A stretch of 40,394 bases of DNA from assembly GCA_002689345.1 (NCBI GenBank), contig NZFU01000053.1:1-40394 (forward strand), given 5' to 3'. Below, in pieces: positions 1 through 40,394 of this stretch. The stretch comes from Methanobacteriota archaeon (GTDB lineage Archaea > Thermoplasmatota > Poseidoniia > Poseidoniales > Poseidoniaceae). The first letter of the stretch is position 1, and each line of letters opens with the position of its first letter. The notes under the pieces are model-generated. The model searched no databases, was not told where the DNA came from, and saw only the letters and a program-made list of their open reading frames with translations. A program made the position numbers and the translations under genes.

Positions 1-1378
1 CAAGACATGCTCCGAATGCCAGAGCCCAAATCATTGGTCCTAGATCTAGATTCAGTGAGACGGAAATCTGTAACACAACTGGTATCATTGTAATTGTGTA
101 AGGGATATTATCGATGAATGCAGAAGCAATTGCACTTACCCATAGGATAATCACAAGTGCAGCAACAAATCGATATTCTTCATCAAAGAAGATGATTGAA
201 GATTCAACTTGGTCTCCAATCCACGAAATTACTCCCAAGTGTTGCAATGAATGAATTAGAACGAATAGACCTGCAAAGAAAATCAAAGTTGTCCATTCGA
301 CTTTCTCTAGAGGCTCTTCAAGTTCATGAGGATTGGTTACCAGTAGCATCAAAACAGCTCCAACTAATGCAACCCAGGATACTGGGATGTGAAGAATTGG
401 ATTTAGGAAGAAACCAAGGATAACTAGACCCAAAATGGTACCTGAAGCCTTCAACATTTTGGCATCTTTAACACCATATTTTGATTCGAGTTCTTCGACA
501 TCACGGATTCTTTCACCAGCGAATTCATCAGCATACATCCACTTTAGCATCATGAATGTTGGAATGATGGTCAACAAAATACCTGGAGCGAGTTCAATAA
601 TGAAATCGTTGAATGAAACTCCTTGGCTTGCTAAACCAGCTATACCTGCATCCGTGTTTCCTGCAATTGCAGATTCGCTCATCATAGAACCAATGATAAT
701 ATTTGGAGGATCTCCAATCATTGTAGCAGCACCACCAATGTTTGAGAACAAAACTTCTGCAATCAATACTGGAATAGGGTTCAAATCTAAAACACGGGCC
801 AGCTGAATGGTTACTGGCGTTAGAAGCAGCATGGTGGTAACATTGTCTAAGAATGCTGAAAGAACTGCAGTAACTGAACATAGTATGACAACGAGAGTCC
901 ATACATTTCCTTTACTTTTCTTGTAAGCCTGTACAGCAAACCATTCAAAAATTCCAGTGTGAGAAATCACACCGACCATAACCATCATCCCCAATAATAA
1001 TCCAATTGTTTCCCATTCGATTAGAGTAGTGGTCTCAGCAAGTGTCAAAGCAGCACCAGATTTGTAATAATTCAGTGCAAGAATTGCAGCTATTCCACCG
1101 AGAGCTGCTGCCAATGTCCTGTGAACTACCTCACTGATAATCAGAGCATAAACGAACAATAGAATCCCAAGGCCAACCCAAACCGGCTCGTTTCCTAAGC
1201 CTTTTTCTAGGCTAATTCCAATGTCGACAGCCGCACCCCCTCCTGCGTTTGAAGATGTTATGAAACTCATCATACCTGTAACAACAAGCGCAAGAAGAGC
1301 AATCCATTGTGAGGGATGTCTGCTTAGGATGCGGTTAGTGCGCATGATTAGGGCGAGTGAAATCGCCTCTATGAGCAT
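1..1378 (-). CDS. ArsB/NhaD-superfamily ion transporter, 3' end outside window
   Basis: A continuous reading frame runs from the ATG at 1378 to the left edge, giving about 459 residues with no stop in the window. It is strongly hydrophobic with about ten apparent membrane segments. Each half carries the family's re-entrant motif: FLDNVTTMLLLTP near residue 178 and FIDNIPYTITMIP near residue 421. GDPPNI near residue 220 is characteristic of ArsB/NhaD permeases in the ion transporter superfamily. These proteins move Na+/H+, arsenite or organic anions across the cytoplasmic membrane; the substrate cannot be told here. The start lies 7 bases after the YhbY-like stop, so it is probably the last gene of that operon. 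No strong ribosome site is visible. The family call is secure, the substrate is not. Confidence 0.9.
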   Translation of the reverse strand, partial: MLIEAISLALIMRTNRILSRHPSQWIALLALVVTGMMSFITSSNAGGGAAVDIGISLEKGLGNEPVWVGLGILLFVYALIISEVVHRTLAAALGGIAAILALNYYKSGAALTLAETTTLIEWETIGLLLGMMVMVGVISHTGIFEWFAVQAYKKSKGNVWTLVVILCSVTAVLSAFLDNVTTMLLLTPVTIQLARVLDLNPIPVLIAEVLFSNIGGAATMIGDPPNIIIGSMMSESAIAGNTDAGIAGLASQGVSFNDFIIELAPGILLTIIPTFMMLKWMYADEFAGERIRDVEELESKYGVKDAKMLKASGTILGLVILGFFLNPILHIPVSWVALVGAVLMLLVTNPHELEEPLEKVEWTTLIFFAGLFVLIHSLQHLGVISWIGDQVESSIIFFDEEYRFVAALVIILWVSAIASAFIDNIPYTITMIPVVLQISVSLNLDLGPMIWALAFGACL

Positions 1379-1385
1379 TGGGTCA

Positions 1386-1652
1386 CTACTTGGCCCACAA
1401 AACGCCTACATTTCCTCTTGCAAGAACAATCACAGATGATGTTTCTTGTGCGAGATATTCCCAAACCTGGGCTCTATCGCTTCGCTCATAAATTCCTTTG
1501 TTGATTTTGATTTTGACCAGTTTTCGCTTCTTCAATTGACCAAGAATTTCTTCGACTAGGTTTTCGGTAACACCAGTCTTTCCAATACGGACGCTGGGTT
1601 GGAAATCACGGTCCATGGCTTGTCTTTTTATGCTAGCAGGGATATCACTCAT
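1386..1652 (-). CDS. YhbY-like CRM-domain RNA-binding protein
   Basis: This 88-residue protein is a single CRS1-YhbY (CRM) domain, the usual length for archaeal stand-alone members. The core RIGKTGVTENLVEEILGQL followed by a Lys-rich stretch (KKRKLVKIKINK) matches the GxxG-containing loop and basic strand that bind RNA. Bacterial YhbY associates with pre-50S ribosomes, so a role in ribosome or RNA maturation is likely but inferred. Its ATG overlaps the end of the RNase P protein gene by 8 bases (ATGAGTGA), which points to translational coupling. Two RNA-processing genes side by side support the call. Confidence 0.88.
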   Translation of the reverse strand: MSDIPASIKRQAMDRDFQPSVRIGKTGVTENLVEEILGQLKKRKLVKIKINKGIYERSDRAQVWEYLAQETSSVIVLARGNVGVLWAK

Positions 1653-1989
1653 TCCTCATCCCCCTATGTGCTTTAGGGCCGCCACCAAATCTTCTAACTC
1701 TATCACATGACAAGCATGTAGTAGTTCTCTGTCCATCTCTTATCCTAACACGTGCTGATACACCGGGAATCAGATATTCAGAGCAGCCTCGACAAATCCA
1801 GTGACGTTGAGTAATAGGTAATGGCAATCTATTGCGAGAGGAGGTTTTTACCAAATGTTTAGCTGCATTTCTGCGAGCAATCATTGGCATTGAGACGTCA
1901 GACATAACACTCGATAAGTGATTTTGAGCAGATAGGGCGTTTTCCTTACGCTGGCTTTTCGCCTTTGCACGACCCCTCTTTCGACTCAT
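1645..1989 (-). CDS. rnp4: Ribonuclease P protein component 4 (Rpp21/Rpr2 family)
   Basis: The 114-residue product has a basic helical N-terminal half and a C-terminal zinc site. CRGC near residues 66-69 and CLSC near 93-96 supply four zinc-binding cysteines, with ARVRIRDG between them as in archaeal Rnp4/Rpp21. The partner is the RNase P RNA, where Rpp21 pairs with Rpp29 to help 5' maturation of tRNA. It starts at ATG 1989, 9 bases after the adenylate kinase stop, with a GTGAG-like site upstream, and its end overlaps the YhbY-like start. Length and cysteine spacing fit the family. Confidence 0.9.
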   Translation of the reverse strand: MSRKRGRAKAKSQRKENALSAQNHLSSVMSDVSMPMIARRNAAKHLVKTSSRNRLPLPITQRHWICRGCSEYLIPGVSARVRIRDGQRTTTCLSCDRVRRFGGGPKAHRGMRNE

Positions 1990-1998
1990 AATTTCAAC

Positions 1999-2631
1999 TC
2001 ACTTTAGTGCAGATAAAATGTCATTAGTGATTTCATCAATCGCTCTATCGCCATCGATTACATGGAAAATTCCCTTGGATTCATACCATTGTGCTAATGG
2101 TGATGTTTGATCATGATATGCGCCCAATCTGCTTAACACAGTATCAGCATTATCATCTGCTCGACGCTTAAATTCGCCAGCTCCACAATTATCGCATATT
2201 CCTTCAACACTTACTGGGTTGAATGTATCATGGTATACTGCACTGCAACTACCACAGGTGTAGCGGCCGCAAATTCTTTCGACAATTCTCTCATCTGGAA
2301 CCTCAATGGCAATCACATGAGAGACTTCTGTAATTTCTGATAAGGCCTCTGCTTGTGGAATAGTACGTGGGAATCCATCAAACATCACGCCATTGGATGC
2401 ATCGGAATCTTGGATACGGTCTTTAATCAATGCAATAATCACTTCATCTGGAACAAGTTGTCCCGCATCCATGTATCTCTTCGCTTCAATACCAGTAGCT
2501 GTACCTGCTGCAACAGCAGCTCTGAGCATATCGCCAGTACTAACTTGAGGTAGGCCTGTGGATTCCATTATTCTCTGGGCCTGAGTGCCCTTTCCAGCCC
2601 CAGGGGGACCAAACAATACGATGCTGTCCAT
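1999..2631 (-). CDS. adk: Adenylate kinase with zinc-binding LID
   Basis: Adenylate kinase interconverts ATP + AMP and 2 ADP in the cytoplasm. The 210-residue frame begins MDSIVLFGPPGAGKGT, with the Walker A loop at residues 8-16, followed by STGDMLR and GFPRT of the AMP site. The LID holds a four-cysteine zinc site, C126/C129 and C146/C149. This bacterial-type long Adk differs from the short archaeal AdkA-type, so ancient transfer is plausible. The ATG at 2631 was chosen because the frame remains open upstream only through the coding end of the subtilase (stop at 2657-2659), where the added residues resemble nothing in the family. The gene follows the subtilase by 25 bases and precedes rnp4. 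Confidence 0.95.
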   Translation of the reverse strand: MDSIVLFGPPGAGKGTQAQRIMESTGLPQVSTGDMLRAAVAAGTATGIEAKRYMDAGQLVPDEVIIALIKDRIQDSDASNGVMFDGFPRTIPQAEALSEITEVSHVIAIEVPDERIVERICGRYTCGSCSAVYHDTFNPVSVEGICDNCGAGEFKRRADDNADTVLSRLGAYHDQTSPLAQWYESKGIFHVIDGDRAIDEITNDILSALK

Positions 2632-2656
2632 GATGTGGCGTAGAGAGTCCCTGCTT

Positions 2657-5600
2657 TCACTGTTGGCCTTGTTGGGCAAGCCACTGATGGCCGTAATATT
2701 GCCACTGTTCCATTGTCCAACCGGGCGGTAATCCACCAGGTGGAAGCGGTGGTGCGGCAGGGACAGCAGCATCATTTTGTACAACGCTATCAGAGATATT
2801 ATTGATCACTGTCTGATTTATTGTTACATTTTGTGGCGTAGGTGCGACAATCGCTGGAGGTCTTCCATCTGGTACAGCAACAGGAGGACGTCCCGCTGGT
2901 AGTGCTGACGGTGGCCTTCCATCTGGTACTATTGGAACACTAGGAGCTGGTGGTAGACTTGGAATCGATTTGGCTAACGCATCTGCAATTTCTTCCGCAG
3001 AAACACTACCACTTGCTAATGATTCTTCAGCAACTACCGAGTCCATTACCGCCTGCATTCTTAGACCATCGTCTGGGATTGAATGGGCATCAGGTGCTAC
3101 TAATTCTTCACCTGACAAATCCTTTGGAGCTGATCTTTTTATTCTAAATGCAACAACTCCAACCAGTAGAACTAATCCTGTAATAATTGAATATGCGACT
3201 GCTGGTGAAACAATTCCGAATAGTCCGCCTTGAGACTTAGTATTCTCTACACTAATTTGCAACACGATTGAATTCTTTGATTCATCGGCCAAACATGATG
3301 CACTCAACTGTAATTCTTTAATTCCAGAAGCAGTATCCTCTGTAGAAGTTGCAGTGATTTCAATATTCAGGCTTTCACCCACGCCAAGGCCAGAAATCGT
3401 GTCTTCAGACATGTCAATATCCCAACCCTTAGCATCTAGCTGCTTAGTGATGCTTGTATCAAGTGGGATATTTCCAATATTTGTAACCGTTACAGTTTGT
3501 TTAGCCTCTTCACCCCTAACGATCCCCAGTAGAGGACGTGTGTCTAAATCATAGTCTAATGCACAGAACCCTCCGGCTAGAACTTCCACAGGATATGTTA
3601 CTGATACTTGTAGCGTATCAAAACCATTGTCAATGGTAGCATAGATTCCCAAATCAAATACTGAATCTGAAACAGGCTGATTGATTGGAGGCTTTATTCC
3701 AACTGAAATATTTACTGATTCCAGTGGACCAAGATAATTTGGAGGGTTAGAGAATCCTACTTCCCATCCATCAGGGGCTAGTGAATTCGACCATTCGACG
3801 CTAACTCCAGAATTTCCTGTATTTTTCACTGTTAACACCGAATAAGTGAATTCATCATTGGAGTTCACCATTAATGAATAATCTGAATCTGGAGATATCA
3901 TTAATCCAATCTCATCCTTTACCACCAAGGTTGTTTCATTGATAAGTAAATTCGAAGGATCTTGACTTGTCTTAATAACCAAATGATTCTCATCATTTCG
4001 AGACGCCACAGGGGATACGAGTACCTCGAATCTAACTTCAGATGATTCGCCAGGTAAAATGCTGACCTCAACTTCTCGGTTCTCGGTTTGTGAACCATGA
4101 TTCACTTGTATAGTCCATGTTGTAAGTTCTGGATTCACACGTACTGTCAAATCAAGTTCAGCATTACCTGTATTCTCAATCAATAATGTCAAATTCAATC
4201 TTTCACCAGTATCGACATTTATGTCTCTTGCATAAGCAGCAGGTCCGACATCAACTGCATTATCATCAAGTAATTTAGTTGCAAATGACTCGAGAGTTTT
4301 TACTGTTAAGGTAACTGTTTCACTAATATTCAACGAAGTATCTGTCTCACTCGTGACTGAACACGTTATCGTATCGGTGCTTCCTGCTGCTGGCATTCCA
4401 TCAGCAACTGGAGGCACATACAAGCGAATTTGCATTGGTAAATATTCCAAAATATCTAGTGGCTCAAATGAATATGAAGATGAATTAGAGGACCCCAATT
4501 CTACCTGCCATAGATTCTGACTGTAACAATCTAAATCATATGTTGCTGGTGAATTCCCTGTATTCCTGACAGAAATGACAAAGGCTGTACTTCCACCCGG
4601 TGTGGCTTCAAGATCATCGGTACCTGCAGGTGCAAATTCTACATCTTTGACTTCATCAACTACTAAACGAAGACGAATTGTATGTTTTACTGAAGGGTTA
4701 TTGGAATATTTTGCAGTTACATCCATCACATAAGTACCAGCCATTGCATATCGATTGGTACTTCCTGACAAATCAGCATCATCATCATTCATAGTGATAT
4801 TGAGATAAATTGAATCTCCACCCTCGCCCATTGCAGACAAGGTGAATGGTCCGGAAAGGTCAGAACTCCTCGACCAATCATCATCTGTAGGTAGTAACAT
4901 ATCATCCCTTATCGGGTTAGGTGATTGGACCTGTGAGAGATGTAGTTTAACCTCTTGCTGACCTGTACCTTCATGCTTCAAAATAACTGGCCAAGTATAC
5001 CCTTCTGAATCAGCAGGGTTCAACGTTTGGTTAACCATGTCAGAATCTTCGTCTCCGTTAGAATCTAGAGTAACTAATCTAACACCCAATGCCGATACAG
5101 TAATCGTCATTTCTTCGATATTATTGTTGATGCCATTCGCTTCATCATTAATTTCGGTAATATCTGAATCTACATCGATGGTTAAACGCATGTCGTGATC
5201 TCCCGTTGAAGTAAATGTATGAGGAACTGTCAATGAATCTAAAACACCAGCATTCAATGAAGACCTTGTACCATCGTACAGAGTTGTGCCTTCTGTCAAG
5301 TCTTCAAGAAGAACTCTGAATTGTCCAGCATTTGCAGTTCCTTGATTTAGCCATGATATTCTTAATGTAATGTAATCGTTCACTAGAGGTGATGTTGATG
5401 AAGAGAAAATTGAGCCATCGAATGCTAACAAATCCGCCTTTTCATCAAGGGTTGCATCACCGGTTAAAACGAGTGAAAATGATTGGTCAAGACCACCAGC
5501 GTGAGTAACCATTACCTGCCATTTCCCAGATGGTAAAGTTGAGGATGGGGCGATATTTATTCTCTCAACATTGTTGACAGAATCATGAACTCCATTTGGT

Positions 5601-7504
5601 ACAGAGAACCCATTGACAATTACATTTCCTTTGTAGATTGTTCCATCTGGGGCAACTAGTTGAAGATCCAAATCATTGACTAATCTCGAATCGTTTTGGT
5701 CTGCATTAGCACTACCAGCCACATCGCTCCACACCAGTGTCAAATCTAATCCTGAAGTTGGGTCTAAATCAAATTGATAAAGTGATGAAAAACCAGCAGA
5801 TAGGGTTCTTGAATTATCATGGTAAGTTGTTAAATCACTACCAGCATATTGAGGCATGACCGTATTGGACACTGAAATTTGGCCCCAACCTTCTTGTGAA
5901 TTAGGAATATTTGCAACTCCCATATCGATTGCACCATTGATACTTGCCGCCTTGAGCAGAGAGGCTGAAGGCGATGATATTCCAACCTCTTCTCTAATGA
6001 ATTCTCTAATCAGAGAGACTGAGCCGCCAGCTACAGCAGTTGCTTGGCTAGAACCTGATAGAGACATGTATAGGTCCTCTCCATTTGAGTGAGTCCCTGT
6101 ACCACAACTCCAGCCAATTGGGATTGATGCTTCTTCCGCTCGCCCCGAGCAAATGGAGACACCAGGGGCAACTAAATCTGGCTTCACTCTTCCATCTAGA
6201 GAAGGACCATTGGCAGAGAAATTTGCAACACTACCACTTGGAGAAGTGGTCGATGCTCCAATCGAAAGAATATTTTTCGCAGTTGAAGGAGCCATTACTT
6301 TGGATGGGTTCTGATTTGGGTCATCACCAGCTGAAAAAATTGGTAAAAATTCTGGATTATCATGAACGAATGTATCTAGAGATCTAGAGTCCGCCGTATA
6401 TGCTCCTTGGTTACCATTTAGACCCCATGCATTTACTGCAACTCTAGAACCCTCTTGTTCAGCATGACTTAGCATATCATAAATCGAGCCAATTCTACCG
6501 AAGACTCCTGTTGGGTCGTGCTCCAATGCATACGCTACGACAAATGCCTCTGGAGCAATACCGGTGGCACTAGAATCGCCGGTTCCATCACCAGCAATAG
6601 TTAGTGCTACGTGTGTTCCATGTCCGCCATTTGAATCAGCAGGACTTGGATCTAATCCGAATTGAGTGTACACTCCTGCAATTCTTCCAAGTAGGTCGGG
6701 ATGGTCTTGGTCAATCCCTGTATCTGTGAATGATATTTTTTCACCTGAACCATCTAATCCCAATGATGAGTTTGAGATTTCTGGAATTCCAACTATTGCT
6801 CCAGCAACAGCATTAGTCAAACGTAGTTCGTGTGTTGGTTCTGACCAAATAATCCTTCCATCTCTTGCTAATGATTCTAAATTAATCGACCCCTTTAATT
6901 CACACAAATGAAGACCACACCATGCTTCATCTGCCCCCATCATGACCAAATCGTGGGCTAGGACTTCTAGCGCTTCAGGTTGTAAATCAACAGCCGGTAT
7001 AGATGCGATATAATCGGTGGTAGAATCAATGCTTGGTGAGACTCTCCAGCCTGGCATCATTGGTCCAGCCCAACGGACTGATTCATCGGATTGGAGCAAT
7101 TCCAAATCGTTTGGATGAGATAATCTTACCAGCCAAGAAGAATCTCCTAAATTATCCAGAATAAAAACACCATAATTATCCACGAGGTCGTACAATGCAC
7201 TTCCTGTGTGGTGATTTAACTGAACTACAGCCATTCCAGTATCACGGTAATCATTGGAATCATCCAATCTAGATTCTGGCATTTCATCATTGATTGGATC
7301 AAATGAGCCAATAGCTAACTGAATCTCATAACCAACGGTTTTCAAAGGAGAGGATATTGTTTCTACTGGCTCCATTGAATGCCAATTGGTAGCCGCATTG
7401 TCTAGAATTTCATCGCTGGGTTCAACAGGATTGTCAATCGCCCCGCAAATAGGCGCTAGAAGCATTACTGCAAGGATTAGTAATGTCCTTAGTGGCACCA
7501 TCAT
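2657..7504 (-). CDS. Membrane-anchored cell-surface subtilase (S8, KP-43-like) with CARDB/NEW3-type repeats and GWTMEQW tail
   Basis: This 1615-residue protein has a signal peptide (about 1-22), a prodomain-like region and a subtilisin domain. The apparent triad is D261 (TDTGID), H295 (GGHGTHVA) and S486 (SGSSQATA). The oxyanion motif usually SAGN reads SAGD at 391-394. After the catalytic domain comes a jelly-roll unit with VNDLDLQLVAPDG, as in KP-43-type proteases, then a CARDB-like domain (about 690-810) and at least four NEW3-like units marked by NTGN or NIGN. A membrane helix (about 1432-1453) precedes a roughly 160-residue tail with three PxGRPP repeats and the end motif GLPPGWTMEQWQYYGHQWL. 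Topology is inferred as protease outside, tail inside. A likely role is degrading extracellular protein; specificity is unknown. It follows the GAPDH gene and leads into adk. Confidence 0.9.
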   Translation of the reverse strand: MMVPLRTLLILAVMLLAPICGAIDNPVEPSDEILDNAATNWHSMEPVETISSPLKTVGYEIQLAIGSFDPINDEMPESRLDDSNDYRDTGMAVVQLNHHTGSALYDLVDNYGVFILDNLGDSSWLVRLSHPNDLELLQSDESVRWAGPMMPGWRVSPSIDSTTDYIASIPAVDLQPEALEVLAHDLVMMGADEAWCGLHLCELKGSINLESLARDGRIIWSEPTHELRLTNAVAGAIVGIPEISNSSLGLDGSGEKISFTDTGIDQDHPDLLGRIAGVYTQFGLDPSPADSNGGHGTHVALTIAGDGTGDSSATGIAPEAFVVAYALEHDPTGVFGRIGSIYDMLSHAEQEGSRVAVNAWGLNGNQGAYTADSRSLDTFVHDNPEFLPIFSAGDDPNQNPSKVMAPSTAKNILSIGASTTSPSGSVANFSANGPSLDGRVKPDLVAPGVSICSGRAEEASIPIGWSCGTGTHSNGEDLYMSLSGSSQATAVAGGSVSLIREFIREEVGISSPSASLLKAASINGAIDMGVANIPNSQEGWGQISVSNTVMPQYAGSDLTTYHDNSRTLSAGFSSLYQFDLDPTSGLDLTLVWSDVAGSANADQNDSRLVNDLDLQLVAPDGTIYKGNVIVNGFSVPNGVHDSVNNVERINIAPSSTLPSGKWQVMVTHAGGLDQSFSLVLTGDATLDEKADLLAFDGSIFSSSTSPLVNDYITLRISWLNQGTANAGQFRVLLEDLTEGTTLYDGTRSSLNAGVLDSLTVPHTFTSTGDHDMRLTIDVDSDITEINDEANGINNNIEEMTITVSALGVRLVTLDSNGDEDSDMVNQTLNPADSEGYTWPVILKHEGTGQQEVKLHLSQVQSPNPIRDDMLLPTDDDWSRSSDLSGPFTLSAMGEGGDSIYLNITMNDDDADLSGSTNRYAMAGTYVMDVTAKYSNNPSVKHTIRLRLVVDEVKDVEFAPAGTDDLEATPGGSTAFVISVRNTGNSPATYDLDCYSQNLWQVELGSSNSSSYSFEPLDILEYLPMQIRLYVPPVADGMPAAGSTDTITCSVTSETDTSLNISETVTLTVKTLESFATKLLDDNAVDVGPAAYARDINVDTGERLNLTLLIENTGNAELDLTVRVNPELTTWTIQVNHGSQTENREVEVSILPGESSEVRFEVLVSPVASRNDENHLVIKTSQDPSNLLINETTLVVKDEIGLMISPDSDYSLMVNSNDEFTYSVLTVKNTGNSGVSVEWSNSLAPDGWEVGFSNPPNYLGPLESVNISVGIKPPINQPVSDSVFDLGIYATIDNGFDTLQVSVTYPVEVLAGGFCALDYDLDTRPLLGIVRGEEAKQTVTVTNIGNIPLDTSITKQLDAKGWDIDMSEDTISGLGVGESLNIEITATSTEDTASGIKELQLSASCLADESKNSIVLQISVENTKSQGGLFGIVSPAVAYSIITGLVLLVGVVAFRIKRSAPKDLSGEELVAPDAHSIPDDGLRMQAVMDSVVAEESLASGSVSAEEIADALAKSIPSLPPAPSVPIVPDGRPPSALPAGRPPVAVPDGRPPAIVAPTPQNVTINQTVINNISDSVVQNDAAVPAAPPLPPGGLPPGWTMEQWQYYGHQWLAQQGQQ
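2685..2752 (-). repeat. First copy of shared C-terminal tail-coding segment (PPLPPxGLPxGWTMEQW)
   Basis: This stretch encodes most of the conserved cytoplasmic end of the subtilase. It matches 33982-34049 in the giant surface protein gene at about 53 of 68 bases by my hand alignment, with no gaps. The two proteins are otherwise dissimilar, so this is a shared module and not a whole-gene duplication. Confidence 0.75.
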
Positions 7505-7547
7505 ATCTCTTCCGATAATGCAACCATACTTGAAGACAAGCCTAAGA

Positions 7548-7564
7548 TGAGCCCTATGGGCTCA
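7548..7564 (-). terminator. Stop-codon-embedded hairpin after GAPDH gene (copy 1)
   Basis: On the minus strand the sequence reads TGAGCCCATAGGGCTCA: a perfect 7-bp stem with a 3-base loop. The first TGA is the GAPDH stop codon. An almost identical element ends the gene at 20297. It may act as a terminator or 3'-end processing signal. There is no clear U-run after it, so the function is inferred. Confidence 0.5.
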
Positions 7565-8596
7565 CTCAAATAGTGATGCAATTGCTGCATCGGTCTTGGC
7601 AACAGATGCCTTCCAATCGGTCTCAGTACCCATCAATGCCCTGATAGCGTCAATGTTCTCAGGAATCACATCAGATTCTTGGTGGATCGCTTGGAAATAA
7701 TACAAATTGTTACCAACTAATTTAACTCCATCTTCCCACACAAATATCTCATGTAAATCGCCCCATGTACGACCCATGTCTCTTGCGAATTCCATCACTT
7801 CAGCAGTGGTTGTAATTCCAGTTTCCGCACCGTTCATTATGACGACACGTGGGCTATTTGACCACATCTCCAGTACACTTTCAGTTGTCAAACCATGACC
7901 TTCTGGTAGTGTAGCTACAATCGAATGAACATGCATAATTGTCGTAGGAACGGCAACTGCCAATGAATTGATTTTTATTTCAGGTTTGACAGTCATTACG
8001 TCCGGACCATGATGGCTTGGAACTTTCAAAACAGGTTTAATCGCATTGATTGGACCTTTCTTAGAATCTCCTGGATCTGCGGCTCTTCGTATCATGGTAC
8101 ATTCAACAGATAATTCTCCACAATGCTCAAACAGTGGAACAAGCGTTCGAGAAAGACCTGTAGTGTTACATGATACTACTCGTGTTCCTTCTGCGTTTAG
8201 ATTACTTGTGTGATTTGCGCAAGAGGTGTATGAAAGACCGGTCATGGCATGTTTCTCGCCACCTTGGAATATCCATTTCACACCTGCAGACTGGTATTTT
8301 GCCTTATTGTCAGCACCCATTTTACCTGGAGAACAGTCGACAACAACATCTGCAGCAGCCAAAAGATCGGTTAAACCGCCATGACATTCGTATCCAGCGG
8401 CTGCAAATGCTGCAATCCTATCTGCATCATCAAAAGTACAATACAAAGGGTATCCCTTTCTAACAGCCAAATCACAACCAAACGCTGGCCTGGTCTTTGT
8501 AACACCAATAATTTCCATATCATCTTGACATGCAACAGCGTCTGCTACTCGCTTGCCGATTGTTCCGTACCCATTGATTGCAACCTTGATGGTCAT
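7562..8596 (-). CDS. gap: Glyceraldehyde-3-phosphate dehydrogenase, archaeal type II
   Basis: The 344-residue length and the start MTIKVAINGYGTIGKRVADAV fit the archaeal type II (phosphorylating) GAPDH family, with the Rossmann glycine motif at residues 8-14. The catalytic cysteine is C143 in SCNTTGL, and later HGPDVMTVKPEIKINS and VPTTIMHVHSI also match the family. The enzyme interconverts glyceraldehyde 3-phosphate and 1,3-bisphosphoglycerate with NAD(P) in glycolysis and gluconeogenesis. The gene is divergent from the GXGXG gene across about 84 bases, so a promoter probably lies there. The stop codon forms the first arm of a hairpin. Confidence 0.96.
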   Translation of the reverse strand: MTIKVAINGYGTIGKRVADAVACQDDMEIIGVTKTRPAFGCDLAVRKGYPLYCTFDDADRIAAFAAAGYECHGGLTDLLAAADVVVDCSPGKMGADNKAKYQSAGVKWIFQGGEKHAMTGLSYTSCANHTSNLNAEGTRVVSCNTTGLSRTLVPLFEHCGELSVECTMIRRAADPGDSKKGPINAIKPVLKVPSHHGPDVMTVKPEIKINSLAVAVPTTIMHVHSIVATLPEGHGLTTESVLEMWSNSPRVVIMNGAETGITTTAEVMEFARDMGRTWGDLHEIFVWEDGVKLVGNNLYYFQAIHQESDVIPENIDAIRALMGTETDWKASVAKTDAAIASLFE

Positions 8597-8680
8597 GAGG
8601 CTCCCTATGTGGTGTGGCTTCGCGGGCCTCTCATGAACCTTGCTTCGCGTACCTAAACCCGTCTAGTAAGCAAACTGTTG

Positions 8681-10219
8681 ATGAAAGAGAACGCTACCGC
8701 AGGGGTAATGGCAAGTATTGACGAGGTCGTTGCGAGTTCAATGAGCATCAATTCAAGACTCCCTGCGCAGCTGGAAAAAGCGTTGGAAAGAAACATTGTT
8801 TTGAGAATAGGATGGACGACTAACGGAGAGCCAGTCCCAAAAGATGGAGAACTTGGATTATGCCCTAACCTTCCAGAGGGTTCTAAGGTCAGAAGTCTTG
8901 GCAATTTAGGTCCATTTACCGCTGCCTTTGGACAGGGTGGTACATTTACCCATCAGGGGGATGTAGGGTCATATTTGGGTGCAGGAAATAATGGTAACAA
9001 AATTACCTGTGAAAGAACTGCAGGTCCTTGCGCTGGTTTTGGGCAACAGAATGGCAGAATTACTGTTCTTGATGGTGTTGGCGATGATGCTGGTGCAATG
9101 ATGAGTGGAGGTTTACTTGTCATTCGTGGTGATGCTGGAATTCGAATTGGCGGAGGCATGAGAGGTGGCGACATTGTAGTTCATGGAGACGTTGGGGGAG
9201 ACCCTGGAGCTGGTATGACTGGTGGTCGAATAATTATCAACGGGCGATGCCCTTCACCACCCCCAGGGGTTTTACTACGAACTCTGAAGAAACCAGAAGT
9301 TACTGAAATCAACAAAATGTTAGGTGAAGATGACCTTCACATACCTGCTGATGCTGTTTGTTTAGTACCTGACGGAGATATTACCGAAGGGATTATGGCA
9401 GATTGTAGAGAAGACCTTTCGGGTATTTCTTTAATTCCAACCACCACTAATCATCTTCCAAAATATTCTACCTGCGACACGGTTGCATTAATTGGAAATG
9501 AGGATGCATTGGCACTTCCGATTCCCTTACTCCCATATATTCCAAAAGGAGTTCAAGATGATTTATTCCACCCATGCTTAGTTCGTGAAAGCCCTAGAGA
9601 TTGTGACATCGTAATTATCGATGCACAAAATATTGCCAACGCTGCATTGCTGGTTAAATCATCTGCTGGATTTGCCATTGATATGGATTCACTTCCTAAG
9701 CTAGATGGTGCAGCAATAGATGGATTGCTAGTGGCTCTGCGTTGTATTGCTGGCCCACTCGCTAAGGTTTTGCTAGTTAGAGGGGTTAGCCAATCTGCTA
9801 AACTTCATGCTGATTCGCAACATCATGGCGTGGATGCTGCGATTAGTGTTCTGAATGATGGAAGTGGACTAAGTGCTGCATCATCACTCCCAATGGTAGG
9901 ACGTTCTGCATCTGTAAACTTGCAAGAAAACTGTCATGCCTCGATGTGGCTACCTTGGTCTGCTACAAGTGAGGATTTGGCAATTCTTTGTGCTTCAAAT
10001 GTCGCATTCACTATTTGCCCAGCGCCTGATGAGAATGTCGCTGGCTGGATAGCACAGGTTTCTGCAGGTCTTAGCGCTCATCTAAATCGCTTGGGCCTAG
10101 CATCTATCGATTCACTAGAAAGAGCAAATCTGAGAGCATGTGACCAAGATACGGCCGCAGTAAGTGGACTTCGCCTAGCAGGATATGATCGCCCAATGCC
10201 TCATTGGTTTGCAAGGTGA
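8681..10219 (+). CDS. GXGXG-domain protein fused to a degenerate glutamate-synthase-like domain
   Basis: The N-terminal half (about 30-210) is a GXGXG beta-helix, with repeats such as GDVGSYLGAG, RGDAGIRIGGGMRGG and HGDVGGDPGAGMTGG. This fold is the C-terminal domain of glutamate synthase large subunits and is also found in FwdC-like proteins. The C-terminal half (about 290-512) has a run (KLHADSQHHGVDAAISVLNDG) reminiscent of the FMN-domain KAxAD...GxDGGTG region, and ends RLAGYDRPMPHW. I see no 3Fe-4S cysteine cluster, so this half looks catalytically altered. A link to glutamate or amidotransferase chemistry is inferred. The ATG at 8681 was chosen; ATG 8708, preceded by AGGGGTA, is a good alternative. 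The stop overlaps the ribosome site of pheT. Confidence 0.72.
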   Translation: MKENATAGVMASIDEVVASSMSINSRLPAQLEKALERNIVLRIGWTTNGEPVPKDGELGLCPNLPEGSKVRSLGNLGPFTAAFGQGGTFTHQGDVGSYLGAGNNGNKITCERTAGPCAGFGQQNGRITVLDGVGDDAGAMMSGGLLVIRGDAGIRIGGGMRGGDIVVHGDVGGDPGAGMTGGRIIINGRCPSPPPGVLLRTLKKPEVTEINKMLGEDDLHIPADAVCLVPDGDITEGIMADCREDLSGISLIPTTTNHLPKYSTCDTVALIGNEDALALPIPLLPYIPKGVQDDLFHPCLVRESPRDCDIVIIDAQNIANAALLVKSSAGFAIDMDSLPKLDGAAIDGLLVALRCIAGPLAKVLLVRGVSQSAKLHADSQHHGVDAAISVLNDGSGLSAASSLPMVGRSASVNLQENCHASMWLPWSATSEDLAILCASNVAFTICPAPDENVAGWIAQVSAGLSAHLNRLGLASIDSLERANLRACDQDTAAVSGLRLAGYDRPMPHWFAR

Positions 10220-10220
10220 T
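10213..10220 (+). promoter_or_regulatory. Ribosome binding site of pheT
   Basis: AAGGTGAT lies 3 bases before ATG 10224 and overlaps the TGA stop of the preceding gene. It fixes the pheT start at 10224, although the frame is open further upstream, and suggests coupled translation of the two genes. Confidence 0.7.
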
Positions 10221-10223
10221 AAT

Positions 10224-11891
10224 ATGCCAACTATCAGTGTTGAACAAAGCCTCCTTCGAAAATTTGTTGAAGGTCGTGGAAGGAAACACAACGTTGAGGA
10301 TTTGGCCTTCCGACTTCCGTTGATGGGAACTGACATTGATATTTGTGATGAAAATGTTCTCGACATAGAGATATTTCCGGATCGTCCCGACCTATTATCT
10401 CCAGAAACATTGTTCCACGGAATGATGCCTTTTCTTCACGATGCACCTCCGAATCCGAGGCTGTTAGTAAATCCGGGAACTATTTCGATGAAAGTTTCTG
10501 CTGAATTATCTGAAATTCGACCTGTAATTTTGGGAGCTGTTGTTCGAGGTTTGGATATTGATGAAGAAATCATAAAGCGACTTATGGAGCATCAAGAAAA
10601 ATTACATTTCGCATTAGGAAGAGGGCGCAAGAGGGCATCGATTGGTGTACATGACCTTGCAACACTTGCCCCTCCATTTAGAGTTGAGGCTGTTGGAAGA
10701 GAACACTCATTCACGCCGTTAGCAATGGATAATGAAATGACTATCGATGAAATTCTGGCTGAACATCCAAAAGGTGTTGACTATGCACATTTATTGAAGG
10801 ATATGCAGAAGGTGCCAATTATCCTTGATTCCAATGATGCAGTACTTTCATTCCCTCCGATTATTAATGGTGATCACACAACTGTAACCACAAATACCAG
10901 GGATATTTTCATCGATGTAACTGGACTAGATATTCGTGCTTGTGAATCTGCTTTGATGTTGATTTGTTTGCAATTATCTGTACTAGGTGGAAAAATTGAG
11001 TCTGTTAGAGTTAACACTTGTGAAGGCAAAGAGTGGAGTTTAGATGGCTCTCCAATCGTCCATACGGTCAAGCGTACATTAGTTGAAGGGATTTTGGGCA
11101 ATTCATTCACAGATGACCAAATAGAAGACGCCATTAGAAGGATGGGGGGAATATACAATGGAGACACATCTGGCAATCTTTCCATATCTATGCCGAGATG
11201 GAGATTTGATATTTTACACCCAATCGATTTGGTGGAAGAGGTTGCTATCGGGCATGGTTATGATGACCTTGCACATGATGTTCCAAAAGCTCCACTTACG
11301 GCAATCCCTCGAACTGATGGCCATCTGCGAAGAAGAATACGTGAAGCATTACAAGGACTAGGACTTATTCAAATCCAATCCCTAACATTGTCAAATGACG
11401 ATGACCAATTCAATACTGTTCGTTGGAAGGCAGATGGAGCAATTACTCGTATGACAAATCCGATTACAACCGAACATACAATTCTACGCCAAAATATTCT
11501 TCCTGGATTACTAAGATTACTGGCAGCAAATCGTCATCACGACTTACCACAGGGTGTATATGAGTTGGGAACTGTTGTAATCAATCACTCAAATACCGAT
11601 AGATTCGCATTCTTAGTGGCCGAGAATTCGGGGGGATTCGCATCATTGCGAGGGAGAATTCAGGCCCTTATGAGGGACCTTGGATGTAATGATTGGAGTC
11701 TTGAGCCGATTGAAGGTGGCCCATGGCTAGCTGGGCGTGCGGCTTCGATTATGGTAGAGGGAATGAAGATTGGTGAATGTGGAGAAATTGATCCATATGT
11801 TTCAGAATCTTTTGAGTTAACTGTTCCTATGAGTGGGGCTCAAATCGATGTTTCTTCACTGAACAGTGCAATCCAAGACCCTGTGCACTAA
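10224..11891 (+). CDS. pheT: Phenylalanyl-tRNA synthetase beta subunit, archaeal type
   Basis: The 555-residue product has the length of archaeal/eukaryotic PheT, which lacks the N-terminal tRNA-binding extension of bacterial forms. MPTISVEQSLLRKFVEG, DIEIFPDRPDLLSPETLFHG (B1/B5-type) and the B3/B4 region with SIGVHDLATL are recognisable, as is the C-terminal catalytic-like fold with HPIDLVEEVAIGHGYD. PheT partners PheS in the heterotetramer that charges tRNA-Phe; PheS is not in the window. The start is set by AAGGTGAT just upstream. Its last 4 bases overlap the convergent gene ending at 11888. Confidence 0.95.
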   Translation: MPTISVEQSLLRKFVEGRGRKHNVEDLAFRLPLMGTDIDICDENVLDIEIFPDRPDLLSPETLFHGMMPFLHDAPPNPRLLVNPGTISMKVSAELSEIRPVILGAVVRGLDIDEEIIKRLMEHQEKLHFALGRGRKRASIGVHDLATLAPPFRVEAVGREHSFTPLAMDNEMTIDEILAEHPKGVDYAHLLKDMQKVPIILDSNDAVLSFPPIINGDHTTVTTNTRDIFIDVTGLDIRACESALMLICLQLSVLGGKIESVRVNTCEGKEWSLDGSPIVHTVKRTLVEGILGNSFTDDQIEDAIRRMGGIYNGDTSGNLSISMPRWRFDILHPIDLVEEVAIGHGYDDLAHDVPKAPLTAIPRTDGHLRRRIREALQGLGLIQIQSLTLSNDDDQFNTVRWKADGAITRMTNPITTEHTILRQNILPGLLRLLAANRHHDLPQGVYELGTVVINHSNTDRFAFLVAENSGGFASLRGRIQALMRDLGCNDWSLEPIEGGPWLAGRAASIMVEGMKIGECGEIDPYVSESFELTVPMSGAQIDVSSLNSAIQDPVH

Positions 11892-12817
11892 TCCAGTTCA
11901 AACTCTGATTCATCGACTTCAACTGCCATTGTTTCAAACTTTATTTCTAGTTTGATAGAACATTTTCCATCACAGAGATTTACCCCGTTTTCAGCCAAAA
12001 TAATCGTTTCATCAGCGTCCCAATAATCAGATTCGACATCTTCGGAAATAATCATGCAAGGAGATGGAACAACCAAATTGGGGTTTTGTAAGGCAGGGAA
12101 ACTGGTATTTCCAACCGCAGCAATCTGCATTGTGGGGTATCTACTTTCATCTTCAGAATTATAGTAAGTCAAGAACTTGATTTTGAACCAGGAATCTTCT
12201 TTTTCAATCAAATAAGTTCCATCATTAGGGTTAACTCGATGTACGGATAAATCATACTCGTACCATTCCAAACGGTTTTCGGTATCATTTGAAAGCTCAT
12301 TTTCGGCCACGATTTCTACTTCAGAAAATTCTACTCCTTCAAGAAAAGTCCACCTAATGTTTTCTCCGAAAAAGACATCGGTTGAAGAAAATTTCATCCA
12401 ATATTGGGATTCATTTACCTCTAGTTGTTGTGATATATCGAGATATGAAAACGATTCTGCATCTGTAGCATCAACCACTGTTGTGAAAGTTGAGCCATCA
12501 GCACTTAACTTGGAAGAAATATTCCCATCTAATTGCTCAGAGTTAGATTGGGAACCGAATGAACAAGAATTAGGTTTATCGTCGATAAACAGCGTTATCT
12601 CTATCGAAGACCAAAGTAAATCCTCTGCATCATCTGCAAAAGATAACTGAGCAAGGTAATTATCCATGCTAGCATCAGATTGAGAATCAGATGTCTCTAT
12701 CAGCACAACATTCGAAGTACCGAGTTCAGATTCATAAGAAGAAACTAGGTAGAACCAGAAGGCCGCTACAACCACAATTAGTACTGTAATCGTAGCGGCC
12801 AACTTCTTCCAATTCAA
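11888..12817 (-). CDS. Signal-anchored hypothetical protein
   Basis: I do not recognise this 309-residue protein. It begins with MNWKKLA and a hydrophobic helix at about residues 7-25 that could be a signal anchor or uncleaved signal peptide. The remainder is acidic, rich in Ser, Glu and Asn, and predicted mainly beta, consistent with an exported domain. Cysteines near the middle and end (for example LCDGKCS) could pair outside the cell. It starts 4 bases after the stop of the fasciclin/cupredoxin gene, so the two are likely co-transcribed and may act together at the surface. The 3' end overlaps pheT by 4 bases. Confidence 0.75.
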   Translation of the reverse strand: MNWKKLAATITVLIVVVAAFWFYLVSSYESELGTSNVVLIETSDSQSDASMDNYLAQLSFADDAEDLLWSSIEITLFIDDKPNSCSFGSQSNSEQLDGNISSKLSADGSTFTTVVDATDAESFSYLDISQQLEVNESQYWMKFSSTDVFFGENIRWTFLEGVEFSEVEIVAENELSNDTENRLEWYEYDLSVHRVNPNDGTYLIEKEDSWFKIKFLTYYNSEDESRYPTMQIAAVGNTSFPALQNPNLVVPSPCMIISEDVESDYWDADETIILAENGVNLCDGKCSIKLEIKFETMAVEVDESEFELD

Positions 12818-12821
12818 CCTA

Positions 12822-14795
12822 TCACAACTCTTGTTCTCGATTAGATCTAGCGTAAAAGACGGCGCCTAAAGTGGCTAGTATCATTGTGACTCCGAGGAAT
12901 CCAGGTGTATTATCTTCGTCCTTATCTTCATCATCATTAGATGTAGGCTCAATACCTCCGTCACCAACAGTAATCTTACCGAACATGTCCAAGGAGATAT
13001 GTGGTTCACATGCATAATAGAAGATTGTATCTTCTGTAAATGTGTGATGGAAATCAACGGTAGTTGCTGCATTTCCAGAAGTAATTCCTCCTTCAACATA
13101 GGTTGACGACTTCATTCCATCTACTTCCTTAACATTGTGAGCCATTTCCGCATCGGTCCATTGCCAACATACAGTTTGATTGACCGCTATTGTTACAGAT
13201 GCTGGTGAGAATGCAGATCCATCAGAAGATATTCCAATAGTTACATCACAGGTTACAACGTCAGATTCGTTTTCTTCTACTTCATCCGCTGGCGGCATAA
13301 TCACTTTGTCAATAACATGGATTACACCATTGCTTGCTGGAACATCTGCAAGGGTAACCATTGCCATCTCAGTTCCAACCATTACACCGGAATCTGTGAC
13401 ATGAATCATCAGATCATCGCCATTTGCCGCTGTAACCGTTGTCATTCCCACAGTTAAATCGGATGACATAATCTTACCAGGCACTACGTGGTAAAGTAGT
13501 ATGTCTGCGAGTGTCTCTGTTGACAATTCTGGGTCTGATAAATCAATACCTGCTGCGACAAATGCTTCGTCTGTAGGTGCAAATACTGTATAATTATCTT
13601 CACCAGAAAGAGTTGCAACTAAATTGGCTTGAGTTAATGCTGCAACTAATGATGTGTGAATCGAAGTTGCTGCAGCTGTCATTGCAATATTGACCGCTGG
13701 CGTCCACATGTATCCTTCACAAATTGCTTGACTTTGATTAGCAACTGCATGTGACACCATATTGTAACAACCGGTAACAGTTTGTCCTTGTACTTCGTAA
13801 TCTTCTACGTACATGTATGCTTCACAAGATGTTTGATCTGCACCAGGAACAATTGTATGTGTAATGACATTGTAACAGATTTCTCCTTCAGGTCCCATGT
13901 CCGGCATCAATACTTTATCGATGATATGAATGACACCATTGCTTGCCATAACATTCGCAGTAGTTACTGTTGCATCATTTACCATTACACTATCAGAATC
14001 GATAGTAATCATGACTTCTTCTTGATTTAACATAGTAACTGCCATTCCATCGCTCAGTGCATCTGAAGTGACAGCTCCCATTGTTACATGGTATGCTAGA
14101 ATATTTGCCAAGGCTGTAATTCCATCATCCCCTTCGAAATCTGTCAAGTCAATATTTGCGTCTGCAAATGCCTGATCTGTTGGGGCGAACAATGTGAATG
14201 GTCCGTCACCTTGAAGTGTTTCTAGAAGATTCGCTTGTACCACTGCTGCTACTAATGATGTGTGAACTCCAGTCCCAGTAGCAACAGTTGGAATGTCAGG
14301 CTCCTCTATTACAGGAGGCATGAGTACTGTGTCGATGACATGAATAACACCATTGCTAGCCATTACATCAGGTGTGGTAACATTTGCATTTCCGATCATC
14401 ACCGTTCCATCAGATACGGAAAAACTTGCATTATCCCCATTCATCATTGTGACGGTAAGACCATCGGTAACTGCACTTGATTCAACTGAACCTTGGTAAA
14501 CATGGTACAACAAGATATCAGTCAGAGTTGCATTGCGTTCATCGGTATCATATGTAGATAAATCAATTCCAGCATTTGTGAATGCATCATCGGTTGGAGC
14601 AAACACTGTGAAGGGCCCTTCACCCTGAAGAGCAGATACTAAATCGGCGTGCACAAGTGCTGCAACGAGAGAATCATGTTCTCCAGTTGCTGCAGCATTT
14701 GCAGGTATATCTTCGGTCTCATCAGCAGACACGCCAAATGGCAGGGCCGACAGCATAAGTAAGGCTACAAGTAAACTAACGCTTTTTCTTTGCAT
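12822..14795 (-). CDS. Surface protein with three fasciclin domains, blue-copper domain and PGF-like C-terminal anchor
   Basis: This 657-residue exported protein starts with a signal peptide (about 1-24). Three FAS1 domains follow (about 33-160, 170-298, 370-501), each with VFAPTD/LFAPTD and SNGVIHVID-type motifs. Between the second and third sit two short Cys repeats (C307/C324 and C343/C359) of the form CYNxxxH...CExYM. A cupredoxin domain (about 514-611) has a full type 1 copper set: H553, C596, H599, M604. The acidic linker ends in PGFLG at 631-635, a hydrophobic helix and basic SNR, resembling archaeosortase PGF-CTERM signals. Adhesion plus electron transfer at the surface is inferred. 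A TATA-like box lies about 26 bases upstream of the ATG. Confidence 0.9.
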   Translation of the reverse strand: MQRKSVSLLVALLMLSALPFGVSADETEDIPANAAATGEHDSLVAALVHADLVSALQGEGPFTVFAPTDDAFTNAGIDLSTYDTDERNATLTDILLYHVYQGSVESSAVTDGLTVTMMNGDNASFSVSDGTVMIGNANVTTPDVMASNGVIHVIDTVLMPPVIEEPDIPTVATGTGVHTSLVAAVVQANLLETLQGDGPFTLFAPTDQAFADANIDLTDFEGDDGITALANILAYHVTMGAVTSDALSDGMAVTMLNQEEVMITIDSDSVMVNDATVTTANVMASNGVIHIIDKVLMPDMGPEGEICYNVITHTIVPGADQTSCEAYMYVEDYEVQGQTVTGCYNMVSHAVANQSQAICEGYMWTPAVNIAMTAAATSIHTSLVAALTQANLVATLSGEDNYTVFAPTDEAFVAAGIDLSDPELSTETLADILLYHVVPGKIMSSDLTVGMTTVTAANGDDLMIHVTDSGVMVGTEMAMVTLADVPASNGVIHVIDKVIMPPADEVEENESDVVTCDVTIGISSDGSAFSPASVTIAVNQTVCWQWTDAEMAHNVKEVDGMKSSTYVEGGITSGNAATTVDFHHTFTEDTIFYYACEPHISLDMFGKITVGDGGIEPTSNDDEDKDEDNTPGFLGVTMILATLGAVFYARSNREQEL

Positions 14796-14818
14796 CGTTT
14801 CTTGGGGATTTCTTTAGG

Positions 14819-14824
14819 TATATA
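14819..14824 (-). promoter_or_regulatory. Candidate TATA box for fasciclin/cupredoxin gene
   Basis: TATATA within GGTATATACC is centred about 26 bases upstream of ATG 14795. That is the usual archaeal TATA-to-transcription-start distance, and no ribosome site is visible before the ATG, so a leaderless or nearly leaderless mRNA is likely. The assignment is by position and sequence only. Confidence 0.5.
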
Positions 14825-14909
14825 CCATTTTGTTTTGTAACATAATTTTCAAACGTAGCATTGAACAATTATTCCGCTCCATTGAAAGGCAAAGCCCCTT
14901 GCAGAAATT

Positions 14910-17282
14910 ATGCGCCGTATTTTGTTGGTACTAATCATTGCGATGATTATGCCACAAATGCCGGTTAGTGCAAGCGAAGATTCGTTTGACTTTTTTATCG
15001 ATGATGAAGTGGTAATCCACCCAGGGGAAACTGTGCCTTTTCGTATCGCTTGGCACAACATTGTAGGGTTTGAGAGACATTTCCAAATAAATGTAAATCA
15101 ATCACATTCCAACTTAACTATCGATGAAATCCCTGTAAATTGGACCAGGGTTGCATCGGGAAGATTAGGTGAGATGAACATCAATTTAACCGTCGCCTCT
15201 AACTCAAATTTTGAGACAATCCAATTCTCTCTTGATATTACTTGTCAAGAAGTACCAGAATGGAAGGAAACACATGAAATCGATGTCTTGGTATCCAGAT
15301 GGTCGAGTCTAAACTTTGGTGCTAATGATGGGTCATCATTCTATGTCCAACAAAATGTGAATACAAGTCTAGCAGTAAATATTTCAAACTCAGCCGGCTA
15401 TGAAGACTCGGTTACAATTCGTATGAACACGCCATCAAATTGGCAGTATGGATTTGTTGATGATATGAACAATGACAATGAAGTTCTCATAGATTTATTA
15501 GATGGAGATGATGTTTTTGTTTACTTCTGGATTATCACTCCTAAAGTGCAAGATGGAGCACCACTTGCTGGCACTGGTCCAACATTTACACTAGAAGCTG
15601 TATCAGGCCTAGATAGAAGAGTCGAAAGTTGGACATTCGGCCTTGAAATGCAAACATTTCACAATATGAGTATTGATGATGTTGATGAAAACCTAAGTCT
15701 TGACCCCGGCGATACAGGAAGAATTGAAGTTACGGTAAGAAACAATGGTAATATCGACACCTTCCTTGATGCATCATTGCGTATAGGTTCACTGAATGAT
15801 GACCGAATCGAAGTTGATGGATGGACAATTGCATTATTCAACGCATTTGAATCTCAATCTCTAGCTCCAAATGAATCTCGATTAATTGAAATCGGATTTG
15901 AATCACCAAATGTGAATGATGACGAAATCGAAGTTGAACTGATAATCAAACCCGAGGCTTTTCCTCAGCGTGTCAATTCAATCACTATGTCTTCATCAAT
16001 AAATTGGGAAAGGGGTGGTGTTATCTCATCGGCATCTAATCCATGTTACTCAGTACTATGGAATCAAACCTGTCAACAGATGATTCAGATAGAGAATACT
16101 GGGAATTTCTATGAAGAATATTCGCTGCAAATTGTTGATGAAAATGGTATGAGTTTCGAGATTACATCTGAAATTATTGGTTTATCAAAAGACCAATTAA
16201 GTTCAGAAATTCCATTGAATCTGACACCACTCGTTGGGGCTGAGGGATTACTACCTGCCTCTGCAAATTTAGAATTGCGACGCTCTGACGGTACACTAGT
16301 TGACTCGATTGCAATTTCATCATCCACTGCACCTAATGTTAATTGGATTTGTGAAAACGCATCAGATTCAGTCAATAATGGCAAACTCGAAGTATCGATT
16401 ACAATGCGAAATGATGGTAATACTGCAGATGGTTTAGTAGTAAGAATGACATCTTCATACTATACAGATATGAGTTTCATCCCCCCCGATAATGCGATTG
16501 TTGAAGATGGTTCATCTAACATCAGATCTTTCGAAGTAATCAATAATGAGAAAGGAGAAAATTTCACATTTAGGGCTTGGGCTAAAATTCCGAATGACCA
16601 AGGTTCAGATGATGACTTTTACCTCAACATAACAGCCCATAGTAGACTTGCTGAAGAAAATCCATTTTTGTTTTCGGCCAACTCCTCCTTCGATGCTGCT
16701 ATTTCTGTTGAGGATGACGAAAGTTCTGTAGTGAATTCGATCACTGATTTGATTTCATCATTCTTCTCGATCATATGGGCCTGGAAATGGATTCTTGTTG
16801 CAGCTTTGGTTAGTGGATTAATGATTAACAAATCCTTGCGGGATAGGCAATTAAGACTAGATGAAGCAGCTCTGAATAATCCGGTAAAAAAAGATGATGA
16901 GCAACCAGATGATTGGATGGCTGAATTTGCTAACAAGAAGCAGGCAGTTCCTGAACCTGCTCAATCACCTGAAATACCATCTGAAGTATTCACTGGGATG
17001 TTCCAAGCCGTTGGTGGCGAAAGAAAACCTACTGCTGAACCTGTAGATTCACAACTTGTTGGTGCGGCAAATACTGTGCTTGACCACCATGATACACAAA
17101 ATGTCAAGTCAAAAATGAATGTACTAGCAAGTGATATTGCTGGCGGAGACATCAGTAGGCCACATAGTGCAAATGTAGCATTACCAGATGACATAGTACC
17201 AGTCACAGAAAGAACTGTTCCCGTGGTTAAGGAGAAAACTGCAATCCCAGAGATGTTGGATTTGGATGACCTTGATTTGTGA
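14910..17282 (+). CDS. Exported beta-sandwich protein with one C-terminal membrane helix and acidic cytoplasmic tail
   Basis: The 790-residue product has a signal peptide (MRRILLVLIIAMIMPQMPVSASE, cleavage near residue 21). The outer part is beta-rich with NEW3/CARDB-like segments (NNGNIDTF, NTGNFYEE, NDGNTADG) and many potential N-glycosylation sites. A membrane helix at about 615-639 (IWAWKWILVAALVSGLMI) is followed by KSLRDRQ and a 150-residue charged tail ending PEMLDLDDLDL. This is the same plan as the subtilase and the giant protein of the window, but the tail has no GWTMEQW motif. The function is unknown. Its stop lies 8 bases before the RNase HII ATG, so the genes are probably co-transcribed. 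Confidence 0.82.
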   Translation: MRRILLVLIIAMIMPQMPVSASEDSFDFFIDDEVVIHPGETVPFRIAWHNIVGFERHFQINVNQSHSNLTIDEIPVNWTRVASGRLGEMNINLTVASNSNFETIQFSLDITCQEVPEWKETHEIDVLVSRWSSLNFGANDGSSFYVQQNVNTSLAVNISNSAGYEDSVTIRMNTPSNWQYGFVDDMNNDNEVLIDLLDGDDVFVYFWIITPKVQDGAPLAGTGPTFTLEAVSGLDRRVESWTFGLEMQTFHNMSIDDVDENLSLDPGDTGRIEVTVRNNGNIDTFLDASLRIGSLNDDRIEVDGWTIALFNAFESQSLAPNESRLIEIGFESPNVNDDEIEVELIIKPEAFPQRVNSITMSSSINWERGGVISSASNPCYSVLWNQTCQQMIQIENTGNFYEEYSLQIVDENGMSFEITSEIIGLSKDQLSSEIPLNLTPLVGAEGLLPASANLELRRSDGTLVDSIAISSSTAPNVNWICENASDSVNNGKLEVSITMRNDGNTADGLVVRMTSSYYTDMSFIPPDNAIVEDGSSNIRSFEVINNEKGENFTFRAWAKIPNDQGSDDDFYLNITAHSRLAEENPFLFSANSSFDAAISVEDDESSVVNSITDLISSFFSIIWAWKWILVAALVSGLMINKSLRDRQLRLDEAALNNPVKKDDEQPDDWMAEFANKKQAVPEPAQSPEIPSEVFTGMFQAVGGERKPTAEPVDSQLVGAANTVLDHHDTQNVKSKMNVLASDIAGGDISRPHSANVALPDDIVPVTERTVPVVKEKTAIPEMLDLDDLDL

Positions 17283-17290
17283 GTGGTAAT

Positions 17291-17926
17291 ATGAAAATCG
17301 GCGTAGATGAGGCAGGTAGAGGTCCAGTTATTGGCCCATTAGTTGTCTGTGCTTTCGCATCCATATCTCAATCAAGTTTGAGAGAACTTGGAGTCAAGGA
17401 TTCAAAAGACCTCAGTCCAAAAAAGAGAGAAGAGTTATTTGAAATCTTATCGGAAATGCCTCATCGAGTAGTGGTTTGCCCCCCTGAGAGAATTGATAAT
17501 TCGGATAATCTGAATCACCTCGAAGTTGAATTGTTTGCAGAAGCTCTTGCGGCTATGCCTGATGGCCAAATCATGTTGGATGCCTGTGATGTAGATGCCC
17601 AAAGATTTGCCCGGAATGTTTCAGCATTATCCAAAAGAGAATGTATGGCTGAGCACAAAGCAGATGAAAACCACCCTGAAGTTAGTGCTGCAAGTATTAT
17701 TGCCAAAGTTACAAGAGATCGAATCGTTCGAGAATTATCTGAGGAAATCGGTATCGATTTAGGTAGCGGCTATCCTTCAGATCCAAAAACAAAGAAGGCT
17801 GTTATTGAACTGGTTAAGGGTGAAAGACCACATGACTGTTTACGTTGGTCTTGGAAAACTGTAGAAAATGCATGGGGCGGTACTCCTCCACCACGCCCAA
17901 ATGCACGCCAACAAACCTTGTTTTGA
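17291..17926 (+). CDS. rnhB: Ribonuclease HII
   Basis: RNase HII cleaves RNA in RNA-DNA hybrids and removes single ribonucleotides from DNA. The 211-residue frame starts MKIGVDEAGRGPVIGP, and the expected acidic residues are present: D6, E7, D97 (LDACD) and D125 (HKADENHPEVSAASIIAK). The ATG at 17291 was chosen over an upstream GTG at 17279 because the family starts just before the DEAGRG motif and GTGGTA lies directly upstream. The C-terminus ends RQQTLF, resembling the first part of a PCNA-interacting box. The gene follows the exported protein gene and precedes gltX by 25 bases. Confidence 0.95.
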   Translation: MKIGVDEAGRGPVIGPLVVCAFASISQSSLRELGVKDSKDLSPKKREELFEILSEMPHRVVVCPPERIDNSDNLNHLEVELFAEALAAMPDGQIMLDACDVDAQRFARNVSALSKRECMAEHKADENHPEVSAASIIAKVTRDRIVRELSEEIGIDLGSGYPSDPKTKKAVIELVKGERPHDCLRWSWKTVENAWGGTPPPRPNARQQTLF

Positions 17927-17951
17927 AGAACTAAAGGCCCCACGCCCAATT

Positions 17952-19622
17952 ATGGAGTGGGAGCCGGACCAATCGATATTGGACCTAATTCGTCATCTTG
18001 CACTGCAAAACAGTTTGCAATATGCCGGGAAAGGTCAAGCCGGCTCAGTGATTAGTCGAATCATGGGTAATCGTGCTGATTTAAGGCAACATGGTAAGCA
18101 CATTGCGCCAATGGTTGCAAAAGCGGTTAACGATGCAAATGCGATGGCTGAATCAGATGGCTTAGATGCAATTAATGCAATTTTAGAGGCAGAGGCACCT
18201 GAACTATTGGAGAGGAAAGTTCAGACTCGACGTGAAGGTTTACCGGAATTGCCAAATTTGAATGATAGAAAACCTGTACTTCGCTTTGCTCCAAACCCAA
18301 ATGGTCCACTATCGTTTGGCCATTCACGAGGATTAGTAATCAATGGCCAATATGCTAAGGATTTGAATGGTGAGTTAATTCTGCGTTTTGATGATACGGA
18401 TACAACCGTTAAACCACCTATGATGGAGGCTTACCAATCCATACCCATTCAACAGGAGTGGTTGTGTGGTTTTCCGGCTCATCGCATAGTTGTAGCAAGT
18501 GAAAGGATGGAGCATTATCACGATCATGCAAAACAAATGCTAGAAGGTGGATTTGGATATGTTTGTACCTGTTCAGCCGAAGATTTCCGAGAACATAGAG
18601 TGGCTAAGACTGAATGTCCTTGCCGTAATAATGAAATTTCTACAAACTTAGAAGGATGGCAGCAAATGAATGACCCTGATGGCTATCAGCCTGGTGATGC
18701 AGTACTACGTGTAAAAACAGATATGACTCTCAAAAACCCAGCCCTAAGGGACTGGCCTGCTGCTAGAATTCAAACCAACCCACACCCTAGAGTTGGAAAT
18801 AGATGGCGGGTTTGGCCATTACTTGATTTCCAATCTGCTGTTGAAGATCACTTACAAGGTGTGACTCACATTATTCGTGGAAAGGATTTAATGGACTCCA
18901 CTCGAAAGCAAACATTGCTCTACAAACACTTTGGATGGGAATATCCTGAAACAATTTACTGGGGACGAGTTAAAGTTCATGAATTCGGAGCATTTTCAAC
19001 ATCACAAATGAAAAAGGACATTGCTGAAGGACTTTACAGTGATTGGAATGACCCCCGATTGCCAACTCTTTCGGCCCTTTCAAGAAGAGGTATCCAGCCA
19101 GAATCGCTACGCTCATTTTGGATAGAGTTAGGGCTAACTCAGAAAGACATTGCAGTACCACTGTCCACACTGTATTCGCACAATACAAAGAAAATTGACC
19201 CAAGGGCACCGAGATTGGCATTCGTTCGAAACGCATTCCCTATTGTTCTGAATGGAAATTTCCCTAGAACTGGAGAAATCCAATCTCACTCTGATACAGA
19301 AATGGCACCAAGAAATTACTCAATTGATGAAGGTGTTTGGATTGAGCAGGATGATTCAGGTAAGCCTATTCGTTTGAAAGATCTATGTGATATTGATGAA
19401 AATGGAAATGTCGAGAGTATTGACAGAAGTGACAAACGTAGTGTTGTGCATTGGGTTGCGAAAGGAAAGCCATCTAAACTCACTATAGCATCTGGTCAAG
19501 ACCTGAAAACAGTCGAAGGGATTTTGGAAGACCACACACATCCAGTTGGAACGATTGTCCAATTAGAAAGAATTGGATATGCCATCGTTGAAGATGATGG
19601 ATTACTTATGGTCCACGACTGA
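17952..19622 (+). CDS. gltX: Glutamyl-tRNA synthetase, archaeal type
   Basis: The 556-residue protein matches archaeal GluRS/GlnRS-type class I synthetases: a helical N-terminal region, RFAPNPNGPLSFGHSRG (110-127) at the HIGH site, RFDDTD, the archaeal Cys-rich insert YVCTCSAEDF...ECPCR, and SDWNDPRLPTLSALSRRGI after the KMSKS loop. The class I motifs are altered: HIGH reads SFGH (S121) and the loop reads STSQ (Q352), where archaeal homologues generally have STSK. ATG 17952 was chosen; the open frame upstream lies inside rnhB. It charges tRNA-Glu and, in archaea, also tRNA-Gln for later amidation. The stop is overlapped by 17 bases by the convergent small gene. Confidence 0.93.
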   Translation: MEWEPDQSILDLIRHLALQNSLQYAGKGQAGSVISRIMGNRADLRQHGKHIAPMVAKAVNDANAMAESDGLDAINAILEAEAPELLERKVQTRREGLPELPNLNDRKPVLRFAPNPNGPLSFGHSRGLVINGQYAKDLNGELILRFDDTDTTVKPPMMEAYQSIPIQQEWLCGFPAHRIVVASERMEHYHDHAKQMLEGGFGYVCTCSAEDFREHRVAKTECPCRNNEISTNLEGWQQMNDPDGYQPGDAVLRVKTDMTLKNPALRDWPAARIQTNPHPRVGNRWRVWPLLDFQSAVEDHLQGVTHIIRGKDLMDSTRKQTLLYKHFGWEYPETIYWGRVKVHEFGAFSTSQMKKDIAEGLYSDWNDPRLPTLSALSRRGIQPESLRSFWIELGLTQKDIAVPLSTLYSHNTKKIDPRAPRLAFVRNAFPIVLNGNFPRTGEIQSHSDTEMAPRNYSIDEGVWIEQDDSGKPIRLKDLCDIDENGNVESIDRSDKRSVVHWVAKGKPSKLTIASGQDLKTVEGILEDHTHPVGTIVQLERIGYAIVEDDGLLMVHD

Positions 19623-19872
19623 GGAATACCGGTTCACCATCATCTGTCATAATGACAAACTTAGGGCGCCATTTTTGGTTCATTTGTGGAGTTGGGTCAA
19701 CCAATATATCCAACTCACAGGCATTCCCGCAATTTCCTTTACGCTCAAGATGCTGCTCGGTCAAAACACCAAGTATGGTTTCAGAACCCCAAACGACTAA
19801 CGCATCGACTGATTTTAGCCTCGATTTAGCTTCCTCAAGCGAATCTTCAGCACCGATTGTAGAGAATTCCAT
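19606..19872 (-). CDS. Small hypothetical protein
   Basis: I do not recognise this 88-residue protein. The start at ATG 19872 follows GAGGTG by a single base; an in-frame GTG at 19881 is the alternative. The sequence begins MEFSTIGAEDSLEEAKSRL, continues with a hydrophobic strand-like VDALVVWGSETILGVL and contains CGNAC, ending KFVIMTDDGEPVFL. It looks like a small alpha/beta fold. It fills the otherwise gene-free 250 bases between gltX and the next gene and overlaps the gltX end by 17 bases. It is divergent from the gene at 19947, whose start has the same GAGGTG context. Moderate confidence that it is translated. Confidence 0.55.
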   Translation of the reverse strand: MEFSTIGAEDSLEEAKSRLKSVDALVVWGSETILGVLTEQHLERKGNCGNACELDILVDPTPQMNQKWRPKFVIMTDDGEPVFLSRGP

Positions 19873-19946
19873 ACACCTCACTACTTGGGAAGGTCCATCA
19901 ATTATACCATAGGTGGATTCAAGACTGTTGGCGTGTACGAGGTGTC

Positions 19947-20297
19947 ATGGCAATCGAGCGTCTACTGACTGGCAGCATCGGAACTCAGGTGAAAGAACTG
20001 ATGGCAACAGAAGATATTATGATCGAAGCTGTTCGTGATTTAGTAAAGGATGAAATCAAAGCATACATCCGTGCAAAGGTCGAAGCAGACCAAGAATTAA
20101 AGGATGAATTAAAAGAGTCAATCACCTATTATTTCAATGCAAAAGCACGTTCTGTTTACGCTGAATTAAAGGCTAGTAGAGCCGCTGCAAAATTAGGTCT
20201 GCGAATTCTACCAGACGACCTTCAAGGTGAAGTTGGAGAAGCTTTGGTAGGATTATTCGAAAAGGAACTCGGCAATCTTCTAGAGAAGGCACTTTGA
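19947..20297 (+). CDS. Small helical hypothetical protein
   Basis: The 116-residue product is predicted almost wholly alpha-helical and highly charged (VKDEIKAYIRAKVEADQEL and similar heptad-like stretches), without membrane segments. I cannot assign a family. The start is supported by GAGGTG 2 bases before ATG 19947. ATTATACCAT about 40 bases upstream is a possible promoter element. The TGA stop is the first arm of a hairpin nearly identical to the one after the GAPDH gene. A cytoplasmic oligomer or adaptor is a guess from composition only. Confidence 0.72.
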   Translation: MAIERLLTGSIGTQVKELMATEDIMIEAVRDLVKDEIKAYIRAKVEADQELKDELKESITYYFNAKARSVYAELKASRAAAKLGLRILPDDLQGEVGEALVGLFEKELGNLLEKAL

Positions 20298-20312
20298 GCC
20301 CCATAGGGCTCA
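20295..20312 (+). terminator. Stop-codon-embedded hairpin (copy 2)
   Basis: TGAGCCCCATAGGGCTCA forms a 7-bp perfect stem with loop CATA. Its first TGA is the stop codon of the 116-residue gene. It differs from the element at 7548-7564 by a single inserted C, and both are followed by a nearby TTAGGC. A terminator or 3'-end signal is inferred. Confidence 0.5.
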
Positions 20313-20369
20313 TTAGGCCACAGTTTTGAATAGGGTAATGCTTGCAGAGTCGTTTAGGTGAATCCACCT

Positions 20370-22400
20370 ATGCGCACAATTCGTCCACTTTTATTGTGTG
20401 TTATCCTACTATTTTCCTGCACACCTGCCTATGAAGCTCAGGCTGAGACTGTAGAGATTTGTTGTGATTCCGGGCCTGTGGAATTGCATTTGCTTGGCCC
20501 AGCGAGTTCAGGTACCATGTCACCATTTGATGCCGAATTAAATGCTGAATCTGAAGAGGTCACAATTTCTGATGCTATTGCACAGCAACAAGAGATTGCG
20601 GTTTGGAAAATTAATCCTGCGTGGTCAGGAACTTATCCATCATCCACCTGGGAGTTTTCAATCGAATATGAAGTAGCAAATGCAGGTGGTGCACAAATCA
20701 ATGCATCGGTATCTGTGGAGATCAGTGGAGAAACTTTCATTGGAACAACCGACCAATCTAATTCATTCTTACCTGCGGGAAGTGGAAAATTAAGTATTGA
20801 TATCAATGTTGAAGCTGGCTCAATTCCTTCATCAACCGAAATCAGTGTCACACTTCTAGCACAGACAGTTGTGTTTAGCGTACCTGGAACAGATGCTGGA
20901 TTGACATTTAATTGGGGAGGAGTTGATGATGACTCGACAATTATGGCAGATATTCCTATTGTCGACCTATTGATTGATGAACCAACATCGGAAGGAATGG
21001 ATGTCTATGTCTCCATGGTTGTCGCTTCACCATTTGGACAAATGACAGCAGCGCATGCTAATAGTCTTGAATTACGAGTCAACAATGGTGTAGTCACAGG
21101 AGACCCTATCGAAACGAGCAGTGGACAATTTGTACGCCTAACTTGGACATGGAGAGCAGTTGTCGAGGGTGAGCAAAATATCACTGTTGAAGGAAGCATA
21201 CAAGTTCAGTCAGGCACCCCTACACTTTCAGGTAGCACTGAATTTACAATCAGTACATTTGATGATGGCAATGATGGAGGCGGGACATTTTATCCCACAG
21301 AAGAACCGCTGAGAACGGATGGAGGGGGGTCTCCATTAATTGTCAATATGGAACTGAATCTCAACAATACAATGCAAGATGGTGACCAATATCTCACGCT
21401 TGAACGGACAATCGAATTGACTGTCGACGAGGAAATAGCCTATTGGATGAGATGGGGAATGGACAACATTGGTAATGAAGACCCTAGCCTAACCACATCT
21501 CTAAGAATTTTTAATTCAGGAATGGTTAGTGAAGATGACAGAAGAAACAGAGTAATCGACGATGTCGAAAAGAGTGAATTCGAAAACCAAATGGTTAACT
21601 TAGCTGTAACCTACATGAACGAAGGAATGGCTTTAGAATTAGAAGAGCTAATCGGTAATGATGTTATGAATTTGGAAAAAATCTCATTCTCAGTTGATTT
21701 ATTAGGCGAGGATAAAGTAACACCTCACCCTCTAACTTTGACCATTAAAACTGAAGAAATCTTAGGCGGTAATAACCTAACTACTTTGGTTAGAAATTTC
21801 GTAATTGTCCAGCCGTCTCCGATTTGGTCAGGTATTGATTTGAAAATAATGATCGAAACCGGAATCATGGCTAGTCTAACTGGTGCCTCGATTGGAGGAG
21901 ATGATTCTTTGGAATTCACACATAGAAGAACTCCATTTGGTGAATCGATTGAAATCAATGCCCAAAATCTAGAGCCTGGAGCTACATTCTCATTCACTGC
22001 AATGCCCACCAATAATCCACTAAACGCTCCATTGAGTTTGACATTAATCACACTGGGCATTTTGGCAGGAGGATTCTGGTTCGCTATGCGTCTTACTAAG
22101 AAAAAGAGGCGAAGTGCTCTGTGGATTGAAATGGTTTTGATTCCTGTAGTCTTACTTACATTGTACTTAGCATACCCTCCTTTTACTGTAGGAGTAATTG
22201 CTGCAACTGCGGTAACTATGTGGATTATTACCGCTATTGCAAGCCCACGAAGAAAGGGCCTAGCCGTTGATAAAATTGAAACTACATTCCCGATTATTGA
22301 ATGTCCTGCATGCAGCACACCTAATCCAATCACTACTGATGAGCGTCCTTTCCGAATGCCATGTAGTGGATGTGGCCGAGTGTTGAAAATTGTCGAGTGA
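20370..22400 (+). CDS. Exported membrane protein with C-terminal zinc ribbon
   Basis: The 676-residue product begins with a signal peptide (MRTIRPLLLCVILLFSC...AEA). A long beta-rich outer region (about 25-555) follows, then membrane helices at about 560-580 and at 595-635 in two spans. The C-terminal soluble part carries CPAC (C645, C648) and CSGC (C665, C668), a treble or ribbon zinc site expected in the cytoplasm. ATG 20370 is preceded by AGGTGA 8 bases upstream; a GTG at 20358 is less likely. I recognise no named family for the outer domain. The gene ends directly against the convergent RecJ-like gene, whose stop begins at 22401. Zinc ribbon and topology suggest a sensor or adaptor role, but this is inference. 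Confidence 0.8.
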   Translation: MRTIRPLLLCVILLFSCTPAYEAQAETVEICCDSGPVELHLLGPASSGTMSPFDAELNAESEEVTISDAIAQQQEIAVWKINPAWSGTYPSSTWEFSIEYEVANAGGAQINASVSVEISGETFIGTTDQSNSFLPAGSGKLSIDINVEAGSIPSSTEISVTLLAQTVVFSVPGTDAGLTFNWGGVDDDSTIMADIPIVDLLIDEPTSEGMDVYVSMVVASPFGQMTAAHANSLELRVNNGVVTGDPIETSSGQFVRLTWTWRAVVEGEQNITVEGSIQVQSGTPTLSGSTEFTISTFDDGNDGGGTFYPTEEPLRTDGGGSPLIVNMELNLNNTMQDGDQYLTLERTIELTVDEEIAYWMRWGMDNIGNEDPSLTTSLRIFNSGMVSEDDRRNRVIDDVEKSEFENQMVNLAVTYMNEGMALELEELIGNDVMNLEKISFSVDLLGEDKVTPHPLTLTIKTEEILGGNNLTTLVRNFVIVQPSPIWSGIDLKIMIETGIMASLTGASIGGDDSLEFTHRRTPFGESIEINAQNLEPGATFSFTAMPTNNPLNAPLSLTLITLGILAGGFWFAMRLTKKKRRSALWIEMVLIPVVLLTLYLAYPPFTVGVIAATAVTMWIITAIASPRRKGLAVDKIETTFPIIECPACSTPNPITTDERPFRMPCSGCGRVLKIVE

Positions 22401-23294
22401 TTACAAATGGCCACTAACTATTAGTGAGTCTGCAATGCTACTAGCGTGAACTCTAGCATCGTCAATATCATCTGGCCAATCATTTCCAGCAAGGTGTAAC
22501 TGACTGGCAATATCAACTTCATTACCTGGAATCATAACCCTATGCCAAATTAATTCTTCGAGCCTCATGGTAGAAATTCCGTCCAATCTTAAAGTTGGTA
22601 ATACAAGTTCACTAATTGCTGAACTTCTTTCATCGACATCCATTGTAGGCCATCCTTTAGCTAGCCTCTTGAGCATTCTCTGTGATAATCCAGGAACTAT
22701 GTCTACCACAGGAGATGGCACCTCAGGTAGTGGACAGATGTCGATTGAACCCTCTGCATCCAAATGGTCTCGAAGTAGGGACATTACTGGGTCGTAGTTC
22801 GCATCAATACCTTGACGCAGCCAACAGCCGGAAATTGTCATGGAACGTTGTTTCCTTACCCTTGAACCTTCAGGTGCAAGCATCGATGAAATTGCTGCAC
22901 ATAATGCAACACATTCAACCGCTCCATGATGATCATTTTTTGATGACTCCAATTTGATTAGTACAGATAGTGGTGAAATATGAATATAATTTTCAGTTAT
23001 CTCCAAAGTAGATTTAGAATCCTGAAAAGGGTCGATATGAATGATTAACCCGTCAACCTCAGGTAATTCATGAACATGGTCTCGCCCAGTATGCTTTCTA
23101 GGAGGTAAGACTCTGCGACGATAGTGTAGAGCATTATCCAAAAAAGCGGCTTCTAGTTGCGCAAGAGCAAGAACACCTTCGATATCGGCAGGCGCCATTA
23201 ACTGAACCAATTTAGCCGATGAAATCTTGTCGACAATATCCGCTAACTGCTCTTCGATTGAAGAAAAAATCGGCGATTGTAGCAGATTGTTCAA
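22401..23294 (-). CDS. Degenerate RecJ/Cdc45-like (DHH-superfamily) protein
   Basis: The 297-residue protein has VQLMAPADIEGVLALAQLEAAF at about 30-51, aligning with the DADG strand-loop-helix (VxSHxDADGxxSAxxL) of archaeal RecJ-like nucleases. No DHH motif is visible; the corresponding region reads LIIHIDPFQDSKS. It is shorter than typical archaeal RecJ/GAN proteins of 450 or more residues. It lies directly downstream of rps15, a pairing I recall for archaeal RecJ-like genes. A non-catalytic Cdc45-like replication partner is a reasonable inference. The start is TTG 23294, supported by AAGGTGAG 3-4 bases upstream. Family assignment is moderate. Confidence 0.55.
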   Translation of the reverse strand: MNNLLQSPIFSSIEEQLADIVDKISSAKLVQLMAPADIEGVLALAQLEAAFLDNALHYRRRVLPPRKHTGRDHVHELPEVDGLIIHIDPFQDSKSTLEITENYIHISPLSVLIKLESSKNDHHGAVECVALCAAISSMLAPEGSRVRKQRSMTISGCWLRQGIDANYDPVMSLLRDHLDAEGSIDICPLPEVPSPVVDIVPGLSQRMLKRLAKGWPTMDVDERSSAISELVLPTLRLDGISTMRLEELIWHRVMIPGNEVDIASQLHLAGNDWPDDIDDARVHASSIADSLIVSGHL

Positions 23295-23349
23295 CGACTC
23301 ACCTTACCTAGACACCTGGTAGGTAGTTCATCAAGTTGAGTGTGTAGTA

Positions 23350-23811
23350 TCACTCAACCATCAAGCGAAGTTGGTCACGCTTGTACTTCCAATCAGAAGC
23401 TAGGCGACCTTCGCCGATGTAATACTTAGCAAGGCGACGAATCTTAGCCTCAGTAAGTTCAAGAGAACGCTTGTTGTGAATGTCTTTGTGGTTTCCAGAA
23501 CCAATGTGCTCGATGATTCCAACAGCCTTGCGCATTAGATTCATCATATCTTCAGGATATGTTCCACCAATGTCATTCTCAGATAGAACAGCAGAGATTC
23601 TCTTACCGTCCAATACTGCGCGTACATCAGGAACTGCGTGCTGATCACGAAGAATTGTTCCAATTGATGCTGATGAATGTCCTGTCTTTCCTAGTTCAAC
23701 AATGAGTGCGGTTACCGCTGCTGCATCAGTGTTTGACCACTCTGGTGCAGATTCATTGTGTGGCTTTGTGGAACCGGACTTACCTTTCCTCTTAGCGTAC
23801 ATACGTGCCAT
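23350..23811 (-). CDS. rps15: Ribosomal protein S15 (archaeal/eukaryotic S15p/S13e)
   Basis: The 153-residue frame starts MARMYAKRKGKSGSTKP, the typical archaeal N-terminus, and continues through LDGKRISAVL and PEDMMNLMRKAV to HKDIHNKRSLELTEAKIRRLAKYY, the conserved 16S rRNA-binding helices. It is longer than bacterial S15 because of the archaeal N-terminal extension. A 39-base upstream extension of the frame was rejected in favour of ATG 23811, which has GGAGG 8 bases before it. It is a component of the small subunit platform. It lies between archaeosine synthase and the RecJ-like gene on the same strand. Confidence 0.96.
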   Translation of the reverse strand: MARMYAKRKGKSGSTKPHNESAPEWSNTDAAAVTALIVELGKTGHSSASIGTILRDQHAVPDVRAVLDGKRISAVLSENDIGGTYPEDMMNLMRKAVGIIEHIGSGNHKDIHNKRSLELTEAKIRRLAKYYIGEGRLASDWKYKRDQLRLMVE

Positions 23812-23819
23812 AATGGATG

Positions 23820-23824
23820 CCTCC
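23820..23824 (-). promoter_or_regulatory. Ribosome binding site of rps15
   Basis: GGAGG sits 8 bases upstream of ATG 23811 on the minus strand. It decides against the longer frame that would begin at 23850. Confidence 0.65.
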
Positions 23825-23883
23825 GAGCATTCCGCCGACCTATCACCCATTCTTAACCGCTACGCATAGACAAAATCTGAGTT

Positions 23884-25617
23884 TCACAGTCTTTGATGCA
23901 TTTTTGCGAGGCGTCCAGGAGTTCCCGACCATTCCCAAGCAGGTGCTGCCGCCCTAGCAGAACCGAGGCACTGAGAGCCTTGCATCACCAGAATATCTTC
24001 TCCAGCCTTTATCGATTCATCATAGGATTCGAGGATTGCAAGATTAACATCCCCTTTCCACTTCAGATTTTCTTTCAGGCTTATCCGCTTGAGCGAGCCT
24101 AGTGAATCCAACATCTCGACACAGGCTTTAGAAATTGAAAATCCACCTCTTTCTGGAGCCCACATTGCAATTTGTTCATTATCTTTCAATATCTTCCAGC
24201 GAGGAAATCTACCTCGGACTTGAACCCCATCTAACCATGAATCATTCAAATGGTGAAATCTTGCAACCGAGCGGAAATTATCGATATTGATTTTTTCACC
24301 ACTACGTCGTTTTACTTGCATATTGTCAAGAACACTTTGCTCGAGTCTTTGGAGAGCTTCATGATTGGTAGATGAAGCGCCCTTTCTTGTATCGATAACT
24401 GGGATGTCGCATTGATATTCCATACCTGAGTGATTAATAATTACCCTGTAGGTATTTTTTGCAACCAAAGAATCGATCATTTTTGTGACTCTATCGATTT
24501 CATCCCTAGTCCAATCTCCAGTTACGGGAATATCATAATGCCCTGCAGGCCAAACTTCTTCTAAATCTCTAGGAACAAGCCCTAGAGGTGAAGTTACAAT
24601 TACTTCATGTGCGGCATTATGATTCATAGCCCTACGAAACGCCTTATGACTTCTTGAGGAAGAATATGGTTTACGCGCAGAACATGGAAGAAGTATGAGA
24701 ACCTCATCTAATCCTTCGGGAGCCTTGTATTCATTAGAAATGAAATCAACCCAATCAAGAATAACTGGATCGTCATGCGATTCCACGCTATGAATACGGA
24801 GCGCCGTGCCTTTACTCACGATTTGTGATAATATTCCATCCGAGCCTGAAATTAATTTGTCATGATTTCTCAAATGTTCCACAAGTCTTGGGCTATTCAG
24901 GGATTGAGATTGAGCCAACTCACGTAATGAATTGCTGGACATTGCAGAACGCACCTCTGCTAGAGCGGTTTTCCAATGGTCAACACCTGGCTCATTTTCC
25001 ATTAGCATCCTTGGTCCATTCCAAGTCAGTACTGCACCATGTGATTCCGCTTGCTTAGAACGTGTTGTATCAAACAAATCTATGCCAAACCAAGAAAGTA
25101 CTGCACAATTATCTGGGCCACCTATACCTGGAGCCCACAGTAATGAACCAGGAAAACGACGTTTGATTACATGTATTGCTTCTACTAGCCTACCTGGTTT
25201 GTTTGCAAGTTGAAGAGCATCTGTAAGCACTACAACATGAGGATTCAAATCTTGGTCTAATAATCCTTCATCATGATTGAGAGATTGCCAAGAAATGGGT
25301 AGTAAGTCGCCCTTTGAGGCCACTTCACCAGCATCTGCTTCATCCAAAGAAGGAGGAAGCACATGGCCTATTGAAGCAGTAAGAACTGGGCCATTCTCCT
25401 CAGACTCCCAAGGTGCAAAAGGTGCTCGAGAATTTAGTGTAATAGTCCTAGGTATTGCTCCGTCACTGGATGTCGAGAATGGAGCCCAAACAACATCCAT
25501 CTCATCATCAGTAATTACCAATCCCGGGGCAAAGGAGGAAGGTGCAGACCTATCTCCTAAACTCCACAATCTAGCAAGTCGATGACGCGCCAAGACTGTG
25601 CGACCTAAGCCTCCCAT
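23884..25617 (-). CDS. arcS: Archaeosine synthase (ArcS / TgtA2)
   Basis: ArcS takes part in converting the preQ0 base at tRNA position 15 to archaeosine (G+), acting after the tRNA-guanine transglycosylase. The 577-residue product shows a TGT-like region (about 1-280), the hallmark LLPCSARKPYSSSRSHKAF at about 309-327, and a C-terminal PUA domain (about 515-577) with GEDILVMQGSQCLGSARAA for tRNA binding. Length and PCSxxKPY motif fit ArcS rather than TgtA. It starts at ATG 25617, divergent from the gene at 25683. No tgtA or QueF-like gene lies in the window. The gene supports an archaeal host. Confidence 0.9.
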   Translation of the reverse strand: MGGLGRTVLARHRLARLWSLGDRSAPSSFAPGLVITDDEMDVVWAPFSTSSDGAIPRTITLNSRAPFAPWESEENGPVLTASIGHVLPPSLDEADAGEVASKGDLLPISWQSLNHDEGLLDQDLNPHVVVLTDALQLANKPGRLVEAIHVIKRRFPGSLLWAPGIGGPDNCAVLSWFGIDLFDTTRSKQAESHGAVLTWNGPRMLMENEPGVDHWKTALAEVRSAMSSNSLRELAQSQSLNSPRLVEHLRNHDKLISGSDGILSQIVSKGTALRIHSVESHDDPVILDWVDFISNEYKAPEGLDEVLILLPCSARKPYSSSRSHKAFRRAMNHNAAHEVIVTSPLGLVPRDLEEVWPAGHYDIPVTGDWTRDEIDRVTKMIDSLVAKNTYRVIINHSGMEYQCDIPVIDTRKGASSTNHEALQRLEQSVLDNMQVKRRSGEKINIDNFRSVARFHHLNDSWLDGVQVRGRFPRWKILKDNEQIAMWAPERGGFSISKACVEMLDSLGSLKRISLKENLKWKGDVNLAILESYDESIKAGEDILVMQGSQCLGSARAAAPAWEWSGTPGRLAKMHQRL

Positions 25618-25682
25618 GAATAGAGGCGGGAAGTACGCTGGTCTTGAATGATTTGAAGGCTGATGAGTTCACCGCACCAAGT

Positions 25683-27728
25683 ATGGGAAGGCCGATAGTA
25701 TGCCTCATCACTGTCTTGATGGTCTTGCCATTAGCCTCTGCTAGTTACTCTAACACCCAGATGACTGAAGAAGGGACTGCTTGGTTTGATTGTGATGGTT
25801 CATGGGCATCTATCCATGATTCTGAGGGGATTGAATTGGTAAATGATAGTGATTTCACGATATCGCTTGATTCTGAAAACCATACAATTTATGTTGACGA
25901 TATGACAAAATGTCAGGGAGTCATTCCTCTTACTGAAGAATTACCAAACTCAAGACCTATACCTGGTGAAGAGTTTTTCACGATAGGTTCCGATGTATGT
26001 CCCCAAGATGGTTACTACATGGGATGTGAAGGAGAATATACCTCTGGAGATTTGATCGATGACCCTCAGGATATATTTGCAATCAATGTTAGTGAAAATC
26101 ACATGCTAGTATTGACACTGGTTGCATCATCATCTAGTATTGATGTTGAACTACATTTCCAAACAGAGAGCGAGGAACAGGCCTTGATTCAAAATTTCTC
26201 TATGGCACTGAATACCTCAATTGGTGAAAAATATGTCCAATACGTACCAATTGAAGATGATGGAAGAGTGATTGTCACAGTATCTAGCCCCCAACCAGAT
26301 ACAATTTGGTCGATGAGAAGTAAAATATTTGCCACTTCTGAAATTCAACCATTAACGCATCTAGATAATATTGTGGGGGTAGGCCCTACGCCATTTGCAT
26401 ACGTACTTGGCCCGCATGAATCGTTAACCATTACAAAATCAATGACAAGTGATGGAACTTCTGAAGTTCCAATCAAATACCGTTATGTCTATTCTGAAAA
26501 CTCGAAATCGGAATGGAATGTCATTCCTGCACCTCTCAATAGTAGAATCAATGTTATTGAGGACATACAATTTATCGAATTCCAATGGGATTGTGAATGT
26601 GAATGGATAGCTTCAATGTCTCGTTACCGCCACTTTGATGCAGGGTGGGGAAGAGACGCACCAGGACTTAAACCAATGATGCCAACAAGTGATAATTCAT
26701 CATATCCACTAATCGAAATGGATAGCCATTCCGAAGATGGTGAATTGACTCTGCATATGGGGGATTTCCAAGATGTTCTTCGTGTAGAAACTACCGGTTG
26801 GAACGAATCAACACATTTGGTTAATGTCATTGTTGAAGGGGACATATATGACCTGCAAGTGACAATTTGGAATATGGACCAAGAGACTTGGGAAATATTA
26901 GGTGAGGTCACTACAACTTATTCTATGGATAGAATCACAGCCTCACTAAATGTTGGATTGGGCACACATTATATCAAAATCGAGCACATTAATGGCAGTG
27001 ATTCTTTACTTGAAAATAATTCAGAATCTGTCAAATGGAATATTAGAATCACAACCGCAGTACTAGATGAAGGAGATCAACCATGGTTCCCAGCATCTGA
27101 TGCCGTCAAAGATGCTGCTGACTTATTCTATTGGTTGATTGGGTTAATCCTAATTTTACCATTCATAATATTCTACATAAATGTGAAGAAGGAACAAAGA
27201 TTTGCAGAAGAATTCTCTAGTCGTAAAAATCGTTTAGATTGGTTACGTTCAAAATTGGATGATGGTGAATACTCATCTTATGATTTATCCAGAGCACTGA
27301 AAGCGGTTTCAACACTTGAATGGGAAGAAGCACTAGAGGTATGGGGCAAAGAAAGTATTCGTCACTATACCATGGGAATAGACATGGCTGTTTGGACATT
27401 GGATAAGCGACTTGGTGAAGATGGAACTTGGCCATTGTTAATCGGTTTGCGACCACTTGATTGTGAATGGAGTGTCGCTGCATTGAGGTTTGAGGCGCCA
27501 GAAGGAGAAGCTTGGTCGGTATCCAAAACAGACCCGAAGATGCTTACAAGAGATGATGAAATTTTCTTAGACACAATAAATGACAATTCACGAGTATTCA
27601 TCAGAATCGACCTTCAAGGAAATGCTGATGCATTAAACATCAATCTCTCCGGGATGGTAGATGGTGAACCAATGGCTGCAAAACCAGCCAACACTATCTA
27701 TCGTAGCGAAAGTAATTCCGAAGAATAA
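25683..27728 (+). CDS. Single-span membrane protein with exported beta domain and cytoplasmic domain
   Basis: The frame is open from TTG 25644; ATG 25683 was chosen because MGRPIVCLITVLMVLPLASA is a clean signal peptide, giving 681 residues. The outer part is beta-rich, with paired Cys (for example CECEW) and many N-x-S/T sites. It includes DDPQDIFAINVSENHML, reminiscent of PPC-type domains. One membrane helix (DLFYWLIGLILILPFIIFYI, near residue 490) separates it from a cytoplasmic part of about 180 residues that has a helical RFAEEFSSRKNRLDWLRSKL segment and a folded-looking Trp-rich domain. I do not recognise a family. The plan suggests a protein that links outside and inside. The stop abuts the convergent dnaJ stop. 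Confidence 0.78.
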   Translation: MGRPIVCLITVLMVLPLASASYSNTQMTEEGTAWFDCDGSWASIHDSEGIELVNDSDFTISLDSENHTIYVDDMTKCQGVIPLTEELPNSRPIPGEEFFTIGSDVCPQDGYYMGCEGEYTSGDLIDDPQDIFAINVSENHMLVLTLVASSSSIDVELHFQTESEEQALIQNFSMALNTSIGEKYVQYVPIEDDGRVIVTVSSPQPDTIWSMRSKIFATSEIQPLTHLDNIVGVGPTPFAYVLGPHESLTITKSMTSDGTSEVPIKYRYVYSENSKSEWNVIPAPLNSRINVIEDIQFIEFQWDCECEWIASMSRYRHFDAGWGRDAPGLKPMMPTSDNSSYPLIEMDSHSEDGELTLHMGDFQDVLRVETTGWNESTHLVNVIVEGDIYDLQVTIWNMDQETWEILGEVTTTYSMDRITASLNVGLGTHYIKIEHINGSDSLLENNSESVKWNIRITTAVLDEGDQPWFPASDAVKDAADLFYWLIGLILILPFIIFYINVKKEQRFAEEFSSRKNRLDWLRSKLDDGEYSSYDLSRALKAVSTLEWEEALEVWGKESIRHYTMGIDMAVWTLDKRLGEDGTWPLLIGLRPLDCEWSVAALRFEAPEGEAWSVSKTDPKMLTRDDEIFLDTINDNSRVFIRIDLQGNADALNINLSGMVDGEPMAAKPANTIYRSESNSEE

Positions 27729-28856
27729 TCAGCGTCGCCTTTCCTCAGCATCGTCGATTACCCTATCGATTAAATCCTTACTTCCTGCTAAATCATCTCT
27801 CAAGTCTTCAAGAGATTTTTTGGACTTCTTATCGAATTTTTTAGGCATGTGGAGTTTGCACAAGACCACAACATCCCCTCTCCCTAATCCACGAGCAGAT
27901 GGCACACCTCTACCTAGAATGGTAATTGTATCGCCGGAATTTGTTCTTGCGGGAACTTTGATCACGAGTGGCTTATCGTCAATGTGAGGTAATTCAATCG
28001 ATGTTCCAAGAGCCAAATCGCTGTATCCAAGAGGTAAGGACATTATCAAATCCATTCCATTTCTTTCGAACCATGGATGCTCTTCAACAATTATTTCGAT
28101 AAATAAATCGCCAGAGGTTCCTTTACCATGAGGAGCGGGTTGACCTTTACCCCTCATTCTCAACCTCGTACCATCTTGTGCACCTTTTGGAATTGAAAAC
28201 CTCAAAACTTGAGATTCGGTTTGGGTACCATCGCCGGAGCAAGATTTGCAGCGTGATGCATACTTTCGCCCAGACCCTTCACAGTGTGGGCATGCTCGAA
28301 CTGAATCTTGGACAAATGGACCTATTTGCTGACGAATTCTGACCTGTCCAGCACCATCACATTCCACACATTGAGAAGTTACTCCATCTTTAGCACCAGT
28401 TCCTTCACAATCATCACATTTTGCAGGAAGGTCCAATTCCATCTCATCTTTATTCCCATCAAGTACTGCTTTGAGACTTACTTCATGACGGACCAGAATA
28501 TCATTTCCTTGACTCTGGGGTGAACGACGACGACCTCCTCCTCCAAAGAAATTCGAAAAGAAATCTCCGCCCAAAATATCATCTAAATTGATATTGAATC
28601 CTTGGAAACCACCTGGTCCGAATGGAGAACCTCCCGGGGAGTTATGTCCAAAACGGTCGTAACTTCTACGCTTTTCTGAATCTGAAAGAACAGCATATGC
28701 TTCTTGAATTTCCTTGAACTTTTCATCTGCATCTGGTGCATCGTTTTTGTCAGGATGGTACTTTCGAGCTAGTGACCTGAAGGCTTTTTTCAAATCCTTT
28801 TCATCAGCATCTTTCGAAACTCCGAGAACCTCATAGTAGTCTCTCTTATCAGACAC
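27729..28856 (-). CDS. dnaJ: Chaperone protein DnaJ
   Basis: DnaJ stimulates the ATPase of DnaK and delivers unfolded protein. The 375-residue product has a J domain with HPDKN (about residue 31-35), a Gly/Phe linker ([14 protein letters not shown]) and four zinc-finger repeats: [24 protein letters not shown] and CKSCSGDG. The C-terminal substrate domains follow. GTG 28856 is preferred: the family starts [11 protein letters not shown], and GAGGTG lies 5 bases upstream. The longer frame from 28913 would overlap the preceding gene and add no family sequence. This is a full type I DnaJ as in bacteria; the partner dnaK is not nearby. Confidence 0.95.
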
Positions 28857-28909
28857 ATTGACACCTCGAACAAAACATGGGGAGCGGTCGGGGTTATTCA
28901 GTACAACGC

Positions 28910-29833
28910 TCAAATATCGCTACCACAATTTGAGCAAAATCTTTCTCCAACGGGGTTGGAAAAGCCACACACCTTACAAGATGGCTGAGGTGAAAAACCG
29001 GATTGTGAAGCGGTAGTTACCCCTGTTGGCGCCGCTGTACCAAAAGCCATTTGTTCAATCGATAATTCTCTCATAATAGGCGCACTTACCTGATTGGTTT
29101 CATCATCGATAGTAATACTTTCAGCGCCAGCATCTGTGAGAGAAACCATTTCCATAGGCACGATTTTTTTCTCTTCCGATTCAATTGGTTGAATAGGAGC
29201 GATTGGACGCTGCGCAATCACTGGAGAAACGCTACTTCGGGCATTAAGAGTTGCACTTTTCTTGGCATCCCTTTCGGCCTTGCCGTCCCTGCCTAGTAAA
29301 GATGAAATCCAATCGAGAAAGTTATCCATCGGTGAGTTTTTTCTAACTGCACCAATTGTGGAATTGGCACTTCCGTCCTCGAATTGCTCATCGCCTGAAA
29401 CCCTAGCTTGTGCACGACGTACATGCTCTGAATCAATTAGCATCTCGACTTCGACTTCTGAATCGATCTCGTTATCTCCAGGAGTAGATACTCCGCCCAT
29501 AACACCGCCTACTTGACCCTTCAAATTGGCTTCTGCCTCATCTGAAAGTTGAGTGTCCATATGAATGTCCTTCTCCCATACACCCCTCTCTTCTGCTTTG
29601 AAATGGCCTCCAACTGATTTTACAGCCCTGCTACGTTGCCATTCATGGTCACGAACGATTCGTGTTTTCCTGAAAAGTACGATTCCAATTCCTAAACAAA
29701 CAACGTGTAGCGACATATCAAGCACAGGTGATACAGACATCATTTCACCTAGAGGCGTTACGAGAAAACGTAATGCATTAAGCACCAAAATAGGTGTTAG
29801 CAAAAGAATTACCGAGGTCATTTGTCTTGCCAT
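28910..29833 (-). CDS. Membrane protein with cytoplasmic C-terminal zinc ribbon
   Basis: The 307-residue protein has two hydrophobic helices at about 5-28 and 38-56, separated by a short loop. The rest is hydrophilic and low in complexity, rich in Ser, Asp, Glu and Val, and ends with a zinc-ribbon [22 protein letters not shown]-type site (two CxxC pairs within the last 22 residues). The topology suggests the ribbon is inside the cell. The frame ends 53 bases before the dnaJ start, on the same strand. I know no family for the central part; the zinc ribbon is the only firm feature. Confidence 0.75.
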
Positions 29834-29874
29834 CTAAACATTCCTTCTGTATTTCACCAATGAAGGTTTGCGCA

Positions 29875-30849
29875 TCATGAGCGGTCACTCGGAGCCCTAC
29901 CCGTACGTATTAGGCCGTCAAACAAACCTATTGTGAATGCAGTGTGTAAAATTATCAAACACAGTGGAATTCCGAGCACTGCGCTGAGGTTGGAACCTTT
30001 TGGCCGATAGAATAATCCCATCAATAACAGGGCTACCCCATATGCAGCAGGAGCCCACCACCATTGCTTTAGGGTGAAAATCAATATCAGACCGACTATA
30101 GGTAGGAATTCTCTAACGTCCAATCGTTTAGGGTGTTTCATAATGACCTTAGTTCTCCAAAAACCATAACGATGGCTCATTTTCCACCAATTGCCAAGAG
30201 TAGATCTCTTGTGCATGTAAACACACGAAACATCAGAGCGCCATAACTGCCATCCTTTGGCTAACATCCTCATCGACAGATCACTATCTTGGCTTGTGAT
30301 GAATCTCTCGTCCCATCCACCTACCGATCTCAAGGCCTCAACTCGATGTAGACAAAACGCAGGAACTTTGGTTGGCTGACGACCTTTGAACTGCTTGAAT
30401 TGGCCGCCACCTGAACCAATAGGAGATGATAGCGCACCCTCTACCCACTGTGAGACTGTATTTTTTGAATCACCTGATTTAGTTAAGCAACCGATTGCTC
30501 CAACCTTTGAGCCAAGATGTTCTTCTAATTCTAGCATATCTTTGACTCTCTTTTCCAAGTGGTCAGAATCAATCCAAGAGTGCCCAATAATTTCGAAACA
30601 ATGAGTGATCCCCTCACCAATATGTTCCAGTGCTAGATTTCTTCCTTGGGAAACCCTCTTTCCTGGATTATTTACCACCTTGATAGAATCCCCATAGGAT
30701 TCAAGGATTGCAAGAGTGTTATCACTAGAGCCTCCATCCATAACTAAAATGTCCAATGACATTGTTTGAGCAAGTAGACTATCGATACATCGATTGATGA
30801 ATCGCTCTTCATTTAGAACGGGTACTACTGCGCAAACCCGAACCTCCAT
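29875..30849 (-). CDS. Family 2 glycosyltransferase, membrane-associated
   Basis: The 324-residue product begins MEVRVCAVVPVLNEERFINRC, the GT2 nucleotide-sugar fold, with VMDGGSSDNTL near residue 35. The usual DxD region reads SWIDSDHLE and the acceptor-side signature reads GGWDERFITSQDSDLSMRM. Two or three C-terminal hydrophobic stretches (about 246-305) suggest membrane attachment. Substrate and sugar are unknown; glycan or lipid-linked sugar assembly for surface glycoproteins is likely given the many N-x-S/T proteins nearby. A start at ATG 30906 is also open, but it would leave only 18 bases to the divergent gene. Confidence 0.85.
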   Translation of the reverse strand: MEVRVCAVVPVLNEERFINRCIDSLLAQTMSLDILVMDGGSSDNTLAILESYGDSIKVVNNPGKRVSQGRNLALEHIGEGITHCFEIIGHSWIDSDHLEKRVKDMLELEEHLGSKVGAIGCLTKSGDSKNTVSQWVEGALSSPIGSGGGQFKQFKGRQPTKVPAFCLHRVEALRSVGGWDERFITSQDSDLSMRMLAKGWQLWRSDVSCVYMHKRSTLGNWWKMSHRYGFWRTKVIMKHPKRLDVREFLPIVGLILIFTLKQWWWAPAAYGVALLLMGLFYRPKGSNLSAVLGIPLCLIILHTAFTIGLFDGLIRTGRAPSDRS

Positions 30850-30924
30850 ATTGCGCTCTGTTTCGCTAAAGAATGTCAAGGTTGGCCTGTCAACTTCATT
30901 GACCATGGCCTTCTGGGGTGTAAT

Positions 30925-31431
30925 ATGGAGAGACTCAAACTTACAGGAATCGATGAAGGATTGTCTGTATTAGTCTCAACTAAATTATCGGGAGCTGACC
31001 AGCCTGAACTTGTTCTTGATGCAGTATTGAGACTGTTTCCAGAATTTACTTGTGGCCTTCCAGATAAGCCAACATTCCCTTCGATGCAAGATGACATCTT
31101 AGCAGCAGAAGGAGTTAGTCTTGGTGAATTCCTAGATACGATTCACAAGCAGGCTATCCTCGATACCTCGCTTGATTTCATGTCAGCCAATTTAGATGAC
31201 ACTGGCACGATATTTCAGATTTCACGACAAGCTGCAATGGTAGGTAAAGTGGCATTCCCTCTGCCCGGAGATAACCCATTGGGAGGAGTTATCACAGTAG
31301 AAATCGGTGGTGAAAATCTTGAGGATTGGCTTGAAGCCGCTACTTGGCACAGAGGAAGAGAGGATATCCCTCGTCGTATAGGTGATGAATTCACTATGGA
31401 TGATAAGGGTGAAGCGGTAACCTGGCACTAA
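30925..31431 (+). CDS. UPF0201 family RNA-binding-like protein
   Basis: The 168-residue product fits the archaeal UPF0201 (COG1325) family: an N-terminal VLVSTKLSG strand, LDAVLRLFPEF, a central LDTIHKQAILDTSLDF helix, then TIFQISRQAAMVGKVAFPL and NPLGGVITVEI, which parallel the family's LNKQAAFVGRVNF and PLGPIEV motifs. The family has been proposed to be linked to RNA processing or the exosome; this is not shown here. ATG 30925 is preceded by GGGGTGTA. It has about 30 extra C-terminal residues (WHRGREDIPRRI...TWH). The end overlaps the convergent Pcp-Nudix gene by 38 bases. Confidence 0.8.
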   Translation: MERLKLTGIDEGLSVLVSTKLSGADQPELVLDAVLRLFPEFTCGLPDKPTFPSMQDDILAAEGVSLGEFLDTIHKQAILDTSLDFMSANLDDTGTIFQISRQAAMVGKVAFPLPGDNPLGGVITVEIGGENLEDWLEAATWHRGREDIPRRIGDEFTMDDKGEAVTWH

Positions 31432-32341
31432 TCGCTTCTGCAATCTCTTGGTCAGGCCCTAACCAACTAACTTCGTTTGGCCCATCACACCACTGGGTCT
31501 TGTCGTGAACATGCAGTTTCATTTCACCATCAACGATGTGGCATTCCAAAACATGAAGTCTTACAACTACATCATCGTGATCAAAAATCCATGTACCAAT
31601 TAATTCACCAGTTGTAACTTCTAATTCTAATTCCTCTTTTATCTCACGCACTAAACATGCTGCAGCATCTTCTCCTGGCTCAAATTTACCACCTGGAAAT
31701 TCCCACCATCCTGCATGTTTCTCATTTGGAGCTCTGCGGGCTGCTAGAAATTTTCCATTGTGAATAATAGCGCCTGCGCCAACATCGATACAAGGTGGTC
31801 TAAGCATCCTATCTAGACATTGTAAAACCAATCCTTTAGCATCGCTTTGTTTTGGTGGAAGGTGAAGAAAGAAGCAAGGAGTGTTATCTTTAATTCTTGA
31901 AAGTGTGTGGTATAATGTTTCATTGCAAACAAATTCCCCAGCATCATTGCTAATTATTGGCGAATCTACCATTCTCTCAATATCCCAATCTTCGGGCTTA
32001 ATAGTTGAAAATAAGTCACCATTTCCACTGATTGTTTTATTGATAATTTTACGTCCTGAGTTATCCGGTATTCGGAAATCAAGTATATCCCTAGCCCTTA
32101 TTTCAATACGAGGAGATGTGGAATTTTCTGCTAGCCCCAAATGAATGATTGCAGCAAACTTTCGTTCAGTAATTAATTTAGAAACTGTCGTAGCACCATC
32201 ATTATTGACAGGTAATACAAGAGTTTCAATTACATTCCCTCGTACATTTTTACCAGATATTTCGCTAGCGACAATACCTGAAATATTGGTTTCATGCTTA
32301 CCGAAAGCCTCGAAACCCGTGACAAGTACTGACGCCCCCAT
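31394..32341 (-). CDS. Pyroglutamyl-peptidase I fused to Nudix hydrolase
   Basis: The 315-residue protein joins two enzymes. Residues 1-180 match C15 pyroglutamyl peptidase: VLVTGFEAFGKHETNIS, HLGLAE, RIEIRARD with E80, SNDAGEFVCNETLY with C139, and FFLHLPPK with H160, the likely Glu-Cys-His set. Residues 185-315 match a MutT/NudG-like Nudix hydrolase, with WWEFPGGKFEPGED and the Nudix box from G218 to L240 (E224, R232, E233, E236, E237). The box glycine at 239 is Glu. Pcp removes N-terminal pyroglutamate from peptides; the Nudix half may clear damaged nucleotides. Start ATG 32341 lies 4 bases from the divergent gene's ATG. Confidence 0.9.
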   Translation of the reverse strand: MGASVLVTGFEAFGKHETNISGIVASEISGKNVRGNVIETLVLPVNNDGATTVSKLITERKFAAIIHLGLAENSTSPRIEIRARDILDFRIPDNSGRKIINKTISGNGDLFSTIKPEDWDIERMVDSPIISNDAGEFVCNETLYHTLSRIKDNTPCFFLHLPPKQSDAKGLVLQCLDRMLRPPCIDVGAGAIIHNGKFLAARRAPNEKHAGWWEFPGGKFEPGEDAAACLVREIKEELELEVTTGELIGTWIFDHDDVVVRLHVLECHIVDGEMKLHVHDKTQWCDGPNEVSWLGPDQEIAEAISARLPLHPYHP

Positions 32342-32345
32342 AACT

Positions 32346-32756
32346 ATGGTTCAGAACTCCACTTTGATGAGCATTTGCGTCGCCACATTGACAAGTATTC
32401 ACTTGTACGACACACTGATGCAAAGTGAAAGTTCTGACATCGTGGTCGTAGTGCCCACCGATGAAGAAGGGCCAGATTCACTTGCATTATCCAAGACTAT
32501 TTGGCATGAAATAACTGCTGGAGTAGGCATTTGGGGTGCATTTAGACCAGTTATTGCAGTGGTTCTATCTCTAGTTCCATTTCTATTCCTTGGGCAACAT
32601 TTCAATCGAAATCATAGAAGAGCAACCGACTGGTTTCTTTTGCAAATCCCCTTAGCATTTACATTAGTACTGTGGATATTGCTATACTTTTGGTCTATAA
32701 TTGACGCTTGGAAAGATGCGAGTATAATTGTCTCACATTCTCAAGGCCAGATTTGA
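32346..32756 (+). CDS. Small membrane protein
   Basis: This 136-residue protein has two strong helices (AVVLSLVPFLFLGQHF and WFLLQIPLAFTLVLWILLYFW) and a weaker hydrophobic start. Between the first segment and the helices is an acidic loop (VVVVPTDEEGPDSL). The frame is open from 32145, but that part lies on the other strand of the Pcp-Nudix gene, so ATG 32346 or 32367 is the real start; neither has a clear ribosome site. I do not recognise a family. Its end overlaps the metalloprotease gene by 16 bases. Confidence 0.6.
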   Translation: MVQNSTLMSICVATLTSIHLYDTLMQSESSDIVVVVPTDEEGPDSLALSKTIWHEITAGVGIWGAFRPVIAVVLSLVPFLFLGQHFNRNHRRATDWFLLQIPLAFTLVLWILLYFWSIIDAWKDASIIVSHSQGQI

Positions 32757-33499
32757 TTCGAACATTCGATTGTTCCGTCGGCCATACCTGCTAGGTCAGA
32801 CTTATCATCAGCATCGAATGTATTAGGTAAATTCCCTGTGATTAAATTGCCAACATCATTTGTTTCTATCGCCCAATACATTACTGAATTATCATTATTT
32901 GAATGACCGGGGTGATCTGGATCTTCATGATCAATAGGTGACTCATAGACTAGATTCACAAGTCCTAACAAGTGTCCTGCTTCATGTACAGAGACTGCTC
33001 TTTCAATCTCCTCACTCGAGGGCCTTTGAATAATATTTTCAGCAGCTTCCACCGAATCTTTGAAAATTGCAATAGTGGAAGCATCTACTGCAACTCCTAA
33101 TACCGAATCATCGGTATAAGTACCAGCAGGGAATAAAAAATACCAGTGCAATGTTTGTGAATCCATTGCATCATCACCATGCTTCCATCTTGCATCACGA
33201 ACATCATCTGAACTCCAGATAGTATCGATGGCAAAATCGACTTCATCGGCCAGGATTGAGACTCCTTTTGGCTTATCACAAACTTCTTGTAATCGAGTTT
33301 TAACCAAATCCATTGCTATTGGGTCATAGCCATCTTCATAGAGAAAATGTATTTTCATTTTTTGAAATTTATCATCTTGCAAGCAGGCTAAAGCCAATCC
33401 GCCAGGAATCCCTCTCTCTTCCTCAAATACTCCTTCGTCGCCAAAACAACCTGACAACATTGTTGTCATCAGTAGAATTGTCATAAAATAATGCTTCAT
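32741..33499 (-). CDS. Lipoprotein zinc metalloprotease, metzincin-like
   Basis: The 252-residue product has a lipobox, LSGC, with the modifiable Cys at 18, so it is probably anchored outside by a lipid. The protease core has HEAGHLLGLVN (H172, E173, H176) and a Met-turn-like SVMY (205-208). The usual third ligand position is Asn 182, and a nearby DHEDPDHPGH run (190-199) offers other histidines. This layout resembles a secreted metalloprotease family with HExxHxxGLV and a C/S-VMYW Met-turn; substrate unknown. It starts at ATG 33499, 8 bases after the helical 140-residue gene, in the surface-protein operon. Confidence 0.8.
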   Translation of the reverse strand: MKHYFMTILLMTTMLSGCFGDEGVFEEERGIPGGLALACLQDDKFQKMKIHFLYEDGYDPIAMDLVKTRLQEVCDKPKGVSILADEVDFAIDTIWSSDDVRDARWKHGDDAMDSQTLHWYFLFPAGTYTDDSVLGVAVDASTIAIFKDSVEAAENIIQRPSSEEIERAVSVHEAGHLLGLVNLVYESPIDHEDPDHPGHSNNDNSVMYWAIETNDVGNLITGNLPNTFDADDKSDLAGMADGTIECSNQIWP

Positions 33500-33507
33500 A
33501 CAAACAC

Positions 33508-33930
33508 CTAGAAATCCTCGGGAATATCAGTGGGACTGAACAATTGACCAGGCCCTGCTGCCTGAGATAACTGATTACGAACTAAGTGTTCCCATGAACG
33601 AATTACACCTAATGCATCACTTACCAGCATCTGTTCTTCCTCCAAAGTCACTCTAATTAATGTATCAAGAATATCCATTCTATCACTATCGACTAAAGAA
33701 AGTGCCTTTTCAATATCAAAGTTCGAATCACTTTCTACCGGTGTAACATCTAATGGCCAAGGGTGTAAAAGATTCTCAGGAATATTATCTGAATGCTCTT
33801 GAAGTTGCCGCAGTAGACGTTTTGTCCACCGAGAAATTACCAAACTGGTCTCTAGGACGGGCATGTTCAGTTGATTAATCAAATTCACAAGACGTTCCTG
33901 CAAGGTAACCATCGAATCTGTGCCACTCAT
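33508..33930 (-). CDS. Small helical cytoplasmic protein downstream of giant surface protein
   Basis: The 140-residue product begins MSGTDSMVTLQERLVNL and is predicted mainly alpha-helical, with no signal or membrane segment. It contains Trp-anchored amphipathic stretches (VISRWTKRLLRQLQEH, VIRSWEHLVRNQL). No family is recognised. A longer upstream frame was rejected: GGAGGTAA lies 4 bases before ATG 33930, and the extension would run into the end of the giant gene. The 14-base spacing to the giant gene's stop suggests co-translation, so a partner of that protein's cytoplasmic tail is an attractive but unproven idea. Confidence 0.75.
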   Translation of the reverse strand: MSGTDSMVTLQERLVNLINQLNMPVLETSLVISRWTKRLLRQLQEHSDNIPENLLHPWPLDVTPVESDSNFDIEKALSLVDSDRMDILDTLIRVTLEEEQMLVSDALGVIRSWEHLVRNQLSQAAGPGQLFSPTDIPEDF

Positions 33931-33934
33931 GTGG

Positions 33935-33942
33935 TTACCTCC
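33935..33942 (-). promoter_or_regulatory. Strong ribosome binding site for 140-residue gene
   Basis: GGAGGTAA on the minus strand, 4 bases upstream of ATG 33930. It is a near-perfect anti-16S match and decides the start of the small helical protein. Confidence 0.75.
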
Positions 33943-33944
33943 AT

Positions 33945-36900
33945 TTACTGATTTTGTTGATTTAGCTGAGTCTGCATGTACTGATGTCCGTAATGTGACC
34001 ATTGTTCCATAGTCCAACCGTCTGGTAGTCCAGTAGGAGGTAGTGGTGGCCCAGGTGGCAGTTGTGGTTCATTCAGAGTTTCAACTGGTTGTTGAGCCGA
34101 AATCTCTGGAATGGCTTTACCTGTCATATCTTCTACAACTTCAGCGGTTTGATCCGATTCATCCTCATCTTCACCACGCTTAATTTTCCTCATCTGAACC
34201 ATAGTCCAAACTGCATATGACATCGCACCCAAAGCGATGAGATACATTACAACAGATAATTGTGAATCTGCTATTTGATTTGCCAATGCTTCTCCATCTC
34301 TATCTACTTCATCTTTAATCATCAGAGGTGAGATTGAAATTCTCTGTTTTTCTACACCCGAATCCAGTAACAAAATTCTGTGCTCCAAGGTATCACCAGC
34401 AAAGCCATCGGCTGTAGCATCTAGATATACTTGCATTTTCTTTCCAGAGGAAACATCGAGGCTGGTTGAAGATAACGTATTCCAATCATCTCCTGAAACC
34501 AAACGCTGCAATACGAATGACACATTTCCTGATGCCCCCTCATTCTGTGCCTCTAAGAATAATGAAACAGATTCACCAGATACAGGTGTTGGATTGGACC
34601 AAGACCAAACAGCATCTCTCAAATCAATATCTGGACCGTTTAGTGCTAATGGCCAAGACGCAAGAGGTTCTGATATCGTATTTGATGAACTATCGTAAGG
34701 ATTTCCAGATGCATCAGAACCAGTAACCCATACATCGATTGTATATGATGGAAGAAGCATAGTTGCACCACCATCGGTTAAATCGACATTTCCAGTCCAA
34801 AAGAATTGATCTTCAAATGGAGTTGTTTCAGGTAGTGGAGAAGAACCACGACTAATTTCAGCCTCACCAGCCCTGACAAGATAATGTAAAACCGCAGGGT
34901 TGTCCATGGAAAATCCATTGTCATCTCTCGTTTCTAGCATTACTTGAAGGCTATTTGCCAGAGATATTGGAATTTCTTCACCAGAATCAATTCCGCCCAA
35001 TTGGACTGCATGGATTGTTGGTCTCTCGCTATCAACTGCTAAACGCAATCTAGGTTTGAATTCGGATTGGTCTTCTGCTAAACCGGGCAGTTCTACGAGT
35101 TTGGCCTTCAAATCCAAGTGGCCACTTCGAACATTTGGAACTAGTAAATCTATACTGAAATAGCCACCCTCTCTACTGGTTGTGGTCCATTCATTATCAT
35201 AATCACCTAAAGAGATTGTAAATGACCCTGAAGGAGCCGGAGTTTCATCTTCGGCAAACAAGACTCTGCCGCTGAAGCGAAGTGCTTGTCCTGCACCGAT
35301 AAGAGTTTCATCAAACTCAGGATTGTAATGATTGGTTCCATCTCTCAATTCTATGGCTAGAATATGTCCCGGTTGGGTATCAAACCTCAAGTCATTATCT
35401 AGACTCCATAAATCATTACCTAATCCTGCCTTGTGAATATTACAGGGAGTATTTTCTTCCATACCACAAGGCATATCTTCAATCCACACCTTTGGAATAA
35501 AGTGTGATTGCCCATTTGTATCCCATATTTCAGGGAAATTCCAAGTTAATTGGAACTGTATTGAAACTATCATTCGAGATTGATTCTCGGGATCTAGTAT
35601 TACTGATGAGTAAAGATTGGAAACCGCAAGGCCTGAACCTCCACTCTCTAAATAAATCTCAGGTAGACCGTCAGGGTTCTGTGAGATTGTTGCAAATATC
35701 GAAGTTTCATCATCATCGAAGTCGCCAGCAAGAGCTAACTGAATATACTCTACATCCCACCATCCATTGATATCTGAAACCATCAGAGTAGCACTATAGG
35801 AAATTCCAGGATGTAATGGGTCCAAATCATCATGACCCATGATTGTTGAATTGTCGATATCAATCATTGGTTCGAATTCTTCACGTATGACATACCAAGA
35901 TAACGAATTATCCCACTCAGGAATAACGTCACCTGGCCTGTCCCCACAATATTCATCACTAGCAATATCACAGACAGGAGAGCCCCCCATTGCAATTACA
36001 TTTCCTTGGCCATCTTGACCTGTGACATAGAAAGCCACTTTGTCACCATGAATAAGCATCGAGTCATCGATTAATCCGTTGAAAACATTTATTCCACCAG
36101 GTCTTATTTCAGGAGTTGTTAATGTCTTGATACGGTATTCGATAGGCTCGGGTAGACCATTGAAATTAGCATCTCTACAATCTCCATGGTCACCAACCTC
36201 GCATCCCACCCAATAATGTAAGTCAACAGTTTGAGGAGGGTCTACAGAATCTTGAATCACTACTTCAATAGCCTGACCTCCTGGAGACGGAGGACCTTTG
36301 TGCATTTCAGCAGACATTATTGGACTTGCAAATAGGACTAATGGGGCATTACCATCAAAGATTAACTTGATTGTATTGTATCCCGGGTTAACATATGTTG
36401 ATCCATTTGCTAAATTGAACGCCTCGACAAACAGAACCATACCTCCCGGTTCGGATTCAATTGGTGAGGTAAAAGTCATATTGTATTGGCCAAAGGCTGG
36501 ATTTCCTTCTTCATGAAGGATTGTTGGCTCTCCTATAGGGTCACCATCAAATGTCACGTTTTGTCCTAGGACTCGTAAACTAAAGTCTCCAGCCATAGGG
36601 GAGAATGCAGAGTTCTCAAAATTAATTGCTCCACTAATCGATAAATTGAATCCTCCTCGAACCCAATCACCGGCATACAGTTCTCGTCCAGTCTCTTCCC
36701 AGACTCGCATTGAATCTAATTGAATGTCATTCTCAACATTTAATGAAAGTGTGTCAGTTGTCCAAGCATTAATTTGCGGACCTAAATCATCACTCATAGA
36801 AACAATTGCTTCCATCTTTCTCTCATCATCCCATGTCCAATTAATTCGCATTGGCATCCTTACAGACACTACACCTTCACTATCCAGAGTAGAGGTACAA

Positions 36901-39293
36901 TTACCTACATCAAATTCAACAATTCCATTAGAATCATCAACCACACTACATGAGTCTCCACGCAACCAATTGAATGCAGGGTCGCCTCCATGTGAATTGT
37001 TTAAGCCAATTGTAGCTTCAGTGACACGGTCTACTAAATCGCCATGTGCTAATCGTACAATCAGGTTTCTGTAAACTCCATCTGGAGTTACTAATCCTCC
37101 TTCTAGGCTAGCATCTAATACTCTAGTTTTCAATCTATATTCAATATCCAGTTCGGTTAGTTTAACTCTACCTGGAGTATTGGCTTTTACTGCAATAGGG
37201 ATCTCAACAGTACCTACGCCATTATCTGGAATATGACTATTGAAAGCATCAACTAATCCGGGCGATTCGGAAACTACACTTCCGACTGGAGAATCATCAG
37301 AGGCAACTACTGAACTTTCATTGAGGAAAAGAATTGATTTCCAATCCCATACTCCATCATCACCAACATCCAATTGAGGTGCGTCGGGGTAACCCTCTTC
37401 GTACCATAGAACAAACGAATCAACTTTCGGGGTTATCGTTGTATCATTGGTTCCTAATTGAACTGAATACAGTAATTCATTTCCTGCACCTTGCGTAGAA
37501 AATGAAACTTCAACATTGTTAGATGCAGATTCCCAAGAGGTTCCATTATCATTTGAAACCAATACTGTAGCGGAAGTAGAACTTGGTTCATCCACAGTCC
37601 ATACTGCTCTGACCTTACCCACATTTGTGCCGGTTGAAACCGTTTGACTCATCCAATTTCCTGTAGACAAATATGAAGTGGCATATTCTAAGGAAATCCA
37701 CCAAGATACCGCAGAAGATCCTATCAATTGCATCTTCCATACCAATTCATCACCAGGGTGAGCAAAGTGAATCGTCTGATTCTTTTCGACAGATTCCCAA
37801 TGAGTTCCATTATCTGCACTTACCCAATAATCAACACGATCACCTTGGCTAGTAGCAGACCAGTGATTTTGAACATTCACAGCCAAGACATCCTCTTGTG
37901 TATTGATTGTCTCTCCAACCCAAGTCGTTGTTCCAGGTGCAGGAGTGGTCGGGAATGAGATACCCATTCCAAATTCACGATAATATAGAGTCTTAGCACC
38001 CCATGTTGAATATCCTGCGTCGACCGTTATCAATCGGTCACCATCATAATACAAACCGAGACCTTTCGCAGTGATATCCCTTGTACCAGATTGTGGTACT
38101 AGAGAGGATGAGGTTCCTGATACTGACCAAACGCTGATTTGATCTGTATCGGTGTAATAGTATCCTTTCATACATCTCATGTAGAAATTTCCGGCATGAA
38201 CTGTCAAACCGTGTACATTACTCGTGGATTTACCACACTCGGTTGTAGAGGAAGAACCTGATGAAAACGAATACATATCTTGGCCCCTAGTAAACTGACC
38301 ATTTTCGCTAAAATCATAAGGTACAATACGCCTTTGTTGGCTATGTACAACCCATATCTGATCAGATTCTCTATCATACGAAATACCATTATATTCGCCA
38401 TATTGGGCTGAGATATCATATGACTCTACACATCTCCATACCCAGTCATCTGATACATCGATAGCTAATACTCTGAGGTGCTGAGTAGGTGTTGTCGAGG
38501 AATAAGGATACTTGTAAGTCGAAAATATTCCGTAAAGCATTTCATCATCTGTTATCGTCCAATCCTTGAATCCATATGCTTTGTAATAGGTTGAACTTGG
38601 ATCTTGAGGTAGGTTACAATTTGATTCACGTTGCAAATCGACAACGACATCACGGGTTACATTGTTTGGATGCATCCTAGTGACTACTTTGTCAAACGAA
38701 GTTCCAGTAAATGTTGACATGAACAACCAATCGTGATTTCGAAGTATTGCTCCTTGACCTTGTGCCATGAAATTAGCGCTACTGAGTTTTATCTGGTTGC
38801 TGAATCGGCTCTCATTGGAATTTGAAGTATGTGGTTGCCTAATTGCGAAACTACCATTATCTAACCAAGCATCTGAGTTTGGTAACATTTCTTCATCGGC
38901 AGAATGTGTAGCATATTCAGTATCACCTGAATCGAAACCTAGTGCTAGGTCTTCACTTCTTGCATCGACTCCATTCAATACCCCGTCCATCCATTCATCG
39001 TAAGTATCGGTAGTAACTTGAGACCAACCAGTAGATGATGCACCGGATAGAGTAACTTGGACATCTAGTACTTCAGCACCTTTAGGTAACGCAACTTTGG
39101 TAGTCTTATCTGCGCCACCCTGATACAGGGCGATATTCTCTACGCTTCCATCTGAAAAGGTGTAGATGTGCCTAGAAGCACCATTGGCTTGAGCATCTCC
39201 CACAAATGTCTCAGAAAGCGGACTGAGAGGCGTCAGGACCAAGATGAAAATCATCAAAGATAGAACAGCACGGGATGAGAATTTCTTCGACAT
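33945..39293 (-). CDS. Giant cell-surface protein with single C-terminal membrane helix and GWTMEQW tail
   Basis: The 1782-residue product begins MSKKFSSRAVLSLMIFILVLTPLSPL, a signal peptide. ATG 39293 follows AGGTGA with about 7 bases spacing; TTG 39299 is less likely. The outer part is beta-rich: a propeller-like Trp/Gly/Tyr-rich region (about 170-470), two similar sandwich domains with WVSADNGTHWES and LVSNDNGTSWES, and Ig-like or carboxypeptidase-regulatory-like units (FSGRVLFAEDETP...GGYFSIDL). A helix at about 1679-1701 leads to an acidic 81-residue tail ending PPLPPTGLPDGWTMEQW and a short Gln/Asn-rich piece. The tail matches the subtilase's. It may be a surface-layer or adhesion protein; function unknown. 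Confidence 0.86.
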   Translation of the reverse strand: MSKKFSSRAVLSLMIFILVLTPLSPLSETFVGDAQANGASRHIYTFSDGSVENIALYQGGADKTTKVALPKGAEVLDVQVTLSGASSTGWSQVTTDTYDEWMDGVLNGVDARSEDLALGFDSGDTEYATHSADEEMLPNSDAWLDNGSFAIRQPHTSNSNESRFSNQIKLSSANFMAQGQGAILRNHDWLFMSTFTGTSFDKVVTRMHPNNVTRDVVVDLQRESNCNLPQDPSSTYYKAYGFKDWTITDDEMLYGIFSTYKYPYSSTTPTQHLRVLAIDVSDDWVWRCVESYDISAQYGEYNGISYDRESDQIWVVHSQQRRIVPYDFSENGQFTRGQDMYSFSSGSSSTTECGKSTSNVHGLTVHAGNFYMRCMKGYYYTDTDQISVWSVSGTSSSLVPQSGTRDITAKGLGLYYDGDRLITVDAGYSTWGAKTLYYREFGMGISFPTTPAPGTTTWVGETINTQEDVLAVNVQNHWSATSQGDRVDYWVSADNGTHWESVEKNQTIHFAHPGDELVWKMQLIGSSAVSWWISLEYATSYLSTGNWMSQTVSTGTNVGKVRAVWTVDEPSSTSATVLVSNDNGTSWESASNNVEVSFSTQGAGNELLYSVQLGTNDTTITPKVDSFVLWYEEGYPDAPQLDVGDDGVWDWKSILFLNESSVVASDDSPVGSVVSESPGLVDAFNSHIPDNGVGTVEIPIAVKANTPGRVKLTELDIEYRLKTRVLDASLEGGLVTPDGVYRNLIVRLAHGDLVDRVTEATIGLNNSHGGDPAFNWLRGDSCSVVDDSNGIVEFDVGNCTSTLDSEGVVSVRMPMRINWTWDDERKMEAIVSMSDDLGPQINAWTTDTLSLNVENDIQLDSMRVWEETGRELYAGDWVRGGFNLSISGAINFENSAFSPMAGDFSLRVLGQNVTFDGDPIGEPTILHEEGNPAFGQYNMTFTSPIESEPGGMVLFVEAFNLANGSTYVNPGYNTIKLIFDGNAPLVLFASPIMSAEMHKGPPSPGGQAIEVVIQDSVDPPQTVDLHYWVGCEVGDHGDCRDANFNGLPEPIEYRIKTLTTPEIRPGGINVFNGLIDDSMLIHGDKVAFYVTGQDGQGNVIAMGGSPVCDIASDEYCGDRPGDVIPEWDNSLSWYVIREEFEPMIDIDNSTIMGHDDLDPLHPGISYSATLMVSDINGWWDVEYIQLALAGDFDDDETSIFATISQNPDGLPEIYLESGGSGLAVSNLYSSVILDPENQSRMIVSIQFQLTWNFPEIWDTNGQSHFIPKVWIEDMPCGMEENTPCNIHKAGLGNDLWSLDNDLRFDTQPGHILAIELRDGTNHYNPEFDETLIGAGQALRFSGRVLFAEDETPAPSGSFTISLGDYDNEWTTTSREGGYFSIDLLVPNVRSGHLDLKAKLVELPGLAEDQSEFKPRLRLAVDSERPTIHAVQLGGIDSGEEIPISLANSLQVMLETRDDNGFSMDNPAVLHYLVRAGEAEISRGSSPLPETTPFEDQFFWTGNVDLTDGGATMLLPSYTIDVWVTGSDASGNPYDSSSNTISEPLASWPLALNGPDIDLRDAVWSWSNPTPVSGESVSLFLEAQNEGASGNVSFVLQRLVSGDDWNTLSSTSLDVSSGKKMQVYLDATADGFAGDTLEHRILLLDSGVEKQRISISPLMIKDEVDRDGEALANQIADSQLSVVMYLIALGAMSYAVWTMVQMRKIKRGEDEDESDQTAEVVEDMTGKAIPEISAQQPVETLNEPQLPPGPPLPPTGLPDGWTMEQWSHYGHQYMQTQLNQQNQ
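33982..34049 (-). repeat. Second copy of shared C-terminal tail-coding segment
   Basis: Pairs with 2685-2752 at about 53 of 68 bases by hand alignment and encodes PPLPPTGLPDGWTMEQWSHY-type sequence. It lies at the same place, the extreme C-terminus, in an otherwise unrelated giant protein. Confidence 0.75.
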
Positions 39294-39357
39294 CAACAAT
39301 TCACCTACTTTAGGCTCTAAGCCATAAGACTTGAACTAACCGGCGACGCGTCATATG

Positions 39358-39385
39358 CAGAAATCCCCCTTTAGGGGGAATTCTG
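39358..39385 (-). terminator. Long hairpin after calcium-repeat protein gene
   Basis: The 12-base arms at 39358-39369 and 39374-39385 pair with one mismatch around loop TTTA (TAAA on the minus strand); the inner six pairs hold a C5/G5 block. It begins 7 bases after the stop of the gene ending at 39393 and lies in the roughly 100-base gap before the next start. A terminator for the upstream gene or a 5' element of the giant gene is inferred. Confidence 0.55.
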
Positions 39386-39392
39386 ACCTCAA

Positions 39393-40394
39393 TTAAGCAG
39401 TATTTCTGCTATCATATCTGATAGGCGATGAATCTCCGCGAACTCCGTCATCTTCATCGTCTTTGACTTCGAACCAATCAACCAGCCAATCACCATCGGT
39501 ATCCCAATTCAATGGGTCACTACCTTCTGCGATGTGATCATTATCTAAATCAAGTAGATACCAACCGAATTCATGTTCGCCCAAATCCACTGCAGGTGCC
39601 CGATTTGTGTTACCAACATAATACAAATCCCAATCATCGGTAAGATCACCCGAACATAGAGTTATATCATCACCAGAGTCAAGAATAAGGAAATCTGTGT
39701 CCATATCATTGATAATCAAAACATAACTTTGGTCATCAAGGTTTTTCTTATTCATTCCAAGATAATTAGTAGTATCTTCTGTAACTTCACCCAGACCCAA
39801 AGTAAAGGCCCTGAATTGCCACCATTCGGTAATCGGAGAACCATCCCATATTTCACCAGATAATCTCACTGAATTTGGCGAGTCAAGATTAGGGTTTGCA
39901 ATTGCATAGAATTCCATGAAATTTGTATATGGCGTATATACACAAGAAGCACTACAATCCCAATTTCCATCTTGGTCTGGATCTTCATTAGCATCAAGGG
40001 AATCTGCTGGATTAAATGTAGCCCAAGTCCATCCTAAATTGGGCCGGGACAACGTTCCAGTATTCTGTGAAAGTGGACGGCACGAAGAAGTGTTTGAGTC
40101 ACAATTTCCTCCAGTCGCTGCATCGATCCATTGAACTTCAACATTCAATCTCGAAGAGTAATTGTCGTTACTTTCATTCCATCCTTTTTCATATTCATAC
40201 CAATCAGGCAACATGTCGCCATCTGTATCGTTATCCATTGGATTAATTCCATACTTGAACACTTCACGACCATCTGATAAATTCCAGTCTCTTTCATGCG
40301 ACACTACAGAACCTGCAACGACTTCTGTGTTGTATGTAATAGCATCATTATCTGAATCATTACTATCTGGCCTAGTTCCGTTCAGATATTCCAT
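39393..40394 (-). CDS. Secreted calcium-repeat (thrombospondin type 3-like) protein, 5' end outside window
   Basis: The frame is open to the right edge. The methionine there (MEYLNGTRPDSNDSDND) looks like the middle of a calcium repeat, so the gene very likely continues beyond the window. At least 333 residues are visible. Asp-rich TSP3-like repeats occur: NPMDNDTDGDMLPDWYEYE near the start and DPLNWDTDGDWLVDWFEV near the end, with NEDPDQDGNWDC in between. Four Cys could form disulfides. No membrane helix or tail is present, so it is probably secreted or held by calcium. It lies just upstream of the giant surface-protein gene, possibly as a partner. Confidence 0.85.
   Translation of the reverse strand: MEYLNGTRPDSNDSDNDAITYNTEVVAGSVVSHERDWNLSDGREVFKYGINPMDNDTDGDMLPDWYEYEKGWNESNDNYSSRLNVEVQWIDAATGGNCDSNTSSCRPLSQNTGTLSRPNLGWTWATFNPADSLDANEDPDQDGNWDCSASCVYTPYTNFMEFYAIANPNLDSPNSVRLSGEIWDGSPITEWWQFRAFTLGLGEVTEDTTNYLGMNKKNLDDQSYVLIINDMDTDFLILDSGDDITLCSGDLTDDWDLYYVGNTNRAPAVDLGEHEFGWYLLDLDNDHIAEGSDPLNWDTDGDWLVDWFEVKDDEDDGVRGDSSPIRYDSRNTA

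Follow-up and report, generated by a model that had tools for sequence, protein, structure and literature searches.

A gene beside rpsO in the marine archaeal order Poseidoniales is best described as encoding a shortened, nuclease-dead Cdc45-like protein

The gene that follows rpsO in the Poseidoniales (Marine Group II archaea) is best described as encoding a shortened, nuclease-dead Cdc45-like protein. We consider it probable (roughly 0.7) that the protein is the Poseidoniales ortholog of GAN/RecJ, the archaeal Cdc45, and that, after the loss of its nuclease site and of DHHA1, its remaining role is that of a purely structural subunit in the replicative helicase (CMG). The main mechanistic argument for a structural, GINS-docking role is that a strongly conserved surface of the protein corresponds to the docking edge and not to the active site. 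The names GAN and RecJ nuclease are unsuitable, because the catalytic motifs are not conserved and the DHHA1 domain is absent.

The gene was analyzed in a window of 40,394 nucleotides, the whole stretch of DNA under study, and the features discussed here are listed in Table 1. A preliminary description, made from the sequence alone, had proposed a TTG-started open reading frame with a ribosome site and an rps15 neighbor. The frame and the neighbor were borne out, and a possible ribosome site was seen: the frame runs on the minus strand and encodes 297 amino acids, a GGTGA string resembling a ribosome site lies 4 nt before the TTG, and the neighboring product matches the family models of the archaeal uS15 protein. 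The TTG start was further supported by the alignment, since most of the aligned relatives carry M, V or L (an ATG/GTG/TTG-type start) at the same column. The Cdc45-like gene lies downstream of rpsO at a spacing of 55 bp, and its 3' end abuts a convergent gene. rpsO adjoined the Cdc45-like gene in all 48 loci that were read and lay upstream in the same direction in 47 of them; the exception was L038, in which the Cdc45-like gene is inverted. Neither tRNA genes nor Rfam matches at the gathering score were detected in the window. The Cdc45-like protein showed no Pfam match and a single, meaningless NCBIfam match, and the analysis of 30 members of the family alignment with Pfam and NCBIfam gave no recognition. 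Two multidomain proteins are encoded elsewhere in the window on the minus strand, namely a 315-aa frame combining a pyroglutamyl peptidase (Peptidase_C15) domain with a NUDIX domain (31394-32341) and a protein in which three Fasciclin stretches accompany a plastocyanin-like copper domain (12822-14795).

Table 1. Positions of the Cdc45-like gene, its neighbors and its sequence features within the window.
Feature	Position	Strand	Remarks
Cdc45/RecJ-like gene	22401..23294	-	297 aa, TTG start; predicted inactive DHH domain and helical C-terminal part, without DHHA1
rpsO, ribosomal protein uS15 (archaeal)	23350..23850	-	matches PF08069, PF00312 and NF006331
GGTGA, possible ribosome-binding site	23299..23303	-	4 nt 5' of TTG
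DUF5591 protein, weak TGT-like match	23884..25617	-	upstream of rpsO
Convergent gene, C-terminal zinc-ribbon-like motif	20358..22400	+	conserved downstream neighbor; no Pfam match over the cut-off
DHH domain, residues 1-184	22743..23294	-	AlphaFold2 model, PDB matches, profile match to the DHH part of GAN (E 3.1e-6)
ADIEG, residues 36-40, degraded form of motif I, which is DxD-G in active GAN	23175..23189	-	in register with motif I of GAN
Helix alpha2 and edge strand beta2, residues 38-63	23106..23183	-	predicted docking surface for the GINS B domain, from the model and conservation; Cdc45-Psf1 interface described in part of PMC4873980
Chance DHH tripeptide, residues 121-123 (KNDHHG)	22926..22934	-	off the catalytic motif
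W158, invariant (72/72)	22821..22823	-	adjoins the place of the motif IV GD pair of active GAN (profile register)
Helical C-terminal part, residues 185-297	22404..22742	-	falls on the CID/helical-bundle region of GAN only in the whole-chain alignment

The family was detected in 284 of 318 Poseidoniales genomes, representing 21 of 22 genera, and in 34 of the 35 genomes of this order with at least 90% completeness and at most 5% contamination. The Cdc45-like protein was encoded by 56 of the 61 genomes nearest to that of the window. A chance reading frame was excluded because of this distribution among the nearest genomes and across the order, together with the constant adjacency to rpsO. In a sample of 145 genomes of the phylum, 35 matched at E <=0.1; the 33 strong matches all came from the Poseidoniales, the other two were short and weak (E 0.02 and 0.09), and the sample contained no confident member outside the order. 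The search of genome contigs returned 112 stretches with a relative, of which 80 were kept, and one scan of viral contigs with a single-protein query returned no close relative. No account of this family was found among the papers surveyed on the Poseidoniales, Marine Group II and the Thermoplasmatota in connection with Cdc45, RecJ or GINS.

The fold of the protein was predicted by AlphaFold2 from 47 sequences with a mean pLDDT of 92.0 and a pTM of 0.91. In the Foldseek search against the PDB, the model best matched archaeal GAN/RecJ and then Cdc45 (probability 1.00); the 22 matches at E <=0.001 were all archaeal GAN/RecJ except one Cdc45 (Entamoeba), followed by bacterial RecJ and human Cdc45. 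An unrelated fold, which would have refuted the reading of the preliminary description, was not predicted. The VIA-align 2 comparison placed T. kodakarensis GAN, P. furiosus RecJ and M. thermautotrophicus RecJ-Cdc45 highest (Z 14.2-14.7), human Cdc45 at Z 10.7-12.1, bacterial RecJ at Z 10.6-11.5 and PDE-type DHH proteins at Z 8-9. The top match was GAN in complex 7e15 (Z 14.7, rmsd 4.6, 247 aligned), and the aligned range of GAN comprised residues 1-321 of the approximately 470-residue chain. A DHH-type RecJ/Cdc45 fold is therefore well supported by the predicted model.

The sequence relationship to GAN was evaluated by profile comparison. With 72 family members and 19 GAN-type sequences, the local alignment covered 142 columns with an E value of 9.3e-5, the global alignment gave E 5.3e-6, and the best of 40 column shuffles reached E 0.039. 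In this alignment, motifs I and II and the strands corresponding to DHH and GD were in register. The DHH parts alone matched profile to profile at the E value given in Table 1, the best of 60 shuffles being 0.017. The match between the family and GAN was significant only at this size, as an earlier, smaller comparison of 30 with 13 sequences was insignificant (probability 3.6, E 0.012). The search of PDB sequences with the family profile returned no RecJ relative.

Next to rpsO, a full-length GAN is found in other archaea, as described in part of PMC3307487. rpsO was located in 23 of the 25 genomes queried, and in 13 of those loci the gene behind it encoded a RecJ/GAN-type protein of full length (405-459 aa), including L176 from the same class as the window. 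The motif I aspartate, the DHH and the GD aspartate were kept in 11 of these 13 proteins (L176 and ten other Thermoplasmatota loci). The full-length RecJ/GAN-type proteins beside rpsO at L161 (586-1857, plus strand) and L179 (77-1372, minus strand), from two other Thermoplasmatota genomes, have lost the catalytic motifs partly and largely, respectively, and apparently represent separate inactivations.

A GAN profile was used to search 145 genomes of the class, 21 of which are listed from the sister family f3, so that up to 124 are Poseidoniales. No full-length GAN was detected in any Poseidoniales genome searched, and 7 of the 21 listed f3 genomes contained one. The best Poseidoniales match scored 45 bits and fell on a DHHA1 region, whereas the seven full-length GANs scored 470-570 bits. 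In genus g22 of f3, none of the 14 listed genomes yielded a full-length GAN with the profile, and at L170 and L174 of this genus rpsO is followed by a gene that resembles a tRNA methyltransferase by eye. The genome of the window was also checked for another, active RecJ; it encodes three PF01368 proteins, two of which (428 and 322 aa) carry DHH and DHHA1 domains, whereas the third (290 aa) has only a borderline match to DHH. As none of the three is a full-length GAN, a second catalytic RecJ/GAN in this genome was rejected; the genome is 77% complete, and the absence of GAN from it alone therefore proves little. Because the predicted fold is that of GAN, and GAN occupies the same rpsO slot elsewhere with none found in the Poseidoniales genomes searched, the assignment of the Cdc45-like gene as a derived GAN/Cdc45 ortholog is well supported. 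In the simplest history, the GAN of the class ancestor would have been replaced in situ in the Poseidoniales by a shortened, catalytically dead descendant.

Invariant or near-invariant residues cluster, among other places, in the helix formed by residues 38-53 and the strand formed by residues 58-63, in which E48, Y58 and R60 were present in all 72 members and D53 in 69. The best conserved element of the whole protein was the helix of residues 242-250, with E246 and W250 in 72 of 72 members and E247 in 71. In human Cdc45, Psf1 of GINS docks on edge strand beta2, which is flanked by alpha2, alpha3 and helix alpha16, according to part of PMC4873980, and portions of PMC5484177 and PMC12035558 describe the archaeal GAN-GINS51 contact as essentially the same as that of Cdc45-Psf1. 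On the model of the GAN-GINS51 and Cdc45-Psf1 contacts, edge strand beta2 of the family protein would receive a beta-hairpin from the C-terminal B domain of its GINS51-like partner. The C-terminal helical part may touch MCM on its N-terminal tier, and through these contacts the Cdc45-like protein would help to close and activate the MCM ring with no cutting of DNA.

The presence of the putative partners was also analyzed. MCM was found in all 13 genomes tested. A GINS51-like candidate, found through a weak Sld5 match, was present in 56 of the 61 relatives, including the genome of the window (G000:C41:6751-7749, minus strand, locus L219). The candidate has a long linker and a B-domain-like C-terminus, and is hardly recognized by Pfam or NCBIfam. 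Among 21 of its members, NCBIfam Gins23 matched 7 (best E 0.0046), Pfam Sld5 matched 4 and PSF1_C matched 2, and the profile search against the PDB gave no match. Its identification as GINS51-like, made partly by reading the C-terminal sequence pattern, is weak.

Genus g12 (family f2) was the only one of the 22 Poseidoniales genera to lack the Cdc45-like gene, which was found in none of its four genomes with an f2-rich profile. At the g12 locus, the DUF5591 gene and rpsO have the same order as in the window and the Cdc45-like gene is missing. In G037 and G051 (L172:1501-1962 and L173), the rpsO stop abuts the stop of the convergent neighbor, indicating a clean absence. Both genomes retain MCM and a GINS-like match, so the function of the Cdc45-like protein is not universally required, and in g12 the protein is either dispensable or replaced by another one.

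The absence from g12, the weak identification of the GINS partner and the co-direction with rpsO in nearly every locus would also fit a relic RecJ that kept its fold and its position but now acts elsewhere than in the replicative helicase, perhaps as a scaffold linked to repair or translation. This reading is unlikely, since other archaea hold GAN, a component of the CMG, in the same rpsO slot (in the parts of PMC3307487 and PMC5484177 that treat it), the most conserved N-terminal surface is the GINS-docking one of Cdc45 (likewise in part of PMC4873980), and the Poseidoniales genomes searched yielded no other GAN that could take the place of Cdc45.

The C-terminal part of the chain was compared with GAN separately. 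The protein is approximately 140 residues shorter than the GAN of the same class, and no DHHA1 match was obtained in the 30 family members searched. In the class relative L176, Pfam DHHA1 lies at residues 362-432 of 438, which corresponds to the region of GAN beyond the aligned range. DHHA1 is thus absent from the family protein, as the alignment ends at GAN residue 321 and the domain lies beyond it, and with DHHA1 missing there is no inter-domain groove for the threading of ssDNA. The helical C-terminal part alone matched the middle region of GAN by profile at E 0.01, which is not significant, and the column-shuffle control for this part was unusable, with at least 1 of 60 shuffles giving E 1.1e-23. 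Pfam DHH_CID gave a single weak match among 30 members (E 0.069). When residues 178-297 were folded by themselves, the model was confident (pLDDT 91.8) yet resembled no solved structure. A CID, and hence a contact with MCM, is not established by these results, because the C-terminal 120 residues alone match no solved structure.

A protein that gave up the MCM contact and acts purely as a GINS adaptor, for example as a tether of DNA polymerase D, would agree with conserved docking elements and a C-terminal part that has no independent CID match; moreover, both RecJ and the small subunit of the polymerase are binding partners of GINS51B in Thermococcus, as described in a portion of PMC12035558. 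Such a role is nevertheless quite improbable, given that the whole-chain alignment still reaches into the GAN chain as far as residue 321 and that the helix of residues 242-250 suggests a kept C-terminal interface.

The catalytic motifs were examined in the 72 family members. As noted earlier, the DADG-like motif is reduced to ADIEG. The accompanying claim that no DHH is present held only in part: the literal tripeptide does occur at residues 121-123, although it lies off the catalytic strand, and any DHH string was found in only 3 of the 72 members. D37 was present in 48 members, D or E at position 39 in 44 and D88 in 41, and the strand matching the DHH motif contained no conserved D or H. 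Across the 72 aligned members, motifs I-IV (DxD, D, DHH and GD) have no conserved metal ligands. The suggestion in the preliminary description of a non-catalytic, shortened form parallel to Cdc45 is supported by this pattern and by the reduced length.

The window protein itself keeps D37 and E39, and D88 is common, which would agree with a still-active enzyme, nuclease or phosphatase, whose unusual metal site is made of these three residues; such an enzyme is very improbable, however, because D37 and D88 vary among the members, the DHH-motif strand has no conserved D or H, W158 is invariant next to the position of the GD pair, and the DHHA1 domain is lacking. Least probable of all is a coincidental resemblance of an unrelated Rossmann-like protein, with which the lack of family model matches and of RecJ relatives in the PDB profile search would agree, but against which stand the position of GAN well above other DHH folds in the structural comparison, a profile match significant against shuffles, and the rpsO locus shared with GAN.

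A more tentative and rather doubtful proposal is that the Poseidoniales helicase runs with a minimal Cdc45, reduced to the inactive DHH domain plus a short tail of helices, so that DHHA1 and any ssDNA groove would be dispensable for Cdc45 function, and that g12 has deleted this protein and operates MCM-GINS without Cdc45. No settled explanation exists for the presence of a dead nuclease in the eukaryotic helicase. One archaeal class here spans a full-length active GAN, a shortened dead form and an apparent loss, and the parts of Cdc45 needed for MCM activation therefore become testable. The family is spread through a widespread and abundant order of ocean archaea, yet it is unrecognized by Pfam or NCBIfam.

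Among known systems, GAN (T. kodakarensis GAN and P. furiosus RecJ) resembles the family in the fold of its DHH domain, as the best structural match and in its rpsO-linked locus. However, GAN has approximately 470 aa, actively degrades ssDNA as a 5'-3' exonuclease and possesses motifs I-IV, a complete CID and DHHA1, whereas the family has neither conserved motifs nor DHHA1. Eukaryotic Cdc45 shares the inactive DHH domain and the conserved alpha2/beta2 edge on which Psf1 docks, but it retains a large CID as well as a DHHA1-like domain that is pinned to its DHH domain, and the family protein is approximately half its length. Other parallels are the inactive, rpsO-linked RecJ orthologs of Halobacteria and Crenarchaeota (Desulfurococcales and Thermoproteales; arCOG00428, arCOG00432 and arCOG05692), which Makarova and colleagues already likened to Cdc45 and proposed to be structural subunits of the replication machinery (part of PMC3307487). 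Unlike the Poseidoniales family, arCOG05692 is described there as keeping most of the DHHA1 core elements, and the portions of PMC3307487 drawn on here mention neither the Poseidoniales nor a loss of DHHA1 with the DHH domain kept. RecJdbh of Sulfolobus/Saccharolobus (arCOG05902), likened here by description only, is a relative of RecJ, truncated and inactive, which takes the role of Cdc45 and binds GINS, according to part of PMC7776575. Inactive archaeal RecJ/Cdc45 proteins are thus already known, and what appears to be new is a further independent inactivation, accompanied by the loss of DHHA1, in a large marine order.
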